64,000 nt of DNA from Halorussus marinus (GTDB lineage Archaea; Halobacteriota; Halobacteria; Halobacteriales; Haladaptataceae), in NCBI RefSeq assembly GCF_004765795.1, contig NZ_SBIV01000004.1, positions 62,001-126,000 on the forward strand. Direction: 5' to 3'. The stretch's first letter is position 1, and the number at the start of each line of letters is the position of its first letter. Of the stretch, positions 1-64,000 are shown in pieces. A program made the position numbers and the translations under genes. The notes below the pieces were generated by a model. It saw only the letters and a list, made by a program, of their open reading frames with translations, made no database searches and was not told the origin of the DNA.

Positions 1-2
1 GG

Positions 3-626
3 CTGGTCGGCACCGCCCTGCTCGCCGAGGAGTTCGACGCCCGCGCGATCGCAGTCGTGATGGCGGCCACCGCGTTCGTCGACCTCGACGTGTTCGTCGG
101 CCTCGTCGTGGCGGGCACCCATCGGGCGGCGTTTCACACCCTGCTGGTGCCGCTCGCGCTCGGCGCGGTGCTGTACTACGACGTCCGACTCCGCGAGCGC
201 TCGCGGCTCGCGGCCCGGTGGGAGACCCGGGGCGTCCGCGTCGCGTGGGTGAGCGTCTTCGCGGTGGCGGTCGCCGGCATCGGGCCGGACCTGTTTCTCA
301 ACGGCGTGAACCTCTTTTACCCGGTCCACGACCAGTTCTACGAGCTCACCGGGCGGGTGATCTACTCCGACCAGCGCGGGGTGGTCCAGACGTTCGTGGA
401 CCTCGACTTCGACTTCCTGACCGAACCCGCGGCCCGGGCGACCGACCAGACGGTGCGGACGACCGACAACACCCACTACCGGACCGGGGTCGATCCGTCC
501 CGGGGCGAGACCACCGAGGACGTCGAGCGCATCTTCTACATCGTCACCTCCGGCGAGCGACTCCTGCTCGCGCTGACGGGCTACGCGGTGGTCGGCCTGC
601 GCCTGCGCGAGGAGCGGCGGAACTAA
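3..626 (+). CDS. Membrane-bound metal-dependent hydrolase, YdjM/DUF457-like (5' end outside window)
   Basis: The reading frame is open from the left window edge, so the start lies upstream. The visible part has hydrophobic segments (for example AFVDLDVFVGLVVAGTHRA and the stretch after it) and a DLD...HR...H pattern. That pattern fits the inner-membrane metal-dependent hydrolase family (YdjM/DUF457 type), where Asp and His residues in the membrane face bind metal. The C-terminal half is a soluble, acidic domain with a final hydrophobic helix (LLLALTGYAVVGL). Substrate is unknown. Family assignment rests on this short motif only, so it is tentative; the coding call itself is secure because of haloarchaeal codon use and the clean stop 25 nt before the next gene. 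Confidence 0.6.
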   Translation: MVGTALLAEEFDARAIAVVMAATAFVDLDVFVGLVVAGTHRAAFHTLLVPLALGAVLYYDVRLRERSRLAARWETRGVRVAWVSVFAVAVAGIGPDLFLNGVNLFYPVHDQFYELTGRVIYSDQRGVVQTFVDLDFDFLTEPAARATDQTVRTTDNTHYRTGVDPSRGETTEDVERIFYIVTSGERLLLALTGYAVVGLRLREERRN

Positions 627-651
627 CACCGAGCGCCGTCAACCCCGGAGC

Positions 652-1191
652 ATGGCCGACACAGACGTGACCGTCCGACCGTACGATCCCGACCGCGACG
701 CCCGCGACCTGTGGGACCTCAAGCGCGGGTTCGAACTCGGGCTCGGGTCGGGAACCGGCGGCGACGACAAGCGCGCGAAGTACGAAGGGAAGCTCACCGA
801 CGAGTACGGCGAGCGGTACCTCGACTGGGCGTTCTGGTGCGTGAAACACGAGCCCCGGTGCGTGACGGTGGCCGACGCGGGCGACGCCGGAGGGGGCGAC
901 GCGGACGCCGACGCCGACGCGCTCGCGGGCTACGTCTTCGTCCTGCCCCAACAGCTCGCGATGATCTGGGACGCCGCGGTGCTCAACGAGATCTACGTCC
1001 GGCCCGAGTTCCGCGGGACCGGCGTCGCGGACGACCTGATGGACGCCGCCGTGGGGCTGGCCCGCGATCAGGACCTCCCGCTGGAGAGGCTCGTGCTCGA
1101 CGTCGACCGGGAGAACGACCGCGCGAAGGCGTTCTACGATCGCCACGGCTTCGACCACTGGGGCGAGATGGTCGCGAAGGACCTGTCGTAG
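652..1191 (+). CDS. GNAT family N-acetyltransferase
   Basis: A 179-residue protein. The C-terminal half carries the GNAT acetyl-CoA loop (VRPEFRGTGVADDLMDAA, R-G-T-G-V-A) followed by the usual closing strand and helix (LVLDVDRENDRAKAFYDRHGF). The N-terminal half is highly charged. It would transfer acetyl from acetyl-CoA to an amine; the acceptor cannot be told. An Asp/Gly/Ala-rich insert (GDAGGGDADADADA, about residues 78-91) looks like a low-complexity loop typical of halophilic proteins. It begins 25 nt after the preceding gene on the same strand and may be co-transcribed with it. Confidence 0.85.
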   Translation: MADTDVTVRPYDPDRDARDLWDLKRGFELGLGSGTGGDDKRAKYEGKLTDEYGERYLDWAFWCVKHEPRCVTVADAGDAGGGDADADADALAGYVFVLPQQLAMIWDAAVLNEIYVRPEFRGTGVADDLMDAAVGLARDQDLPLERLVLDVDRENDRAKAFYDRHGFDHWGEMVAKDLS

Positions 1192-1257
1192 CCGGTCGCC
1201 GAGCCGCCCCGAGAACGGCTACGAACCGCTCTGAGAGCTACGCGCCGTTCCGTAGCA

Positions 1258-1268
1258 CTATTTATATT
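1258..1268 (+). promoter_or_regulatory. TATA-box promoter of the GDPD gene
   Basis: An AT-rich stretch (ctatttatatt) in otherwise GC-rich DNA fits an archaeal TATA box. Predicted transcription start is near 1290, giving a leader of about 75 nt to the ATG at 1366, or about 25 nt to an in-frame GTG at 1315. Confidence 0.6.
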
Positions 1269-1365
1269 CGGAAAGAAACCTTGAAGTCACGCTTGTGCCA
1301 ACCTCCGGACGAGGGTGGCGACGACGCCGGGTCGGCGACGGCTCGGGCGTCGCACCGATCACACA

Positions 1366-2247
1366 ATGTCTGGCACGACCGGCACGACGGACCGACGAGC
1401 ACCGAACCGACCGACTCCCGACCTCATCGCCCACCGCGGCTTCGCCGGCGTCTGCCCCGAGAACACGGTGGCGGCCGCCGAGCGCGCCGCGACCGGCCTC
1501 GGCCGCGGCGAGCCGCCCGCGATGGTCGAGATCGACGTGATGGCGAGCGCCGACGGCGAGCTCGTGGTGTTTCACGACGAGCGCCTCGGCCGGGTGACCG
1601 ACGCTCCCGACCGGCTCGCGGGCCAGTACGTCTGGGAGACTCCCTACGAGACGCTCGCCGAGCTCGAGGTGCTGGGAACCGGCGAGCCCGTCCCCCAGCT
1701 CGACGCGGTCCTCGACGCGATCCCCCCGGAGGTCGGCGTGAACGTCGAGTTCAAGAACCCCGGGACGGCCGCGATCCGCCCCCGCGAGAACCTCCCGCCG
1801 GGCGACCGCGAGGCCGAGACCGACCGCTGGCGCGCGTTCGCCGAGCGAGTGGTCTCGACGCTCGACGACCACGACAACGACGCGTTGATCTCGTCGTTCT
1901 CGGAGGGCGCGCTCGCGGCGACCCGGGCGGCCGACCCCTCGGTGGCGATCGCCGCGGTGTTCGCCGAATCGGTCGCCGACGGAATGGAGGTCGCCCGCCG
2001 GTACGACTGCGAGGCGATCCACGTCCCGTGGAACATGGTCCCCGGGACCGAGCTGTTCAACGCCGAGTACGGCTCGCTTGGCCCCTACGAGCCGGTCGAC
2101 CTCGTGGAGGTCGCCCACGAGGAGGGCCGGCGGGTCAACGTCTGGACCGTCGAGCGCTGGTATCAGGCGACCCAGCTCCGGGCCGCGGGGGTCGACGGGC
2201 TGATCGCGGACTACCCCGGTGTCCTCGGCTTCGGCGACGGCGAGTAA
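1366..2247 (+). CDS. Glycerophosphodiester phosphodiesterase family protein
   Basis: TIM-barrel GDPD, 293 residues from the ATG at 1366. The catalytic signature is complete: IAHRGF...ENT near the N-terminus, then VEIDVMAS and VVFHDE (Glu, Asp and His for metal binding and acid-base catalysis), and the family C-terminus NVWTVE...GVDGLIADYP. It hydrolyses glycerophosphodiesters to a glycerol phosphate and an alcohol; in archaea the lipid backbone is glycerol-1-phosphate, so the natural substrate is uncertain. No signal peptide, so probably cytosolic. An in-frame GTG at 1315 would add 17 arginine-rich residues; ATG 1366 places the conserved core at the usual distance. It lies just upstream of a nucleotidyltransferase-HAD fusion, which suggests a shared phosphorylated-polyol pathway. 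Confidence 0.88.
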   Translation: MSGTTGTTDRRAPNRPTPDLIAHRGFAGVCPENTVAAAERAATGLGRGEPPAMVEIDVMASADGELVVFHDERLGRVTDAPDRLAGQYVWETPYETLAELEVLGTGEPVPQLDAVLDAIPPEVGVNVEFKNPGTAAIRPRENLPPGDREAETDRWRAFAERVVSTLDDHDNDALISSFSEGALAATRAADPSVAIAAVFAESVADGMEVARRYDCEAIHVPWNMVPGTELFNAEYGSLGPYEPVDLVEVAHEEGRRVNVWTVERWYQATQLRAAGVDGLIADYPGVLGFGDGE

Positions 2248-2312
2248 TTCGAACGTGTGGCGGGGCCGGTAGGATTATGGATCGATACGTTGCGGTATTG
2301 AGCACTATATCC

Positions 2313-3899
2313 ATGAAGGGAGTGATTCTAGCGGCTGGTATCGGGTCCCGTCTACGGCCGCTCACGCTTCACGAGCCGAAAAGCTGTGTTACCGTCGCCG
2401 GCGAGCCGGTGCTCGGCCGACAGTTGCGCGCGTTCGACGACGCCGGCGTGAGCGACGTGACCGTCGTCGCGGGCTACCTCGCCGACGAGACGCGGGCGCG
2501 CTGTGAGGCCGTCTCGGTCGACCGGCCCGACCTCGAGGTGAGCGTCGTCGAGAGCGAGGTGTTCGCCAACACCGACAACATGTACTCGCTGTCGCTCGCC
2601 CGCGAGGCGGTCGCCGGCGAGCCGTTCGTGCTCGCCAACGGCGACGTGGCCTTCGAGCCCGACCTGCTCGCGGACCTCGTCGACGCCGACGCCGACAGCG
2701 CGGTGGCGTGCGACCGCGCGACCTTCTCCGAGGAGGCGATGAAGGTCACCGTCGACGACCGCGGGCTGGTGAGCCACATCGACAAGGCGGTCCCGGAGGA
2801 GGTGGCCCACGGCGTCTCGACCGACGTCTACCGGTTTTCCGCATCGTTCTCCTCGATGCTGTTCGACGAGATCGCCCGGACCATCGACCGGGAGGGCGAC
2901 TTCGGCGACTGGACCGAGGCCGCCATCGACCGACTCGTCCGCGACCGCGACCACGACCTGGCGACCGCCGACGTCACCGGCCGCGAGTGGGTGGAGATCG
3001 ACGACTTCGCGGACCTGACCGAGGCCGACCTCCGATTTGCCGGGCTGTCTGCCCTCGACGAGAAGGAGGCGGTGTTCTTCGACCTCGACGGGACGCTCTA
3101 CCTCGACGACGACCTCGTGGCGGGCGCCCGCGAACTCGTCGAGTTGCTCCGCGACCGCGGGGTCGCGGTGTACTTCCTCTCGAACAACTCCTCGGGGTGG
3201 AAAGACGAGTACGCGAGCAAGCTGACGAAGCTGGGCGTCCCAGCCGACCCAGACAGCGTGTTGCTCTCGACCGACGGGGTGATCCAGAACCTCGTGGAGG
3301 CCGACCCCGGCGAGGTGTTCGTCCTCGGAACCGACGCGATGCGCGAGGCGGTGGCGGCGGCGGGCGTCTCGGTCGGCGACGACGACCCCGACACCGTGGT
3401 GGTGGGCTTCGACACCGAACTCACCTACGAGAAGGCCCGGCGCGCGACGCTCGCGATTCGGGACGGCGCGACCTTCCTGCTGGCCCATCCGGACGACGTC
3501 TGCCCGACCGGCGAGGGGTTCGTGCCCGACTGTGGCGCCATCGGCGCGATGATCGGGCGCGCGACCGACCGGTCGCCCGAGCGGGTGTTCGGCAAGCCGA
3601 ACGCCGAGATGCTCGACCACGTCCTCGACGCCGAGGGGTACGCCCCGGCGGAGGTCGCGGTCGTCGGCGACCGACTGGCGACCGACGTGGCGCTCGCAGA
3701 GAGCGTCGGGTGCGAGTCGGTGTGTGTGCTCACCGGCGACGCAACCCGGGTCGAGGTCGAGACCAGCGACATCGAGCCCACGCTCGTCGCCCCGAGCGTG
3801 GCCGACCTGACCCGGTTCGTCGCGGCCGACACGTCCGCCGAGCGGGGCGACGCCGACGCGCCGGTGCCGTCGGTCGAGGGCGGTGAAACCGGTGACTGA
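2313..3899 (+). CDS. Bifunctional sugar/choline-type nucleotidyltransferase fused to HAD-IIA phosphatase
   Basis: A 528-residue two-domain protein. Residues 1 to about 235 are a nucleotidyltransferase: MKGVILAAGIGSRLRPLT (nucleotide loop), K in EPKSCV, and FANTDNMYSLSLAR, which resembles LicC-type CTP:phosphocholine and sugar-1-phosphate enzymes. LANGDVAFEPD supplies the metal Asp. From about residue 250 a HAD-IIA (NagD/glycerol-phosphate phosphatase-like) domain follows: D257 and D259 in FFDLDGTLY, SNNSS (motif II), FGKPN (motif III Lys) and VGDRLATD (motif IV). Both active sites look intact. ATG 2313 is chosen because it starts the canonical first strand; an in-frame ATG at 2278 would add residues of no use. 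The 3' end overlaps the next gene by 17 nt, so translation is probably coupled. Confidence 0.85.
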   Translation: MKGVILAAGIGSRLRPLTLHEPKSCVTVAGEPVLGRQLRAFDDAGVSDVTVVAGYLADETRARCEAVSVDRPDLEVSVVESEVFANTDNMYSLSLAREAVAGEPFVLANGDVAFEPDLLADLVDADADSAVACDRATFSEEAMKVTVDDRGLVSHIDKAVPEEVAHGVSTDVYRFSASFSSMLFDEIARTIDREGDFGDWTEAAIDRLVRDRDHDLATADVTGREWVEIDDFADLTEADLRFAGLSALDEKEAVFFDLDGTLYLDDDLVAGARELVELLRDRGVAVYFLSNNSSGWKDEYASKLTKLGVPADPDSVLLSTDGVIQNLVEADPGEVFVLGTDAMREAVAAAGVSVGDDDPDTVVVGFDTELTYEKARRATLAIRDGATFLLAHPDDVCPTGEGFVPDCGAIGAMIGRATDRSPERVFGKPNAEMLDHVLDAEGYAPAEVAVVGDRLATDVALAESVGCESVCVLTGDATRVEVETSDIEPTLVAPSVADLTRFVAADTSAERGDADAPVPSVEGGETGD

Positions 3900-4680
3900 G
3901 GGGGTCCGAATCGGGTACGTCACTCAGACCCACACCGGCGAGGTCGGGTGGCGCGAGGCGATCGACGCCGGCGCGGCGATCGGCTTCGACTACGTCGAAC
4001 TCTACATGGACGGGGCGACCGAACGGACCGCCCTCGACGCCGGGGCGGTCGCCGACGCGCTCGACGACGCGGGGCTCGATCTGCTGGTCCACCTCCCGTT
4101 CGCGGACCTCGACCTCGGGACGCCCCGCGACCGAGTCCGGACGGCGTGTCTCGACGAACACCGCGCCTGTCTCGATGGCGCCGCCGAGATGGGCGCCGAG
4201 AAGGCCGTCTTGCACGCGAGCTCCGACGCCTCGCCCCCCGAGTGGGCGTTCGACGAGATCCGGCCCCGCCTGTTCGAGGCCGTCCGGGAACTCGACGCGG
4301 CCGCCGCCGACCGGGACATCGAGCTCTGCGTCGAGAACCTCCCGGGCGTCCGCTTGACAGTCCACGACTTCGAGGCGGTGTTCGCCGAGACCGACGCCGC
4401 GATGACGTTCGACACCGACCACGCCCGGGTCGACGGGCTGGACGCCGAGGCCACGGCCGCGTTCCTCGACGACCACCGCGATCGGGTGAGCCACGTCCAC
4501 GTCAACGACGCCCGAGAGGCCCGCGACGAGCACGTCCCGGTCGGTTCGGGCACGACCGACTTCGAGACCGCGCTTTCGCCCCTCCGGGACGGCTGGACCG
4601 GCACGCTCTCGGTCGAGGCCTACACCTTCGACGACGAGTATCTGGCGCTCAGCAAGGAGAAGCTGGACGGCTACCTGTGA
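3883..4680 (+). CDS. Sugar phosphate isomerase/epimerase (xylose-isomerase-like TIM barrel)
   Basis: A 265-residue AP-endonuclease-2-type TIM barrel. Metal-site motifs are visible in order: LLVHLPF, VLHASSD, LCVENLPG (Glu), FDTDHARVDG (Asp, His), VSHVHVNDA (His) and the terminal LSVEAYTFDD (Glu). Members of this family interconvert sugars or inositol derivatives; the exact substrate is not readable. The start is GTG at 3883, inside the end of the preceding gene (17-nt overlap); a GTG at 3892 is an alternative. The overlap and order put it in one operon with the nucleotidyltransferase-HAD fusion. Confidence 0.8.
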   Translation: MKPVTEGVRIGYVTQTHTGEVGWREAIDAGAAIGFDYVELYMDGATERTALDAGAVADALDDAGLDLLVHLPFADLDLGTPRDRVRTACLDEHRACLDGAAEMGAEKAVLHASSDASPPEWAFDEIRPRLFEAVRELDAAAADRDIELCVENLPGVRLTVHDFEAVFAETDAAMTFDTDHARVDGLDAEATAAFLDDHRDRVSHVHVNDAREARDEHVPVGSGTTDFETALSPLRDGWTGTLSVEAYTFDDEYLALSKEKLDGYL

Positions 4681-4700
4681 CGCGGGTCGCCGCGAGGTCG

Positions 4701-4710
4701 ACCTTTATCT
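4701..4710 (+). promoter_or_regulatory. TATA box of the quinone oxidoreductase gene
   Basis: acctttatct lies about 25-30 nt before the ATG at 4734, the spacing expected for a leaderless haloarchaeal transcript. Confidence 0.6.
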
Positions 4711-4733
4711 CGGCGCCGCCCCTACGTCGCGGT

Positions 4734-5690
4734 ATGAGAGCCGTCCGATACCACGAACACGGCGGGCCGAACGTCTTGCAAGTCGACGACGTCGAGCGTC
4801 CCGACCCCGGCCCCGAGGAGATCCGGGTCGCGGTCGAGGCCGCGGGAGTCAACCCCGTCGACACCTACTTTCGGGAGGGAGGCTACGAGCCGCCGACGCT
4901 CCCGATGATCCCTGGATCGGACTTCGCGGGCGTCGTCGACGCGGTCGGCGAGCGCGTCACCGAGTTCGGCGAGGGCGACCGCGTCTTCGGCACGGGACTC
5001 GGAAACGACCGGCAGGGGACGTACGCCGAGTACGCCGTCGCACCCGCCGACCGGGCGGCCCGCCTGCCCGACGAGGTCGGGTTCAGCGAGGGCGCGGCGG
5101 CCGCGCTCGTCGGCGTGACCGCGTGGCGGGCGCTGGTCGACCACGCCGGCCTCGACCCCACCGAGACGTGTCTGGTCCACGGCGCCAACGGCGGGGTCGG
5201 CCACGTCGCGGTCCAGATCGCCGGCGCGGCGGGCGCGACGGTGCTCGCGACCGCCTCCGAGGAGTACCACGACGAACTCCGCGAACTGGGGGTCGACGCG
5301 CCCCTCGACTACGGCCGGGAGGATCTGGCCGAGGCGGTGATCGAGGCCGGCCGCCCGGACGCGATCTTGGACCACCGACTCGATCAGTACCTCGACTTCG
5401 ACGCCGAGGTCGGCACGCAGGGGGTCCGGGTCGTCGGCATCGGCAACACCCGGCCCGAAGCCGGCTTCGAGAACGTCGCGGTCGCCCGCGGCAAGGAGAT
5501 GCGACTCCACCTGATGAGCATGTACAACACGCCGGACATGGCCGCGGTGTTACGAAAGCTCGCCCACCTGCTCGCGGCGGGCGACCTCCGGCCCCGCGTC
5601 TCGCGGCGCTACAAGCTCTCGCAGGCCGGCGACGCCCAGAAGGCGGTGTTGAGAAACAGTTTCTTCGGGAAGCTGGTCGTGCGACCCTGA
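4734..5690 (+). CDS. NADPH:quinone oxidoreductase (zinc-free medium-chain dehydrogenase)
   Basis: A 318-residue MDR-family protein of the QOR type. The N-terminal GroES-like domain has GVNPVDTYFREGGY and IPGSDFAGVVDAVGE; the Rossmann domain has VHGANGGVGHVAVQIA for NADPH. No structural or catalytic zinc cysteines are present, which separates it from zinc alcohol dehydrogenases. It reduces quinones or activated double bonds with NADPH in the cytosol. The TATA box directly upstream indicates its own leaderless mRNA. The SDR gene follows 31 nt downstream, possibly co-transcribed. Confidence 0.88.
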   Translation: MRAVRYHEHGGPNVLQVDDVERPDPGPEEIRVAVEAAGVNPVDTYFREGGYEPPTLPMIPGSDFAGVVDAVGERVTEFGEGDRVFGTGLGNDRQGTYAEYAVAPADRAARLPDEVGFSEGAAAALVGVTAWRALVDHAGLDPTETCLVHGANGGVGHVAVQIAGAAGATVLATASEEYHDELRELGVDAPLDYGREDLAEAVIEAGRPDAILDHRLDQYLDFDAEVGTQGVRVVGIGNTRPEAGFENVAVARGKEMRLHLMSMYNTPDMAAVLRKLAHLLAAGDLRPRVSRRYKLSQAGDAQKAVLRNSFFGKLVVRP

Positions 5691-5721
5691 ACATTAACTG
5701 CCGAGCGACCGTCCACGGGGT

Positions 5722-6438
5722 ATGGACGTCAGCTTCGACTTCACCGACTCGGTCGCGCTGGTCACCGGCGCCAGTGGCGCGCTCGGCGCCGCGGTCTGCG
5801 AGGCGTTCGCCGACGCGGGCGCGACGGTCGCCGCGGCGGACGTGGTGGCGCCCGACGACGGCGAGGCGGGACTCGATACGGGCGGGGCCATCGACTTCTA
5901 TCGCGGGGACTTCACCGACGAGCGCGAGGTCGAACGGGTCGTCTCGGAAGTCCTCGCCGACCACGGTCGCCTCGATTGTCTCGCCAACGTCGCGGGGACC
6001 TGGAAGGGCGGGGCGCCGATCGAGGACACCGACGTCGAGACCTTCGAGACGCTGTTCGACGTGAACCTCAAGACGGCGTTTCTGGCGAGCAAGCACGCGT
6101 TGGCCCACCTGCGCGAGCGCGACGGGCGCGGCGCGATCGTCTCGGTGTCGGCCCGGTCGTCGCTCGAAGGCGGCGAGGGCGACGGTCCGTACCGGGCGTC
6201 GAAGGCGGGGGTGCGACTCCTGACCGAGACCATCGCCGCCGAGAACGCCGGGGAGGTGCGGGCCAACGCCGTCATGCCGAGCGTCATCGACACGCCGGCG
6301 AACCGCGAGATGATGCCCGACGCCGACCACGACGCGTGGGTCGATCCCGCCGACATCGCCGAGGTGGTCCTGTTTCTCTGCTCGGACGCCGCGAGCGTAA
6401 CCAGCGGCGCGGCGGTCCCGGTGTACGGCGAGGCCTGA
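5722..6438 (+). CDS. SDR family NAD(P)-dependent oxidoreductase
   Basis: A 238-residue classical short-chain dehydrogenase. It shows TGASGALG (cofactor-binding TGxxxGxG), NVAGTWKG (NNAG-equivalent), VSVSARSS (catalytic Ser) and YRASKAG (catalytic YxxxK). The C-terminal substrate-binding part contains NAVMPSVIDTPANR. Substrate is unknown; FabG-like carbonyl reduction is the default expectation. It follows the quinone oxidoreductase by 31 nt on the same strand. Confidence 0.88.
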   Translation: MDVSFDFTDSVALVTGASGALGAAVCEAFADAGATVAAADVVAPDDGEAGLDTGGAIDFYRGDFTDEREVERVVSEVLADHGRLDCLANVAGTWKGGAPIEDTDVETFETLFDVNLKTAFLASKHALAHLRERDGRGAIVSVSARSSLEGGEGDGPYRASKAGVRLLTETIAAENAGEVRANAVMPSVIDTPANREMMPDADHDAWVDPADIAEVVLFLCSDAASVTSGAAVPVYGEA

Positions 6439-6562
6439 GGCGACCCCGGCCGACCGAGATCCCCGCCGACCGACCGTGAGAGCCCCGTTCGGTCGGCCAT
6501 TGACCGTTCGTCCATTTCGGCCGACATGAACGGCGGTTACTGAAAATACTGTCGGCAAAAAT

Positions 6563-6620
6563 CGCCACAACGCGAACGAACCGTGGCGTTTATGCAGTGT
6601 GGTTTGGAAGCCAACGCCAC
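6563..6620 (+). promoter_or_regulatory. Leaderless promoter with three CGCCAC/GTGGCG half-sites, first SNF transporter
   Basis: CGCCAC occurs at 6563-6568, GTGGCGTT at 6583-6590 and AACGCCAC at 6613-6620. The last two form an 8-bp inverted repeat with a 22-nt spacer. The left arm touches the TATA-like cgtttatgc (6587-6595) and the right arm ends 2 nt before the ATG at 6623. The geometry suits a repressor or activator acting on a leaderless promoter. Confidence 0.5.
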
Positions 6621-6622
6621 AC

Positions 6623-7957
6623 ATGGCACAACGAGAGACGTGGACGAGTCGGATCGGTTTCATCTTCGCCGCCGTCGGGAGCGCGGTCGGCCTCGGGAAC
6701 ATCTGGTCGTTCCCGTTCCAGACGGCTTCGAACGGCGGGGCGGCGTTCCTCGTCGTCTATCTGGCCGCGGTGTTCCTCATCGGCTTCCCGACCATGATGA
6801 TCGAGTTCGTCATCGGTCGGCGCGGCGAGAGCAACCCCGTCGCCGCGTTCAAGTCGATCGGCCACGGCGAGTGGTCGTTCGTCGGCGGCCTCGGCGTGTT
6901 CTCGTCGCTGGTGACCCTGGCGTTCTACAGCGTCATCGGCGGGTGGGTCCTCAGCTACATCGTCGGGAGCCTCAGCGGCGCCTACTTCGGCGACCCCGCG
7001 ACGTACTTCGGGTCGGTGTCGACCGGGAACGTCGCCATCGCGGCTCACGCCGTCTTCATGGCGATCACCATCGGCGTGGTCGCGGCCGGCGTCACCGGCG
7101 GCATCGAGCGCGCGACCAAGTTCATGATCCCCGCGATCCTCATCCTGCTCGTCGGCCTCGGCGCGTGGGCCACGACGCTCGACGGCGCCGCGGCGGGCTA
7201 CGAGTACTACCTCTCGCCGGACTTCGGCGTCATCGTCGACAACTTCGCGTCCATCGTCCCGCCCGCGATGGGACAGGCGTTCTTCACGCTGTCGCTCGGG
7301 TTCAGCGTCATGATCGCCTACGCCTCCTACCTCGGGCGCGACGACAGCCTGCCGGCCGACGGCGGGGCGATCGTCGTGGTCAACACCCTCGTCGCGCTGC
7401 TGGCGGGGTTCGTCGTGTTCCCGCTCCTGTTCGCGACCGGCGGCGTCGAGGGCGCCGGCGGCGGTGCGGGCACGGCGTTCATCGCCATCGCCGGCGCGTT
7501 CGGCACCCTCCCCGCGGGCGGGATCCTCGGGGCAGTCTTCTTCGTCGTCCTGCTGTTCGCGGCCCTCTCGAGCGCGATCAGCCTCCTCGAAGTTCCGGTG
7601 TCGTTCGTGAGCGAGAACTACGGCTACGGCCGCACGACGACCGCCGTCGCGATGGGCGTCGGCATCTTCCTCCTCGGCGTCCCGACGACGTTCGGCACGT
7701 CGTGGCTCAACTTCTACAACGACGTGGTGTTCAACCTCCTGCTCCCGATCGCGGTGCTGTTGCTCGCGGTGTTCGTGGGCTGGGTCGCCAACACCGAGGC
7801 GATCGACGAGATCGAACTCGGCTCGTCGTTCGGCCCGTCGTTCGCCACGGGGTGGCTCTGGTGGGTCCGCATCGTCGTCCCCATCGCGGTCATCGTGACC
7901 CTCTACCTCGGCGTCGACTCGCTGTACTCGGGCATCGTCGCCGGCGACTACTTCTAG
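6623..7957 (+). CDS. Sodium-dependent transporter, SNF (neurotransmitter:sodium symporter) family, copy 1
   Basis: A 444-residue polytopic membrane protein with the NSS TM1 signature GSAVGLGNIWSFPF...NGGAAF and about 11-12 hydrophobic segments. LeuT-fold carriers import amino acids or similar solutes with Na+, a natural choice in a saline habitat. The TM1 motif has Ser where nearly all relatives have Arg (NIWRFP), the residue that forms the extracellular gate in LeuT (R30). ATG 6623 is preferred over the in-frame start at 6599 because MAQRETWTSRIGF matches the N-terminus of the neighbouring paralogue (MTRESWRTRVGF) and sits just behind the promoter. Confidence 0.92.
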   Translation: MAQRETWTSRIGFIFAAVGSAVGLGNIWSFPFQTASNGGAAFLVVYLAAVFLIGFPTMMIEFVIGRRGESNPVAAFKSIGHGEWSFVGGLGVFSSLVTLAFYSVIGGWVLSYIVGSLSGAYFGDPATYFGSVSTGNVAIAAHAVFMAITIGVVAAGVTGGIERATKFMIPAILILLVGLGAWATTLDGAAAGYEYYLSPDFGVIVDNFASIVPPAMGQAFFTLSLGFSVMIAYASYLGRDDSLPADGGAIVVVNTLVALLAGFVVFPLLFATGGVEGAGGGAGTAFIAIAGAFGTLPAGGILGAVFFVVLLFAALSSAISLLEVPVSFVSENYGYGRTTTAVAMGVGIFLLGVPTTFGTSWLNFYNDVVFNLLLPIAVLLLAVFVGWVANTEAIDEIELGSSFGPSFATGWLWWVRIVVPIAVIVTLYLGVDSLYSGIVAGDYF

Positions 7958-8053
7958 TCGCCTGAGGGCGACCGCGGTTTTTCGAATCGTCGGACCGATC
8001 GAGTAGCCGATGCTACGAATCGACGCGTCTCCCGCGTCAGCCGACGGTTCTTT

Positions 8054-8066
8054 CTACGAATCGTAG
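8054..8066. repeat. 13-bp palindrome with a partial direct copy at 8013
   Basis: ctacga-a-tcgtag is a perfect palindrome around one central base. The ten bases ctacgaatcg also occur at 8013-8022. Both lie in the 238-bp gap between the two SNF genes and may be a regulatory site for the second one. Confidence 0.4.
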
Positions 8067-8123
8067 CCGGTATCGCTGATTGACGGGGTTTGGGATCCCG
8101 AAAAATCCGGATATACGCCCGAG

Positions 8124-8138
8124 AATTATTATATTTTC
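8124..8138 (+). promoter_or_regulatory. AT-rich TATA element upstream of the second SNF gene
   Basis: aattattatattttc is the most AT-rich stretch of the gap. With a start about 25 nt downstream it would give a leader of about 35 nt before the ATG at 8196. It shows that the second transporter can be expressed independently of the first. Confidence 0.55.
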
Positions 8139-8195
8139 CAACCTACGGTTCTAAACTCGAAACTCTCTTACCCGCGGACTGTCGAGTGTGGGCCA

Positions 8196-9530
8196 ATGAC
8201 ACGCGAATCGTGGCGGACCCGCGTCGGCTTCATCCTCGCCGCCGTGGGAAGCGCAGTGGGATTAGGTAACATCTGGCGGTTCCCGTGGATGACCGCCGAG
8301 AACGGCGGGAGCGCGTTTCTGGCGGTGTACCTCGGGATCATCCTGCTGGTCGGGGTGCCGGGCCTGCTCGCGGAGTTCGTGATCGGGCGACGCTCCCAGC
8401 GCAACCCGGCGGGCGCGCTCTTTCGGCTCTCCGGGTCGAAGTCGTGGGGCGCTGTCGGCCTGTTCGGGGTCGTGACCGCGCTCGCGTTGCTGTCGTTTTA
8501 CAGCGTCGTCGGCGGGTGGATCTTCCGGTACTTCCTCGCGAGCTTCACGGGGTCGTACTTCGGGTCGCCCGGCGCGTACTTCGAGGGGATCAACTTCGGC
8601 ATCGAGGCGCTTGGGTTTCACGCCGCCTTCCTCGGGGTGACCGCGTTCATCGTGCTCGGTGGGGTCCGGGACGGCATCGAGAAGGCGACGAAGGTGATGA
8701 TGCCGGCCATCCTCGCCCTGCTGGTCGCGCTCGCGGGGTGGGCGATCACCCAGCCGGGCGCCGACGCGGGGCTCGCGTTCTACCTCGACTTCGACGCCGC
8801 GTACCTGCGGGCGAACCTCTTGGACGTGATCGGCGCGGCCGCCGGACAGGCCCTCTTTACGCTCTCGCTGGGTGCGGGCACCATGATCACGTACGCCTCG
8901 TACCTCGGCGACGACCGGGACCTCGCGGTCGACGGCAGTACGATCGCGGTGCTGAACACCGGCGTCGGCGTTCTGGCGGGGCTCGTGGTGTTCCCGCTGC
9001 TCTTTACCACCTTCGGCGAACTCACCGGTCCCGCGGCGGCCGGCGGCGGGCCCGGCGCGCTGTTCGTCTCCATCGCCGGGGCGTTCGCCCAGCTCCCGCT
9101 CGGGGGCGTGATCGCGGTGGCGTTCTTCGGAGTCGTCTCGCTGGCGGCGCTCTCGTCGTCGATCAGCATGCTCGAAATCCCGGTCGCGTACCTCGTCGAC
9201 GAACACGGCGTGAGCCGGCGGACCGCCACCCTCTCGCTGGCGAGCGTGATCCTGTTCACCGGGGGCGCGAACGCGCTGAATCCCGCGCTGTTCGACTTCG
9301 TGGCGAGCACGCTCGTCGATCTGATGCTGACCGCCGGGCTGGTCGGATTTCTGCTGTTCGTCGGCTGGGTGCTCGGCGCCGACGCGCTCGCGGAGTACGC
9401 CACCGGCGCGGGCGCCCGGTCGCGGTCGGTCGGCCCGGCGTGGCTCTGGTCGGTCCGGACGATCCTGCCGCTCTTCTTGCTCGGGACGCTCGCGGTGAAT
9501 CTGCTGGCGCTGGCGGGCGTCTCGCTGTGA
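8196..9530 (+). CDS. Sodium-dependent transporter, SNF family, copy 2
   Basis: A 444-residue paralogue of the upstream transporter, same length and topology. TM1 reads GSAVGLGNIWRFPWMTAENGGSAF and keeps the gate Arg that copy 1 lacks. Conserved blocks shared with copy 1 include FYSVVGGWI, GIEKATKVMMPAIL, GQALFTLSLG, YASYLG and LAALSSSISMLEIPV. It would couple Na+ entry to uptake of an amino-acid-like solute. Tandem duplication followed by divergence is the simplest origin. It ends 1 nt before the convergent panB stop. Confidence 0.92.
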   Translation: MTRESWRTRVGFILAAVGSAVGLGNIWRFPWMTAENGGSAFLAVYLGIILLVGVPGLLAEFVIGRRSQRNPAGALFRLSGSKSWGAVGLFGVVTALALLSFYSVVGGWIFRYFLASFTGSYFGSPGAYFEGINFGIEALGFHAAFLGVTAFIVLGGVRDGIEKATKVMMPAILALLVALAGWAITQPGADAGLAFYLDFDAAYLRANLLDVIGAAAGQALFTLSLGAGTMITYASYLGDDRDLAVDGSTIAVLNTGVGVLAGLVVFPLLFTTFGELTGPAAAGGGPGALFVSIAGAFAQLPLGGVIAVAFFGVVSLAALSSSISMLEIPVAYLVDEHGVSRRTATLSLASVILFTGGANALNPALFDFVASTLVDLMLTAGLVGFLLFVGWVLGADALAEYATGAGARSRSVGPAWLWSVRTILPLFLLGTLAVNLLALAGVSL

Positions 9531-9531
9531 G

Positions 9532-10344
9532 TCAGTAGAGGTCGTCGATCGCGTCCTCGTCGTAGCTGTGTTCGTCGGCCGGGAACTCCCCGGACTCGAC
9601 TGCGTCGCGGAACCGCTCGACGGCGCCCTCCATCTCGGCGCGCACGTCGCCGAACTGCGTCGAGAACGGGGGCGTCCGGTCGCTCAGCCCGAACACGTCG
9701 TTGAGCACGAGCACCTGCCCGTCGGTGTCGGGACCCGCGCCGATGCCGATCGTCGGGATGTCGAGGGCCTCGGTGATCTGGGCCGCCACGTTCGCCGGGA
9801 CGTGTTCGAGCACGAGCGCGAACGCCCCCGCCGCCTCGTGGGCCGTCGCGAGATCGAGGAGTTCGCCGGCGCTCTCCTCGTCGGTCCCCTGCCGGGAGTA
9901 CCCCCCGAGCTGGTTCACGCGCTGGGGCGTCAGCCCGAGGTGGGCCATCACCGGAATCCCCAGATCGACGAGGCGCTCGGTCACCTCGACGGTGTGGGGG
10001 CCGCTCTCTAACTTGACCGCGTTGGCGTCTGCCTCCTTCAACATCCGTCCGCAGTGCTCGATGGTCTCGCTCTCGTCGACGCCGTAGCTCAGGAACGGCA
10101 TGTCGGCAACTACCAGCGCGTCGTCGGTGGCGCGGGCGACCGCCGCGGTGTGGCTCCGGATCTCCTCGACGGTGACCGGGAGCGTCGAGTCGTAGCCAAG
10201 CACCGCGTTGCCCAAGCTATCGCCGACCAGGATCACGTCGACGCCCGCGTCGTCGACGATCCCGGCGGTCGGCGCGTCGTAGGCCGTCAGCATCGTTATC
10301 TCCTCGTCGTCGTCGGTCGCCGCGAGGTCCCGAACGGTTGTCAT
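9532..10344 (-). CDS. panB: 3-methyl-2-oxobutanoate hydroxymethyltransferase (ketopantoate hydroxymethyltransferase)
   Basis: A 270-residue PanB. Diagnostic segments are LTAYDAPTAGIVDDAGVD, VGDSLGNAVLGYDSTLPVT (Mg-binding Asp), VADMPFLSYG, NAVKLE, MAHLGLTPQ and IGIGAGPDTDGQVLVLND. It transfers a hydroxymethyl group from methylenetetrahydrofolate (or the archaeal equivalent) to 2-oxoisovalerate, the first committed step to pantothenate and coenzyme A. A TATA-like element (minus-strand acgtttaacc, centred at about 10371) lies 27 nt before the ATG, so the mRNA is probably leaderless. The divergent small membrane gene shares this intergenic region. Confidence 0.95.
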   Translation of the reverse strand: MTTVRDLAATDDDEEITMLTAYDAPTAGIVDDAGVDVILVGDSLGNAVLGYDSTLPVTVEEIRSHTAAVARATDDALVVADMPFLSYGVDESETIEHCGRMLKEADANAVKLESGPHTVEVTERLVDLGIPVMAHLGLTPQRVNQLGGYSRQGTDEESAGELLDLATAHEAAGAFALVLEHVPANVAAQITEALDIPTIGIGAGPDTDGQVLVLNDVFGLSDRTPPFSTQFGDVRAEMEGAVERFRDAVESGEFPADEHSYDEDAIDDLY

Positions 10345-10363
10345 ACCGAGTGGGTCGCGGGCG

Positions 10364-10398
10364 CTCGGTTAAACGTATTCGGTTCCAAACCGTTAAGC
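10364..10398. promoter_or_regulatory. Divergent promoters of panB (-) and the DUF5822-like gene (+)
   Basis: ggttaaacgt read on the minus strand is a TATA box 27 nt from panB; accgttaagcc at 10389-10399 is a TATA-like element about 28 nt from the GTG at 10422. Both would give leaderless transcripts. Confidence 0.5.
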
Positions 10399-10421
10399 CA
10401 CCCGCGTCCCGCGTTCCACGC

Positions 10422-10661
10422 GTGCCCGAACCAGTCGAGAGCCACGACCCCGAGGGCGTCGACTACGGGTGGGTGATGCAGACCACCTTCGTCCTCACCA
10501 TCGTGGTCGGGGCGCCCGTCGTCGCGTTGCTCGCGTTCGCCACCGGCGTCGCGCTCCCGACCTGGGAGTCGCGGGTGTCGTTCGCCGTCCGGGTCGGCGC
10601 GCTGGTCTGGTTCGTCGTCGCGGTGTCGGTGTTCGCCTACGCTCGGCGCGCCGAAGAGTGA
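10422..10661 (+). CDS. Small two-helix membrane protein (DUF5822-like)
   Basis: A 79-residue protein starting at GTG 10422 (PEPVESHDPEGVDYGWVMQT). It has two hydrophobic segments, FVLTIVVGAPVVALLAFATG and VRVGALVWFVVAVSVFAY, joined by a short loop. The GTG start is chosen because of the TATA-like element 28 nt upstream and because the extra residues of a longer frame are basic and not haloarchaeal in style. I recall it as a haloarchaea-specific family (DUF5822), but that name is from memory. Function unknown. Confidence 0.7.
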   Translation: MPEPVESHDPEGVDYGWVMQTTFVLTIVVGAPVVALLAFATGVALPTWESRVSFAVRVGALVWFVVAVSVFAYARRAEE

Positions 10662-10700
10662 GGTATTTCGGTTTACCGCCCGTACTGTCCGATCAGACAC

Positions 10701-11261
10701 ATGGCGAGGCTGACCACTGCGGCCCGGGCGGTCGAGCGCGCGATCAGGTGGGCGATCGTCGCGGTGTTCGGCGCGGGAATCCGCCGCCGGAGCCCCGGCG
10801 CCGTCGCGAACGCCGTCCTGACGCTGGCGGTCACGTTCGTCCCCGACCTGCTCGAACGCCGGTACGCCGTCGAGTTCCGGCCGTGGCAACGGGTCTACGC
10901 CGGGATCGCGATGCTCGCCCACGCGGTCGGCATGCTGGGTCCCTACGACGACGTGGGGTGGTGGGACCACGTCACCCACACCCTCTCGGCGACGTTGCTT
11001 GGCGGGATCGTCCACGTCGCGGCCCGGCGTCGGGGCCGCGACCCCGAGCGAAACGTGATCGGGGTCGTCGCCTGCGCGGGCGTCCTCTGGGAGCTTCTGG
11101 AGTACGCGATCCACGCGGTCAGCAGACGGCTCGGCGTCGAGCCGCTCTTGATCCCCTACAGCGCCCGTGACACCGCCCTCGATCTCGTGTTCAACGTCGT
11201 CGGCGCGCTCCTCGTGGTCGCGTTCGGCGACCGACTCCTCGAGAACTTCGGCCGGGAGTGA
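10701..11261 (+). CDS. Integral membrane protein, DUF2238/YjdF-like
   Basis: A 186-residue membrane protein with about five hydrophobic segments. The motif set DHVTHTLSATLLGG, WELLEYAIH and DTALDLVFNVVGALL is typical of the YjdF/DUF2238 family, with conserved His, Glu, Asp and Asn inside the membrane. Biochemical role is unknown. It begins 39 nt after the small membrane gene and may share its transcript. It ends at the stop codon of the convergent HAD gene. Confidence 0.7.
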   Translation: MARLTTAARAVERAIRWAIVAVFGAGIRRRSPGAVANAVLTLAVTFVPDLLERRYAVEFRPWQRVYAGIAMLAHAVGMLGPYDDVGWWDHVTHTLSATLLGGIVHVAARRRGRDPERNVIGVVACAGVLWELLEYAIHAVSRRLGVEPLLIPYSARDTALDLVFNVVGALLVVAFGDRLLENFGRE

Positions 11262-11807
11262 TCAGACCCACTCGAAGCGCGTCCCGGCCGCCTCTGCGGT
11301 CTCCTCGTCGCTGGCCGAGTCGCCGACGAACAGCACGTCCGCCGGCTCGACCCCGAGGTCCTCGACCGCCGCCAGTAGCGCTCGGGGATGGGGCTTTCGC
11401 TCGGGGACGGTCCCACGGCCCACGACGCTGTCGACGCCGTCGGCGAGGTCGTGGGCGTCGAGCGCGATACGGACCGCCGACTCGTGGTTGAGCGAGCAGA
11501 TCCCGACCGGCACCTCGCGGGCGAGAAGCTCGTCGGCCAGCGGGAGCCGCGTTGGGGCGCGGGCGCCCTCGCGCTCGGCCGCGGCGATGAGTTCGTCGGC
11601 TTCCTCGCCGACGCCCGCCGCCTCGGCCGCTTCGAGCAGCGACCACGCGCTCAGCGGCTCGGCGTCGACGCCCTCCCGTTCTAACAGCGCTTCGAGGCGG
11701 CGCTCGACGTCCGCCCAGTCGACGTCGAGTCGCACCACTGTCCCGTCGAGGTCGTACACCACGGCCGCGGGCGCGTCGTCTCGGGTCACGCTCGCCGATA
11801 GGGCCAC
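11262..11807 (-). CDS. HAD family phosphatase (phosphoglycolate-phosphatase-like)
   Basis: A 181-residue HAD hydrolase. Motif I is VVYDLDGTVV, motif II ICSLNHES, motif III the Lys of PERKPHP, and motif IV FVGDSASDE; a helical cap lies between motifs I and II. It hydrolyses a small phosphate ester in the cytosol; substrate unknown. Two starts are possible: GTG 11807, or GTG 11789 (VTRDDAPAAVVYDLDG), which places motif I closer to the N-terminus as usual for the family. The stop is adjacent to the end of the convergent membrane-protein gene. Confidence 0.85.
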   Translation of the reverse strand: MALSASVTRDDAPAAVVYDLDGTVVRLDVDWADVERRLEALLEREGVDAEPLSAWSLLEAAEAAGVGEEADELIAAAEREGARAPTRLPLADELLAREVPVGICSLNHESAVRIALDAHDLADGVDSVVGRGTVPERKPHPRALLAAVEDLGVEPADVLFVGDSASDEETAEAAGTRFEWV

Positions 11808-11836
11808 CGACGCGAAAAGCGTTCGGCCGGCGCCGA

Positions 11837-12250
11837 TCAGTCGATCGCGTCCTCGACGGCGGTCACCAGCGCCGTCACGTCGGCCTCGGGGTCCGTCGAG
11901 AAGAACAGTCCCTGCGAGCCGACGAGAACACGCAGGACGGTGGCGTGTTCCATCACGGTCACGAACGATCGGACGTCGCCGGCCGCCCGGAAGAGTTCGC
12001 CGAACAGGTCGGTCTCGGTGAAGTCGATGTGGACGTACGAGTGGACCTCCTCGAAGTGAGACTCCATCGCCGCGCGGTCGTCGTACAGCGCCATCGTCGC
12101 CTCGTCGGCGTACAGCGTGTGAAACTCGGATTCGGTGTACTCGACGCAGATGTGAACGGCGTCTCGGTCGACCTCGCGGGCCGCGGCGAGCGCCGCTTCG
12201 GCGTCGAAGTCCACGAGTCGGGACTCCTCGGACACGACCATCTCGTTCAC
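11837..12250 (-). CDS. Haloarchaeal conserved protein, paralogue of the gene at 50352 (DUF7522-like)
   Basis: A 137-residue acidic protein without membrane segments or known catalytic motifs. It aligns along its whole length with the protein at 50352-50768: VDFDAEAALAAARE / TDFDARAGFEAVRA, CVEYTESEFHTLY / FVEYDGESYNPVF, VHIDFTETDLFGELF / YKLDFAEREMYEDLY, and TVLRVLVGSQGLFFS / TIVRYVDEREGIYVS. An ATG at 12241 (MVVSEESRL) is an alternative start. The other copy is translationally coupled to a KaiC-like protein, which hints at a sensing or signalling partner role. No function is established. Confidence 0.75.
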   Translation of the reverse strand: MNEMVVSEESRLVDFDAEAALAAAREVDRDAVHICVEYTESEFHTLYADEATMALYDDRAAMESHFEEVHSYVHIDFTETDLFGELFRAAGDVRSFVTVMEHATVLRVLVGSQGLFFSTDPEADVTALVTAVEDAID

Positions 12251-12291
12251 GCCGATTCAGTCTATAATGATAAACGTGGCGGTACTGCCGG

Positions 12292-13419
12292 TCAGCCCAA
12301 CACGTTCCGCGCGATGACCTTCTTCTGGATCTCGGAGGTCCCCTCGTAGATGGTCGTGATCTTCGAGTCGCGGTAGAGCCGTTCGACGTCGAAGTCGGTG
12401 GTGTAGCCGTAGCCGCCGTGGATCTGGACCGCCTCGTTGGCGACGTCGACCGCGGTCTCGCTCGCGAAGTACTTCGCCATGCTGGCGGCCAACTCGACGT
12501 CCTCGCCGCGGTCGTCTTTCCGGGCGGCGTCGCGGGCGAGCAGGCGCGCGGCCCCGAGCCGTGTCCGCATGTCGGCGATCTTGTGCCGGATGGTCTGTAT
12601 CTCGGCGATCGGCTGGCCGAACTGCTCGCGCTCGCCGGCGTACTCGACGGCCTCGTCGAGCGCCGACTGGGCGAGCCCGACCGACTGGCTCGCGATCCCG
12701 ATCCGGCCGCCGTTCAGGATGTGGAGCGCCGCCGACAGCCCCTTGCCCTCCTCGGTCAGCCGGTTCGCGGCGGGAATCCGCACGTCGTCGAACACCAGCG
12801 ACGTGGTGTCGCTCGCCCGGAGCCCGAGCTTGTCCTCTTTCTTGCCGACTTCGAGGCCGTCGGCGTCTTTGGGCACCACGAACTGGGTGACCGACCGGGG
12901 GTCGTCGCGGTCGGTCTTGGCGAACAGGACCACGACGCCCGCGCGCTGGCCGTTGGTGATCCACTGCTTCTTGCCGTTGAGGACGTACTCGTCGCCCTCG
13001 CGTCGCGCTTCGGTGGTCATCTCGGCGGGGTTCGAGCCCGCCTGGGGCTCCGAGAGCGCGAACGCCCCGACCGGCCGACCGTCGACCATCTCGGGGAGCC
13101 ACCGCTCGCGCTGGTCGTCGTCGCCGAACTCCGCGATGCAGGAGGTCGCCAGACAGTGGACCGACAGCGCGGTCGCGACCGACAACATTCCGTAGGCGAC
13201 TTCCTCGTTGACGAGGCTGTAGGTGAGCCGATCGACGTCGAGGCCGCCGTACGCCTCCGGAACGGTCATCCCGGTCAGATCGAGGTCGGCGAGCCCGTCC
13301 CAGACGTCCTCGGGGAACGTCTGGTCGCTGTCGGCCTCGGCGGCGGTCGGGCGGATCTCCTCGACGGCGAACTCCCGAACGACGTCCCTGATGGCTTCCT
13401 GCTCGTCGGAGAGGTTCAT
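12292..13419 (-). CDS. Acyl-CoA dehydrogenase
   Basis: A 375-residue member of the short/medium-chain acyl-CoA dehydrogenase family. Features in order: N-terminal helical domain (LSDEQEAIRDVVREFA), FAD-binding beta domain (GAFALSEPQAGSNP, KQWITNG), and C-terminal helices with YEGTSEIQKKVIAR, whose Glu is the catalytic base. It oxidises acyl-CoA to trans-2-enoyl-CoA and passes electrons to ETF, in beta-oxidation or branched-chain amino-acid breakdown. ATG 13419 begins the canonical MNLSDEQ N-terminus. It is divergent from the acyl-CoA thioesterase gene. Confidence 0.93.
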   Translation of the reverse strand: MNLSDEQEAIRDVVREFAVEEIRPTAAEADSDQTFPEDVWDGLADLDLTGMTVPEAYGGLDVDRLTYSLVNEEVAYGMLSVATALSVHCLATSCIAEFGDDDQRERWLPEMVDGRPVGAFALSEPQAGSNPAEMTTEARREGDEYVLNGKKQWITNGQRAGVVVLFAKTDRDDPRSVTQFVVPKDADGLEVGKKEDKLGLRASDTTSLVFDDVRIPAANRLTEEGKGLSAALHILNGGRIGIASQSVGLAQSALDEAVEYAGEREQFGQPIAEIQTIRHKIADMRTRLGAARLLARDAARKDDRGEDVELAASMAKYFASETAVDVANEAVQIHGGYGYTTDFDVERLYRDSKITTIYEGTSEIQKKVIARNVLG

Positions 13420-13563
13420 ACCCGACGTGTCGGGCGGTGCGTGGAAAAAGTTGCCTCTTTTCGGGCGGCGGACTCGCCGCGCGCCGGGCCGGCGGGCGTC
13501 CCGGAGTCGCCGATCAACCCCGAGGCGAAAGCGACATCCGACGGGCGAGCGAACCGCTCTCCG

Positions 13564-14052
13564 ATGGCAGAACGCGCCACGCTGTTGGACTCGTACACCG
13601 AGATGACCGAGATGCTGCTCCCGAACGACACCAACAACCTCGGCCGGGCGCTCGGGGGCGCGGTGCTCCACTGGATGGACATCTGCGGCGCCATCTCGGC
13701 GATGCGGTTCTCGAACTACCAGTGTGTCACCGCCTCGATGGACCACGTCGATTTCATCTCCGCGATCGACCTCGGCGAGGTGGCGGTGATCGAGGCGTAC
13801 GTGTTCAACACCGGTCGGACCAGCGTGGACGTGAAAGTCGACGTCCGCGCGGAGAACCCCCGGACCGGCGAGGAGCGAAAGACCACCACCTCGTTTTTCA
13901 CCTTCGTCGCGCTCGACGACGACGGCACGCCGACGCCGGTGCCGGATCTCGACTGCCCGACCGACAACCAGCGAGCGCTACGCGAGGACGCCCACGAGCG
14001 GCGCCGCGAGCAACTCGAGGCCGCCGCCGAGCGGATCGAAGCGGGCGAGTAG
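13564..14052 (+). CDS. Acyl-CoA thioesterase (hotdog fold, YciA-like)
   Basis: A 162-residue hotdog protein of the acyl-CoA hydrolase type. It has the family N-terminus LLPNDTNNLGRALGGAVLHWMDICGA (the Asn-Gly-GG-D pattern) and HVDFISAIDLGEVAVIEAYV in the central strands, then an acidic helical tail. It hydrolyses acyl-CoA to free acid plus CoA. Its divergent placement against the acyl-CoA dehydrogenase, with a 144-bp gap, suggests joint use in fatty-acyl metabolism. ATG 13564 gives the usual N-terminus MAERATLLDSYTEM. Confidence 0.88.
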   Translation: MAERATLLDSYTEMTEMLLPNDTNNLGRALGGAVLHWMDICGAISAMRFSNYQCVTASMDHVDFISAIDLGEVAVIEAYVFNTGRTSVDVKVDVRAENPRTGEERKTTTSFFTFVALDDDGTPTPVPDLDCPTDNQRALREDAHERRREQLEAAAERIEAGE

Positions 14053-14108
14053 GCGCCCGGACCCCGAGTCGCTCCTCTGCGACTCGCCGAGGTGTGAATT
14101 CGGCGCGG

Positions 14109-14879
14109 CTACGCCGCGACCGGCGCGGTCGCGTTCATCGTCGTCTGGTTGCCGCCGGTGTCCTGAGCGACGATCAGGTCGAACGGCGTGTCGGCGGCCG
14201 CCTCGTCGGGCGCGAGGTAGCCCGCCGCGAACGCGGAGTAGGTGCTCGCGCCCTCGACGGTGACGTCGAAGGTCGTCAGCACCTCGCCGTCGTTGCCCTC
14301 GGTCGCGGGCCGGACTTCGAGGGTGTAGTCGCCGGCCGGGACGGTTACGTACCCGGTCGCGTTCGGGAACGTCGCGTTGTCGTACAGCACCGCGCCCGTG
14401 CTCTCGACGGTCACGTCGACGGGCCCGGCGTCGGGCGAGACGTGGACCAGCCGAACCGACGCGTTCTCCTCGCTCGGGTGTTCGGGGTCGTCGACGTAGA
14501 TCTGGGGCGCGAACGTGTCCTGGCTCACCTCGCCGGCGGCGGCGACGGTGTAGCTCGTGTCGGCCTCGACCGTGATCGTGTCCTCGAAGACGACGGTCTC
14601 GTTTTCGGACGTCTGGATGACGACCTCGTGGTCGCCGGCCTCGAGTTCGAGGTAGTCGCTCACCGCGCCGAACTCGACGCCTTCGAGGACGGCGTCGCCG
14701 TCGACCAGCACGTCCACCGCCGGCGCGTCCGGCGACATGTGGGCCACCCGTACCTCGGCCGTGCCGTCCTGGCTCGCCGCGACCGCGGCCGTGCCGGCCC
14801 CGGCGAACCCGATCAGTACCACAGCGGCGACCGCCAGCGTCGCCGCGTTCCGGATCGACTGCGTCTGTTTGTCACACAT
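14109..14879 (-). CDS. Exported DUF4397 domain protein
   Basis: A 256-residue protein with an N-terminal hydrophobic signal segment (NAATLAVAAVVLIGFAGAG, about residues 11-29), so probably exported or anchored. Two DUF4397 units follow; the diagnostic phrase occurs twice as AHMSPDAPAVDVLVDGD and HVSPDAGPVDVTVES, each followed by an Ig-like beta sandwich (YLELEAGDHEVVIQ; YVTVPAGDYTLEVR). This domain is common in surface proteins; its ligand is unknown. A TATA element (minus-strand gctttatttcc, about 14908-14918) lies about 30 nt before the ATG. Confidence 0.88.
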   Translation of the reverse strand: MCDKQTQSIRNAATLAVAAVVLIGFAGAGTAAVAASQDGTAEVRVAHMSPDAPAVDVLVDGDAVLEGVEFGAVSDYLELEAGDHEVVIQTSENETVVFEDTITVEADTSYTVAAAGEVSQDTFAPQIYVDDPEHPSEENASVRLVHVSPDAGPVDVTVESTGAVLYDNATFPNATGYVTVPAGDYTLEVRPATEGNDGEVLTTFDVTVEGASTYSAFAAGYLAPDEAAADTPFDLIVAQDTGGNQTTMNATAPVAA

Positions 14880-15087
14880 ACTGCGGGCGGGGCTGAGGAC
14901 GAACCGGAAATAAAGCGTCGGGACCGTCCACGGCCGTAATCGGCGGTGTCTCGCGCGTATTTCGAGTTACGGCCGAGTAGTCTCGGCTTTCGCCCCGTCG
15001 AGCCGTCGACGCGCCCGCCCGGCGGGGGCGAGTCGGCGCGTGGCGCCGACGGGCACCTTTTTGCGGTCGGGCCGCGTACCGCGACCC

Positions 15088-15549
15088 ATGTCACTCGACG
15101 TCGACGCGCCGTCGCCGCCGTCGCTCTCCACGAACGTGGACGCCTCCGAGTACGAGGACGCCGACGTGCAGGGCGACGACTACCGCCGCGACGAGCTCGA
15201 AGCGTACCTCGAAGACGGCGCGTGGATCGACGCGTTCGACGAGTGGGCCGCCCACACCGACCTGACCGACGAGGAGTACGCCATCGTCCGGGACCTCGAA
15301 ATGTTCGCGGAGTACGACTTCTTCTGGGACTCGTTCGCCGACCGGGTGGGCTATCACGCCCCCGGAATCCCCGAGGACTGGAAAGAGCGGAGCTACCACC
15401 CGGAGATCGACTCGTGGAACATCGTCTCGGGCATCAACGCCGCGATGACCGAGTTCGGCCAGATCGTCTGCGACGTGCTCGAAGACGCCTACATCGACTG
15501 GGAGGGCGAGTACGAGGCCCCCGACGACCTGCCGGACTTCGAGGTCTAA
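15088..15549 (+). CDS. Haloarchaeal conserved hypothetical protein
   Basis: A 153-residue very acidic soluble protein rich in Asp, Glu, Trp and Tyr, with segments such as DEWAAHTDLTDEEYAIV, FFWDSFADRVGYHAPG and EDAYIDWEGEYEAPDDLPDFEV. I do not recognise a family, and see no signal peptide, membrane helix or metal motif beyond scattered acidic residues. ATG 15088 is chosen because the upstream in-frame codons are basic and low in acidic residues. The stop overlaps the stop of the convergent gene by 3 nt. Probably cytosolic; function unknown. Confidence 0.75.
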   Translation: MSLDVDAPSPPSLSTNVDASEYEDADVQGDDYRRDELEAYLEDGAWIDAFDEWAAHTDLTDEEYAIVRDLEMFAEYDFFWDSFADRVGYHAPGIPEDWKERSYHPEIDSWNIVSGINAAMTEFGQIVCDVLEDAYIDWEGEYEAPDDLPDFEV

Positions 15550-16406
15550 TCCTCTGCGGGCACCGCGTTCGCGAGGCCCGCGGCCCGGTCGCCGCCCGCG
15601 GTGACGACGCACCGCCACGCGCCGTCGCCGACGGGACGCGCGTCGGTGACCGCCACGGTGCGCTCGGGGCGGTGACGGAGCAGTTCGACGGCCAGCGGGA
15701 GGGTGGGTAGCCGCCGGCCCGTCAGATCGAAGGCGTACTCGTCGAGGGTCACCGTCCACGAGCGGTCGGGACCGCCTTCGGGGTCGACCGGCCGTGCGTC
15801 GATCGCGTAGTCGTCGACCAGCGAGAGCCCGTCGAAGCGGTCGAGGGTCGCGGCGACCGGGTCCTCGCTCGACCGGGGCCCGAGCCGGTCGGCCGCGGCA
15901 CGGAGCACCTCGTCCTGTCGGTCGGGGCCGAGACGGTCGTCGATCTCGGTCGCCATGGTGGCGAGCAACACCAGACAGAGGTCGTCGGGATCGACGACCG
16001 CCTCCGCCGAGTGGAGGTAGGCGTCCATCGCCGCGCGCTCGACCGCCCGCTCGTCGAGCGCCGTCAGGGCCTCGAACACCGCGGCCGCCACGTCGTGACA
16101 GAAGTCCAGCGTGGTCCCCGCGCCGGTCGACGCCGACCGCTCGACGATCGGGGAGTCGCGCAGACCCGGGTCCTCGGAGACGACCAGATCGTAACACGGG
16201 AGCCGGGGATCGTACTGCCTGAGCTCCGCCCGGTAGGCCGCCGCGGCCCGCGCGGCCTCCTCTGCGGTCGCCCGGTCGGGGAAGCGCTTGCCCGCCACCG
16301 GGACCGGGCGCTCGCCCGTCCGGGCGCAGGCGACGTAGTAGCGCCCGCCGTCCTCGTGGTCGTCGGCGATGCGTTCGCGCAGGTCTCTGAGGGTGGTGCC
16401 GACCAT
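15546..16406 (-). CDS. Haloarchaeal conserved protein of unknown function under an iron-box promoter
   Basis: A 286-residue soluble acidic protein. The N-terminus (YYVACARTGERPVPVAGKRFPDRATAEEAARAAAAYRAELRQYDP) looks like a small alpha/beta domain; the middle (LDFCHDVAAAVFEALTALDERAVERAAMDAYLHSAEAV) is helical. No enzyme motif is recognised. The key clue is regulatory: a perfect 16-bp palindrome of DtxR/IdeR type lies directly upstream of the ATG, between the TATA box and the start. The gene is therefore probably repressed by Fe (or Mn) through a DtxR-family protein. Its role in metal homeostasis is inference from that site only. Confidence 0.75.
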   Translation of the reverse strand: MVGTTLRDLRERIADDHEDGGRYYVACARTGERPVPVAGKRFPDRATAEEAARAAAAYRAELRQYDPRLPCYDLVVSEDPGLRDSPIVERSASTGAGTTLDFCHDVAAAVFEALTALDERAVERAAMDAYLHSAEAVVDPDDLCLVLLATMATEIDDRLGPDRQDEVLRAAADRLGPRSSEDPVAATLDRFDGLSLVDDYAIDARPVDPEGGPDRSWTVTLDEYAFDLTGRRLPTLPLAVELLRHRPERTVAVTDARPVGDGAWRCVVTAGGDRAAGLANAVPAED

Positions 16407-16422
16407 TTTAGGCTAGCCTAAA
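16407..16422. promoter_or_regulatory. DtxR/IdeR-type iron-box operator (perfect 16-bp palindrome)
   Basis: TTTAGGCTAGCCTAAA reads the same on both strands and resembles the iron-box core TTAGG...CCTAA bound by DtxR, IdeR and haloarchaeal relatives. It abuts the ATG at 16406 and covers the predicted start of a leaderless transcript. Confidence 0.75.
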
Positions 16423-16429
16423 CAAAGGA

Positions 16430-16440
16430 GCGATAAATAC
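16430..16440. promoter_or_regulatory. TATA box for the iron-box gene (-), possibly shared with the FKBP gene (+)
   Basis: The minus strand reads gtatttatcgc, centred 29 nt from the ATG at 16406. On the plus strand the same bases (gcgataaatac) could drive the FKBP gene with a leader of about 30 nt. Confidence 0.55.
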
Positions 16441-16494
16441 GTTCGGGGTTGGCGGCCCCGGAGACTCAAGGGGATCGGCGTCGTGTGCGGTCGT

Positions 16495-16974
16495 ATGGCA
16501 TCCGAGGGCGAGATCGCGGTCGTCCACTTCACCGGACGGATCGCGGACGGCGAGGACGCCGGGAAGGTGTTCGACACCACCGACGTCGACGAGGCGCTCG
16601 ACGCGGGCGTCTACCACGACCACCGCGACTACAAGCCGCTTGAGTTCCGGGTCGGCGAGGGGAAGGTGATCGAGGGACTCGACCGGGCGGTCCGGGAGAT
16701 GGAAGTCGGCGACCGACGGACGGTTCGGCTCGACCCCGCGGAGGCGTTCGGCGAGTACGACGACGAGCGGGTCGCGGAGTTCCCGCGGACCGAGATAGAG
16801 AATCGAAGCGACGCCACCGCCGCGGTCGGAGAGCTCGTCCGGGCCGACGACGGCGAGACCGGCTGGATCACCGCGGTCGGCGACGAGACCGTCTCGGTCG
16901 ACTTCAACCACGAGCTCGCGGGCGTCCCGGTAGAGTTCGAGATCCGACTGCTCGACGTCCGCGACGACGGCTGA
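16495..16974 (+). CDS. FKBP-type peptidyl-prolyl cis-trans isomerase, SlyD-like
   Basis: A 159-residue archaeal short FKBP. It starts with IAVVHFTGRIADGEDAGKVFDTTD, has FRVGEGKVIEGLDRAVREMEVGD (FKBP core), then an insert-in-flap domain (DPAEAFGEYDDERVAEFPR ... VSVDFNHELAGVPVEFEI) with the NHELAG signature of SlyD proteins. It catalyses prolyl isomerisation and acts as a chaperone in the cytosol. A second, longer FKBP is encoded at 45280. It is divergent from the iron-box gene and could feel that operator. Confidence 0.92.
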   Translation: MASEGEIAVVHFTGRIADGEDAGKVFDTTDVDEALDAGVYHDHRDYKPLEFRVGEGKVIEGLDRAVREMEVGDRRTVRLDPAEAFGEYDDERVAEFPRTEIENRSDATAAVGELVRADDGETGWITAVGDETVSVDFNHELAGVPVEFEIRLLDVRDDG

Positions 16975-17004
16975 ACGGCGGTCGGTCCCGCCGTGGTCGG
17001 CCCG

Positions 17005-18411
17005 CTACGACGAGGTCGTCGTGGCCGCGGTCTCGGTCTCGGCCTCGCCGTCCCCGGCGGCCTCGACGGTCACCTCGACGCCGTGGGGCTCGTAGGCGTT
17101 GTTGCAGTACCCGCCCTGATTCCACGGGAACTGATCGTCCTCGATCGACACGAGCTGGGCGTCGGGATCCGAGACGGTGGCGGGCTGGGTCCGGCCGTTC
17201 GCGTCGGTCGCCCGCGAGTACAGCGTGTGCGAGCCCGGCTCTGCGTCCCAGACGTACCGGAACTGGCGCCACGAGTAGGGTGCGTCGACCGGTCCGAAGA
17301 ACTCCGCCTCCGACCAGCTGTCGCCCCCGTCGGTCGACACCTCGATCGCGTCGACCTCGTCGTCGCCCGCCCACGCGACTCCGATCACCTCGACGCTGCC
17401 GCCCGGACCGGGCTCGACGGTCGCGCCCGCGCCCGGATAGCCGATGAGCGACTTGACGAGCTGGTCGTAGACGTACGGGTGGCGGATGTCCGACGACTCC
17501 ATCTGGTCCCGGACGTCGAAGGCGTCGATGCGCTCGAACTGCTCGGTCTCCTCGTCGATCGGCGTGAGCCGGTAGGAGTACTGCTGCCAGTGGGTGTAGA
17601 GGCGCTGGTCTTCGGTCTCCCACTCCTCGCCGAACACCATGCGGTCCATGACGTGCATCCGGTCGACCCACTTGACGTTGTTGTTGCCGTACCACCCGGG
17701 AACGAGCAGTCGGACCGGGTAGCCGTGGTCGTCGTTCATCGGACTGCCGTTCATCTCGTAGGCCAGCAGGCAGTCTTCGAGCACCTTCTCCATCGGGATC
17801 GACCGGGTGAAGATGTCCTCGCCCTCCGGGGCCTCCCCGCCCATCACCGACAGCCACGTCCCCTCCTGTGTGTCGGCGCCGTAGGCCTCTAACACCTCGC
17901 CGACCGGCGTGCCCGTCCAGACGGTGTTGCCGACCGCGCCGAACGTCCACTGGTTGCCCCCGACCTGCGGGTCGAAGTACGACCGACCGTTGCCCGAACA
18001 CTGCATCGTGTGAGTCACCGTCTCGGTCGAGTAGTCCCGCCGGATCTCGTCCACCGAGACCTCGACCTCCTCGTCGACCATCCCGGTGAGCGAGACGGTC
18101 CACTCCTCGGGGTCGATGTCCGGCGTCGGGTAGTGGTTGCGGATGTAGTGTTCCTCCCGGGGCGTGATGTAGCTCTCGTAGGTCGCCCGCGCGGCCGCCT
18201 CGGCGTTCTCGGGCTCCTCGGAGATGATCCGCAGTCCCGGGTACTCCGATTCGAGGTCCCCCTCGTCCTGTGTCGTTCGTCCGCCGACGTTGCCCGACAG
18301 CACCCCGACGCCCGCAAGCGCGCCGGTCGCCATCATGAACTGCCGTCGGTCCAGATACCGCCGTCGTCCGGTTTCTCGGTCGGTGCTCTCGTCCCCCGTG
18401 TCCCCCGTCAT
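17005..18411 (-). CDS. Tat-exported molybdopterin oxidoreductase, sulfite-oxidase-like
   Basis: A 468-residue protein. Residues 1 to about 45 are a Tat signal (RRQFMMATGALAGVGVLSG). The oxidoreductase molybdopterin-binding domain follows, with the Mo-ligand Cys in THTMQCSGNGR, then the substrate/cofactor segments PVRLLVPGWYGNNNVKW. The C-terminal third is the Mo-co dimerisation Ig-like domain (GVAWAGDDEVDAIEVSTDGGDSW, QFRYVWDAEPGSHTLYSRATDANG). It would oxidise sulfite or a similar oxyanion outside the cytoplasm. The co-directional upstream gene encodes a halocyanin-domain protein, a plausible electron acceptor. ATG 18411 sits directly before the acidic n-region; a start at 18438 is possible. 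Confidence 0.9.
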   Translation of the reverse strand: MTGDTGDESTDRETGRRRYLDRRQFMMATGALAGVGVLSGNVGGRTTQDEGDLESEYPGLRIISEEPENAEAAARATYESYITPREEHYIRNHYPTPDIDPEEWTVSLTGMVDEEVEVSVDEIRRDYSTETVTHTMQCSGNGRSYFDPQVGGNQWTFGAVGNTVWTGTPVGEVLEAYGADTQEGTWLSVMGGEAPEGEDIFTRSIPMEKVLEDCLLAYEMNGSPMNDDHGYPVRLLVPGWYGNNNVKWVDRMHVMDRMVFGEEWETEDQRLYTHWQQYSYRLTPIDEETEQFERIDAFDVRDQMESSDIRHPYVYDQLVKSLIGYPGAGATVEPGPGGSVEVIGVAWAGDDEVDAIEVSTDGGDSWSEAEFFGPVDAPYSWRQFRYVWDAEPGSHTLYSRATDANGRTQPATVSDPDAQLVSIEDDQFPWNQGGYCNNAYEPHGVEVTVEAAGDGEAETETAATTTSS

Positions 18412-18524
18412 ACACCGCCACACCGGCGCCCGCGACAATAAGTCTCAGTGTCTCGTGGCCGTCATACGCCGGTTAATGGAATCGGACGCGCGACCGAACT
18501 ATTCGGCGAGGACCGCCCGCCGAA

Positions 18525-19514
18525 CTACTCGACGACGACCTCTCCGACCATCCCCTGATCGGCGTGGGGCACGCAGACGTACGTGTACGTCCCCGGAACG
18601 GTGAAGGTGTGCTCGTAGGTCTCGCCGACTTGCAACACCATGAACGACCTGCTCGCCTCGTAGGAGGCGAACGGGTCGGCGTCCGCCGGGATCGACACCT
18701 TCGGGTCGGCCTCGGGCTTGGCGCTGACGTTGTGGCCCTCGCTCTCGGCGGTCCACCGCACGGTGTCGCCGACCGAGATCTCGACCTGATCGGGGACGAA
18801 CTTGAGGTAGTCGCCCTCCGGGCCGACCGCCACCTCGACGACGTCGCCGGCCGAATCGGTCGCGTCACCGGACCCGTCGTCGGCGGTCGTCTCCCCGCCG
18901 GCGCCCTCCTCGGCGCGCTCGTACTGGCCGACGTACCGGGTCCGCGAGATCGCCCGCGGCACCGCGGCCGCGAGCACTTCCTCGTACCCCGCGCCGGGAT
19001 CGAGGCCGAGCGGCTCTTCGAGCGCATAGAGGGTGAACAGGTAGGTGTGGCGGGGGTCCTCCCGCGGCGGGCACGGGCCGACGTACCCGAGTTCTCCGGT
19101 GCCGTTCGCGCCCTGACGCGCGCCGTCGAGCGCGTCGACGGTCTCGCCGGCCGGGACCTCGGCCGGGATGCGCCCGGCGTCGGCCGGGACGTCCCACAGT
19201 AGCCAGTGGACGAACGGCGGGTCGGGCGCGTCTGGATCGTCGACCACCAGCGCGAGCGACTCGGCGCCGTCCGGCACCGACTCGATCCGGAGCGGCGGCG
19301 AGCGGTTCTCGCCGTCGCAGGTGAACGCCGGCGGTATCGACCCGCCGTTCTCGAACGCGGGGCTCCGAAGCGAGAACCCCGTCTCGGTCGCTGTCCCCGT
19401 CTCGCCGTCTGTCGTGGTCTCTTGCTCGCCGCGGCTCCGACTGGCTCCGACGCTCCCGACGACCCCCATCGACGCGGCCCCCGCGGCCGAGCGCAGCAGC
19501 GTGCGTCTGCGCAT
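18525..19514 (-). CDS. Tat-exported fusion of a PEBP (YbhB/YbcL) domain and a halocyanin/plastocyanin domain
   Basis: A 329-residue fusion. Residues 1 to about 27 form a Tat signal (MRRRTLLRSAAGAASMGVVG). About residues 50-205 are a YbhB/YbcL phosphatidylethanolamine-binding-like domain (IPPAFTCDGENRSPPL, LALVVDDPDAP, HWLLWDVPAD, GYVGPCPPREDPRHTY). After an acidic linker (about 210-225) comes a blue-copper domain with ligands His (EGHNVS), Cys and His (CVPHADQGM) and Met. It would carry one electron at the cell surface, with the PEBP part of unknown ligand. The sulfite-oxidase-like gene lies 113 bp downstream on the same strand. Confidence 0.9.
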   Translation of the reverse strand: MRRRTLLRSAAGAASMGVVGSVGASRSRGEQETTTDGETGTATETGFSLRSPAFENGGSIPPAFTCDGENRSPPLRIESVPDGAESLALVVDDPDAPDPPFVHWLLWDVPADAGRIPAEVPAGETVDALDGARQGANGTGELGYVGPCPPREDPRHTYLFTLYALEEPLGLDPGAGYEEVLAAAVPRAISRTRYVGQYERAEEGAGGETTADDGSGDATDSAGDVVEVAVGPEGDYLKFVPDQVEISVGDTVRWTAESEGHNVSAKPEADPKVSIPADADPFASYEASRSFMVLQVGETYEHTFTVPGTYTYVCVPHADQGMVGEVVVE

Positions 19515-19582
19515 GTGGCTCGGCTTCGACGGTGCCCGGTAAATAGGTGCGGGCCGGCCGTCGCGCGCGACCGACCGCACCC

Positions 19583-19595
19583 GAACGTATATTCG
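19583..19595 (+). promoter_or_regulatory. TATA box of the small lipoprotein gene
   Basis: acgtatattcggc is centred about 30 nt before the ATG at 19619, so a leaderless transcript is expected. Confidence 0.6.
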
Positions 19596-19618
19596 GCCTG
19601 CCGCGGATAGCGCCCGAT

Positions 19619-20050
19619 ATGAACCGGCGTCAGTTCCTCGCGGCGGCGTTCGCGACTGCTGGCGCGCCCGCGGTGTCGGGGTGTGCAGGCCTCGCCCCCG
19701 GCGGTGAGTCCTACGACGTCGGGGTCGAGACCGTCACCGTCGACGGACGCGAAAAGCGCCTCGTCGCGATCACGCCGACGGGCGATAGCCGACTGGTGAA
19801 AGGCGCCGAGATCGTCGTCGACGCCGGCGCGGTTCGGTTCGCGTACACCTCGACGATGAACCACGACGACACCGTCTATCTGGTGTATCGGCCCTCCCGG
19901 AGCCCGCCGCGGTTCACGATCGCTCGCGGGCTCGACGACGACCTCGCGGTGTACGGGCTCGACGACATCGGATTTCGGATCGAGGCGGTCGAGATCACGG
20001 CTCGCGGGACCACCGCCCGGTACGAACTCGCGTCCGGCTCCCGAGCGTGA
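19619..20050 (+). CDS. Putative Tat lipoprotein of unknown function
   Basis: A 143-residue protein. The N-terminus MNRRQFLAAAFATAGAPAVSGCAG has a twin-arginine motif (NRRQFL) and a lipobox (VSGC), so it is probably exported by Tat, lipidated at Cys22 and held at the membrane surface. The mature part is beta-rich (YDVGVETVTVDG, KGAEIVVDAGAVRFAYTST, YLVYRPSR) and has no recognised domain. It is divergent from the PEBP-halocyanin gene and, being exported too, may work with it. Confidence 0.75.
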   Translation: MNRRQFLAAAFATAGAPAVSGCAGLAPGGESYDVGVETVTVDGREKRLVAITPTGDSRLVKGAEIVVDAGAVRFAYTSTMNHDDTVYLVYRPSRSPPRFTIARGLDDDLAVYGLDDIGFRIEAVEITARGTTARYELASGSRA

Positions 20051-20078
20051 GGTGGGGTCTCCGGCAAACCCTGATGCA

Positions 20079-20098
20079 GGGGACTATTTTAAGTCCCC
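20079..20098. promoter_or_regulatory. TATA box inside a 7-bp inverted repeat, HEWD gene promoter
   Basis: GGGGACT (20079-20085) and AGTCCCC (20092-20098) are perfect inverted repeats flanking attTTA. The AT core plus the next bases (ctattttaag) form a TATA box centred 30 nt before the ATG at 20120. The repeat could be an operator or, less likely given its place, a terminator hairpin of the previous gene. Confidence 0.5.
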
Positions 20099-20119
20099 GT
20101 GCCACCTTCTCTCACAAAC

Positions 20120-20287
20120 ATGGCCGAACTCGACCCGCCAACGAAACGCGAGTGTCACCGGTGCGGTCGGCGGGAAGTGTGGGACGCCGACGCCGCGAAC
20201 TGGACGATCGCGAACGGCAACGCCGGAGAGCCCTTCTGCATCCACGAGTGGGACATCACGGGCGCCTACCAGCCGGTCACCGAGTGA
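20120..20287 (+). CDS. HEWD family zinc-binding micro-protein
   Basis: A 55-residue protein with KRECHRCGRREVWD (CxxC) and a second part GEPFCIHEWDITG, where the HEWD string names this haloarchaeal family. The two Cys of CxxC with the later Cys and His could bind one zinc ion. It is cytosolic and of unknown function. ATG 20120 is chosen because it follows the TATA element by about 30 nt. Confidence 0.85.
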   Translation: MAELDPPTKRECHRCGRREVWDADAANWTIANGNAGEPFCIHEWDITGAYQPVTE

Positions 20288-20488
20288 CCGCTCCGTAGCG
20301 ATCCCGGCAGTTTTTATTACCGGGACGCGTAAGGCCCGCATAGACCGATCGCTCGCGGATTCGTGGGTCGCCACCGCGGGCTCCCGCCGACGGCTGTGAG
20401 ACGCCGCGGCCGGGATCCCGACGCCGCGGGCAGGTTTAGGTACGTACGGACGCCACGGAACGTGGCTTTGCGTACAACAGGTGAAACT

Positions 20489-21841
20489 ATGGAAATCGAA
20501 ATTGCAACCATCGGCGGTTACGAAGAAGTCGGCCGGCAGTGTACTGCGGTCCGCGCGGGCGAGGACGTTGTCATCTTCGACATGGGGCTGAACCTCTCGA
20601 AGGTCCTGCTCCACGACAACGTCGAGACCGAGAAACTGCACAGTCTGGACCTGATCGACATGGGCGCGATCCCCGACGACCGCGTCATGTCCGAACTCGA
20701 AGGCGACGTGCAGGCGATCGTGCCGACCCACGGTCACCTCGACCACATCGGCGCGATCAGCAAGCTCGCCCACCGGTACAACGCGCCGATCGTCTCGGCC
20801 CCGTTCACGATCGAACTGGTGAAACAGCAGATTCAGGGCGAGCAGAAGTTCGGCGTCGAGAACGACCTCGTGAAGATGGAGGCCGGCGAGACGATGTCGA
20901 TCGGCGACTCCGGGCAGGTCGAACTCGAGTTCGTCAACGTCACCCACTCCATCATCGACGCGATCAACCCCGTCCTCCACACCCCGGAGGGCGCGGTCGT
21001 CTACGGCCTCGACAAGCGGATGGACCACACGCCGGTCGTCGGCGACCCCATCGACATGAAGCGGTTCCGCGAGATCGGCCGCGAGGGCGAGGGCGTCCTC
21101 GCGTACATCGAAGACTGCACCAACGCGGGCCGGAAGGGCCGCACCCCCAGCGAGTCGGTCGCGCGGCGTCACCTCGAAGACGTCATGACCTCCGTCGAGG
21201 ACTACGACGGCGGCATCGTGGCGACGACGTTCTCCAGCCACATCGCCCGCGTCAAGAGCCTCGTGGAGTTCGCCCAAGACATCGGCCGCGAGCCGGTGTT
21301 GCTCGGGCGCTCGATGGAGAAGTACTCGGGCACCGCCGAGCGACTCGACTTCGTCGACTTCCCCGAGGACATGGGGATGTTCGGCCACCGGAAGTCGGTC
21401 GACCGCACGTTCAAGCGGATCATGAAGGAGGGCAAGGAGAACTACCTCCCCATCGTGACCGGCCACCAGGGCGAGCCCCGAGCGATGCTCACCCGGATGG
21501 GCCGAGGCGAGACGCCCTACGACCTGGAGAACGGCGACAAGGTCATCTTCTCGGCCCGCGTCATCCCGGAGCCGACCAACGAGGGCCAGCGCTACCAGTC
21601 CGAGCGCCTCCTGAAGATGCAGGGCGCACGCATCTACGACGACGTCCACGTCTCGGGCCACCTCCGCGAGGAGGGCCACTACGAGATGCTGGACGCGCTC
21701 CAGCCCCAGCACGTCATCCCGGCCCACCAGGACATGAAGGGCTTCTCGCCGTACGTCAACCTCTGTGAGAGTCAGGGCTACAAGCTGGGCCGAGACCTCC
21801 ACGTCACGAGCAACGGCAACCTCATCCAACTCGTCGAGTAA
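20489..21841 (+). CDS. rnj: Ribonuclease J, beta-CASP metallo-beta-lactamase family
   Basis: A 450-residue archaeal RNase J. Metallo-beta-lactamase motifs: [11 protein letters not shown] (HxHxDH), [15 protein letters not shown] (metal ligand region); beta-CASP motifs: [23 protein letters not shown] and the C-terminal [12 protein letters not shown]. It degrades RNA, mainly 5'-to-3', in the cytosol. ATG 20489 begins [15 protein letters not shown]. The prenyl synthase gene starts 1 nt after its stop, so the two are one operon, an arrangement often seen in archaea. Confidence 0.95.
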
Positions 21842-21842
21842 C

Positions 21843-22898
21843 ATGACCGACGCGAGCGCCGAGACACTGGAAGCACAGGTGGTGGGGGCCGTCGAACAGC
21901 GACGCGAGCAGGTCAACGACGCCATCGTCGCGGACCTGCCGGTCGCCGAGCCCGAGCGGCTCTACGAGGCCGCCCGTTACCTGCTCGATGCGGGGGGCAA
22001 GCGGCTCCGGCCCACCGTGCTGTTGCTGGTCGCGGAGGCGCTCGCGGACGTCGACCCCGAGGCGGCCGACTACCGGTCGTTCCCCGACATCGACGGTCGC
22101 CCGGTAGACATGATGGCCGCGGCGGTCTCGATCGAGGTCATCCAGTCGTTCACGCTGATCCACGACGACATCATGGACGACGACGACCTCCGGCGCGGCG
22201 TGCCGGCGGTCCATCGGGAGTACGACACCGAGACCGCGATTCTGGCCGGCGACACCCTCTACTCCAAAGCGTTCGAGATCCTGCTGAACGCCGACGCCCC
22301 GGCCGACCGCGTGGTCGAGGCGATGGACGTGCTCGCGACGACCTGCACCAAGATCTGCGAGGGTCAGGCCCGCGACATCGAGTTCGAGAGCCGGCTCGAC
22401 GTGCTCCCAGACGAGTACCTCGACATGATCGAGCACAAGACCGCGGTGCTGTACGGCGCGGCCGCCACCATGCCCGCGATCCTGTTCGGCGCCGACGACG
22501 AGACGGTCGAGCAACTCTATCGCTACGGCATCGACGTCGGTCGGGCGTTCCAGATACAGGACGACGTGCTCGATCTGACCGTGCCGAGCGAGCAACTCGG
22601 CAAACAGCGCGGTAGCGACCTCGTGGAGAACAAACAGACCATCATCACGCTCCACGCCCGCGAGCAGGGCGTCGACGTCGACGCGCTGGTCGAGACCGAC
22701 GACGTCGAGGCGGTCACGGAGGCCGAGATCGACGAGGCTGTCGCGGCGCTCCACGACGCCGGGAGCATCGACTACGCGAAACAGAAGGCCCAGGAGCTCG
22801 TCGAACGGGGCAAGGGCCGGCTCGAAGTGCTCCCGGAGAACGACGCGCGCGAACTCCTCGAAGGTATCGCCGACTACCTCGTCGAGCGCGGCTACTGA
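21843..22898 (+). CDS. idsA: Polyprenyl synthetase (geranylgeranyl/farnesylgeranyl diphosphate synthase)
   Basis: A 351-residue trans-prenyltransferase. It has GGKRLRPTVLLL (IPP binding), the first Asp-rich motif in LIHDDIMDDDDLRRG and the second in QIQDDVLDL. It condenses isopentenyl diphosphate with allylic diphosphates to make the C20 (possibly C25) chains of archaeal ether lipids. The residues before the first Asp motif, which set chain length, cannot be interpreted without comparison. The gene directly follows rnj. Confidence 0.94.
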   Translation: MTDASAETLEAQVVGAVEQRREQVNDAIVADLPVAEPERLYEAARYLLDAGGKRLRPTVLLLVAEALADVDPEAADYRSFPDIDGRPVDMMAAAVSIEVIQSFTLIHDDIMDDDDLRRGVPAVHREYDTETAILAGDTLYSKAFEILLNADAPADRVVEAMDVLATTCTKICEGQARDIEFESRLDVLPDEYLDMIEHKTAVLYGAAATMPAILFGADDETVEQLYRYGIDVGRAFQIQDDVLDLTVPSEQLGKQRGSDLVENKQTIITLHAREQGVDVDALVETDDVEAVTEAEIDEAVAALHDAGSIDYAKQKAQELVERGKGRLEVLPENDARELLEGIADYLVERGY

Positions 22899-23012
22899 TC
22901 GCGCTCGCACCGCTCGGCGTCGGGGCGTCTGAGAAGATTCGCCGCCGCGGCGCCGGCGATGGAGGGCGACGGTCGGCGCCGCGGCGGGCACGAAGCGTCG
23001 GCGGGGACCGAC

Positions 23013-23417
23013 TCAGTCGGCGTCGAACTCTTTGAAGTGAGTGTGTTCGAGGTACTCCTCGAGCGTGGGCTGGCGCCAGTACCGGACGACGTCGCTTCGC
23101 TCGTCGTAGTCGACGACCTCGGCGTCCGCGAGCCGCGGCAGGTGCTTCTCGCGGAGCGCGTCGCCGATGGCGCTCCGGCGCTCGTCGGTGAGCGCGACGT
23201 CGTCGGCTCTGGCCTCCCACAGCGCCACATCGTCGGCGAGCGCCTCGACCTCGGCGAGGCCGTCCTCGGTACTCGTCAGCGCGTAGAGGGCGTACCGGCG
23301 GCGGCTCTCGGAGAGGAGCTCGAACAGCACGTCGAAGGGCGGCGTCGCGACTGCTCGACCACTGCGGAGAACGTGGTCGTCCTCGGATGTCCCGGCACGG
23401 ACTGTATCGTCACTCAT
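23013..23417 (-). CDS. Winged-helix DNA-binding protein (DUF7344-like)
   Basis: A 134-residue protein. The core PFDVLFELLSESRRRYALYALTS is the typical opening of the haloarchaeal winged-helix domain annotated as DUF7344; the wing region reads HLPRLADAEVVDYDERSDVVRYW. A transcriptional regulator is likely, target unknown. ATG 23417 gives a start MSDDTVRAG; the AT-rich stretch at 23474-23481 (minus strand taattatt) suggests a leader of about 35 nt. It is not in an obvious operon. Confidence 0.8.
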   Translation of the reverse strand: MSDDTVRAGTSEDDHVLRSGRAVATPPFDVLFELLSESRRRYALYALTSTEDGLAEVEALADDVALWEARADDVALTDERRSAIGDALREKHLPRLADAEVVDYDERSDVVRYWRQPTLEEYLEHTHFKEFDAD

Positions 23418-23525
23418 TGCGGGTGACCACCACCTTCTCCTACCGCCAGGACGGTCAACAAACCCATGCCTCAATAATTAGGTAGTTGCGGAGAGCGTGT
23501 CACGCGGCTAATATCACGCGAGTAC

Positions 23526-25490
23526 TCAGTCGAGGAACGTCTCGACCAGTTTGCGCTGGGCGGCCCGGAGGTGCTGGTGGAGCGTCGGCGAGGAGACCCC
23601 AAGCGAGTCGGCGACCTCCTCGGCGGTGCTCCCGCGGGGGTAGTCGTAGTAGCCCGCAAAGTAGGCCGCCCGGAGCGCGCTTCGCTGTTTTTCGGTCAGT
23701 TCCTCGGTCAACGTTCGCCGGAACTCCCGGGCGGTGTTGACCGGTCGATTGGTCTCGCGCTTGCTCACCAGTTCCGCGTCGGGGTACGACCGGCGCAACT
23801 CTTCGACGACCGAGCGGACGTCCAGATCGTGGGGCGCCTCGGTCCGCACCCGGACACCCCCGAAGTCGGCGGACGCCGACGTGACGACGGTCCCGGCGTT
23901 GACGAGGTGTTCGACCGGCGAGGACTCGTGGACGATCTCCAGTAGGCATCCGTCGTCGTCGGTGACGACGCGGCTCTCCGCGACCGACGCCGCATCCCGG
24001 AGCCGGTCGCGGACCGCCGACGCCGAGGCCCCTTCGACCGCGACGTACTCCAAAAGCCGGTCTTCGGCGGCCGGAACGAACCCCTCGAGCCGACACCGAC
24101 AGTCGAGGGCCGCCGGGAGGACGCCGAACACCGAGTTCGAGTCGGGGAGCCGAAACTCGAGTTCGACGGCGGTGTCCGAGAGCATCAAGTTCCGGTTTTT
24201 GACCGCGTTGATCGCGAACGCGACGACCTCTCCGAGCGTTTCGAGCGCAGTGAGCTCCCGGTCGCCGAACGTGTCGGTGCACGCGCCGCTGATCCCCAGC
24301 ACGCCGTGGTTGGTGTTACCGTAGCTCAGCGGCACCAGCACCGCAGAGACCATCCCGAGTTCGCGCATGCACTCGCGTTCGCGCTCCGAGAGGCGGTCGG
24401 CGTCGGCGGCGTCCGCGATGACGACCGACTCGCCGTCGCTGACGACCTGCGAGAAGGCGTTTTCGGACTCCGGGCGGGCGCTGGTCGCCGCGACGAGCCG
24501 GTCGACGGCGTCGCGGTCGGCGCCGACGACGACGCTCGGGGTCGTCCGCTCGTCTTTGACCCACGGGCCGGCGACCCACGCGAACTGATAGAACTCCGAA
24601 TTGGCGAGCCCCTCACAGACCGACCGCTCGATCTCCTCGCGGGAGGCCGACTCGACCAGCGACTGGAGGATCCGGTTTATGAGGTCGTTGATCCGGGTGA
24701 GCGTCCCGAGCTGGTCGTTTCTGATCGCGAGCTCGCGTTCGTTGGCGCGGCGATCGGTCACGTCGCGGGCGACCCACACGACCGCCCGGCGCCCGTCGAC
24801 CGGTTCGGCGAGCGGCGCGACCCGTCCCTCGAACCACCGCTCGCCGTCGTCGGTCTCGATCTGATACTCGACGGTCTGGACGTCGCCGCGCTCCAGCGTG
24901 GCCCGGATGTGATCGACGAATCGGTCCGCGGTCTCGTCGGCGAAGGCGTCGTGGACGTACCGGCCGACGAGCGACTCGGGTTCGTAGGTCTTCAGTTCGG
25001 CCGTTCCGGGACTCGACAGCACCTCCAGATACCGGCCCGCCTCGTCCAAGACGAACGCGACGTCCGGGAAGGCGTTGGTCAGCTCGCGGAGTCGGTCGCC
25101 GGGCAGACCGGGCTCGGACGCGCCGGCCGCTCGCCGGATCCGCTCACACAGCTCCTCGCCGCCGGCCGACTTCGGCAGGTAGTCGGTCGCACCCGCCCCG
25201 AGGGCGTCGCTGGCGACGGTCTCGCTCCCCGAGTCGGTGAAGATCACGAACGGGAGATCGGGTCGCTCGGCCCGGACCGACGCGAGCAGGTCGATCCCGT
25301 CGGTCTCGGGCAGGTCGTACTCGCTGACGACGCAGTCGATCCCGCCGTCGGTGAGCCGCTCGCGGGCGGCCGCCGCCGAGTCGACCCGTTTGCCCGTCAG
25401 GTCCGGGGCGTCCGCGACCGGCGCCGGCGGCGGTTCGGCGTCGACATAGAGGAACTCGATCCCGGTCGCCGTTCGGTCGCGATCTGTCAC
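23526..25490 (-). CDS. Bat-type regulator: receiver-like, PAS, GAF and HTH-10 domains
   Basis: A 654-residue regulator. About residues 10-125 form a response-regulator-like domain (FLYVDAEP, CVVSEYDLPETDG, PFVIFTDSG, DYLPKSAG); about 135-255 a PAS domain (AFPDVAFVLDEAGRYLEV...WVARDVTDRRANERE); about 265-415 a GAF domain (YQFAWVAGPW...VPLSYGNTNHGVLGI); then the Bat HTH region ending in an HTH-10 motif (LTEKQRSALRAAYFAGYYDYPRGSTAEEVADSLGVSSPTLHQHLRAA, residues broken here for length). The expected phosphoacceptor Asp is Glu57. It probably senses a ligand, redox state or light and controls transcription; the target is unknown. Confidence 0.9.
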   Translation of the reverse strand: MTDRDRTATGIEFLYVDAEPPPAPVADAPDLTGKRVDSAAAARERLTDGGIDCVVSEYDLPETDGIDLLASVRAERPDLPFVIFTDSGSETVASDALGAGATDYLPKSAGGEELCERIRRAAGASEPGLPGDRLRELTNAFPDVAFVLDEAGRYLEVLSSPGTAELKTYEPESLVGRYVHDAFADETADRFVDHIRATLERGDVQTVEYQIETDDGERWFEGRVAPLAEPVDGRRAVVWVARDVTDRRANERELAIRNDQLGTLTRINDLINRILQSLVESASREEIERSVCEGLANSEFYQFAWVAGPWVKDERTTPSVVVGADRDAVDRLVAATSARPESENAFSQVVSDGESVVIADAADADRLSERERECMRELGMVSAVLVPLSYGNTNHGVLGISGACTDTFGDRELTALETLGEVVAFAINAVKNRNLMLSDTAVELEFRLPDSNSVFGVLPAALDCRCRLEGFVPAAEDRLLEYVAVEGASASAVRDRLRDAASVAESRVVTDDDGCLLEIVHESSPVEHLVNAGTVVTSASADFGGVRVRTEAPHDLDVRSVVEELRRSYPDAELVSKRETNRPVNTAREFRRTLTEELTEKQRSALRAAYFAGYYDYPRGSTAEEVADSLGVSSPTLHQHLRAAQRKLVETFLD

Positions 25491-25602
25491 GCGTTAGCGA
25501 AACGTGCGCCTCGATACACCTAAGCGCCCCGGTTAGCGCGCCGACACGTCGATCGATCCGAATCCGGTTCAGTTTTCCCCCGGACGCGCGAAACGGACCC
25601 CA

Positions 25603-27324
25603 ATGGACGACGAACTCCGAGACCGGATCGAGACGGAGGCCGAGAAGCACGCCCTCGTCAACGCGGTCAAGCACGGTAGCGAGGCCGACGTGGGCGCGAT
25701 CATGGGGCCGCTGATGGGCGACAACCCCGACTTCCGCCAGCACGGCGACGAGATCCCCGGCGTCATCGGGCCGGTCATTTCGCGGGTCAACGGCCTCGAC
25801 CCCGACGAGCGCCGCGACCGCCTCGCGGACCTCGCGCCCGACTGGCTCGCCGAGATCGAGAGCGACGACGAGGACGACAGCTTACTGCCCGACCTGCCGA
25901 ACGCCGAGGAGTACGATCAGGTCCGCATGCGGTGTGCCCCGAACCCCAACGGGCCGTGGCACATCGGCCACGCCCGGATGCCCGCGGTCATCGGCACCTA
26001 CGCCGAGGAGTACGACGGGGAGTTCATCGTCCGGTTCGACGACACCGATCCCGAGACCAAGCGCCCGCTTCTGTGGGCTTACGACGAGATCCTCGACGAG
26101 ATCGACTACCTCGGCTTCGAGCCCGCCGAGGTCTACCGCGCCAGCGACCGGCTCGAGACGTACTACGACCACGCCCGTCGGCTCATCGAGAAGGGCGGCG
26201 CCTACACCTGCTCGTGTCCGGCCGGGGAGTTCTCGGACCTGAAGAACGACGCCGAGCCGTGTCCCCACCGCGACAAGGACCCCGAGACCACGATGGCGGA
26301 GTTCGAGTCGATGGTCGACGGCGAGTACGAGTCGGGCGAGATGGTGCTCCGGGTGAAGACCGACATCGAGCACAAGAACCCCGCGCTCCGAGACTGGGTC
26401 GCGTTCCGGATCATCGACACGCCCCACCCGCGCGAGGCGGCCGAGGACGACCGGTGTTGGCCGATGCTCGACTTCCAGTCGGGGGTCGACGACCACCTGA
26501 CCGGCGTCACCCACATCATCCGGGGGATCGACCTCCAGGACTCGGCGAAGCGCCAGCGGTTCGTCTACGACTACTTCGACTGGGAGTACCCCGAGGTCAT
26601 CCACTGGGGCCACGTTCAGGTCGACGAGTACGACGTGAAGATGTCGACCTCCACGATCGGAGAGCTCATCGAGGCCGGCGACCTCGACGGCTGGGACGAC
26701 CCGCGGGCGCCGACGCTCCCGAGCGTCGAGCGCCGGGGCATCCGCGGCGAGGCGCTGGTCGAGGCGATGGTCGGGCTCGGCACCTCCACGAGCAACGTCG
26801 ATCTGGCGATGAGCACGGTGTACGCGAACAACCGCGAGCTGATCGACGACGAGGCCGACCGCTACTTCTTCGTGCGCGAGGACCACGCCGACTTCACGCT
26901 CGCCGGCGAGCCCCCCGAGACCGCGAGCCCGCCGGTCCATCCCGACCACGAGGACAGGGGCACCCGCGACATCGACCCCGGCAACCGGGTCCGCATCGAG
27001 GAGCCCGACGTCCCGGCCGACGGCGAGCGCGTCTGGCTCAAGGGGTTCGGCTGCTTCCGGCGCGACGGCGAGACCTTCGAGTACGCCGGCGACGACATCG
27101 CCGCGGTCCGCGAGGAGGGCGTCGACGTGATCCACTGGGTGCCCGCCGACAGCGCGACACTCACCCGGATGCGGACCATGGACGGCGACGTGATCGGCTA
27201 CGCAGAGCCCGGATTCCGGGAGGCCGACCCCGACGAGGTGGTCCAGTTCGAGCGCGTCGGGTTCGCCCGGGTCGATCGACAGGAGGCCGACGACGAGACG
27301 GTCGCGTACTTCGCTCACGAGTGA
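25603..27324 (+). CDS. gltX: Glutamyl-tRNA synthetase (archaeal, non-discriminating type)
   Basis: A 573-residue class I synthetase. The HIGH motif is NPNGPWHIGHAR, the KMSKS-like loop is YDVKMSTST, and the catalytic domain includes FIVRFDDTDPETKRP and DHLTGVTHIIRGIDL. An archaeal N-terminal helical domain (about 100 residues) precedes it and an anticodon-binding beta-barrel domain follows (VHPDHEDRGTRDIDPG...VWLKGFG). It charges tRNA-Glu and, as in most archaea, probably also tRNA-Gln for later amidation. It is divergent from the Bat-type regulator. Confidence 0.95.
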   Translation: MDDELRDRIETEAEKHALVNAVKHGSEADVGAIMGPLMGDNPDFRQHGDEIPGVIGPVISRVNGLDPDERRDRLADLAPDWLAEIESDDEDDSLLPDLPNAEEYDQVRMRCAPNPNGPWHIGHARMPAVIGTYAEEYDGEFIVRFDDTDPETKRPLLWAYDEILDEIDYLGFEPAEVYRASDRLETYYDHARRLIEKGGAYTCSCPAGEFSDLKNDAEPCPHRDKDPETTMAEFESMVDGEYESGEMVLRVKTDIEHKNPALRDWVAFRIIDTPHPREAAEDDRCWPMLDFQSGVDDHLTGVTHIIRGIDLQDSAKRQRFVYDYFDWEYPEVIHWGHVQVDEYDVKMSTSTIGELIEAGDLDGWDDPRAPTLPSVERRGIRGEALVEAMVGLGTSTSNVDLAMSTVYANNRELIDDEADRYFFVREDHADFTLAGEPPETASPPVHPDHEDRGTRDIDPGNRVRIEEPDVPADGERVWLKGFGCFRRDGETFEYAGDDIAAVREEGVDVIHWVPADSATLTRMRTMDGDVIGYAEPGFREADPDEVVQFERVGFARVDRQEADDETVAYFAHE

Positions 27325-27501
27325 GCGCCGGCTGACGGCTCCCCGCGTTCGTATTCCGACGCGCGGCCGCTAAACCCATCCAAACAGTAATAGCCGTGGC
27401 TCCGGTGCGTACGCGTGGCAGTTCCGGGTCGGGGCCGTGCGTTCGCCGACCGCGGTGTCGTCGCTCGCCCGGTCCCGGACGGATGCCGGGGGGAAAACGA
27501 C

Positions 27502-28713
27502 ATGAGCGACAACCGATCCGAAGCGAGTGGAGGGGGCGTGGAGCGACGCGAGTTCGTCCGGGGATGTGGCGCGCTCGCCGCGTTCGCGGCCGCGGGCGTC
27601 TCGGCGGGGGACGTGACGGCGCAGTCCGACCGGCCCGAGGGCGACCTCGAAGCGCTCCTCGAAGAGATGCCGAGAAACTGGGGCCGGTGGGGCGAGGACG
27701 ACGAGCTCGGCGCGTTGAACTTCCTCGGGAGCGCGGAGGCACTCGCCGGCGTTCGAGCGGCGACGCGGGAGGACGCGACCGGGATCGAGACGTTCACGCT
27801 CCAGACGTCGATGACCGGCGAGGTGGACCGCGACCCGATCTTTCCGACGCGGACCGTCGCCCGGCGCACCAACGCGCAGGACGAGCGATCCTACCGAGAG
27901 GGTGAGGCCGAGCCGTCGGCGGGCGGGCTCAAGTTCTCCGACGACCGGTTCGTCAACTCGCTGTACCCGCAGGGGACGACCCACGTCGACGCGCCCGGCC
28001 ACGCGTGGTACGGCGACCGGATCTACAACGGGTTCGACGCCGAGACCACCGCGGCGACCAAGGAGTTCGACGAGCCCCTCGAAGGGTGTGGGGGCGAGTC
28101 GGTGTCCGAAACGCGCGGGCTCGGGCGAGCCGACGTCTCGCACGTCGCGGACCACGGCATCGTCGGCCGCGGCGTCCTCCTTGACGTCGGGCGGGCGATG
28201 GGCGGGGCCGGCGATCGACTGGAACCCAACGCCTGCATCTCGCGCGCGGACCTCGAACGCACCGCCGACGAACAGGGGGTGGCGCTCGGACCCCGCGACG
28301 TGCCGGTGATCCGGACCGGCTCGGTCGCCCGCGCCCGCGACGACGACCCCGAACACGAGTGGGCGCCGCTCGAAGAGCCGGGGCTGTGCTACAGCGAGGG
28401 GCTCGTCGAGTGGGTCCACGAGATGGAGTTTCCCGTCATCGGCGGCGACACGCTGAGCGTCGAGAAGAACGTACAGATCATCGACGGCGAGGAGTATCTG
28501 GTGCCGCTCCACGGTGCGTTCCACCGGAATCTCGGCGTGCCGTTCGCCGAGGTGCTGTGGCTCGAAGACCTCGCTGAAAGCGCGGCCGCCGACGGCGTGT
28601 ACGACTTCCTGTTTACGGGCGCGCCGATCAACATCGAGCGCGCGACCGGCGCGATGATCAATCCGGTCGCGATGAAAGCCACGACGCCCGAGAGCGCCGA
28701 CGAGTCGGAGTGA
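27502..28713 (+). CDS. Tat-exported cyclase family protein (kynurenine-formamidase-like fold)
   Basis: A 403-residue protein. The N-terminus has a Tat-type signal (VERREFVRGCGALAAFAAAGVS). The cyclase motif is YPQGTTHVDAPGH; the classical form is HxGTHxDxPxH, so the first His is Gln here. RGVLLDVGRAMGG, PVIRTGS and EFPVIGGDTLSVE are further family segments. It may hydrolyse an amide or lactone outside the cell. The Gln substitution occurs in some long-form cyclases and may alter the metal site. ATG 27502 is the start that leaves a normal signal length. Confidence 0.82.
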   Translation: MSDNRSEASGGGVERREFVRGCGALAAFAAAGVSAGDVTAQSDRPEGDLEALLEEMPRNWGRWGEDDELGALNFLGSAEALAGVRAATREDATGIETFTLQTSMTGEVDRDPIFPTRTVARRTNAQDERSYREGEAEPSAGGLKFSDDRFVNSLYPQGTTHVDAPGHAWYGDRIYNGFDAETTAATKEFDEPLEGCGGESVSETRGLGRADVSHVADHGIVGRGVLLDVGRAMGGAGDRLEPNACISRADLERTADEQGVALGPRDVPVIRTGSVARARDDDPEHEWAPLEEPGLCYSEGLVEWVHEMEFPVIGGDTLSVEKNVQIIDGEEYLVPLHGAFHRNLGVPFAEVLWLEDLAESAAADGVYDFLFTGAPINIERATGAMINPVAMKATTPESADESE

Positions 28714-28878
28714 TCAGAGCCACGAGTCGCCGTCGGCGTCGAGGGGCTCGGCGACCACGCCGTCGCGCTGGACCAGCGCGCGGGCGTGAGCCACACACAC
28801 CTCGCGGTTCTCGGCCCACGGGACGTGGAGCCTGACCGCGGCCGGCGCCTCGCAGTCGTCCTCGGCGCACTCGGGCAC
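28714..28878 (-). CDS. 54-residue zinc-finger micro-protein (short gene)
   Basis: A GTG start at 28878 gives a 54-residue protein with Cys4, Cys9, Cys28 and His31: PECAEDDCEAPAAVRLHVPW, then REVCVAHARALVQRDGV, ending GDSWL. The spacing Cx4C-x18-Cx2H suits one zinc ion, and the Cys/His-His pattern with the C-terminal CVAHARAL helix is repeated in other small haloarchaeal proteins. Codon use is haloarchaeal (GC third positions). The gene starts 22 nt after the tmcA stop, so it is probably in the tmcA operon. No function is known; a role near tRNA modification is conjecture. Confidence 0.7.
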   Translation of the reverse strand: MPECAEDDCEAPAAVRLHVPWAENREVCVAHARALVQRDGVVAEPLDADGDSWL

Positions 28879-28900
28879 GCCCGACCGTACGGGGTGGCGC

Positions 28901-31228
28901 CTAATCGGTGTACCGCCGCTTCTCTTCGAGGGCCGCCTCGGTGCCGTACCGGTCGACCAACGGCTCGTAGGCGTCGCCGAGCGCGCGCATGCACTGGCCC
29001 GCCGAGTGATAGCCGAGTTCGTCGGCGACCGCGCGCCACGGGTGGCCCTGCAACACCTTCCGGACCAACAGGCGCTCGTGGCGGGCCGAGAGCGCCGGCG
29101 CTCGGTCCGCGGCGTCGACGAAGTACCGGAGCGCCACTCGCCGGAAGGGACGGGGCGCGGCGTCGTAGAGCCCGGGGCCGTAGGCGCTGGCCGCGACCGC
29201 CCGCCAGTCCCACGCCGAGAGGTCGAGTCCGATCTCGGCGTCGAGCGACCCCAACAGCTCCCGGACCACGTCGGGATCGGCGTCGCGAAGCGGGTCGGCC
29301 AGCATCGACCCGATCCGGGAGCCGAGCCACCCCGCGTGGCGGTCCCGGAGCGCCCGGCCCGCCTCGGTGAGCGGGTCGAGCATGAGCGCGGAGTACTCGC
29401 CGCTCTCGTCGTTGCGCGTGGTCGAGAGCTGGACCGCGCCGTAGCCGTTCGCGCGCCAGAACCGGAGGAGTTCCGGAGTCGCGCCGTAGCCGACCCCGAG
29501 CCAGTCGAGTTCGCCGTCGAACTCCGAGCGCACCGCCGACAGCAGTCGCGAGCCGAGCCCGCGCGACCTGACCGCGTGGTGGGTCGCGATGCGCATCACC
29601 CGCAGTCCCTCGGGGGCGCCGGCCGACTCGTCGCGGAGCTGGGAGGTCAGCACGTCGGGGAGCATGTTGCCCCGAACGCGCCCGCCCTCGTACATGTGTT
29701 CGCGGACGTCCGCCGGAAGGCCGCCCTCGCGGGCAAGCAGTGCGACCGCGACGACGTGGCCCGCCCGGTCGGACGCGGTCGAATCGTCGGTGACGAGCGC
29801 CCGGACCGCGAGGTTCGGGGCGTCGAGGAGCCGCGCGAGGTCGGCGGGCTCGGTGCGGTAGTGAGCCAGCACGAGCAGGCCGAACGCCTCCCGAAGCAGA
29901 CGCTCGTCGGCCAGCAGGTCCTGGGGGCCGAGCGCCCGATACGAAACCGACCCGGGAGTGGCCGACTCGACCACCGGATCGACGGCGGGCGCGGCGTCCA
30001 ACAGCAACGCCCGGAACGCCCAGACCTCGACCGGGTCGCCCGGGGCGTACCGGATCGGCTCGTCGAGTCGGGCCTCGGTCACCTCGTGGCGGCTCTCGGC
30101 GAGTCGGTCTCGGAACCGGACCGAAAACCCCCGGCCTGCGCCTTCGTAGCCCCGGACCGTCGTGGTGAACGCGACCCGGTCGGCCGCCAGAAACCGTTCG
30201 AGCAGTCGGACCGAGAGGGCGGCCGCCTCGTCGACGATCACCGCGTCGGGGTCGCCGTGTAGGTCGGCGGCGTCGGTCGGCGTCTCGAAGCGGACGCGCC
30301 CGCCCTCGGCGGTGCGGACGTCCCGCGGCGGGTCGCCGTCGGAACTTCGGTCCGACGAGGATCGCGACTCGCCGAGTCGCTCACCCCGGTCGGTCTCGAC
30401 GCCGCGGTCGAGCGCCCCGAGCAGGCCGCGAGCCCGGACGAACACCTCGCGGGCGCTCCGGTACTCCGGCGCCGTGACCACCACGTCCGCGCCCTCGGCG
30501 GCGAGCGCGCCGGCCGCGATGCCCGCCGCGCTCGATTTCCCCCTGCCCCGGTCGGCCTCCGCGACGACCGCGTTGTCGTCGGCTCCGAGCGCTTCGAGCG
30601 CCCGGACCACGTCGACCTGATCCGCCGTGAGACACGCCTCGTAGGCGGCCGCCGGGAAGCTCCGGTCGGCGGGCACCCCCGGCGGGTCGTCGGCGGTCGC
30701 GAGCCGCGGGGCCGGCCGGGTCAGCCCGTCGCGCTCGACGGTCCCGTCGGCGGCGTCGACGACGGCGACGCCGCGGTGGACTCTGAGCGTCTCGGCGAAC
30801 CGTCGTCGGAACCGTCCGGTCACGTCGTCGAGGTCGGCCGGCGGCACCGCGAGGCTCCTATCGAAGTCGGTCCGGCCGTCGGCGAACGAGTCGAGCCCGG
30901 GCAACAGGAGGACGAACAGCCCGCCGCCCTCGATCGCGCCGACGACCCGACCGACCGCGTTCGGTCGGAAGTCGGCGTGACAGTCGAGCACCACGCACTC
31001 GCGGGTGGTTCCGAGCAGTCGGTCGGCGCGCTTCGGGCCGACGCGCTCGCAGTCGAGGTGGCCGGTCCCGACCAGCGCGGTCGCCTCGCGGTCGATATCG
31101 GCGGCGTCGAGCGCTCGGTCGGCCGCCTCGTAGCAGGCGTCCCGGTCGCCGGTGAGCGCGAGCAGTCGGCGCTCGTCGGTCGCGGCGGCTTCCCGGCGGA
31201 GCGTGGCGGCGACCTCGGCGAGAGTCAT
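28901..31228 (-). CDS. tmcA: tRNA(Met) cytidine acetyltransferase TmcA
   Basis: A 775-residue protein. The N-terminal DUF1726 domain (TLAEVAATLRREAAATDERRLLALTGDRD) is followed by an RNA-helicase-like ATPase with Walker A in AEADRGRGKSSAAG (about residues 224-236) and Walker B around AVIVDEAAAL, and a GNAT domain (LRVMRIATHHAVRSRGLGSRLLSAV). The C-terminal tRNA-binding domain ends the protein. It acetylates cytidine using acetyl-CoA and ATP, giving ac4C in tRNA and, in archaea, at other RNA sites. An Asp/Ser-rich insert (LGESRSSSDRSSDGDP) in the helicase part looks like a lineage-specific loop. Confidence 0.93.
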   Translation of the reverse strand: MTLAEVAATLRREAAATDERRLLALTGDRDACYEAADRALDAADIDREATALVGTGHLDCERVGPKRADRLLGTTRECVVLDCHADFRPNAVGRVVGAIEGGGLFVLLLPGLDSFADGRTDFDRSLAVPPADLDDVTGRFRRRFAETLRVHRGVAVVDAADGTVERDGLTRPAPRLATADDPPGVPADRSFPAAAYEACLTADQVDVVRALEALGADDNAVVAEADRGRGKSSAAGIAAGALAAEGADVVVTAPEYRSAREVFVRARGLLGALDRGVETDRGERLGESRSSSDRSSDGDPPRDVRTAEGGRVRFETPTDAADLHGDPDAVIVDEAAALSVRLLERFLAADRVAFTTTVRGYEGAGRGFSVRFRDRLAESRHEVTEARLDEPIRYAPGDPVEVWAFRALLLDAAPAVDPVVESATPGSVSYRALGPQDLLADERLLREAFGLLVLAHYRTEPADLARLLDAPNLAVRALVTDDSTASDRAGHVVAVALLAREGGLPADVREHMYEGGRVRGNMLPDVLTSQLRDESAGAPEGLRVMRIATHHAVRSRGLGSRLLSAVRSEFDGELDWLGVGYGATPELLRFWRANGYGAVQLSTTRNDESGEYSALMLDPLTEAGRALRDRHAGWLGSRIGSMLADPLRDADPDVVRELLGSLDAEIGLDLSAWDWRAVAASAYGPGLYDAAPRPFRRVALRYFVDAADRAPALSARHERLLVRKVLQGHPWRAVADELGYHSAGQCMRALGDAYEPLVDRYGTEAALEEKRRYTD

Positions 31229-31357
31229 GGCCGAGGGTAGTTCCGAGACGGGTATGGGCGTTGCGACTCCGACCCCCGATCGCGCGAACCGCGGAGGGCG
31301 GGAATGAGTCGGCGACCCGTGGCGCGCCGTCCCACGCCGTGCGGGTATTTGGAAGCG

Positions 31358-31366
31358 CTTTTAAGG
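31358..31366 (+). promoter_or_regulatory. TATA box of the L7Ae-S28e-L24e-ndk operon
   Basis: cttttaagg is followed by a predicted start near 31388 and so by a leader of about 88 nt, unusually long for a haloarchaeal gene. Confidence 0.6.
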
Positions 31367-31399
31367 GGTGACGAACTATCAAGTCGTACAACCTGCGCG

Positions 31400-31454
31400 C
31401 GGTTGATGATGCTCCTAGCCGCACAGGACCACTCCGGCAGGGGAGCCTGAGCCG
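31400..31454 (+). promoter_or_regulatory. K-turn-like leader element of the L7Ae mRNA
   Basis: An outer stem CGGT (31400-31403) / GCCG (31451-31454) and an inner stem GCTCC (31411-31415) / GGAGC (31442-31446) flank GA at 31408-31409 and CTGA at 31447-31450. The box C-like TGATGAT and box D-like CTGA are the pattern bound by L7Ae. It suggests autoregulation by the encoded protein. Confidence 0.5.
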
Positions 31455-31460
31455 ACGTGC

Positions 31461-31469
31461 AGGAGGTGA
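31461..31469 (+). promoter_or_regulatory. Strong Shine-Dalgarno sequence before L7Ae
   Basis: aggaggtga lies 7 nt before the ATG at 31477. Such a full anti-16S match is rare in haloarchaea, where most mRNAs are leaderless, and confirms the start. Confidence 0.7.
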
Positions 31470-31476
31470 ACAACCA

Positions 31477-31839
31477 ATGCCAGTGTACGTAAACTTCGAC
31501 GTCCCAGCCGACCTTCAGGACCGCGCCGTCGAGGCGCTCGAGGTCGCCCGAGACACAGGTAGCGTCAAGAAAGGAACCAACGAGACGACCAAGGCGATCG
31601 AGCGCGGCAACGCCGAGCTCGTCTACGTCGCCGAAGACGTCCAGCCCGAGGAGATCGTCATGCACCTCCCGGAGCTCGCCGACGAGAAGGGGATCCCCTT
31701 CGTCTTCGTCGAGACCCAGGACGACATCGGTCACGCCGCCGGGCTGGAAGTCGGCAGCGCCGCCGCGGCCGTCGTGGACGCGGGCGAGGCCGACGACGAC
31801 GTGGAGGACATCGCCGGCAAGGTCGAGGAACTTCGGTAA
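31477..31839 (+). CDS. rpl7ae: 50S ribosomal protein L7Ae
   Basis: A 120-residue L7Ae ([43 protein letters not shown]; the [14 protein letters not shown] loop contacts K-turn RNA). It is part of the large ribosomal subunit and of box C/D and H/ACA RNPs and RNase P in archaea. It heads an operon with S28e 12 nt downstream. The strong Shine-Dalgarno and a K-turn-like leader indicate translational control. Confidence 0.97.
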
Positions 31840-31851
31840 GGTGGTTGAGTC

Positions 31852-32076
31852 ATGAGTGCAGAGGAAGCTGAAGAAGGCTCCACGCCCGCCGAAGTGATCG
31901 AGATCGTCGGCAAGACGGGGATGCACGGCGAGGCCATGCAGGTCAAGTGCCGCATCCGCGAGGGCGAGAACCAGGGCCGCATCATCACGCGGAACTGCCT
32001 CGGCCCCGTCCGGGAGGGCGACGTGCTCCAGCTGCGCGAGACCGCCCGCGAAGCCGACTCCATCGGAGGCCAATAA
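31852..32076 (+). CDS. rps28e: 30S ribosomal protein S28e
   Basis: A 74-residue S28e. The core [47 protein letters not shown] ends in the family signature [11 protein letters not shown] (broken here for length). The start follows the L7Ae stop by 12 nt and the ATG of L24e lies 2 nt after its stop, so this is one operon. It is a small-subunit protein near the mRNA exit. Confidence 0.96.
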
Positions 32077-32078
32077 CG

Positions 32079-32273
32079 ATGCCCCAGACCAGAGAGTGTG
32101 ACTTTTGCGGGTCGGACATCGAGCCCGGCACCGGGACGATGTTCGTCCGCACGGACGGCACCACGATCCACTACTGCTCCGCGAAGTGCGAAAAGAACGC
32201 CGACCTCGGCCGCGAGCCCCGCGATCTGGAGTGGACCGAGGACGGCGGCGGCGCGGGACGCACCGAACAATGA
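32079..32273 (+). CDS. rpl24e: 50S ribosomal protein L24e
   Basis: A 64-residue L24e with a zinc-finger of four Cys in two pairs: [13 protein letters not shown] and YCSAKCEKN, with the typical [16 protein letters not shown] strand between. The tail ([16 protein letters not shown]) is acidic. The stop overlaps the ndk start by 4 nt (ATGA), so translation is coupled. Confidence 0.95.
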
Positions 32274-32734
32274 GCGAGACCGAGCGCACCTTCGTGATGG
32301 TCAAGCCCGACGGCGTCCAGCGCGGCCTGATCGGCGAGATCGTCTCGCGCTTCGAGGACCGCGGCCTGAAGCTCGTCGCCGGGAAGTTCATGCAGATCGA
32401 CGAGGAGATGGCCCACGAACACTACGGCGAACACGAGGGCAAGCCCTTCTTCGAGGGGCTCGTCGACTTCATCACGTCCGGCCCCGTCTTCGCCATGGTA
32501 TGGGAGGGCCAGGACGCGACCCGACAGGTCCGCACCATGATGGGCGAGACCGACCCCGCCGAGTCCGCCCCCGGCACGATCCGGGGCGACTTCGGGCTCG
32601 ACCTCGGTCGGAACGTCATCCACGGCTCGGACCACGAGGACCCGGGCGCCAACGAGCGCGAGATCGAGCTGTTCTTCGACGACGACGAACTGGTCGACTA
32701 CGAGCGCGTCGACGAGACGTGGCTCTACGAGTAG
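32270..32734 (+). CDS. ndk: Nucleoside diphosphate kinase
   Basis: A 154-residue NDPK. It has [18 protein letters not shown], the catalytic His in [20 protein letters not shown] (N-x-x-H-G-S-D), and [21 protein letters not shown]. It moves the gamma-phosphate between NTPs and NDPs. The insert that lengthens the haloarchaeal form relative to E. coli is small. It ends the ribosomal operon by ATGA overlap with L24e. Confidence 0.97.
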
Positions 32735-32812
32735 CGTAGCGTTCGGTTCTCCGATTTCGTTTTTCGCGGCCGCCGACTTCGACACCGACAGGACACCCGC
32801 CGAGGCGACGTC

Positions 32813-33107
32813 TCAGCCCTCGAACGGGCGCTCGTCGACCCGGACGCTGTCGACGATGACGTCGCCGTCGGGGCGCTCGACGTCGGGCAGTTCGTCGGCC
32901 CGGACCGCGAGCCGGCGCGAGCAGTCGACGCTGACGATCCGGCGGTCGCGCCGGGGCCCAACCAGCGGGCGCTCGGCCTCGACTTCGGCCTCGTACACCC
33001 GGAAGGGGTAGGCGATCGCGCCGCCCCTCCCAGACGTAGTAGGCGATCAGCACGACGAAGAAGACGGCGTACGGTCCGACGACGCCGAGTCAATCGAGCG
33101 TTCCCAT
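32813..33107 (-). pseudogene. Broken small membrane-anchored gene (in-frame stop plus one-base frameshift)
   Basis: From ATG 33107 the frame reads MGTLD, then TGA at 33092-33090, then LGVVGPYAVFFVVLIAYYVWEG, a clear transmembrane segment. The frame is then lost at a run of G (plus-strand cccc at 33024-33027); removing one G would join it to GGAIAYPFRVYEAEVEAERPL...RRIVSVDCSRRLAVRADELPDVERPDGDVIVDSV up to the stop at 32813. The TGA sits where TGG (Trp) would give DWLGVVGPY. So two lesions separate a former small protein with one TM helix and an acidic beta domain. A GTG at 32998 could still express the soluble C-terminal 61 residues. Sequencing error at the G run is an alternative for the frameshift but does not remove the TGA. 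Confidence 0.6.
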
Positions 33108-33242
33108 TGCGGTCATTACCGGTGAAAACGTGGTCGGACGTCGTATGTTTCTGTTTCGGTCCGGTCGAACGAACCCGAGGGCGCGGGGTCGAGCCGTCGC
33201 GGTGGACGATTCAACATGGAACAACCCACGCGCGGTGGAACA

Positions 33243-33252
33243 GACGTTTTAT
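33243..33252 (+). promoter_or_regulatory. TATA box of the penicillin-acylase gene
   Basis: gacgttttat lies about 27 nt before the ATG at 33275, supporting that start and a leaderless mRNA. Confidence 0.55.
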
Positions 33253-33274
33253 GCGCAGTGTGCGAGATGTTCGT

Positions 33275-35650
33275 ATGGACACCAATACCACGCGGCGAGC
33301 GCTACTGGCCGCCGTCGTCGGGGGCGCGGCCGCCGCCGGGTCGCTGGCGCCCGTGCGGGGGTATCTCGACCGGTTCGCGCCGTTCACCGGCCGGGCGTGG
33401 GGCGACGCGACCGACCCGACTGACCGACGCGTCGAGAGCCCTTACGGGGCGGCCGACGTCCGGTACGACGAGTACGGCACCCCGCACGTCTCGGCCGACC
33501 GAGAGCGTGCGCTGTACTTTGCGGTCGGCTACGTGCAGGCCGCCGACCGGCTCTTTCAGATGGACCTCCAGCGGCGGGTGATGACCGGTCGGCTCTCGGA
33601 GGTGGTGGGCGAGGCCACCGTCGACTCCGACGAGTTCCACGTCCGGATGGACTTCGCCGGCGGCGCGGAGGCGAACCTCGAACTGCTGGAGGGCACCGAG
33701 ACGGGCCGGGCCGTCGAGGCGTACGCGGAGGGGGTGAACGCCCACATCGAACGCGAGTCGCTCCCCGTCGAGTTCGGACTGCTCGACTACGAGCCCGATC
33801 CGTGGTCGCCCGCCGACACGATGCTCATGGAGTCTCAGATCGCCTGGTCGCTGACCGGGAGCTTCCGGACGCTCGAACGCGAACTGATCGCGTCCGAGCT
33901 GGGCCCCGAGGCGGTCGCGGAGCTGTATCCCGCCCGCCTCGACCACGACGCGCCCATCATCCGCGACGGTACCGGGGGCGACCGCCTCGCGGGCCGACCC
34001 GTCGAGCCGCGGGGAGAGTTCGCGGACGCCGACCTCCTCCGGTGGCTCTCGTCGTTCGAGAGCCCCCGGGGCGTGGGGTCGAACAGCTGGGTCGTCTCGG
34101 GCGAGTTCACCGCGAGCGGTCGGCCGCTGGTCGCCAACGACCCCCACCTCGCGCTCTCGGCGCCGCCGGTGTGGTACGAGATGGACCTCCGGACCGACGA
34201 CCTCGACGTCCGCGGGGTCACCTTCCCGGGTGTCCCGTTCGTCGTCATCGGCGAGAACGACGCCGGCGCGTGGGGGTTCACCAACTCCGGCGCCGACGTG
34301 ATCGACTTCTACACCTACGAGACCGACGACGCGGGCGAGCGCTACCGGTATCGGGGCGAGTGGCGCGAGTTCGAGACCGACGAGCAGACCATCCGAGTCG
34401 CCGACGGCCCGGACCGGACGGTCACGGTTCGGAAGACGGTCCACGGCCCGGTAATCGAACGCGAGGGCCGAGAAGTGGGGGTCGCGTGGACCGGCCACAC
34501 CGCGACCGCCACCTCGCGGGCGATCCGAGGATACAACCGGTCGGACGGGATCGAGGAGTTCCTCGCGGCCACCCGTCGGATGGACCTGCCGACCCAGAAC
34601 GTGGTCTACGCCGACCGCGAGGGCAACAGCCTCTACTACGTCACCGGCCGGATCCCGCGCCGGACCATCGACGGCGAGCAAGTCCGGGGCACTCGCGTGT
34701 TCGACGGGTCGGCCGGGGAGGCCGAGTGGGAGGGGTTCGAGCCGTTCGGCGTCTCCTCGTGGGAAGGGTTCGTCCCGTTCGAGGAAAAGCCCCACGTCGT
34801 CGATCCCGACTACCTCGGCACCGCCAACCAGCGCATCGCCGACGACCCGGACCACTACATCGGCGAGGCGTACAGCAGTCCGTACCGGGGCCAGCGCCTC
34901 TACGAACTGCTCGACCGGCGGGCCGCGAGCGACGAGCCGATGGACGCCGAGTTCATGCGCCGGATCCAACGCGACACCTACTCGAAGCGGGCCGAACAGG
35001 TGGTCGGCGACCTCGTCGCGGCCGTCGAGGGCCGCGAGGGGCTCGAAGCCCCGGTCGGGACGCTCCGGGACTGGGACTGCCGGATGGACCGCGATTCGCG
35101 GGGCGCGCTCGTGTTCTCGCGGTGGTTCGACCGCTTCCGCGAGGAGGCGTTCGCCGACGCGTTCGAACGGGCGGGTCTCGGCGAGCGCTACTACCCGAAC
35201 GACTGGGTGCTTGCGACCCTCCCGGCCGACAGCCGGTGGTTCGGCGAGGGCGGCCGCGAGGCGGCGATGGTCCGGGCACTCCGGGCCGCCGTCGCCGACC
35301 TCGACGACGGGGCGACCTACGGCGACCACAACACCACCGCCGCGATCACCCACCCGTTCGACCAGTCGTTCCTGAACTACCCCGCCTACGCCACCGACGG
35401 GTCGGCGTACACGCTGAACAACTTCCGAGCCGAGTCGGCGGTCGGGAGTAGCTGGCGGATGGTCTGTCCGATAGCGAGGGACGCCGAGTCGGTGTGTATC
35501 CTCCCGGGCGGCAACTCGGGCGACTACTTCTCCGAGCACTACGACGACCAGCTCCGGCTGTGGGCCGACGGCGAGTACAAACCGATGGGCCGGGACCCCG
35601 GCGGCGAGGTCGACGTCCGGTTCGACCCGAGCGAGGGGGAGAACCGATGA
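33275..35650 (+). CDS. Penicillin acylase family protein (Ntn hydrolase)
   Basis: A 791-residue member of the penicillin amidase family. A Tat-like signal (NTTRRALLAAVVGGAAAAGSLAP) opens it. The alpha-chain region has SPYGAADVRYDEYGTPHVSA and YVQAADRLFQMDL. The beta chain starts at Ser269 in GVGSNSWVVSGEF, the nucleophile that is freed by autocleavage at the Gly-Ser bond. ANDPHLALS and GVTFPGVPFVVIG belong to the beta-chain active site. It probably hydrolyses N-acyl amides, such as acyl-homoserine lactone-like or aculeacin-like compounds; the true substrate is unknown. ATG 33275 is chosen from the TATA spacing; ATG 33251 is an alternative. A small membrane gene overlaps its stop. Confidence 0.9.
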   Translation: MDTNTTRRALLAAVVGGAAAAGSLAPVRGYLDRFAPFTGRAWGDATDPTDRRVESPYGAADVRYDEYGTPHVSADRERALYFAVGYVQAADRLFQMDLQRRVMTGRLSEVVGEATVDSDEFHVRMDFAGGAEANLELLEGTETGRAVEAYAEGVNAHIERESLPVEFGLLDYEPDPWSPADTMLMESQIAWSLTGSFRTLERELIASELGPEAVAELYPARLDHDAPIIRDGTGGDRLAGRPVEPRGEFADADLLRWLSSFESPRGVGSNSWVVSGEFTASGRPLVANDPHLALSAPPVWYEMDLRTDDLDVRGVTFPGVPFVVIGENDAGAWGFTNSGADVIDFYTYETDDAGERYRYRGEWREFETDEQTIRVADGPDRTVTVRKTVHGPVIEREGREVGVAWTGHTATATSRAIRGYNRSDGIEEFLAATRRMDLPTQNVVYADREGNSLYYVTGRIPRRTIDGEQVRGTRVFDGSAGEAEWEGFEPFGVSSWEGFVPFEEKPHVVDPDYLGTANQRIADDPDHYIGEAYSSPYRGQRLYELLDRRAASDEPMDAEFMRRIQRDTYSKRAEQVVGDLVAAVEGREGLEAPVGTLRDWDCRMDRDSRGALVFSRWFDRFREEAFADAFERAGLGERYYPNDWVLATLPADSRWFGEGGREAAMVRALRAAVADLDDGATYGDHNTTAAITHPFDQSFLNYPAYATDGSAYTLNNFRAESAVGSSWRMVCPIARDAESVCILPGGNSGDYFSEHYDDQLRLWADGEYKPMGRDPGGEVDVRFDPSEGENR

Positions 35651-35988
35651 GCGTGGCCCGCGCGTGGTTGACCGAGATCCGGACGAACCGCCGCGAGCGG
35701 TGGTTCGCGCTGGCGGCGGCCGCGGTCATCGCGGTCGGCGCGGCCCAGATCCACTGGTACGGCTTTCTCGTCGGGGGCGCGCTCGTCGGGGCGGTCTCGA
35801 AGACCCTCTCGCGGGCGGTGGCCGCCGGGCTCGGCGTCGGGCTCCTCTCGTGGGGCGTCTTCGCGGCGACGGTGGCCGCCAACGGCGCGTTCTCTCAGTA
35901 CGCGGCGACCGGGCAGGCGTTCGGGCTCAGCGTCGCGATCCCGGTGGTCGCGGCCGGCATCGGATCGCTGGTCCGAGGAGTGGTCTGA
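35647..35988 (+). CDS. Small integral membrane protein coupled to the penicillin-acylase gene
   Basis: A 113-residue membrane protein with about four hydrophobic segments (WFALAAAAVIAVGAAQI, FLVGGALVGAV, AVAAGLGVGLLSWGVFAATVAA, GLSVAIPVVAAGIGSLV). It starts by ATGA overlap with the acylase stop, so it is translated with it. No family is recognised. A role in secreting or anchoring the acylase is possible but only from its position. Confidence 0.7.
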   Translation: MSVARAWLTEIRTNRRERWFALAAAAVIAVGAAQIHWYGFLVGGALVGAVSKTLSRAVAAGLGVGLLSWGVFAATVAANGAFSQYAATGQAFGLSVAIPVVAAGIGSLVRGVV

Positions 35989-36133
35989 GCGGGTCACTGG
36001 TCGGGGAAGCCCTCCGTAGGTTCAAGTGCGAAACCGGCACCAAGACTGGTCGTGCTCTGAGTCCGGCCGGGGCGTCCCAGCCGGAGCGCGGCGCGCGAGG
36101 GCCCGGACCTCGCGAGCGCGCCGCCTGTCGGCC

Positions 36134-37195
36134 CTAATCGTCGGCGGTCACGGCCGACCGCTCGACGTCAATCTCGCCGGCGTCGAGCTCTCGCTCGACC
36201 TCGCGGGCGGCCAGAACCAGATTCTCCATCTTCTCGTAGGCCACCTCCCGCGGCAGGAGCTTCAGCCCGCAGTCGGGGCTGACGGTGAGCTGTTCGGCCG
36301 GGACGACTTCGAGGCCCTTCTGGATGTTAGCCTTGATCTCGGGCACCGTCTCGACGTCCGCGACGTGGGCGTCGACGACGCCGAGCGCGAGGTCCGCGGT
36401 GAACTCGGGGTCTTTGAACACGTCGAGCTGTTCGTAGTCGCCGTTCGCGAGTTCGAGGTCGAACTCGTCGACCGGGAACTCGAGGATCTCGGGGTAGATT
36501 CGGGAGTAGTCGCCGTAACAGACGTGGAGCCCGATGCGCACGTCGTCGGGGATGCCCGCCGCGATGCGCTCTAAGCACTCGCCGACGATGGCGTGGTCGC
36601 CGGGGGTGGTCGCGAGCGCGGGCTCGTCGATCTGGACGTACCGGGCACCCGCCTCGACGAGCTTCTCGACTTCCGTGTTGACCAGATCCGCGAGGTCGTG
36701 GGCGAGCGACTCGGTGTCGTCGTAGGCCTCGTTGAAGCTCCAGTTCGCCAGCGTGTACGGCCCCGTGATCGGGACCTTGACGGGGCGGTCGGTGACGCCG
36801 GCGGTGAACTCGTACTCGTCGACCAGCCACGTCTCGTCGTACTCGACGTCCGAGACGACCGACGGCTTGTCGAAGGTGTTGTGGCCCCACACCTTGACCG
36901 GCCCGTTGAACTCGTAGCCGTCGATGCGGTGGGCGAAGTACTCCACCATCTCGTTGCGCCGCATCTCGCCGTCGACCACGGCGTCGAGGCCCGCTCGGAC
37001 GTGCTCGTCGGTGATGAGCCGCGAGGCGTCGTCTTTGGCCTCCTGCCACGCCGCCTCGTCGAAGTCAGCCGACTCGTCCTCGTAGAGGTCGCGGGCGCGG
37101 TCGACCCACTTGGGCTTGGGGTACGAGCCGACGACGGTCGTCAGCAGGAAGTGGTCGTTCGGGTGGTCGTCGTGCCGGAACTGCTCGCGGGTCAT
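36134..37195 (-). CDS. metE: Cobalamin-independent methionine synthase, catalytic (zinc) barrel
   Basis: A 353-residue MetE C-terminal-type barrel. It keeps all zinc ligands with the same spacings as E. coli MetE: H224 and C226 (IGLHVCYG), E248 (FDLELAN), C309 (SPDCGLKLLPR). VPITGPYTLANWSF and YVQIDEPALA are the homocysteine and zinc-helper segments. It transfers a methyl group to homocysteine to make methionine; in archaea the donor may be methylcobalamin or a methyl-pterin. It lies directly after a paralogue with no zinc ligands, overlapping it by 4 nt, so the pair looks like a split MetE. Confidence 0.9.
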   Translation of the reverse strand: MTREQFRHDDHPNDHFLLTTVVGSYPKPKWVDRARDLYEDESADFDEAAWQEAKDDASRLITDEHVRAGLDAVVDGEMRRNEMVEYFAHRIDGYEFNGPVKVWGHNTFDKPSVVSDVEYDETWLVDEYEFTAGVTDRPVKVPITGPYTLANWSFNEAYDDTESLAHDLADLVNTEVEKLVEAGARYVQIDEPALATTPGDHAIVGECLERIAAGIPDDVRIGLHVCYGDYSRIYPEILEFPVDEFDLELANGDYEQLDVFKDPEFTADLALGVVDAHVADVETVPEIKANIQKGLEVVPAEQLTVSPDCGLKLLPREVAYEKMENLVLAAREVERELDAGEIDVERSAVTADD

Positions 37196-38199
37196 GCTTT
37201 CACCTCCGCGACCTCGGTCGCCTCGCCGAGCGCGGCGAGTTTCTCCCGGAACGTCGAGTACGGCAGGTAGAACAGTTCGGTGTTGGTCGTCAGGTAGATC
37301 GTCTCGAAGTCGGCGGCGGGCGTGTTCGATTCGAGCCAGTCGGCCCGCTCGGCGATCTGTTCGGCGTCCTCTACGAGCGTGTTCTGGCCGTCGACGAACC
37401 CGGCCGCGATCGAGTCTTTCGTGCCGTACTCGTTGATGTTGTAGAGGTTGTCCTCGTGGTTCGCGACGAAATCGTATCCCACGGCGTCGAACTCGGCGTC
37501 GAGGAGGTGGGCGTGTACCTTCTCCTCCAGTGCGCCCCAGTAGGTGTGGACGATCACGTCGGTGCCGTCGGGCGCCGCGGTCGTCACCGCGTCGATGGCG
37601 GCGCTCGCGCGCTCGCTTTCCTCGTCGCTCGGCGGGTTCTCGACCAGCGAGGGTTCGAGGACGAACAGGGTCTCGATCTCGGGGAACGCCGCGACCTCGC
37701 TGGCGAGGAACTCGCCGACGGCCGCGAGGAACTCGGCGTCGTCGCCGTAGTGTTCGTCGGTCGCGAGGTCCGCCAGCGAGTACGGGCCGGGGACGACCGC
37801 CTGCAGTGAGTCGGCGTCGGCGAACGCGGTCGCGGCCTCCAGTTCGGCCGCGATGTCGCCGTCGAAGCCGAGTTCACCGGCGACCGCCGGGTCCCGATAG
37901 AAGTTGTTGTTGTCGTAGTACCGCACGATGCCCCGGGTCTCGACGTTGTCGTGGACCGCCAGCGGGTGGGCGAGCATGTCGTCCCACCGGAGTTGCCCCT
38001 CGACGATCCGATCGAGGCCCGCGTCTCGCTGGTGGTCGATCACTTCCTCGCGAGCACGCTCGTACACCGCGGTCACGTCTTCGCCCTCGTCGCCGTCGAC
38101 GAGGTCGTGTTTCTGGTGGCCCTTCAGGTCGGCGAGGTCGTCTTTCGCCCAGTCGGGAAGCGGATACACTCCCGGTGTCGTAGCGACGCGCTCTGTCAT
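37192..38199 (-). CDS. MetE-like barrel lacking zinc ligands (N-terminal-type partner)
   Basis: A 335-residue homologue of the next gene. It has the family fold markers VYPLPDWAKDDL, VPGPYSLADLATD and LFVLEPSLVENPP, but the zinc cysteines are gone: H218 is followed by T-Y-W in place of H-x-C-Y-G, and the loop corresponding to SPDCGL reads TTNTELF. It therefore should not bind catalytic zinc and may act like the N-terminal barrel of canonical MetE, which lost the zinc site after duplication. It is the first gene of the pair. A leaderless promoter (TATA, see separate entry) lies 30 nt upstream. Confidence 0.85.
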   Translation of the reverse strand: MTERVATTPGVYPLPDWAKDDLADLKGHQKHDLVDGDEGEDVTAVYERAREEVIDHQRDAGLDRIVEGQLRWDDMLAHPLAVHDNVETRGIVRYYDNNNFYRDPAVAGELGFDGDIAAELEAATAFADADSLQAVVPGPYSLADLATDEHYGDDAEFLAAVGEFLASEVAAFPEIETLFVLEPSLVENPPSDEESERASAAIDAVTTAAPDGTDVIVHTYWGALEEKVHAHLLDAEFDAVGYDFVANHEDNLYNINEYGTKDSIAAGFVDGQNTLVEDAEQIAERADWLESNTPAADFETIYLTTNTELFYLPYSTFREKLAALGEATEVAEVKA

Positions 38200-38226
38200 A
38201 CTACCCCGTCCTACGGAATGCCGACG

Positions 38227-38239
38227 CTTAATATTTTCT
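38227..38239 (-). promoter_or_regulatory. TATA box of the MetE pair
   Basis: The minus strand reads agaaaatattaag about 30 nt upstream of the ATG at 38199, indicating a leaderless transcript for both genes. Confidence 0.6.
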
Positions 38240-38305
38240 ACTTCGGAAATAACCGAGGTTCATAGGCATACGGTACCTATTCGCAACCGACCCGGGGCGA
38301 GCGGC

Positions 38306-38881
38306 TCACCGCACGAGCTTCAGCGCGGTCAGCGTCTCGAAGGGGAACGAGTCGTCCCGGAGCGCGGCCGCCGAGAACCCCTCCTCGGCCGCGAGTTCGA
38401 CGACCTCGTCGACGCCCGCGAGACTGCTGACCAGCACGTAGACCGCGCCGCCGGGCGCGAGCACGCGCCCGACCGAAGCCACGAACGGTTCGACCACGTC
38501 GAGGCCGTCTTCGCCGCCCGACAGCGCGACTTCCATCCAGTCGTCGCGCTCGTCGGCCGGATCGGTCGGGAGGTACGGCGGATTGAACACCACCGCGTCG
38601 AACGCCTCCTCGCGGAACGGCCCGACGAGGTCCGCGCGGACCGCCTCGACGCCCCGATCGCGAGCCTGCGCGCAGGCGTGGGGGTTCAGGTCCGAACCGA
38701 CGACCCGGGCGCCGGTCTCGGCCGCGATCCGGGCCGCGACGTATCCCGAGCCGGTGCCGACCTCCAGCGCGAGCGACGGCGAGTCGAGGTCCGCGATCGC
38801 GGCGTCGGCGAGCAGCCGGGAGTCCTCGGCCGGCTGGTAGACCTCGGTCTCGACGTCCCGGCGGTCGGCGAGGTCGGTCAC
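38306..38881 (-). CDS. HemK2/Mtq2-like release-factor glutamine methyltransferase
   Basis: A 191-residue class I methyltransferase: SAM site ALEVGTGSGYVAA, acidic loop VVGSDLNPHACAQA, and the catalytic NPPY in VVFNPPYLPTDP. NPPY marks enzymes that methylate the amide of Gln (or Asn). The archaeal member next to ksgA is thought to act on the GGQ of aRF1. It lies at the end of the L21e-rpoF-DUF655-ksgA-mscS block and starts by 4-nt overlap with mscS. Confidence 0.87.
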   Translation of the reverse strand: MTDLADRRDVETEVYQPAEDSRLLADAAIADLDSPSLALEVGTGSGYVAARIAAETGARVVGSDLNPHACAQARDRGVEAVRADLVGPFREEAFDAVVFNPPYLPTDPADERDDWMEVALSGGEDGLDVVEPFVASVGRVLAPGGAVYVLVSSLAGVDEVVELAAEEGFSAAALRDDSFPFETLTALKLVR

Positions 38882-40056
38882 TCCGGGCTCACCCCGTCGG
38901 CGTTCCCACCGGGGTCGTCGCCCCCGCCGTCGGGCGCCGCCTCGGCCACGGCGGCCGACTCACCCGCGACCCGGAACCCGCCCGACTCCTGGCGGCCGGT
39001 GAGTTCGCGCTGGGGGAACGGGATCTTGACGCCCTCGCGATCGAAGGCCGCCTTGACCGACTTGACGACGGCGGTGCGGGCGCGCCACCGCCGTCGAGAG
39101 CTCGGCTTGTCGATCCAGAACCGGAGCCCCAGAACGACCGCGGAGTCGCCGAACCGCTGGACGACGACCTGCGGGGTCGGCACCGACAGGATCTCGTCGA
39201 GTCCCTTCATGGCGTCGGTGGCGAGGGCCGTCGCTCGCTCGACGTCGGCCTCGTAGTCGATCCCCACCTCGACCTCGATCCGGAGCCGGCCCTTCCGGCT
39301 CTTGTTGATGATCTTCTCGCCGCTCACGATGTCGTTAGGGATCATCACGTACTCGCCGCTGAACGTCTGGATCCGGGTGTTGACGATGGAGATGTCGGTC
39401 ACGATCCCCTCCTCCTCGGCGACCTCGACCCAGTCGCCGATCTCGAACGGCCGCGAGAACATCAACACGAACCCCGCGAGCAGCGACCCCAGCGTCTGTC
39501 TCGCCGCCATGCCCACGATGATACCGAGGAACCCCGCCCCGACCAGCAGGCCGCTGAGGTCGACGTTCCAGACCGTGCCGATGATGATCGAGCCCGCGCT
39601 GAGATACACCGTCAACTGCGCGACCCTGAACACGATCTCGCTCTGGTGTTCGGTGATGGTGTCGTGACCGTCGGTGAACCGGTCGATCGCCCGACCGATG
39701 ACGCCGCTTGCGACGTATGCGCCCGCCGCCACCGCCAGCGCGACCAGGATCCGCGCGCCGGTGCCGACGAAGTCGCTGACCTGCGTGAGCACCGTCGCGG
39801 CGTCGGTCGCGAGCCCCCACAGCACCAACAGCGCGACCGCCGATCCGAAGACGATGGCCGCGATGGTCACTGTCAGGGCGACGTCGGCGACCCGATTGTG
39901 AAACCGGTCGTGGAGCCTCGGGCGGAGATACCGCGCCGAGAACACCGCGGTCGCGACGCTGAGCACGATGAGTGCGCTCACCGCGAGGCGGAGTTGGGCC
40001 GTGTCGAACTGCCGGAGCTGGTCGGCGATCGCGACCAGATCGACGGCGCCGCTCAC
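38878..40056 (-). CDS. mscS: Mechanosensitive ion channel, MscS family
   Basis: A 392-residue membrane protein with about five TM segments (AVSALIVLSVATAVFSA, VALTVTIAAIVFGSAVALLVLWG, ILVALAVAAGAYVASGVIG and two more) and the MscS pore and beta-domain signature: VGMAARQTLGSLLAGFVLMFSRPFEIGDWV, then TDISIVNTRIQTFSGEYVMIPND. It releases solutes on hypo-osmotic shock. It overlaps ksgA and hemK2 by 4 nt, so it is co-expressed with translation genes. The Gly/Ala pattern of TM3 matches the family. Confidence 0.92.
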   Translation of the reverse strand: MSGAVDLVAIADQLRQFDTAQLRLAVSALIVLSVATAVFSARYLRPRLHDRFHNRVADVALTVTIAAIVFGSAVALLVLWGLATDAATVLTQVSDFVGTGARILVALAVAAGAYVASGVIGRAIDRFTDGHDTITEHQSEIVFRVAQLTVYLSAGSIIIGTVWNVDLSGLLVGAGFLGIIVGMAARQTLGSLLAGFVLMFSRPFEIGDWVEVAEEEGIVTDISIVNTRIQTFSGEYVMIPNDIVSGEKIINKSRKGRLRIEVEVGIDYEADVERATALATDAMKGLDEILSVPTPQVVVQRFGDSAVVLGLRFWIDKPSSRRRWRARTAVVKSVKAAFDREGVKIPFPQRELTGRQESGGFRVAGESAAVAEAAPDGGGDDPGGNADGVSPE

Positions 40057-40976
40057 ATCGAGTCACCCCTGCCGTGCTCGTCGGCGGCGCGGGCCATCGC
40101 GGCGAACGTCGCGGGCGCCACCGTACCCGCCCGCTTGCCGAGCACCGAGGGGTCGAGGTCGGTCGCGCCGTCGGCGATGGCGTCGACCACCGCGTCGGCG
40201 TCGTCGAGCCCCGAGATGTGGGCGGTGTTCCGGATCGCGTTCCGGAGGGTCTTGCGGCGCTGGGTGAACACCGCCTTCACGAACCCGAGGAAGAACGCCT
40301 CGTCGTCGACCGCGTAGTCGGGCTCGCGGGGCGTCGTCCGCACGACCGCGCTCTCGACGTCCGGCGGCGGGGAGAACGCCTCTTTCGGGACGGGCTCGAC
40401 GACCTCGACGTCGGCGTAGTGCTGGGCCGAGACCGAGAGCCGGCCGTAGTCGTCGGTGCCCGGGTCGGCGGCCATCCGCTCGGCGAACTCCCGCTGGAAC
40501 ATCAACACGAGCGGTCGCCCGCGGGGGAGCAGTCGGAACGCGATCTCGCTGGAGACGCCGTACGGGAGGTTCGAGACGGAGGCGGTGAACTCGGGGAGTT
40601 CGACGTCGAGCGCATCGCCCGCCACGACGTCGAGCCGGTCGGCCGCGATCTCGTCGGCGAACTCCTCGCGGAGGAACGCCGCGAGGTCCGGATCGCGCTC
40701 GATCGCGGTCACCCTGTCGGCGACCGCGAGCAGTCGGTCGGTCAACGCGCCCGTCCCCGGCCCGATTTCGAGGACGTGCGACAGGTCGACCCCGTCTGAG
40801 GACTCGGACGCTCGATCGTCGGAGCCGCGTCGGGCCCCGCTCACCGCGTACTCGGGGAGCCGATCGAGCACCCGGTCGTCGACGAGGAAGTGCTGGTCGC
40901 GGTCCGGGTTCCCGCGGACGCCCGCCCGACGGAGCAGGGCGTCCGGGTCTCTGGGCTCGGAATCCGAGATAGTCAT
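40053..40976 (-). CDS. ksgA: 16S rRNA dimethyladenosine transferase (KsgA/Dim1)
   Basis: A 307-residue enzyme. It has NPDRDQHFLVDDRVLDRL, the SAM site LEIGPGTGALTDRLL, ERDPDLAAFL and the catalytic motif SNLPYGVSSEIAFRLL. It dimethylates two adjacent adenines near the 3' end of 16S rRNA. ATG 40976 is preferred over an upstream frame. It follows DUF655 on the same strand, an arrangement common in archaea. Confidence 0.94.
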   Translation of the reverse strand: MTISDSEPRDPDALLRRAGVRGNPDRDQHFLVDDRVLDRLPEYAVSGARRGSDDRASESSDGVDLSHVLEIGPGTGALTDRLLAVADRVTAIERDPDLAAFLREEFADEIAADRLDVVAGDALDVELPEFTASVSNLPYGVSSEIAFRLLPRGRPLVLMFQREFAERMAADPGTDDYGRLSVSAQHYADVEVVEPVPKEAFSPPPDVESAVVRTTPREPDYAVDDEAFFLGFVKAVFTQRRKTLRNAIRNTAHISGLDDADAVVDAIADGATDLDPSVLGKRAGTVAPATFAAMARAADEHGRGDSM

Positions 40977-41036
40977 TACGACCGGGTAGATACCGGAAAA
41001 GGGTAAACCCACCGAGTCGCCACCGGCCCGGCGGCG

Positions 41037-41606
41037 TTACTGGTCCTCGCGACGAACGAACGTCCGGTACTTCAGGTCCTCTTCTTGGAGCTCTTCGAGG
41101 ACGCGCTCGACGAGCACCTCCTTCGGGTTGTGGAGCCCCGACACCCGCTCTTCGAGGTCCTCGAAGCTCTCGAAGGGCTTGCGCTTTCGCTCTTCTAAGA
41201 TGTTGTTGCGGAGTTTCTTCCCGATGCCGGGCAGGAGGTTGAGCTGGTGGAGCCGTAGCGTGATGGGCTGGGCGTCGTTGTAGAAGTCCACGAATCGCCG
41301 CTCGTCGGCCTCCACGATCGCTCGGATGGCGTGTTCGAGCTCCTGCTGGGCCGCCCCCGAGAGGTCCTCGTTGTCGATCTCCCGGACGCTCGCCACGTCG
41401 TCGGCCGACGCGTCGGCGTCGAACCGGTCGGTGATGGTGAGGTGAACGTCCTCTGCGAGCGTGACTTCGAACAGCCGGAAGTCCTCGACGCCGACCGCGT
41501 AGGTCAGCGGCGGCTTCTGGTGTTGTGGCCGATTGTCGTCGGCGCGGCCGTTGGGGAGGTAGTCGAGGACGACTGCCGGCACCTGCTCGTCGTTCCGTTC
41601 GCTCAT
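41037..41606 (-). CDS. DUF655 archaeal RNA-associated protein
   Basis: A 189-residue DUF655 protein. A beta-barrel-like N-terminal part is followed by a helix-hairpin-helix (LNLLPGIGKKLRNNILEERKRKPFESFEDLEERVSGLHNPKE, broken here for length). HhH and its setting with Rpb4 and L21e suggest an RNA-binding role in translation or tRNA processing. A TATA element (minus-strand ctctttaagtaat) lies about 27 nt before the ATG, so it can be transcribed apart from rpoF. Confidence 0.9.
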   Translation of the reverse strand: MSERNDEQVPAVVLDYLPNGRADDNRPQHQKPPLTYAVGVEDFRLFEVTLAEDVHLTITDRFDADASADDVASVREIDNEDLSGAAQQELEHAIRAIVEADERRFVDFYNDAQPITLRLHQLNLLPGIGKKLRNNILEERKRKPFESFEDLEERVSGLHNPKEVLVERVLEELQEEDLKYRTFVRREDQ

Positions 41607-41625
41607 TGATGTCCCGTACGGCGAC

Positions 41626-41638
41626 AGATTACTTAAAG
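41626..41638 (-). promoter_or_regulatory. TATA box of DUF655/ksgA
   Basis: The minus strand reads ctttaagtaatct about 27 nt before the DUF655 ATG at 41606. It gives these genes an internal promoter inside the block. Confidence 0.5.
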
Positions 41639-41650
41639 AGTAGGTGGCGC

Positions 41651-42007
41651 TCAGTCGTACTTCGCGACGACGTTGAGGATCTCGTCGAGCTCGTCGCCCG
41701 AGAGGGTGTAGCGCTCCTGGGCGAACACCGCGCGCAGTTCGTCGCGGTCTTTCGGGAGGAGGTCGGCGATCTTGTACGCCGTGGGCTCGTCGATCTTCTC
41801 GAGGGCCTCCAGCTCGTCGACGAGCTCCCGGGACTCCTCGGGGTCGAGCACCGCGAACCGGTTGACGTGCTCGATGGCGCGCGCGAGCTCGTAGCGCATC
41901 TCGCGGTCCTCGTCGAGCGCGCGCTCGTCTTCGATGTCCGCGAGCAGCTCTTTGGCCTCCGCGGTCGTCAGGTACTCCTCGTCGAGCTTCTCCTTGAAGA
42001 TGGTCAT
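41651..42007 (-). CDS. rpoF: DNA-directed RNA polymerase subunit F (Rpb4)
   Basis: A 118-residue Rpb4 homologue (MTIFKEKLDEEYLTTAEAKELLADIEDERA, then YKIADLLPKDRDELRAVFAQERYTLSGDELDEILNVVAKY). With subunit E' it forms the polymerase stalk. The ATG is 1 nt before the L21e stop region on the minus strand, so it is co-transcribed with L21e. Confidence 0.95.
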   Translation of the reverse strand: MTIFKEKLDEEYLTTAEAKELLADIEDERALDEDREMRYELARAIEHVNRFAVLDPEESRELVDELEALEKIDEPTAYKIADLLPKDRDELRAVFAQERYTLSGDELDEILNVVAKYD

Positions 42008-42008
42008 G

Positions 42009-42299
42009 CTATTCCTGCGCCTTCAAATGGGCGGGGGTGGCGATGACGGTCTTGTCCTTGCCGCCGTCCGTGATCCGGATCTTGTAGGCTTCGCCCTGCA
42101 TGCCTTCGATCTCGCCCGTCTTCCCGCCGAATCGCGGGTGGAATCGACCCTTCTCGACGCTGGGGTCGATCTTGAGGTGGACCTTCTGGCCCTCCTCGAA
42201 CTGCTGGACGGCGCGCTGGGGCGGCGAAGTTCCGCTCTCCCGGGGACTGTTCGAGAGTTTGTCGCGAGTGCTGTGGTAGGGTCCGTTCGAGCTCGGCAT
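42009..42299 (-). CDS. rpl21e: 50S ribosomal protein L21e
   Basis: A 96-residue L21e with the SH3-like core EEGQKVHLKIDPSVEKGRFHPRFGGKTGEI and the tail ITDGGKDKTVIATPAHLKAQE (broken by the first residue). It heads the minus-strand block that continues through hemK2. A clear TATA box lies about 30 nt upstream. ATG 42299 matches the usual N-terminus (MPSSNGPYHSTR). Confidence 0.96.
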   Translation of the reverse strand: MPSSNGPYHSTRDKLSNSPRESGTSPPQRAVQQFEEGQKVHLKIDPSVEKGRFHPRFGGKTGEIEGMQGEAYKIRITDGGKDKTVIATPAHLKAQE

Positions 42300-42325
42300 A
42301 GTCGTACGACCTCTTTGTCCTGTCG

Positions 42326-42337
42326 GCGTTATAAATG
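42326..42337 (-). promoter_or_regulatory. TATA box of the L21e-rpoF block
   Basis: The minus strand reads catttataacgc with its centre about 31 nt before the L21e ATG. It is among the clearest core promoters in the window and predicts a leaderless mRNA. Confidence 0.7.
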
Positions 42338-42489
42338 CCGCGTTCCTCGGCTCGGTCGACCGCTCGCACGACTCTGACTGCCGGTCGAGCCGTCCCGGCC
42401 GGCGCGCTCGCGGTTGCGGACCGACGAGCGCGCTGGCCCGCGCTGCCGAAAGGACAAGAGTAACCTACGGGCCGTGCGTGGGCCCGAGC

Positions 42490-43653
42490 ATGGACGACGA
42501 CCAGTTCCGATTCGAGACGCGCTCGATCCACGCGGGCCAAGAGCCCGACGAGGAGACCGGCGCGCTGATGACGCCGATCCACGCCAACTCCACCTACGTT
42601 CAGGACGCGCCGGGCGACCACCGCGGCTACGAGTACTCCCGGACTGGCAACCCCACCCGGACGGACCTCGAAGCAAACGTCGCCAGCCTCGAGAACGGCG
42701 AGTACGGGCGGGCCTTTTCGAGCGGGATGGGCGCGATCAACACCGTGCTCAACCTCCTCGAAGCCGGCGATCACGTCGTCGCCAGCGAGGACGTCTACGG
42801 CGGCACCCACCGCATCTTCACGCAGGTGTACGAGCAGTACGACCTGGAGTTCGACTTCGTGGACATGACCGACCTCGACGAGACCGAGGCCGCGATGCGC
42901 GCGGAGACCGAACTGGTCTGGGTCGAGACGCCGACCAACCCCCTGCTCAACGTCGTCGACATCGCGGCCACCGCCGACCTCGCCGACGAGTACGATGCGC
43001 TCTCGGTAGTCGACAATACGTTCGCGACGCCGTATCTCCAGCGACCGCTCGATCTGGGCGCCGACGCGGTCACCCACTCGCTCACCAAGTACATGGGCGG
43101 CCACTCGGACGTGGTCGGCGGCGCGCTGGTGACCGACGACGAGGACCTCGACGAGCAGTTCGGCTTCTATCAGAACAGCGTCGGCGCGACGCCCGGCCCT
43201 CACGAGTGCTTTCTCGTCCTGCGCGGGACCAAGACCCTCCCGGTACGGATGGACCGCCACTGCGACAACGCTCGGGAACTCGCCCGGTGGCTCGCCGACC
43301 ACGAGGCGGTCGACCGCGTCTACTACCCCGGCCTCGAATCCCACCCGGACCACGAGTTGGCGGCCGAGCAGATGGACGACTTCGGCGGCATGGTCAGCTT
43401 CGAGCTCGATGCCTCGCTCGAGGAAACCGCCGACGCCGTCTCGGCGACCGAGGTGTTCACTCTCGCAGAGAGCCTCGGCGGCGTCGAGAGCCTGATCGAA
43501 CAGCCCGCGACGATGACCCACGCCGCGATCCCCCGCGAGGAGCGGGAGGCCGCGGGGCTCCGCGACGGCCTGATCCGGGCGAGCGTCGGCATCGAGAACG
43601 TCGAGGACCTGAAGTCCGACTTCGAGCAGGCGTTCGCGGCCGCGCTGGAGTAG
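42490..43653 (+). CDS. Cystathionine gamma-synthase/beta-lyase family PLP enzyme
   Basis: A 387-residue Cys/Met metabolism PLP protein. [24 protein letters not shown] and [15 protein letters not shown] are the substrate and PLP-phosphate segments; SSGMGAI and the PLP Lys in [16 protein letters not shown] complete the site. It makes or breaks cystathionine or related thioethers in sulfur amino-acid metabolism. Exact reaction (gamma-synthase, gamma-lyase or beta-lyase) cannot be decided by eye. ATG 42490 is four codons inside an in-frame ATG at 42478. Confidence 0.92.
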
Positions 43654-43738
43654 CCCCCGACGTTGGCTCGAACCGGCTCTCAGCCGGTGACACCGGCGTT
43701 ACCTGACACCTATTTGGATGGGCTTCCTACCGACAGCT

Positions 43739-44368
43739 ATGTCGAACGAACGCAGATCCGCCGACGACTTCGAGATCACGCCCGAGCGACCCGACAGCCC
43801 GATCCGGACCACCGGTACCGACCACATCACGCTCATCGGGAGCAACGCCGAGGAGACGATCCACTTCTACCGTGACGTCCTCGGCATGCCGCTGGTGCTC
43901 CGCCAGCCGAACCTCGACGACCCCTCCCAGACCCACCTCTTTTTCGACACCGGCGACGGTCGCATCATCACGTTCTTCGTGAAAGGCGACCGCGACTCCC
44001 ACCGCGGCCCCCAGCGGGCGGGCGTCGGCGCGGTCCACCACCTCTCGTTTAGCATCGCCCCCGAGGAGTTCGTCGAGGTCCGCGAGGCCCTCGACGAGGA
44101 GTGGCGCGGCTACAACGAGTTCGACCGGGGCATCTTCCACTCGCTGTACACGCAGGACCACAACGGGCTCGTCATCGAACTGGCGACCGACAAGTACGAC
44201 ATCCCCGACGACCGCCGGGGCGAAGTGCTGGCGACCGCCCAGCGGCTCCGCGAGGAAGACGGCGTCGACTACGCCGAGGAACGCCACCTCGAAGCCGCGC
44301 TCGAGGAACTCGGCGTCGACGCCGAGAAGTTCGAGCTCCCCGACGCCCCGACCGGTTCGGGCGTGTAG
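43739..44368 (+). CDS. VOC superfamily protein (glyoxalase/dioxygenase-like)
   Basis: A 209-residue vicinal-oxygen-chelate protein. Metal site candidates are His in TGTDHITLIG, His in GAVHHLSFSI and Glu in HNGLVIELATD. The first betaalphabetabetabeta module is IRTTGTDHITLIGSNAEETIHFYRDVLGMPLVLR and the second starts at VHHLSFSIAP. Substrate is unknown; ring-cleaving dioxygenase or glyoxalase chemistry is possible. A TATA-like tatttgg (about 43710) lies 25-30 nt before the ATG at 43739. The C-terminal 40 residues are an acidic helical tail. Confidence 0.85.
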   Translation: MSNERRSADDFEITPERPDSPIRTTGTDHITLIGSNAEETIHFYRDVLGMPLVLRQPNLDDPSQTHLFFDTGDGRIITFFVKGDRDSHRGPQRAGVGAVHHLSFSIAPEEFVEVREALDEEWRGYNEFDRGIFHSLYTQDHNGLVIELATDKYDIPDDRRGEVLATAQRLREEDGVDYAEERHLEAALEELGVDAEKFELPDAPTGSGV

Positions 44369-44371
44369 TTA

Positions 44372-44557
44372 CTACTGCTGTTGCTCGGCGGCGCGCTTGA
44401 GTATCTGTGGGACGACCGCGATTTCGAGGACCGCCATCCCGAGGACGAGCAACCGCATCGTCCCGTCGAGGAACGCGAACGCGACGATCACGAGTATCGC
44501 GGCGCTGCTGGCGGCCATCCCGTACCGGACGAGCGGCGTTTCGAGCGGATTGCCCAT
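44372..44557 (-). CDS. Small two-helix membrane protein
   Basis: A 61-residue protein (MGNPLETPLVRYGMAASS...) with two hydrophobic segments, GMAASSAAILVIVAFAFLDG and MRLLVLGMAVLEIAVVPQIL, and a short polar tail (KRAAEQQQ). ATG 44557 is preferred over 44569 because the N-terminus then matches the compact form of such proteins. It ends 3 nt from the convergent VOC gene. No function is known. Confidence 0.7.
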   Translation of the reverse strand: MGNPLETPLVRYGMAASSAAILVIVAFAFLDGTMRLLVLGMAVLEIAVVPQILKRAAEQQQ

Positions 44558-44636
44558 ACGCCGACCCACCGGGAGCTATCAGTTAATTGTTATCCTTCGG
44601 AGCGTCGACGAACCGCGAGAAACCGCGACCGACCGC

Positions 44637-44903
44637 TTATATCCGACCGACGTTCTCGACTTCGACGCTCTCGACGCCTTCGACCGTCGAGAATCCCTCC
44701 TCGACCGCTTCGGTCCCGCCCGTGTCGTCGGGGACGATCACGGTCGGGAGCAAGGCGACCAGCCCGAACGCGACGTCGTCGCGCTCGAAGCCGTTGATCT
44801 TCGCGCCCTCCGGGAGCGACTCTTCGAGTCGGTCCTGGAGTTCGTCGAGGTCGATTTCTGGGCTCTGCGGCATGACCTTGATTTTTGCGGCGACCTTCCC
44901 CAT
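44637..44903 (-). CDS. ef1b: Translation elongation factor aEF-1beta
   Basis: An 88-residue aEF-1beta: [22 protein letters not shown], then [43 protein letters not shown] (broken for length). It exchanges GDP for GTP on aEF-1alpha. It lies 2 nt after the HVO_2753-like gene, so the two are co-transcribed and probably coupled. Confidence 0.93.
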
Positions 44904-44905
44904 AG

Positions 44906-45085
44906 TTACGGACCCATGAACCCGCAGTCGGGACACTCGTAGAGGTTGCTCTGCTTGCGGCACTTCGCACAGCGGTAGATCTGCTGGCCGCAGTCCGGGC
45001 ACTTGAACGACGCGGCGTTCGTGCCGGAGATGTTGATTCCGCAGGAGACGCACCGGCGCGCCTGCCTCTGTTCGGTCTGGCTCAT
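44906..45085 (-). CDS. HVO_2753-like zinc-finger micro-protein
   Basis: A 59-residue protein with four CxxC pairs: CVSCG, CPDCG, CAKC and CPDCG, for two zinc ions. Length, motif order and position before aEF-1beta match the haloarchaeal micro-protein HVO_2753 of Haloferax, whose loss affects swarming (established knowledge for that homologue). It is soluble. A TATA box (minus-strand gattaaaagc, about 45103-45112) lies 25 nt upstream, so the mRNA is leaderless. Confidence 0.9.
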
Positions 45086-45101
45086 ACCCCTTCGTACCCG
45101 T

Positions 45102-45113
45102 TCACGGCTTTTA
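45102..45113 (-). promoter_or_regulatory. TATA box of the HVO_2753-like/aEF-1beta operon
   Basis: ggcttttaatcg (plus strand) reads cgattaaaagcc on the minus strand, about 25 nt before the ATG at 45085. Confidence 0.6.
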
Positions 45114-45244
45114 ATCGCTTCGAAACGCCCCACCGGGTCCGGCGTCGCCCCGCGAGGCGTCGAACGCCCGGATTCGCCGCCAGCCCGCCGCCCGCTACTG
45201 ATTCGACCCCGATTTGGGGCCGTATTGCCGAGAAACACGAAACG

Positions 45245-45255
45245 TGATTCTTAAG
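45245..45255 (+). promoter_or_regulatory. TATA box of the long FKBP gene
   Basis: tgattcttaag lies about 30 nt before the ATG at 45280, consistent with a leaderless mRNA. Confidence 0.5.
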
Positions 45256-45279
45256 GGGCGAACGAGCGACGTTTCGGGT

Positions 45280-46209
45280 ATGAGTGAAGAAGAAGAGACT
45301 GACGTAGCCGACGAGACGAACGAGGACGCGGACGCCGAGGGACTCCAGAGCGGCGACTTCGTTCGCCTCGATTACACCGCGCGCACCGTCGAGGACGGCA
45401 ACATCGTGGACACGACCGACCCCGAGGTCGCCGAGGAGGAGGGCCTCGACGACGAGGAGGGTCGCGAGTTCGAACCGCGCGTCATCGTCCTTGGTGAGGG
45501 CCACATCTTCGAGAGCGTCGAAGAGGCCGTCATCGGCGGCGAGGTCGGCGACGCGGACGAGGTCACCATCCCCGCCGAGGAGGCGTTCGGCGAGTACGAC
45601 CCCGATCAGGTCAAGACCGTGAGCGCGGACAAGATCCCCGAAGACGAGCGCTACCCCGGCGCGCACGTCGACATCGACGGCCAGCACGGTCACGTCGAGA
45701 CCATCATCGGCGGCCGCGCCCGCGTCGACTTCAACCACCCGCTCGCGGGCGAGGACGTCGAGTACGACTACGAGGTCGTCGGCGAGGTCGACGACCGCGT
45801 CGAGAAGGCCCAAGGACTCATCTCGATGTTCCTCGACGCCGACCTCGAGATGTGGATCCAGACCGACGAGGTCGAAGAGGAGACGGTCGTCGAGCCCGAC
45901 GACGAGGACGCCGAGCCCGAGACCGAAACCGAGACCGTCGAGAAGGAGACGCTGTACATCGAGAGCACGCCCCAACTGGCGATGAACCAGCAGTGGATGT
46001 TCCAGAAACAGCAGATCGCCCAGAACGTGATGGACCAGCTCGACCTCGACCGGGTCATCGTTCAGGAGACCATCGAGGGCGGCGCCATGGGCCCGATGGG
46101 CGGCATGATGGGCGGCGGCATGGGCGGGGCCGACCTCGAAGAGGCCCTCGACGACGCCGACGTCGACGAGGACGAGATCCTCGAAGAGCTCGAAGAAGCC
46201 GACGAGTAA
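45280..46209 (+). CDS. Long FKBP-type peptidyl-prolyl isomerase (SlyD-like, archaeal type)
   Basis: A 309-residue FKBP. FVRLDYTARTVEDGNIVDTTD and VIVLGEGHIFESVEEAVIGGEVGD belong to the FKBP core; an insert-in-flap domain (EEAFGEYDPDQVKTV...VDFNHPLAGEDVEYDYEV) carries the SlyD-like NHPLAG motif. After it comes an acidic helical region with MFQKQQIAQNVMDQLDLDRV and a Gly/Met-rich stretch (GPMGGMMGGGMGG), then an acidic tail. The archaeal long form is a chaperone and prolyl isomerase. The C-terminal Gly/Met patch is unusual and may be a flexible substrate-binding part. Confidence 0.9.
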   Translation: MSEEEETDVADETNEDADAEGLQSGDFVRLDYTARTVEDGNIVDTTDPEVAEEEGLDDEEGREFEPRVIVLGEGHIFESVEEAVIGGEVGDADEVTIPAEEAFGEYDPDQVKTVSADKIPEDERYPGAHVDIDGQHGHVETIIGGRARVDFNHPLAGEDVEYDYEVVGEVDDRVEKAQGLISMFLDADLEMWIQTDEVEEETVVEPDDEDAEPETETETVEKETLYIESTPQLAMNQQWMFQKQQIAQNVMDQLDLDRVIVQETIEGGAMGPMGGMMGGGMGGADLEEALDDADVDEDEILEELEEADE

Positions 46210-46674
46210 CCCGACGCGCCGTCTCGCCGTCCGGCGAGAGACGCCGAATCGACCGACGACTCGTTTTCTGGGACGCTCGTTCGCGAGCCGCGGCGCTCGA
46301 CGGTCGGTACCGACGGGGCTCGCCCGGCGGACCGAAGGCCGTCAGGGCGACCGTCCGGAGGCCAAACGACCGAAGACAGCCTGAAGACCGAACCGACAGC
46401 GCGAGACCGCGCGAGGGCCGAACGAAAGGGGGACCGCTCGGGTCGACGGTGGCCGTCGCGAGCGAACGGCACCGCGGGAGGGTCGCGGACGGCCGAAACC
46501 GCGTGGAGGGCCGATTCGGGGAGGCCGACGAGCCGACCTCCGTCTATGCAGTCACCCCGGGACCTGTTCAATACTATCCGCATACTACCGATAATATTGA
46601 CTGTAAACTGACACCGAATAGTATCAATACTATCTATACTATCGTTCGGCCCGCGACCGAACGGCCAGCGGTGC
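46210..46674. other. 465-bp intergenic region with an AT-rich core, no gene seen
   Basis: The stretch lies between the 3' ends of the long FKBP gene and the CARF-like regulator. The first 340 bp are GC-rich and I see no convincing coding frame. About 46570-46650 is AT-rich and holds several gatagtat/atactatc copies. A minus-strand frame here (46062-46583) overlaps the FKBP antisense and is not credible. Confidence 0.5.
46570..46645. repeat. AT-rich block with ATACTATC/GATAGTAT copies and one 7-bp inverted repeat
   Basis: atactatc occurs at 46571, 46627 and 46636. At 46618-46633 atagtat-ca-atactat forms a perfect inverted repeat. The block has no gene start nearby and stands out in a 70% GC background; it may be a bidirectional terminator, a small-RNA promoter or a protein-binding array. 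Confidence 0.5.
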
Positions 46675-47421
46675 TCACGACTGGGTGAGGACGTGGCGGA
46701 ACGCCCGGAGCGCGTTCGCGCCGGTGTCGGTCAGCGTCACCTGCTTGCGACGACCGACCTCCTCGACCGCGATGTAGCCGTCCTCGAGTAGCGGTTCGAT
46801 CACGTTCGCGTTCAGGAGCGCGAACTTCGCCTTGTCGTTGGCGGGGGCGTTCTCGGCGACGAACGACAGGTCCGCCTCCTCGGCGTGCTCGATGATGTCT
46901 TTCTTCTTGGCGGTGTACGCCTCGGTGTTCGCCTCGTCGAGGAACGCCATGACCGCCACCTGATCGGCGGTGGGCGACTCGATGGGATAGGACGGCAACG
47001 CCTCGTCGTCGCGGTAGCCGTAACTCTGGCGTTCCCCGCGGTCGGCGTAGGGGTAGCCCTCTGGGTGGACGTAGTAGGCGGTCGCGTCGGTGCACATACA
47101 CGCCATCGCGGTCCCGACCGCCGAGAGCTTCGAGCCCGTCGAGACGTTGACCCGGACGATGTCGCCGCCGTGTTCGGCCACCAGCGTCGTCACCACGCCG
47201 AGCACGTCGTATATGTCGAAGAGGTCGACCGACCGCGATCGGACCGAGACCCCCAGATCGGCGAGTCGCTCGCGCACCTCGTCGTGGTACTCCGGCGCGT
47301 CGGTGCGGTCGTCGTGTTCGAGGAGGTAGAGGACGTCGACGTCGTACTTCTCGGCGGGACCGACGATCCGGTCGTCCTCGTAGCCCAGCGGCGCGACGTG
47401 GACCTCGTCGATGGTGTTCAT
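46675..47421 (-). CDS. CARF-like domain plus winged-helix regulator (HFX_2341/DUF6293 family)
   Basis: A 248-residue protein. The N-terminal Rossmann-like domain (VHVAPLGYEDDRIVGPAEKY...VRVNVSTGSKLSAVGTAMACM) has the VNVSTGSKL loop typical of CARF ligand-binding domains. The C-terminal part is a winged helix (LSFVAENAPANDKAKFALLNANVIEPLLEDGYIAVEEVGRRKQVTLTDTG, broken for length). It probably binds a small nucleotide ligand and regulates transcription. No CRISPR gene lies nearby. A TATA-like element (minus-strand ggcttaagcg, about 47453-47462) lies about 32 nt upstream. Confidence 0.85.
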   Translation of the reverse strand: MNTIDEVHVAPLGYEDDRIVGPAEKYDVDVLYLLEHDDRTDAPEYHDEVRERLADLGVSVRSRSVDLFDIYDVLGVVTTLVAEHGGDIVRVNVSTGSKLSAVGTAMACMCTDATAYYVHPEGYPYADRGERQSYGYRDDEALPSYPIESPTADQVAVMAFLDEANTEAYTAKKKDIIEHAEEADLSFVAENAPANDKAKFALLNANVIEPLLEDGYIAVEEVGRRKQVTLTDTGANALRAFRHVLTQS

Positions 47422-47491
47422 GCGGGATTCGTCTTCGTTGGGACGGCCGCGACGCTTAAGCCTCGCTGTTTCGTCCGGCCCCGACCCCCGG

Positions 47492-48118
47492 TCACGCGAT
47501 GTCGCGGCTGGTGTCGATCCGAACCGACTCGGCGAGCTCCAGCTTGATCGTCTCGGACAGCGCGCGCCCGCCGCGGAACTTCGGCACCGCCAGCCGGGTC
47601 TCGACGGTGTCGCCCGAGTACTCGGTGTGGAGCTGGAACACCACGTCGGCGACGTGCTCGGTCACGTCGCGGGCGTCGGGCACCGACCGGCCGTCGAGAC
47701 AGTGGAGGATCGCGACGCTCCGGGTGTTCGCGAGGTGGTTGCGGAGGTCCGCGAGGAAGTTGCGGTAGCGGCTCGTCTCCTGGCGCTCCAGCAGGTCGAC
47801 GGGGTCGACGACCAGATTCGAATCCTCCGAGAGCCGCCGGAACAGCCGCTGGGAGTGGTCAAGCGGCGCGTCGCCGGGGACGTGGCGCACGTCGGGCGAG
47901 CCGGTCGGGCCGGGCGTCCGTTCCAGGGTCTCGATCACGGCCGCCTCGTCGCGGTCCGTCGAGAGATAGAGGGTCGGGCGAGACGACGTGAACTCGTAGA
48001 GCAGGAGCTCGGCCTGACTCGCCGGAGGCGCCGAGAACGCGACGACGCTTCCGGCCGGGAGCCCGCCGTCGAGCTTCCGGTCCAGCACGTCGATGCCCGT
48101 CGAGAGCCGGCGTGACAC
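47492..48118 (-). CDS. RAD55/KaiC-like RecA-fold protein with degenerate Walker A
   Basis: A 208-residue protein. It begins like a KaiC/RAD55 ATPase (STGIDVLDRKLDGGLPAGSVVAFSAPPASQAELLLYEF), but where Walker A (GxxGxGKT) is expected it reads SAPPASQAE, so ATP cannot be bound in the normal way. Walker B-like SNLVVDPVDLL and VAILHCLDG follow. It is probably a regulatory paralogue rather than an ATPase. It lies 25 nt after the MinD-type ATPase on the same strand and has its own TATA-like element (minus-strand atacttatg, about 48147-48155). Confidence 0.82.
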   Translation of the reverse strand: MSRRLSTGIDVLDRKLDGGLPAGSVVAFSAPPASQAELLLYEFTSSRPTLYLSTDRDEAAVIETLERTPGPTGSPDVRHVPGDAPLDHSQRLFRRLSEDSNLVVDPVDLLERQETSRYRNFLADLRNHLANTRSVAILHCLDGRSVPDARDVTEHVADVVFQLHTEYSGDTVETRLAVPKFRGGRALSETIKLELAESVRIDTSRDIA

Positions 48119-48143
48119 GTACGTTCAGCCCGACGCGCACAGA

Positions 48144-48842
48144 TCATAAGTATTTGGGCTGGAGCGCTGACACGAGCCGGTCGTGGGCCGCCCGGACGCC
48201 CGCGTCGTCGAGCGGGTCGGCGTCGGGTCGGCAGTCCACGGTCGGAACGACGCCAAGCACCTCGCAGTCGAGCAGATCCTCGACGCCCGGGGGCGCCCGG
48301 GGGTCGACGGCGTCCGACCCCGACTCGCCGGCCCGGGAGACGACCGCGCCCGCGATCGGCGTGTCGAGTTCCCGGGCCATCGCCGCGGTTTTGGCGGCGT
48401 CGCGCAGGCAGGCTGGCTCGGGCGTCGTCACCACGAGCGCGGCGTCGACGACCCGAAGCGGCGCGACCGCGTCGGGGCCGGCGCCCGCCGGCGAGTCGAC
48501 CAGAACGGTCGAGGATTCGCCTCGCAACCGCGCGAGCTCGGTCGCGCCCGGCGCGTCGGCGGGCCGGGTCTCGATCCCGGTCTCGGCGGCCGGGAGCACG
48601 CTCACACCAGCGGGCACGCCGGGCGCGCTCGCGGCCCCCGCGACCAGCCCGGCGGGCCACCCCGCCGCCACCGCGTCGAGACAGGGCCGGCGGGCCACCT
48701 CGGCCATCGCGTGGAGGTCGGGCATCTCGCGGTCGGCGTCGACCGCGAGCACCGGCGCGCGCTGGCGGGCGAGCGCGCCCGCGAGTCCCAGCGTCGTGGT
48801 CGTCTTCCCGCATCCGCCCTTACCGCCGGCGACGGCTAACAT
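48144..48842 (-). CDS. MinD/ParA-type P-loop ATPase
   Basis: A 232-residue deviant-Walker ATPase: VAGGKGGCGKTTTTLGLA (KGGxGKT), LAVDADREMPDLH (Walker A' Asp) and VLVDSPAGAGPDAV (Walker B). It would dimerise with ATP and act in positioning or partner recruitment; no ParB or MinE partner is nearby. It lacks a C-terminal amphipathic membrane-targeting helix that I can see. It follows the ATP-grasp ligase by 109 bp and precedes the degenerate RecA-like gene by 25 nt. Confidence 0.88.
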   Translation of the reverse strand: MLAVAGGKGGCGKTTTTLGLAGALARQRAPVLAVDADREMPDLHAMAEVARRPCLDAVAAGWPAGLVAGAASAPGVPAGVSVLPAAETGIETRPADAPGATELARLRGESSTVLVDSPAGAGPDAVAPLRVVDAALVVTTPEPACLRDAAKTAAMARELDTPIAGAVVSRAGESGSDAVDPRAPPGVEDLLDCEVLGVVPTVDCRPDADPLDDAGVRAAHDRLVSALQPKYL

Positions 48843-48951
48843 GACGGGAGGTGGGCGCGGCTTCCGGTTTGAACGTTCGGGGGCGACTCCGGGGACGGTC
48901 GCCGCGTCCGCCGCCCCCGAGAGGCGGACGGACGCCCGACCCCGCGGCGAT

Positions 48952-50238
48952 TCAACAGGCGCAGTAGTACTGCTGGGTGCCGAACTCGGTCTGGAGCAGT
49001 TGGTAGGCCGGTCCCGGGTCGGACGGGCGGTAGACGCCGGTCGTGAGGTCCTCGAGCGACTCGAACGCCCCGGAGGCGATCGCGAGCCACTCCTCGCGGC
49101 CCAGCACGTCCGCGAACCCCTCGTCGCTCCCGAGGAGCCGAAGGTAGTCGGCGAGATACGCCCACGTCGCGTCCCGAATTTCGTCGGGTTCGTAGGACTC
49201 GCCTACCTCGTCGGCGTAGGCCGCCAGCGGGAGGTTCGCGCCCGCCTGCACGGGCAGGGAGATCCACTTCCACGGCCGGGTGTTCACGTCGAGCAGAACG
49301 TACTCCTCGCGGTCGCCGTCGTAGACGAATTCGGCCTCGCTGATGCCGTAGTAGCCCGTCTCCTCTAGGACGGCGAGCGCGTTCTCCTCGACCTCGGGGG
49401 CGTCCGCGCGCTGGACGACGCAGGAGGTGCCGTACCCCAGCGGGTACCGGACCCGGGCGTTGCCGACGACGCTCACCGGAGCGCCCGACTCGGGGACGTA
49501 GGACGCCAGCGAGCAGTCCTCGCCACGCACCGCGGGGACCTTCTCCTGGGCCATCACCCGGATGCCGGCGTCGGCCGCGTTCTCGACCACGTCGAGAAAC
49601 TCCGCGCGGTCGGCGACCTCGACGACGTTGGTGCCGACCGCCTCCTCGAACTTGCGTTTCAGGGCGGGCTTTACCACCAGCGGGAAGCCGAGCAGGTCGG
49701 CGGCCGTCTCGGCCGGGACGCTCTCGCGGGTGCTGGCGGCCCCGGCCGCGCCGCCGGTCTCGGCCGGGTCGGTCTCGGCGACTCGGTAGGTCTCGGGGTA
49801 CGGGACCCCGAGGTCCTCGGCGACGCCGTACAGCGACTCCTTGTCGAGCACCGCGTTGACCGTCTCGCGGTCGGCGAACGGGAGCGCGACGCCGTCGGGG
49901 TCGCTCCGGGAGAGGGCGTGGACCCACTCGTCCATGCACCCGAACGCGACCGGCTCGTGGTCGAGTTCGGCCGCGAGCGCCTCGACGTCCTCGCGGAAGC
50001 CGTCCTCGTCGTCCAGCGGGTAGGTGACTCGGCCCGCGAAGTCGACCGCGTCGGAGTAGGGCGCGACCCCCTTCCCGTTGCGGTCGATGGCGATCACGGG
50101 CACGTCGCGGGTCTTGAGCGCCCGCGCGACGCTCAGCCCGGTGACGTGGGCGTTCGCGACGATCGCGGGCGGTCGGTCGAAGCTGGCGTCCGCGAGCGCG
50201 TCGCGGAGCCCCTCGAACGAGCGGAAGCTGTCTGCCAT
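48952..50238 (-). CDS. ATP-grasp carboxylate-amine ligase-like protein
   Basis: A 428-residue ATP-grasp protein. The N-terminal preATP domain (AIVANAHVTGLSVARALKTRDVPVIAIDRNGKG) is followed by the ATP-binding part (GFPLVVKPALKRKFEEAVGTNVVEV, VMAQEKVPAVRGEDCSLASYV) and the metal-binding residues in YYGISEAEFVYDGDREEYVLLDVNTRPWKW (broken for length). It ligates a carboxylate to an amine with ATP; substrates are unknown. The Cys-rich C-terminus (QQYYCAC) is unusual. A TATA-like element (minus-strand cttttagccc at about 50262-50271) lies 25-30 nt upstream. Confidence 0.87.
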   Translation of the reverse strand: MADSFRSFEGLRDALADASFDRPPAIVANAHVTGLSVARALKTRDVPVIAIDRNGKGVAPYSDAVDFAGRVTYPLDDEDGFREDVEALAAELDHEPVAFGCMDEWVHALSRSDPDGVALPFADRETVNAVLDKESLYGVAEDLGVPYPETYRVAETDPAETGGAAGAASTRESVPAETAADLLGFPLVVKPALKRKFEEAVGTNVVEVADRAEFLDVVENAADAGIRVMAQEKVPAVRGEDCSLASYVPESGAPVSVVGNARVRYPLGYGTSCVVQRADAPEVEENALAVLEETGYYGISEAEFVYDGDREEYVLLDVNTRPWKWISLPVQAGANLPLAAYADEVGESYEPDEIRDATWAYLADYLRLLGSDEGFADVLGREEWLAIASGAFESLEDLTTGVYRPSDPGPAYQLLQTEFGTQQYYCAC

Positions 50239-50320
50239 ACCCGCCCTTGTCGCTTGTCGGGCTAAAAGACCGCCGAGTCGGCAAGCGACACCGCTACGTG
50301 TGACGTTTCGCTGTCGGGTA

Positions 50321-50332
50321 CACTTTTAAAGC
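50321..50332 (+). promoter_or_regulatory. TATA box of the DUF7522-like/DUF7504-like pair
   Basis: acacttttaaag lies about 25 nt before the ATG at 50352, so a leaderless bicistronic transcript is expected. Confidence 0.65.
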
Positions 50333-50351
50333 GGCAACGTAACCCGAATCC

Positions 50352-50768
50352 ATGGACGAAATCATCGGTGATCCGGGACTGACGGACTTCGACGCACGAG
50401 CGGGGTTCGAGGCGGTCCGAGCGGCGGCGGACAGCGACCTGCGCGCGTTCGTCGAGTACGACGGCGAGTCGTACAACCCGGTGTTCATCGCCGAACGCGT
50501 CGTCGAGAAGCACGGGGACCCCGAGGAGGTGGGTGAGTTCGCCGACCGACTCCACTTCAACTACAAGCTCGATTTCGCCGAACGCGAGATGTACGAGGAC
50601 CTCTACGAGCCCCTCGGAAGCATCACCGCCTTCGCGGTGTATCTCACCGACCAGACCATCGTCCGGTACGTCGACGAACGGGAGGGGATCTACGTCTCGG
50701 TCGACGGCGAGACCCACGCCGACGAGGTCATCGAGGCGCTGGCCGACGCGCTGGGAGACCGGCGATGA
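50352..50768 (+). CDS. Haloarchaeal conserved protein, paralogue of the gene at 11837 (DUF7522-like)
   Basis: A 138-residue acidic soluble protein (TDFDARAGFEAVRAAADSD, RAFVEYDGESYNPVFIAERV, FNYKLDFAEREMYEDLYEPLG, VRYVDEREGIYVSVDGE). It aligns along its length with the protein at 11837-12250. No enzyme motif is seen. Its stop overlaps the start of the next gene by 4 nt (ATGA), so it is translated with a KaiC-like protein. A sensor or adaptor role is an inference from that pairing. Confidence 0.8.
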   Translation: MDEIIGDPGLTDFDARAGFEAVRAAADSDLRAFVEYDGESYNPVFIAERVVEKHGDPEEVGEFADRLHFNYKLDFAEREMYEDLYEPLGSITAFAVYLTDQTIVRYVDEREGIYVSVDGETHADEVIEALADALGDRR

Positions 50769-51355
50769 CCGCGCCGGTCTCCGAGGAGATCCCGAACGCC
50801 AGCAACGTCCTCATGCTGGCGCCGTCGCTGACTCCCGAAGACGGCGATCTCCACCACGATCTGCTGGCCACCCGGACCCTCGCCGAGGAGAACGTTCTGA
50901 TACTTACGTTCGGCCGGGCCGACCGCTGGATCAGGGAGTTCCGAACGAACTACGACGAAAACCCCAACGAGATCGCCATCATCCAGATCGACGAGACGCT
51001 TCGGCGCTCTCGTCCCCACCCCGACAACGTGTCGGTGCGGACGGTGAGCCCGACCGACCTCACGGGGGTCGGAATGGCGGTGAGCGACGTCATCGAGGAC
51101 TGGGCCGATCGGGACGCCCAGACGGTCGTCTGCTTCGACTCGATCACCGACTTCCTGCAGTACGCCGATCGCTCGACGCTGTACCGGTTCCTCCGAGTCG
51201 TGACTCGCCGGTTCGACGCCGCCGGCGGGTTCGCACACTTCCACATGAACCCCCACGCCCACGACAGGCAGACGATCGCGACGCTCAAGTCACCGTTCGA
51301 CGCCGTCGTCGAGGCGACCGACGCCGGCGACGTCTCGGTCACGACTCGCTACTAA
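50765..51355 (+). CDS. KaiC/HTR-like RecA-fold protein without Walker A (DUF7504-like)
   Basis: A 196-residue protein. The N-terminus NASNVLMLAPSLTPEDGDLHHDLLATRTLAEENVLIL has the strand-loop-helix of RecA proteins but lacks GxxGxGKT (LAPSLTPEDG). A Walker B-like QTVVCFDSITDFLQY and the RecA-type FDAAGGFAHFHMNPHAHD follow. It probably does not hydrolyse ATP. It is coupled to the DUF7522-like gene by ATGA overlap. Proteins of this type are found near haloarchaeal signalling genes, so a role in signalling is possible. Confidence 0.8.
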   Translation: MTAPVSEEIPNASNVLMLAPSLTPEDGDLHHDLLATRTLAEENVLILTFGRADRWIREFRTNYDENPNEIAIIQIDETLRRSRPHPDNVSVRTVSPTDLTGVGMAVSDVIEDWADRDAQTVVCFDSITDFLQYADRSTLYRFLRVVTRRFDAAGGFAHFHMNPHAHDRQTIATLKSPFDAVVEATDAGDVSVTTRY

Positions 51356-52767
51356 GCGGGGATTCGGTCGACGACGGTGTCCTCGTCGACCACGAGGTTG
51401 TACGCCTCCTCGTCGTCGTTCCACAGCGCCAGCACCTGTTCGAACGACAGCAGGTCGCCGTAGTCGGCCGTTCGGAGGTCGGCGTTCAGCGCGGTCTCGT
51501 TGGTGAGCACCGCGAAGTGGTCGCTCGACTGACTGCCGTCCCCGATCTTGAACAGGGGGTTGCGGTCGCCCTCGGCGAGCGAGTGGCTGAGCTTCACCGC
51601 CACCAGATCGATGCGCTCGGTGACGTGGCGCTCCATCTCGGCCATCTTGGCCGACCAGTCGGAGTTGGCCTCGAACTCGATCCGGCGCCGCCCGTCGGGC
51701 CGGAGGATCGAGTAGGCGAACTGGACGTCGACGTTGACGAACTCGCCGGTCGCGCCCCCGGCCTCGTCGAGTCGGCGCTGGAACGTCGGCACGTCGAGGT
51801 CCGGCTTCACGTCGAACGACCACCCGCGGTCGGTGGGACGCTCGCCGGGCCAGAGCCGGAGGGTCGGCGAGTACACCGCGGCGCGGTCGGCGTCGTCCGC
51901 GACCGCGCGCTCGACGGTCCGGAGTCCGATCGCGGTCTCGCGGTCTGCGGGCTCGATCGCGAGGACCGCGCCGTCGGCCGCGAGCGCGTCGAGATACCGA
52001 TCGACGACCGCCTCGGGGTCGCCGAGTTCGTTGAGCACGTTGGCGAACACGATCAGGTCGTAGGGCTCGCCGTCGCCGTCGGGGTCGAACGCCTCGGCGG
52101 TCTCCCGGAACACGGTCGGGTGGACGTTCCGCCCCGCGTCCGCGAGCAGGCGGTCGAAAACGTCGGCCGCCGGGCTGGGCTCGACCGCGTGGTACTCGAC
52201 CAGCGCGTCGTCGGGCAGGTAGTCCCGAACCCCGAGCGCGGGGCCGCCGACGCCCGCCCCGACGTCCAGAATCCGGAGTCGTCGACCGAGCAGGCCGGTC
52301 TCGGCGAGCTCGTCGAGGACGTACTGGACGACCGCGTAGTTGTCCGGGAGGTGGTAGATCGCGTACGCGAGCGCCGCGTGCTCGTCGTACTCGACCGGCT
52401 CGTTCCGGAAGTACTCGTCTTTGAGCCGGCGGATCGACTCCCGGAGTCGGTCGCCCGACTCCCCGCGGTGCCAGTCGGGGCCGAACCGCTCGACCAGCAG
52501 GTCTTCGAGGTCGCGTCCCGCCGACTCCGGGAACGCCTCGACCCCGCGGAACGTCGGCCGGACGGGGTCCTCGCCCACCGGCTCGAACATGCCGTCCTCG
52601 CGCTCGACGAGGCCGAGATCGAACGCCTCCTCGCTGAGCGTCCGGCGGACGACCGCCGGGTGGGGCTGGCCGTCGACGTACTCGGAGACTTCCTCGGGAT
52701 CGATCGGGCGGACGTTCCGGAGGTACTTGGCGTTCTCGCGGATCCGCTCGCGCTGTTGGGGGTTCAT
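51352..52767 (-). CDS. Rsm22-like class I SAM-dependent methyltransferase
   Basis: A 471-residue protein. The SAM site is LRILDVGAGVGGPALGV with the acidic loop EYHAVEPSP; PYDLIVFANVLNELGD is the motif IV region. It resembles the Rsm22/mitoribosome-associated methyltransferases, which act on small-subunit rRNA or assist assembly, but the C-terminal domain is longer than in bacteria and unfamiliar. ATG 52767 matches MNPQQRERIRENAKYLRNVRPIDPEEV. It overlaps tyrA by 4 nt (ATGA) and its stop overlaps the convergent DUF7504-like stop. Confidence 0.78.
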   Translation of the reverse strand: MNPQQRERIRENAKYLRNVRPIDPEEVSEYVDGQPHPAVVRRTLSEEAFDLGLVEREDGMFEPVGEDPVRPTFRGVEAFPESAGRDLEDLLVERFGPDWHRGESGDRLRESIRRLKDEYFRNEPVEYDEHAALAYAIYHLPDNYAVVQYVLDELAETGLLGRRLRILDVGAGVGGPALGVRDYLPDDALVEYHAVEPSPAADVFDRLLADAGRNVHPTVFRETAEAFDPDGDGEPYDLIVFANVLNELGDPEAVVDRYLDALAADGAVLAIEPADRETAIGLRTVERAVADDADRAAVYSPTLRLWPGERPTDRGWSFDVKPDLDVPTFQRRLDEAGGATGEFVNVDVQFAYSILRPDGRRRIEFEANSDWSAKMAEMERHVTERIDLVAVKLSHSLAEGDRNPLFKIGDGSQSSDHFAVLTNETALNADLRTADYGDLLSFEQVLALWNDDEEAYNLVVDEDTVVDRIPA

Positions 52768-53513
52768 TCGTCGCCCTCCGGCGTCGCGTTCGCGCTCGCT
52801 TCGCGATACAGGTCGGCGAACGCCTCGGCGTCGGCGTCCGCGAGCCGCCGAGCGGCGTCGGCCACGTCGTCCGCGCCCTCGAACCTCGATTGGATCTCGG
52901 CGTACACGTCGGGGTCGTTGCCCGCGACCTGCCCGACGACGTCCGCGAGCGCCTCGAAGACGGGCGTCGTCAGCCCCTCCGGAACCTCGTCGGCCGCGAG
53001 CGCGAACGACAGGATCGCGGCGTGGGCGCTCGACTGGACGGTCGACATCGCCTCGTCGTGCTCCGCGGCCGTCGTCTCCACGAGGTCGTTGCCCGCCGCC
53101 CGCAGGTCGTCGAGGATCGCGTCGGTCGCGGGTCCGGGCGCGTCGGCGACCACGGCGACGTTCCCGGGGGCGTTGGCCGCCCCGAACAGCGGGTGGAGGC
53201 TGACCCGTTCGCGGTCGGGGGCGTGGTCGACCATCGCGGCTACCGGCCCGGCCATCGCGCCGGTCACGTCGAGCATCGCCGACGCGGCGCGGTCGGCGTG
53301 GTCGGCGATCGCCGACTCGGCGGCCGAGATGGGGACCGCCAGACAGACCGCTTCGAAGCGCTCGTCGGTCGAGAGTTCGACCGCGCGCCCGCCGACCGCC
53401 TCGGCGGCCGCCGTCGCGACCGCGGGGTCGGCGTCGGCGAACGCCACGTCGGCTTTCACCGTCTCGCCGAACCACCGACCCATCTCGCCAGCGCCGACCA
53501 CGAGTACGTTCAT
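52764..53513 (-). CDS. tyrA: Prephenate dehydrogenase
   Basis: A 249-residue TyrA. NVLVVGAGEMGRWFGE is the NAD-binding loop; CLAVPISAAESAI, MLDVTGAMAG and RVSLHPLFGAA (catalytic His) identify the family. It oxidises prephenate to 4-hydroxyphenylpyruvate for tyrosine. No ACT domain is seen, so feedback control is not apparent. It overlaps the methyltransferase by 4 nt and is co-transcribed. Confidence 0.92.
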   Translation of the reverse strand: MNVLVVGAGEMGRWFGETVKADVAFADADPAVATAAAEAVGGRAVELSTDERFEAVCLAVPISAAESAIADHADRAASAMLDVTGAMAGPVAAMVDHAPDRERVSLHPLFGAANAPGNVAVVADAPGPATDAILDDLRAAGNDLVETTAAEHDEAMSTVQSSAHAAILSFALAADEVPEGLTTPVFEALADVVGQVAGNDPDVYAEIQSRFEGADDVADAARRLADADAEAFADLYREASANATPEGDE

Positions 53514-53554
53514 CGGTAGCCGATAGCGACCGCGGTCTCAAAAGCAGTTCGCTC

Positions 53555-54112
53555 CTACAGCGGGCGGCTCATCTCCAGCTCGCCGAGTCCGGACTCGGTC
53601 ACGGAGAACTCGGCTCGGCGGTAGAGGCTGACCGCCGGCCGGTTCCCGCGCCGGACCGACAGCCAGACTCGCTCGACGCCCGCCGCCTCGCCGCGGCCGA
53701 GTAGCGCCTGGAGGAGCGCGGTTCCGATCCCGGCCGACCGGTAGTCGGGGTGGACGAACAGCGCGAGTTCGTGGCCCGGCCCGCCGGCGAGCAGGACGCC
53801 GTGGCCGACCGCCCGACCGCCGTGGGTCGCGACGACGCCGATGCCGTCACAGATGGTATCGAGCCACTCGCGCCGGCGGTCGGGGTCGGCCGGCGGGATG
53901 CCCTGCGCCCGCCCTTCGATCCCGAACGCGTCGTACATCGCCGCCAGCGCCTCGCGGTCGCCATCGGTCGCTACGCGGCACTCGACGGTGCGGCCGGCCG
54001 CGTCGGTGATCGTCCGCGGCGGCGACCTGCGGAACTGCCGGGAGTCGGTCTCGTCGGCGTCGGCCGGCGCGTCGGGGTCGACGCCGGCGTCGACGTCGGC
54101 GTTCGCGCTCAT
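53555..54112 (-). CDS. GNAT family N-acetyltransferase
   Basis: A 185-residue GNAT protein. The acetyl-CoA loop is YRSAGIGTALLQALL, with VEHG-like strand ELALFVHPD before it and VERVWLSVRRGNRPAVSLYRRAEFSV after it. An Asp-rich N-terminal tail (ANADVDAGVDPDAPADADE) precedes the fold. Substrate is unknown. The AT-rich stretch at 54222-54270 lies upstream, with no clear TATA box at the expected distance, so the mRNA probably has a leader. Confidence 0.85.
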   Translation of the reverse strand: MSANADVDAGVDPDAPADADETDSRQFRRSPPRTITDAAGRTVECRVATDGDREALAAMYDAFGIEGRAQGIPPADPDRRREWLDTICDGIGVVATHGGRAVGHGVLLAGGPGHELALFVHPDYRSAGIGTALLQALLGRGEAAGVERVWLSVRRGNRPAVSLYRRAEFSVTESGLGELEMSRPL

Positions 54113-54228
54113 CGGTCACCGCCCGACTGGAGCCGAAGCGGGTTCTGGACCGGTCGATCCGGGCTGTACGGGGCGAGACGGGGTGGGCGTCGTCCCATTG
54201 CGCTCGGGACGAGGACGCGACCCTGCTT

Positions 54229-54244
54229 AAAGATAATGATCTTT
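54229..54244. terminator. 6-bp inverted repeat in AT-rich DNA after the aldo/keto reductase gene
   Basis: aaagat-aatg-atcttt is a perfect inverted repeat 25 nt beyond the reductase stop (minus strand), followed and preceded by T-rich bases (ttttat). It may be that gene's terminator; it also lies about 120 nt upstream of the GNAT start. Confidence 0.4.
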
Positions 54245-54268
54245 CATGATAAAACACCTTATACGCCC

Positions 54269-55393
54269 TTAGTTCCAGGGTGCGGCGTCCGGATCCACGA
54301 TGCGTTCCTCGCGGTCGATGTCGTCGATGCGGTCGACGTCGTCGTCGTCGAGGTCGACGCCGAGGCTCAGCCAGTTCTCCCGGATGTGGTCCTCGCCGGC
54401 CGCCTTCGGGATCGCGGTCACGCCCTTCTCGCGGAGCCACGCGAGGCTGACCTGCGCGGGGGTCGCCTCGTGTTTCTCGGCGATCTCTTGAAGCACCTCG
54501 ACGTCGTCGACCGCCCCGCGCGCGATCGGCGAGTACGCGACCAGTTCCACGTCGGCGTCGTCCTGCGCGCAGAACTGCTGAAGCTCGGTCTGGGCGAGCA
54601 AGGGGTGCATCTCGACCTGATTCGCGAAGATGGGCTCCTCGGAGACCTCGATCGCCTCCTCGAGCAGTTCGACGGTGAAGTTGCTCACGCCGATCTCCTC
54701 GATCAGGCCCTCCTCGCGGAGCTCCGCGAAGGCGTCGAGCGTGTCGGTGGCCTCGTAGTCCCCGGTCGGCCAGTGGACGTACAGCAGGTCGACGTAGTCG
54801 AGCCCGAGCCGATCGAGGCTCTCCTCGGCGTTGGTGAGCACCTGATCGTAGTCGAGGTTCTCGGGGCTGATCTTGGTCGCCACGAACAGCTCCTCGCGAT
54901 CGACGTCGGCCTCGGCGATGGCGTCGCCCACCGCCTCCTCGTTGTGGTAGCCCTCCGCGGTGTCGACGTGTCGATACCCCGTTTCGAGGGCGGTCCGGAC
55001 GCTCTCGACGCACTCGTCGTAGTCGTCCATGTCGTACGTGCCGAGCCCGAACATCGGCATCCCGTGAGTCGACGGCGCCTCGACGGCCTCGACTTCCTCG
55101 GGGATCTCGTCGGCCGCCGCACCGGCCTCGATCGTCTCCTCGCCTTCCTCGCTCTCCTCATCCTCCTCGCTCTCCTCCTCGCCGGTCCCGACGGCGTTTT
55201 TCGCCTCTCGAGTCACGTCCTCGACGTCGGGCCCAGAGGGCGCAAGCTCCCCGGAGCCGCCGTCTCGGCGCCGCCCGACGAGAAAGCCCGCGAGAAACGC
55301 CACCCCGAACGGGAGCAGTCGGCCGAGTAGGCCGCGTCCGTCGTCAGATTCGTCGTCCTCTCGGTCCCCGGTCTGGGTCTCTTCTCCGAACAT
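54269..55393 (-). CDS. Membrane-anchored aldo/keto reductase with acidic linker
   Basis: A 374-residue protein. About residues 19-43 are a hydrophobic anchor (LLGRLLPFGVAFLAGFLVG followed by RRR). About 45-105 is a strongly acidic linker (GTGEEESEEDEESEEGEETIE). The reductase domain then starts at MPMFGLGTYDMDDY, where normal family members start. The catalytic tetrad is intact: Asp and Tyr in VDTAEGYHNEE, Lys in FVATKIS, His in LLYVHWP. It reduces aldehydes or ketones with NADPH. The anchor fusion is unusual and would place the enzyme at the membrane. Confidence 0.88.
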   Translation of the reverse strand: MFGEETQTGDREDDESDDGRGLLGRLLPFGVAFLAGFLVGRRRDGGSGELAPSGPDVEDVTREAKNAVGTGEEESEEDEESEEGEETIEAGAAADEIPEEVEAVEAPSTHGMPMFGLGTYDMDDYDECVESVRTALETGYRHVDTAEGYHNEEAVGDAIAEADVDREELFVATKISPENLDYDQVLTNAEESLDRLGLDYVDLLYVHWPTGDYEATDTLDAFAELREEGLIEEIGVSNFTVELLEEAIEVSEEPIFANQVEMHPLLAQTELQQFCAQDDADVELVAYSPIARGAVDDVEVLQEIAEKHEATPAQVSLAWLREKGVTAIPKAAGEDHIRENWLSLGVDLDDDDVDRIDDIDREERIVDPDAAPWN

Positions 55394-55470
55394 ACCCTCC
55401 GTTCGAGGAGGGCGTACTTCCCGATTGTGGCGGATCGGGGCCGAATCCGCCGGTTCCGGCCTCGACCCCC

Positions 55471-58137
55471 CTACTCGGCGACGAACTCGACGCCGAGGAC
55501 CTCGAACCGCGCGCCGCCGTCGTCGCCCTCCGTGGCGTTGACCCGCCACCCGTGGGCGCTCGCGACCTGTTCGACGATGCTCATCCCGAAGCCAGTCCCC
55601 TCGTCTGCGGTCGAGTAGCCGGTCTCGAAGATCTGACTGGACTCCTCGCCGGGAAGGCCTCGACCGTCGTCCTCGACGTAGAAGCCCGCGTCGCCGGGGA
55701 GTTCGCCGACGGTGATCGTCACTCCCTGACCCCCGTGTTCCACGGCGTTCCTGAAGAGGTTCTCGAGCAGTTGCCCGAGGTGACTCTCGTCGGCGCGGAT
55801 CGACCGTTCGGCCTCGACGACGACCGTCGCGTCCCGGGTCGCGACGTTTCCCCAGCACTCCTCGACCGCGGCGTCGAGCGCGACCGCATCCATCTCGACG
55901 GCGGACTCGCCGGCCTGCGCGATCGCCAGCAGGTCCCCGATCAGCTCCTCGATGCGCTCGTGGGCGCCCTCGACCTCGTCGAGGTGGTCGCTGTCGCACT
56001 CCTCGCGGGCCATCGCCAGCCGCCCCTGAGCGACGTTGAGCGGGTTGCGGAGGTCGTGGCTGAGGATGCTGGCGAATTCGTCGAGCCGGTCGTTCTTCCG
56101 GCGCAGTTCGCGCTCGCGGTCGAGTCGCCCGAGCGCCTTTTCGGTCTGGCTGACCAGTAGCTCGGCGAGTTCGAGGTCGGTCGCCCCGAAGCCGTCGGGG
56201 CGTTCCGAGACGAGCGCCAGCGCGCCCCGACCGTCGACTGGAACCGCGAGCGCCGAGCCGACGGCCGACTCGGAGTCGTCCGCGACGGCGCGGGCCGACT
56301 CGCCGGTCCGGTGGGCCTCCCGGGCCGCCTCGATCCCCGTGTGAGCGGCGTCGGCGCCGTCCGAACCGACGGTTCCCGACCCGGCGACCTGCGAGAGGCC
56401 GTCGTCCTCGGCGAGGTAGACCGCCGCCGCGTCGAACTCGAGGAGGCTCTCGGCCGCTCGGACGGTCCGGTCGCAGACCGCCTCGGGCGTCTCGCAGGTC
56501 AGGAGGTCGGTCGCGAACGCGCGATTCTCCTTGAGCCGGCGCTCGCGCTCCTTGCGAGCCGAGACGTCCCGGCCGGTCCCGACCAGCCCGGCGAGCTCGC
56601 CGTCGATGTCGGTCAGCCGCGAACCGGTGAACTCGTAGGGGATGCGATCGCCGCTCGCGGTCCGGAACTCGGCCTCGACGGTCGTCTCGCCCGTCGTCAG
56701 CGCGTCGTCGATAGCCTTGCGGATGCGGTCGCGCTCGTCCGGCGCAAAGAACTCGATGGCCGCCATGGTAGCGATCTCCTCGTCGTCGTACCCGGACACG
56801 CGCCGGAAGGTGTCGTTCCACCGCTCCATTCCGCCGTCGGTCCCGACGACGTAGTAAAGGTCGTCGATCGTGTCGAGCGCCTGATCGATGAAGGCCCGCT
56901 CTTCGCGGAGTTCGCGGGCGCGCTCGATGCTGTCGAGCGCCGTCGTCGCGTGGACCGCGACGATCCGAGCGAGCGACACGTCGGTCTCGTCGAACGCGCC
57001 GACTTCGCACGTCCCGATTATCAGGACGCCGCGGTCGCCGAGCGGCAGGATGATCTCGCTTCTGACCCGGGTCGAGTCGGCGGCGCGGCCGGGCGCGGTC
57101 GAAACGTCGTCGTAGACCCGGGGCTCGCCCGACTCGAAGACCTCCCCGGCGATGCTGTCGTCGGGGTCGAGCGCCGGCATCGACTCGCCGCCGGTGAGTT
57201 CGTTCGCGGTCTCCGACCACGCGACCGGCATCAGCCGGCCCGTCTCCTCGTCGTAGATGTGGACCGCGTTCGCCCGCATATCGAGGATGTCCCGGACGGC
57301 CTCGACCGCGACCTCGCCCACGTCGGCCTCCGTCTCGGCCGTCATGAAGATCTGGGCGGTCGAGTGGAGCTTCTCGATCGCCCGCTTGCGCTGGGCGTTC
57401 TCGGTGACGTCCCGAACGGTACAGACGAGCTTCCCGTTCGCGGTCGCCACGAGCGCGTGGTCCTCGACGAACGTGGTCCCGTCGGCCCGGAGCCCTGTCG
57501 TGGTGCCGTGCCAGTAGCCGTCCGCTTCGACCGCCGGGAGGATATCGTCTCTGGCGGCGTCAACGTCGTCCTCGACGTACAGCAGGTCCCAGTGCTCGCC
57601 GATCAGCTCGTCGGGCTCGTAGCCGTACAGGTCGGCGTACGCCTGATTGACGTAGGTGAACCGGCCGTCGTCGTCGAGGATGCTGATGCCCTCCCGGGCG
57701 GTCTCGATGGCGTCGAGGTGACGCCGGCGCTCGCGCTCGGCCCGGGTGCGGTCGACGGCGTTCCGGATCCGGTTGGCGAGGATCGCGTACTGGTCGGTCC
57801 CGGTCTCCTTCTGGAGGTAGTCGGTCACCCCCGCGGAGATGGCCTCGGAGGCGATCTCCTCGCTCCCCTTGCCCGTGAACAGCACGAACGGGACGTCCGG
57901 GTCGCGCTCGCGGACGGCTTCGAGGAACTCGATGCCGTTCCGGCCCGGCATGTCGTAGTCCGAGACGATGCAGTCGACGTCGGTGTCACCGAGCCGATCG
58001 AGGCCGGCGGCGGCGTCGGGTTCGGTGACGACGGAGAGACACTCGTCTTCGCGCTCCAGAAACCGCGCGACGAGCGCGGCGAAATCGGCGTCGTCGTCGA
58101 CGTGTAACACCCGGACGGGGTCTTCGGAGTCACGCAT
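55471..58137 (-). CDS. Hybrid sensor histidine kinase: receiver, PAS, GAF, PAS, GAF, HisKA, HATPase
   Basis: An 888-residue protein. About 8-125 is a receiver with D60 (CIVSDYDMPGRNG) and VLHVDDD; about 140-260 a PAS (DAIETAREGISILDDDGRFTYV); about 265-405 a GAF (IFMTAETEADV...SEIILPLGDRGVLIIG); about 420-535 a second PAS (LDTIDDLYYVVGTDGG); about 545-670 a second GAF; then the His box SILSHDLRNPL (H694) and the ATPase with N box NLFRNAVEHG, DDGRGL and GTGFGMSIV. Receiver at the N-terminus of a kinase means it both accepts and starts phosphotransfer. Stimulus unknown; no cognate regulator is adjacent. Confidence 0.93.
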   Translation of the reverse strand: MRDSEDPVRVLHVDDDADFAALVARFLEREDECLSVVTEPDAAAGLDRLGDTDVDCIVSDYDMPGRNGIEFLEAVRERDPDVPFVLFTGKGSEEIASEAISAGVTDYLQKETGTDQYAILANRIRNAVDRTRAERERRRHLDAIETAREGISILDDDGRFTYVNQAYADLYGYEPDELIGEHWDLLYVEDDVDAARDDILPAVEADGYWHGTTTGLRADGTTFVEDHALVATANGKLVCTVRDVTENAQRKRAIEKLHSTAQIFMTAETEADVGEVAVEAVRDILDMRANAVHIYDEETGRLMPVAWSETANELTGGESMPALDPDDSIAGEVFESGEPRVYDDVSTAPGRAADSTRVRSEIILPLGDRGVLIIGTCEVGAFDETDVSLARIVAVHATTALDSIERARELREERAFIDQALDTIDDLYYVVGTDGGMERWNDTFRRVSGYDDEEIATMAAIEFFAPDERDRIRKAIDDALTTGETTVEAEFRTASGDRIPYEFTGSRLTDIDGELAGLVGTGRDVSARKERERRLKENRAFATDLLTCETPEAVCDRTVRAAESLLEFDAAAVYLAEDDGLSQVAGSGTVGSDGADAAHTGIEAAREAHRTGESARAVADDSESAVGSALAVPVDGRGALALVSERPDGFGATDLELAELLVSQTEKALGRLDRERELRRKNDRLDEFASILSHDLRNPLNVAQGRLAMAREECDSDHLDEVEGAHERIEELIGDLLAIAQAGESAVEMDAVALDAAVEECWGNVATRDATVVVEAERSIRADESHLGQLLENLFRNAVEHGGQGVTITVGELPGDAGFYVEDDGRGLPGEESSQIFETGYSTADEGTGFGMSIVEQVASAHGWRVNATEGDDGGARFEVLGVEFVAE

Positions 58138-58212
58138 GGTCGGTACTCGATTTTGAATATGCGTTAGACAGAAACGTGATAAGTCCCCGGGTCTCGTCGC
58201 GCGGCCCGTCGC

Positions 58213-59388
<1,176 letters not shown>

Positions 59389-59519
59389 ACCAATCGCGTG
59401 TCGGGCGAGCGTCAAAACGCTACGGGTTTCGGCGCCGGCGCCGACACGGGCTCGGGGTCGGTGGTTGCCGACCGCTCGAATCGAAAGCTACTCGTCGGCG
59501 CCTTACGACGCCCCCGATC

Positions 59520-59750
59520 ATGTCAGACACCGATCGGGACGGGCGGGCGCTCGAACTCGCGCTGGCGGTCGTGGGCCTCGTCGCAGTGCTCTATAGCCTC
59601 CTCATCGCGGCGCGACCGCTCGCCGGGGTGACCGTCGTCGCGTGGCTGTTCGGGGCGTACCTCGCGTGGCGGTCGTTCGGACTCGCGGTGCGGTTCGTCG
59701 TCGCCGTCGAGCGGATCGCCGACGCGATGGAAGCGCGGGCCGACGAGTAG
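59520..59750 (+). CDS. Small two-helix membrane protein
   Basis: A 76-residue protein (MSDTDRDGRALELAL) with two hydrophobic segments, LALAVVGLVAVLYSLLIAA and TVVAWLFGAYLAWRSFGLAV, and a C-terminal basic-then-acidic helix (RFVVAVERIADAMEARADE). No domain is recognised. It precedes the Gfo/Idh gene by 52 nt on the same strand and may share its mRNA. Confidence 0.75.
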   Translation: MSDTDRDGRALELALAVVGLVAVLYSLLIAARPLAGVTVVAWLFGAYLAWRSFGLAVRFVVAVERIADAMEARADE

Positions 59751-59802
59751 CGACCGCCGCCGGCCACCAACAACTAACCCGACCGCCGGCGTACGCGGGG
59801 CC

Positions 59803-60957
59803 ATGACCCTCACCGTCGGAGTTCTCGGCTACCGGTTCATGGGGAAGGCCCACGCGAACGCGATGGCGCGACTCCCGATGTTCTTCCCGGACGCCCCGGA
59901 CGTCGAGCGGGGCGTCCTGATCGGCCGCGACGAGTCGGCCCTGCGGGCGGCCGCCGATCGGCTCGGCTTCGAGCGCACCGCGACCGACTGGCGCGAGGTG
60001 GTCGGGGAGGTCGACGCCTTCTACAACCTCGGGCCGAACCACGTCCACGCCGAGCCCTCTATCGCGGCGCTGGAGGCCGCCACTCCGGTGCTCTGCGAGA
60101 AACCCCTCGCGAACGACCTCGACGGCGCCGAGCGGATGGCGGCGGCCGCGGCCGACGCGGAGGTGCCGACCGCCGCCGCGTTCAACTACCGGTTCGTCCC
60201 GGCGCTCCGGTACGCGAAGAACCTGATCGAAGACGGCGAACTCGGCGAGATCAGACACTTCCGGGGACGATACCTCCAGGACTGGCTCGCCGACCCCGAG
60301 GCGCCGTGGTCGTGGCGCAACGACGAGGAGCTCGCGGGGAGCGGCGCGCTCGGTGATCTGGGCGCCCACACCGTCGATCTCGCGCGGTTTCTGGTCGGCG
60401 ACGTCGAGCGCGTCTCGGGCCACCTCCGGACGTTCGTCGACGAGCGTCCGGTCGAGGACGAGGACGCCGGACCCGACGAGACCCGATCGGTCACGGTCGA
60501 CGACGCCTACTCCGCGCAGGCCGAACTCGACGGCGGCGCGATGGCGACGTTCGAGGCCTCGCGGGTCGCCGAGGGCCACAAGAACGACCACACCGTCGAG
60601 GTCCACGGCTCGGAGGGGAGCCTGCGGTTCTCGCTCGAACGGCTGAACGAACTCGAAGTCCTGCGCGACGGGGCTCGGGGGTACGAAACCATTCTGATAA
60701 CGGACGCCGAGGACCCCTACCTCGACCACTGGTGGCCGCCGGGACACGTCCTGGGGTGGGAACACACCTTCGTCCACGAGAACTACGCGTTCCTCTCGGC
60801 GGTCGCGAGCGCGGCGTCGGGGACCTCGCGGAGCGACGAGGCCGCCGACGCGTACCGCCCGAACTTCGCCGACGGCCTCGCGGTCCAGCGGACGCTGGCC
60901 GCGATCGAGGAGAGCCACGAGCGCGGCGAGTGGGTCGACGTCGACGCCGGTCGGTGA
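59803..60957 (+). CDS. Gfo/Idh/MocA family oxidoreductase
   Basis: A 384-residue oxidoreductase. TVGVLGYRFMGKAHANAM is the NAD(P)-binding loop and VLCEKPLAND carries the catalytic-domain EKP motif. The C-terminal beta-sheet domain (GALGDLGAHTVDLARFLVGD) has the conserved His. Substrate is a sugar or inositol-like compound, not identifiable. It is convergent with the eIF2B-like gene, their stops separated by 1 nt. Confidence 0.9.
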   Translation: MTLTVGVLGYRFMGKAHANAMARLPMFFPDAPDVERGVLIGRDESALRAAADRLGFERTATDWREVVGEVDAFYNLGPNHVHAEPSIAALEAATPVLCEKPLANDLDGAERMAAAAADAEVPTAAAFNYRFVPALRYAKNLIEDGELGEIRHFRGRYLQDWLADPEAPWSWRNDEELAGSGALGDLGAHTVDLARFLVGDVERVSGHLRTFVDERPVEDEDAGPDETRSVTVDDAYSAQAELDGGAMATFEASRVAEGHKNDHTVEVHGSEGSLRFSLERLNELEVLRDGARGYETILITDAEDPYLDHWWPPGHVLGWEHTFVHENYAFLSAVASAASGTSRSDEAADAYRPNFADGLAVQRTLAAIEESHERGEWVDVDAGR

Positions 60958-60958
60958 G

Positions 60959-61807
60959 TCAGAACTCCCGGACGCCCTCGTCGGTCACGACCGAATCGAG
61001 CAGGTCGGTCGGAGTCGCGTCGTAGGCGGGGTTCTCGACGTCGAAGCCCTCCGCGGGCTCTAAGAGGACCTCGCTTGGCGACCGGAAGTCGTTCTCGAAC
61101 CGGAACCCCTCGCCGACCAGCTTCGCCGACGACCCGACGACCGTCACCGGCACGTCGACCTCGGCGGCGGTCGCGACCAGCGGGAACGTCCCGATCCGGT
61201 TGTAGAGGGTGTCGTCGACGATGCAGTCCATCCCGAGAAACACCCGATCGCACTCGGGCAGGTAGTGGCCACAGGCCCCGTCGACGACGAGATGGGTGTC
61301 GACCCGGTCGTACTCCCCGAGGACGCGAGCAGTCTTGCGACCCAGATACCGGGGTCGGGCCTCGGTGACGTAGACGTCGAGGTACGCGCCGTCGGCGACC
61401 GCGCGCTCGATCGACTCCAGCACGGTCGAAGAGTAGTCGTGGGTCAGGATCGTCATCCCGTCCTCGACGTACTCGACGGCGTTGCCGGCGGCCCGGCGCT
61501 TCGCGGTCTCGACCTGCTCGACCACGTCCTCGATCGCGTCCCGGAGCCGGCGCTTCGCGGCGTCGACCGACTCGGCGCCGTCGCCGACCATCGAGACGAT
61601 GGCGCGCTGGGTCGTCACCAGCGAGGCGTGAGAGGGGTTCGCGCGCCGGAGCGCCGAGGAGTTGCGTTCGAGCGCGCGCTCGAACTCCTCGGCCGACGCG
61701 AACTCCCGATCGCAGAGCTCTTCGAGCGCGCGGGCGGCCTTCACGGCGACGACGGAGGAGCTGTGGGTCTGCATCTCGCGGATCTCCTCGACCGTCTCGT
61801 CTATCAT
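60959..61807 (-). CDS. eIF2B/MtnA/ribose-1,5-bisphosphate-isomerase family protein lacking the catalytic Cys
   Basis: A 282-residue protein of the eIF2B alpha/beta/delta fold. The loop GMDCIVDDTLYNRIGTF keeps the Asp and NRIGT of the enzymes, and YLDVYVTEARP is the substrate-loop segment. The catalytic Cys of MtnA and R15P isomerase (HCN...) is replaced: the site reads LTHDYSSTVL, as in regulatory eIF2B subunits. So it may be a regulator or nucleotide sensor rather than an isomerase. ATG 61807 begins MIDETVEEIREMQ. Confidence 0.82.
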   Translation of the reverse strand: MIDETVEEIREMQTHSSSVVAVKAARALEELCDREFASAEEFERALERNSSALRRANPSHASLVTTQRAIVSMVGDGAESVDAAKRRLRDAIEDVVEQVETAKRRAAGNAVEYVEDGMTILTHDYSSTVLESIERAVADGAYLDVYVTEARPRYLGRKTARVLGEYDRVDTHLVVDGACGHYLPECDRVFLGMDCIVDDTLYNRIGTFPLVATAAEVDVPVTVVGSSAKLVGEGFRFENDFRSPSEVLLEPAEGFDVENPAYDATPTDLLDSVVTDEGVREF

Positions 61808-61917
61808 ATCTCGTACGTCTCCCCTCGGGAGGATAGGCTTTCCGGGACTGCTCGTCACGGCCCGAACCGACCGCGATGGCCGCCACGTTAAGTAGTCGCC
61901 GCCCCTACGTCCGCTCG

Positions 61918-62256
61918 ATGCCAGATGTCCGGTACTACTGTCCGCGATGCGGGGCCCTCTGTGCCCTCGAACGCGACGCGTACCTCGCCGACAAGTGCGT
62001 GACGCCCGAACCGTTAGAGGGCTGGGAGTACGCCGGCGCGTACGAGGACTTCGAGGACGCGGACGGCGTCGAGATCGTCTGTGGCGGTCCCGAGACGAAC
62101 GGCGAGGGGTGTGGCGGGGTGTACTACCTGAGCTTCGTCAAGTTCGAGGACGGCGAGGAACTCGACCCCCGCCGGGCCGCGGCGTTCCGGCCGCCGTCGC
62201 CGTCGATCGACGGCTCGGACTCCGAGAGCGGCCAGCGCTTCGACTTCGATCCCTGA
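61918..62256 (+). CDS. Small zinc-ribbon-like protein
   Basis: A 112-residue protein. The N-terminal YYCPRCGALCALERDAYLADKC holds CPxCG and a second Cys pair; VCGGPETNGEGCGGVYYL adds two more Cys, so one or two zinc ions are likely. The acidic, Pro/Ser-rich C-terminus (PPSPSIDGSDSESGQRFDFDP) looks disordered. ATG 61918 fits best. Function unknown; it is divergent from the eIF2B-like gene. Confidence 0.75.
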   Translation: MPDVRYYCPRCGALCALERDAYLADKCVTPEPLEGWEYAGAYEDFEDADGVEIVCGGPETNGEGCGGVYYLSFVKFEDGEELDPRRAAAFRPPSPSIDGSDSESGQRFDFDP

Positions 62257-62343
62257 CCGAGACGGCGGGTCGCCGCCCGGAGCGAGCTAAATCAATTGAC
62301 ACGCCGAGAAACGGTTATTGTGGTTCGCGGTGAATCGCGTGCT

Positions 62344-62655
62344 ATGACCGAAGAGGGAGGCACGTCGCCGCCGGACGCCGAGGACCCCATCGTTCACCGC
62401 GAGCTGTTCGAGGGCGAACGACCGGCGTCCGAGGAGGCCGCCGAGATCGAAGTCGCAGAGATCATCGCCGACCTCGAAGGGCGCGAACCGACCGACATCT
62501 CGGCGCTGTACGACACCATCGACCACCTCGTCGAACACCTCTTTTCGAACCCGCCGCCAATCGAGGCGCAGGCCGAACTGACGTTCACCTACGAGGGCTA
62601 CCGGATCTGTCTCTTTCAGGACGGTCACGCCACGTTCATGAAAGTCTCCGAGTAG
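62344..62655 (+). CDS. HalOD1 output-domain protein
   Basis: A 103-residue protein. The C-terminal half (EPTDISALYDTIDHLVEHLFSNPPPIEAQAELTFTYEGYRICLFQDGHATFM, broken for length) is the haloarchaeal HalOD1 output domain, with the strand YEGYRICLFQDGHATFM. Stand-alone HalOD1 proteins are common and may pair with receivers; the ligand or target is unknown. It is convergent with rtcB. Confidence 0.85.
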   Translation: MTEEGGTSPPDAEDPIVHRELFEGERPASEEAAEIEVAEIIADLEGREPTDISALYDTIDHLVEHLFSNPPPIEAQAELTFTYEGYRICLFQDGHATFMKVSE

Positions 62656-62659
62656 CCGG

Positions 62660-64000
62660 TCACCCCTTGATGTTACACACCGGGAAGGTCCGTGCGACCT
62701 TGTCGCCGATGCCAAGCGCGTCCGACACCCGGACGACTTCGTCGACGTCCTTGTAGACACCGGGCGCCTCCTCGGCGACCGTCGCGCCGCTCTGGGCCTT
62801 GACGTAGATGTGTTCCTGTTCGAGGTCGTCCTGTACGTCGCCGCCCCAGTAGTCCTGTTTGGCCTGCGTCCGGCTCATGGTTCGGCCCGCGCCGTGGGCG
62901 GTCGAGCCGAACGTGCGGTCCATCGACTCCTCGCCGCCCCGGAGGACGTAACTGCCCGCACCCATGCTTCCGGGGATGATGATAGGCTGGCCCACGTCGC
63001 GGTAGGCCTCCGGCACCTCGGGGTGGCCCGCGGGGAACGCCCGGGTCGCGCCCTTCCGGTGGACGTAGAGTTCCCGCTCCTCGGTGTCGGTGGCGTCGCC
63101 GCCCGACGCCGGACGACCGTCCGACCCGATCCCGACGGTGTGGGTCTCCTTCTTGGCGATGTTGTGGGCCACGTCGTACAGCAGATCCATCCCCAGCGTC
63201 TCCCAGTCGGCGTCGAAGACCTTCTCGAACACCTGCCGGGTCCGGTGGGTGATGAGCTGGCGGTTCACCCACGCGAAGTTGATCGCCGCGCACATCGCGC
63301 CGTAGTAGTCCTCGGCGAGCTGGCTCCCGGCGGGCGCGGCCGCCAGTTCCTTGTCGGGGAGCCGCGACAGCAGGCCGGCGTGGGCCTTCTCGATGTCCCG
63401 GAGATACTCGGTACAGACCTGATGGCCGAGCCCCCGGCTCCCGCAGTGGATCAGGACCACGATCTGACCCTCTTCGAGGCCGTAGGCGTCGGCCACCCCG
63501 TCGAGATAGGTGTCGGTCACGCGCTGGACTTCGAGGAAGTGGTTGCCCGACCCGAGACTGCCGAGCTGGTTCTTCCCGCGGTCTTTGGCCTTCTGGGGCA
63601 CCTTCGCGGGATCGCTGTCGTACCGGACGCCCTCGTCCTCGCAGTGGGCGAGGTCCTCGCGGACGGCGTAGCCCTCTTCGAGCGCCCAGTCCAGCCCGCG
63701 GTCGAGGACCGCCTCGACGGTGTCGATGTCGCCCTCGACGATGCCGCCGCCGCCGAGCCCGGACGGGACGTTCGCGAACAGGGCGTCGACGAGTTCTTCC
63801 TCGCGGCCCCGCAGGTCGTCGTAGGTGAGGTCGGTCCGCACCATCCGGACGCCGCAGTTGATGTCGTAGCCGATCGCGCCCGGCGAGATACACCCCTCCT
63901 CGGCGTCGATGCCCGCCACGCCGCCGACCGGGAAGCCGTACCCCTGATGGCCGTCGGGCATGCAGATGGCGTGGTTTCGCACGCCCGGCAGGTGGGTGGC
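62660..64000 (-). CDS. rtcB: RNA-splicing ligase RtcB (5' end outside window)
   Basis: At least 447 residues; the minus-strand frame is open to the right edge (ATHLPGVRNHAICMPDGHQGYGFPVGG), so about 40-50 N-terminal residues are missing. Metal and guanylate sites: GYDINCGVRMVRTDL (Cys), GSLGSGNHFLE (His), VLIHCGSRGLGHQ (His), GSMGAGSYVLRG and the guanylated His in STAHGAGRTMSRTQAK. The end FPVCNIKG is the typical archaeal C-terminus. It joins 3'-phosphate and 5'-OH RNA ends and ligates tRNA exons. Archease is not seen in this window. Confidence 0.95.
   Translation of the reverse strand, partial: ATHLPGVRNHAICMPDGHQGYGFPVGGVAGIDAEEGCISPGAIGYDINCGVRMVRTDLTYDDLRGREEELVDALFANVPSGLGGGGIVEGDIDTVEAVLDRGLDWALEEGYAVREDLAHCEDEGVRYDSDPAKVPQKAKDRGKNQLGSLGSGNHFLEVQRVTDTYLDGVADAYGLEEGQIVVLIHCGSRGLGHQVCTEYLRDIEKAHAGLLSRLPDKELAAAPAGSQLAEDYYGAMCAAINFAWVNRQLITHRTRQVFEKVFDADWETLGMDLLYDVAHNIAKKETHTVGIGSDGRPASGGDATDTEERELYVHRKGATRAFPAGHPEVPEAYRDVGQPIIIPGSMGAGSYVLRGGEESMDRTFGSTAHGAGRTMSRTQAKQDYWGGDVQDDLEQEHIYVKAQSGATVAEEAPGVYKDVDEVVRVSDALGIGDKVARTFPVCNIKG

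Follow-up and report, generated by a model that had tools for sequence, protein, structure and literature searches.

DtxR-type operators and the metal-dependent regulators of haloarchaea

The operator of IdeR and DtxR was described as a 19-bp sequence, TTAGGTTAGSCTAACCTAA, and has been redefined as a 14-bp consensus for the binding of one dimer, TTAGGNNNNCCTAA, which was proposed from crystal structures in combination with EMSA (PMC8464063). The DtxR-family regulators named in haloarchaea include Idr1 and Idr2 of Halobacterium, as well as TroR (HVO_0863), Idr and SirR of Haloferax volcanii (PMC11349517). The locus considered here lies in Halorussus marinus, within a 64,000-nt stretch of DNA that was analysed as a whole (the window). 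It shares with the IdeR/DtxR operators an identical 14-bp core, a position over a promoter, a genome-wide association with iron genes and the presence of encoded DtxR-family proteins, whereas the Halorussus sites, known from sequence, are mostly single 14-bp sites, or tandems spaced by about 36 nt, and not the overlapping 19-bp sites of two dimers. As in the described haloarchaeal DtxR regulons, a salt-loving archaeon here combines several regulators of the DtxR family with a regulon of siderophore and suf genes. The motif of Haloferax TroR lies about 100 nt upstream, whereas the box described here adjoins the ATG. The operator type and the haloarchaeal DtxR regulons are known; the protein encoded behind this box, which matches the Pfam families DUF7552 (PF24422) and DUF7551 (PF24420) over the full length of both domains, is named neither by DUF7551 nor by DUF7552 as a regulon member, and is unreported as a broadly conserved one, in the literature that could be searched, a scope outside which the primary haloarchaeal regulon papers lie. 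Both families carry no function, and the link to an iron regulon is what is added here.

The operator and promoter of the DUF7552-DUF7551 gene

The features of the locus, in window coordinates, are as follows.

15546-16406, minus strand: DUF7552-DUF7551 gene, 286 aa (ORF, Pfam, homologues in 163 of 292 genomes)
16170-16394, minus strand: DUF7552 domain, residues 5-79, with near-invariant C27 (Pfam PF24422, E=1.2e-32; conservation)
15567-16109, minus strand: DUF7551 domain, residues 100-280, with near-invariant C103, H104 and C144 (Pfam PF24420, E=6.7e-62; conservation; AlphaFold)
16407-16422, unstranded: DtxR-type iron box, TTTAGGCTAGCCTAAA (sequence, genome-wide excess, footprint in six Halorussus species)
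16433-16439, minus strand: TATA-like element TATTTAT (sequence; an AT-rich element occupies the same place in other Halorussus)

The iron box is a perfect 16-bp palindrome that contains an exact match to the 14-bp DtxR/IdeR consensus and adjoins the ATG of the 286-residue ORF (16406-16404, minus strand), while the centre of TATTTAT lies 30 nt from the A of that ATG, from which we infer a leaderless transcript. The exact core occurs once in the window, and allowing up to three mismatches yields one further match, at position 3588 (0.17 expected). The palindrome touching the start codon, its place between that codon and a TATA box, and the lack of a second copy in the window had all been put forward in the original prediction, and each holds. 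Phylogenetic footprinting of six Halorussus promoters showed that the upstream region has diverged and that mainly the TATA-like element and TTTAGGnnnnCCTAAAATG have been kept.

The iron box across the genome

Scanning of the genome (3.76 Mb in 37 contigs) returned 19 exact copies of TTAGGNNNNCCTAA, against 0.09 expected under a first-order Markov model of the window, and 10 copies with one mismatch. An excess of exact over one-mismatch sites is the reverse of what chance would produce, and points to a motif beyond chance. The exact sites fall between genes, in promoter regions as defined by the gene predictions made in this analysis. They precede genes for four siderophore-binding lipoproteins of the Peripla_BP_2 family and one FecE ATPase, a FecCD permease located behind a TrxR-like flavoprotein, an Fe(III)-type ABC operon (binding protein, permease and ATPase), sufCBD, and a DUF5059-plastocyanin lipoprotein. 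Boxes also precede genes with no obvious role in iron metabolism, among them a gluconate-2-dehydrogenase/GMC pair and a dehydrogenase of the GSDH type, as well as a stretch close to a RIO kinase. The motif is therefore rare, rather than frequent and unrelated to metals, and most of its copies stand at promoters for iron uptake or Fe-S functions.

The DUF7552 family itself recurs within this set. An operon encoding DUF7552, DUF7260 and again DUF7552 (L021 4667-6426, from G000:C1:719666) is preceded by two iron boxes 20 nt apart, and each of the genome's three DUF7552 proteins is encoded behind a box at its own gene or operon. Among standalone DUF7552 loci, seven of ten carry an exact box no more than 200 nt ahead of the gene. 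Sites pooled from other genomes gave the consensus TTTAGGYNNRCCTAAA. Where boxes occur in tandem, at many loci of other genomes (L074-L193), they are 36 nt apart from start to start in 29 of 40 cases, a spacing which suggests two dimers bound at a fixed helical phase.

Conservation of the box and of the gene neighbourhood

A DUF7551 domain scoring above the family cut-off was found in 163 of the 292 sampled genomes of the class, that is, in more than half. Of 71 loci identified by HMM search (the window included), 31 have an exact box at most 450 nt ahead of the start codon, many of them exactly at -15. In a set of 80 named haloarchaeal loci, the exact box was directly upstream, over the same 450 nt, in 48, further upstream in 22, often in a siderophore-transport operon, and missing in 10; four scrambled palindromes gave zero matches in the same approximately 1 Mb of sequence. 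Of the 292 genomes, 65 contain the string TTAGGNNNNCCTAAAATG, with a number of its sites at DUF7551 genes; its reversed control is present in none of the genomes listed. Within Halorussus, the string is present in all four genomes having a DUF7551 gene and in neither of the two without it. The assignment of the palindrome as a DtxR/IdeR-type site, made originally from its sequence, is thus strengthened by the exact consensus, by the iron-gene promoters that share it and by its retention before haloarchaeal orthologues. The metal-dependent repression predicted at the same time is supported by the regulon and by conservation, metal dependence and regulator identity being inferences from the sequence.

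Nine of the ten box-less loci (L164, L173, L176, L181, L182, L185, L187, L189 and L193) form one supported Haloferax/Halogeometricum clade, in which the gene adjoins a TrxR-like gene; the tenth is L178. The DUF7552-DUF7551 protein is therefore not always under iron control, and the clade hints that it may form, with the TrxR-like flavoprotein, a functional pair outside that control.

The neighbours found in the retrieved flanks of the 80 named loci include DUF7260 (30 loci), a siderophore-binding protein (25), a TrxR-like flavoprotein (21), FecE (16), FecCD (10), DpsA (10), a small CxxC protein (9) and a short DtxR protein (8). In several genera the DUF7552-DUF7551 gene lies inside a siderophore ABC operon, and DUF7260, besides its place in the DUF7552-DUF7260-DUF7552 operon, is a frequent neighbour in other genera as well.

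Domains and predicted fold of the protein

The matches to PF24422 (112.3 bits against a cut-off of 27) and PF24420 (209.3 bits against 52.6) are strong, and residues C27, C103, H104 and C144 are at least 99% conserved among 70 homologues. The named homologue set agrees on these residues, although it was retrieved with a search pattern including FCH and is not independent for C103-H104. C27 is also conserved in standalone DUF7552 proteins, and may therefore act separately from C103, H104 and C144. Searches of NCBIfam, PHROGs and PDB sequences gave zero matches for the 286-residue protein, and no homologue of known function emerged from Pfam searches over the 70 homologues or from sequence and fold searches; with two DUF families as its domains, the protein keeps the unassigned function it was originally given. 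The ferric-siderophore reductases FhuF and SIP were also considered, and no such Pfam family appeared among the matches of the 70 homologues at E≤5.

AlphaFold modelled the full protein with a pLDDT of 90.3 and DUF7551 alone with a pLDDT of 94.3 and a pTM of 0.91, the domain being predicted as five helices followed by a beta-beta-alpha-beta-beta arrangement. Foldseek matched the model to no PDB or viral structure at E≤0.001. BcsD ranked top for the DUF7551 model, with a best E of 0.0055 and TM of about 0.3-0.4, and one homologue had a weak Pfam match to Cellsynth_D (E 0.0084); with E never below 0.0055, kinship with BcsD was set aside, as judged from the fold search alone. The highest Foldseek probability, 0.94, was obtained with Nostoc H-NOX (E=0.02, TM 0.42). 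The H-NOX/V4R homology prompted by this match was unconfirmed by comparison of profiles from alignments made in this analysis, in which DUF7551 scored an hhalign probability of 0.1% against H-NOX and 1.0% against V4R, whereas the positive control, H-NOX against V4R, reached 94.5%. The proximal His by which H-NOX binds haem, in the helix joining strands 2 and 3, has no conserved counterpart in DUF7551, whose sole near-invariant His, H104, lies in the first helix of the domain. The predicted resemblance to H-NOX/V4R is a lead and not a sign of membership.

Proposed regulation and function

The DUF7552-DUF7551 gene is very probably under the control of the iron box and part of the iron-starvation response. 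The best overall explanation, to which a probability of about 0.8 may be given, is that the site is an operator of a haloarchaeal DtxR-family iron regulon, placed before the gene of a cytosolic protein that most likely acts after siderophore or haem import. In the presence of iron, one dimer of a metal-loaded (Fe(II)) DtxR-family repressor, of which the 140-aa protein encoded beside sufCBD is the best candidate, would occupy 16407-16422. Since the site takes up the whole space from the TATA element to the ATG of the presumed leaderless transcript, binding would block initiation, by preventing the loading of the initiation complex or of RNA polymerase. Once iron becomes scarce, the gene would be derepressed together with those for siderophore ABC uptake, Suf and related functions. 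Taken jointly, the identity of the repressor, its dependence on iron and its repressing action are considered highly likely. A 14-bp site for one dimer, set between TATA and a leaderless start codon, or a tandem at about 36 nt, would offer a simple model for metal-dependent repression in archaea, and the conserved operator together with operon membership makes this a well-supported and directly testable uncharacterised iron-starvation gene.

To our knowledge, no route for the intracellular release of iron from siderophores has been established in haloarchaea. The product would be a soluble cytosolic protein that binds or processes an iron-loaded ligand after the import of ferric siderophore (or haem), its conserved Cys and His residues serving as a site for metal or for redox chemistry, in some lineages beside a TrxR-like flavoprotein. 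That its cytosolic role after import concerns iron, siderophore or haem is a guess, which is rather unlikely to be right as it stands. The fuller proposal, in which DUF7551 would be a new intracellular iron-acquisition protein of haloarchaea, with a fold without match among solved structures, and C103-H104, C144 and perhaps C27 would serve to bind iron, haem or ferric siderophore or to reduce it, with a TrxR-like partner in some lineages, is unlikely when taken as a whole. Instead of handling iron, the protein may be an adaptor, regulatory or structural, that is expressed when iron is limiting; a ligand sensor would be one example. Such a role, which is less likely than not, would suit the weak resemblance of the predicted fold to H-NOX, a sensor domain, and to BcsD, a structural octamer, the recurrence of DUF7552 as a standalone protein and the zero enzymatic motifs recognised, whereas the frequent placement of the gene inside siderophore-uptake operons and beside a flavoprotein, and the near-invariant Cys and His residues, argue against it, though not decisively.

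Candidate regulator and metal specificity

Three proteins encoded in the genome have strong Fe_dep_repress matches. The 140-aa DtxR protein (C1:342815) is encoded just downstream of sufCBD, whose promoter has an iron box. The suf genes of Haloferax lie near HVO_0863, which encodes TroR, and on this synteny the 140-aa protein is probably the TroR orthologue. A further DtxR protein, of 240 aa (C1:347938), is of the FeoA type, with MntR-like NCBIfam scores that are below cut-off. Just upstream of its gene lies a hybrid site, TTAGGCTCGTCTAA (G000:C1:348135-348148; L025 4136-4149), and a ZnuA-type ABC operon is preceded by the site TTAGACTAGTCTAA (G000:C3:195902-195915; L027); together, these suggest that the genome has another box of Mn/Zn type, akin to the iron box.

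DtxR-family proteins vary in metal specificity, and manganese can be the signal. The box before the DUF7552-DUF7551 gene could accordingly answer mainly to manganese, or to zinc, through the FeoA-domain regulator (SirR/MntR-like) rather than to iron. The variable specificity of the family and the presence of the 240-aa protein with its MntR-like scores speak for this, but TTAGGNNNNCCTAA marks siderophore, FecCD and suf genes, and the sites at the ZnuA-type operon and at the FeoA-type regulator differ from it, as would be expected if Mn/Zn had a separate box. Control by manganese or zinc is consequently regarded as quite unlikely.

Control of the divergent FKBP gene by the operator, whether of that gene by itself or through a common switch with the DUF gene, the latter having been allowed in the original prediction, is very unlikely. 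The box is intergenic, about 73 nt from the FKBP ATG, and the AT-rich element can be read as TATA on either strand, but in many genera the box accompanies the DUF gene with no FKBP gene adjacent, in many of them at a fixed -15 from its ATG, whereas an FKBP neighbour was found only in Halorussus and is missing even there at two loci that keep the box. The FKBP gene is not supported on these grounds as the regulated gene, and probably has no share in the site. That the palindrome is a chance sequence is ruled out by its roughly 200-fold excess in the genome, by the conservation of its position and footprint, and by the scrambled controls.

Other boxed genes

Elsewhere in the genome, a gene resembling those for reversibly glycosylated polypeptides (L020 4161-5356) has its own iron box near the ATG and no obvious role in iron metabolism. 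At L032 13203-13393, an iron box was observed before the gene of a 55-aa CxxC protein (MAAGTQSRRD...) that adjoins dpsA, and this small protein, again boxed and adjoining dpsA, recurs in several other genera.
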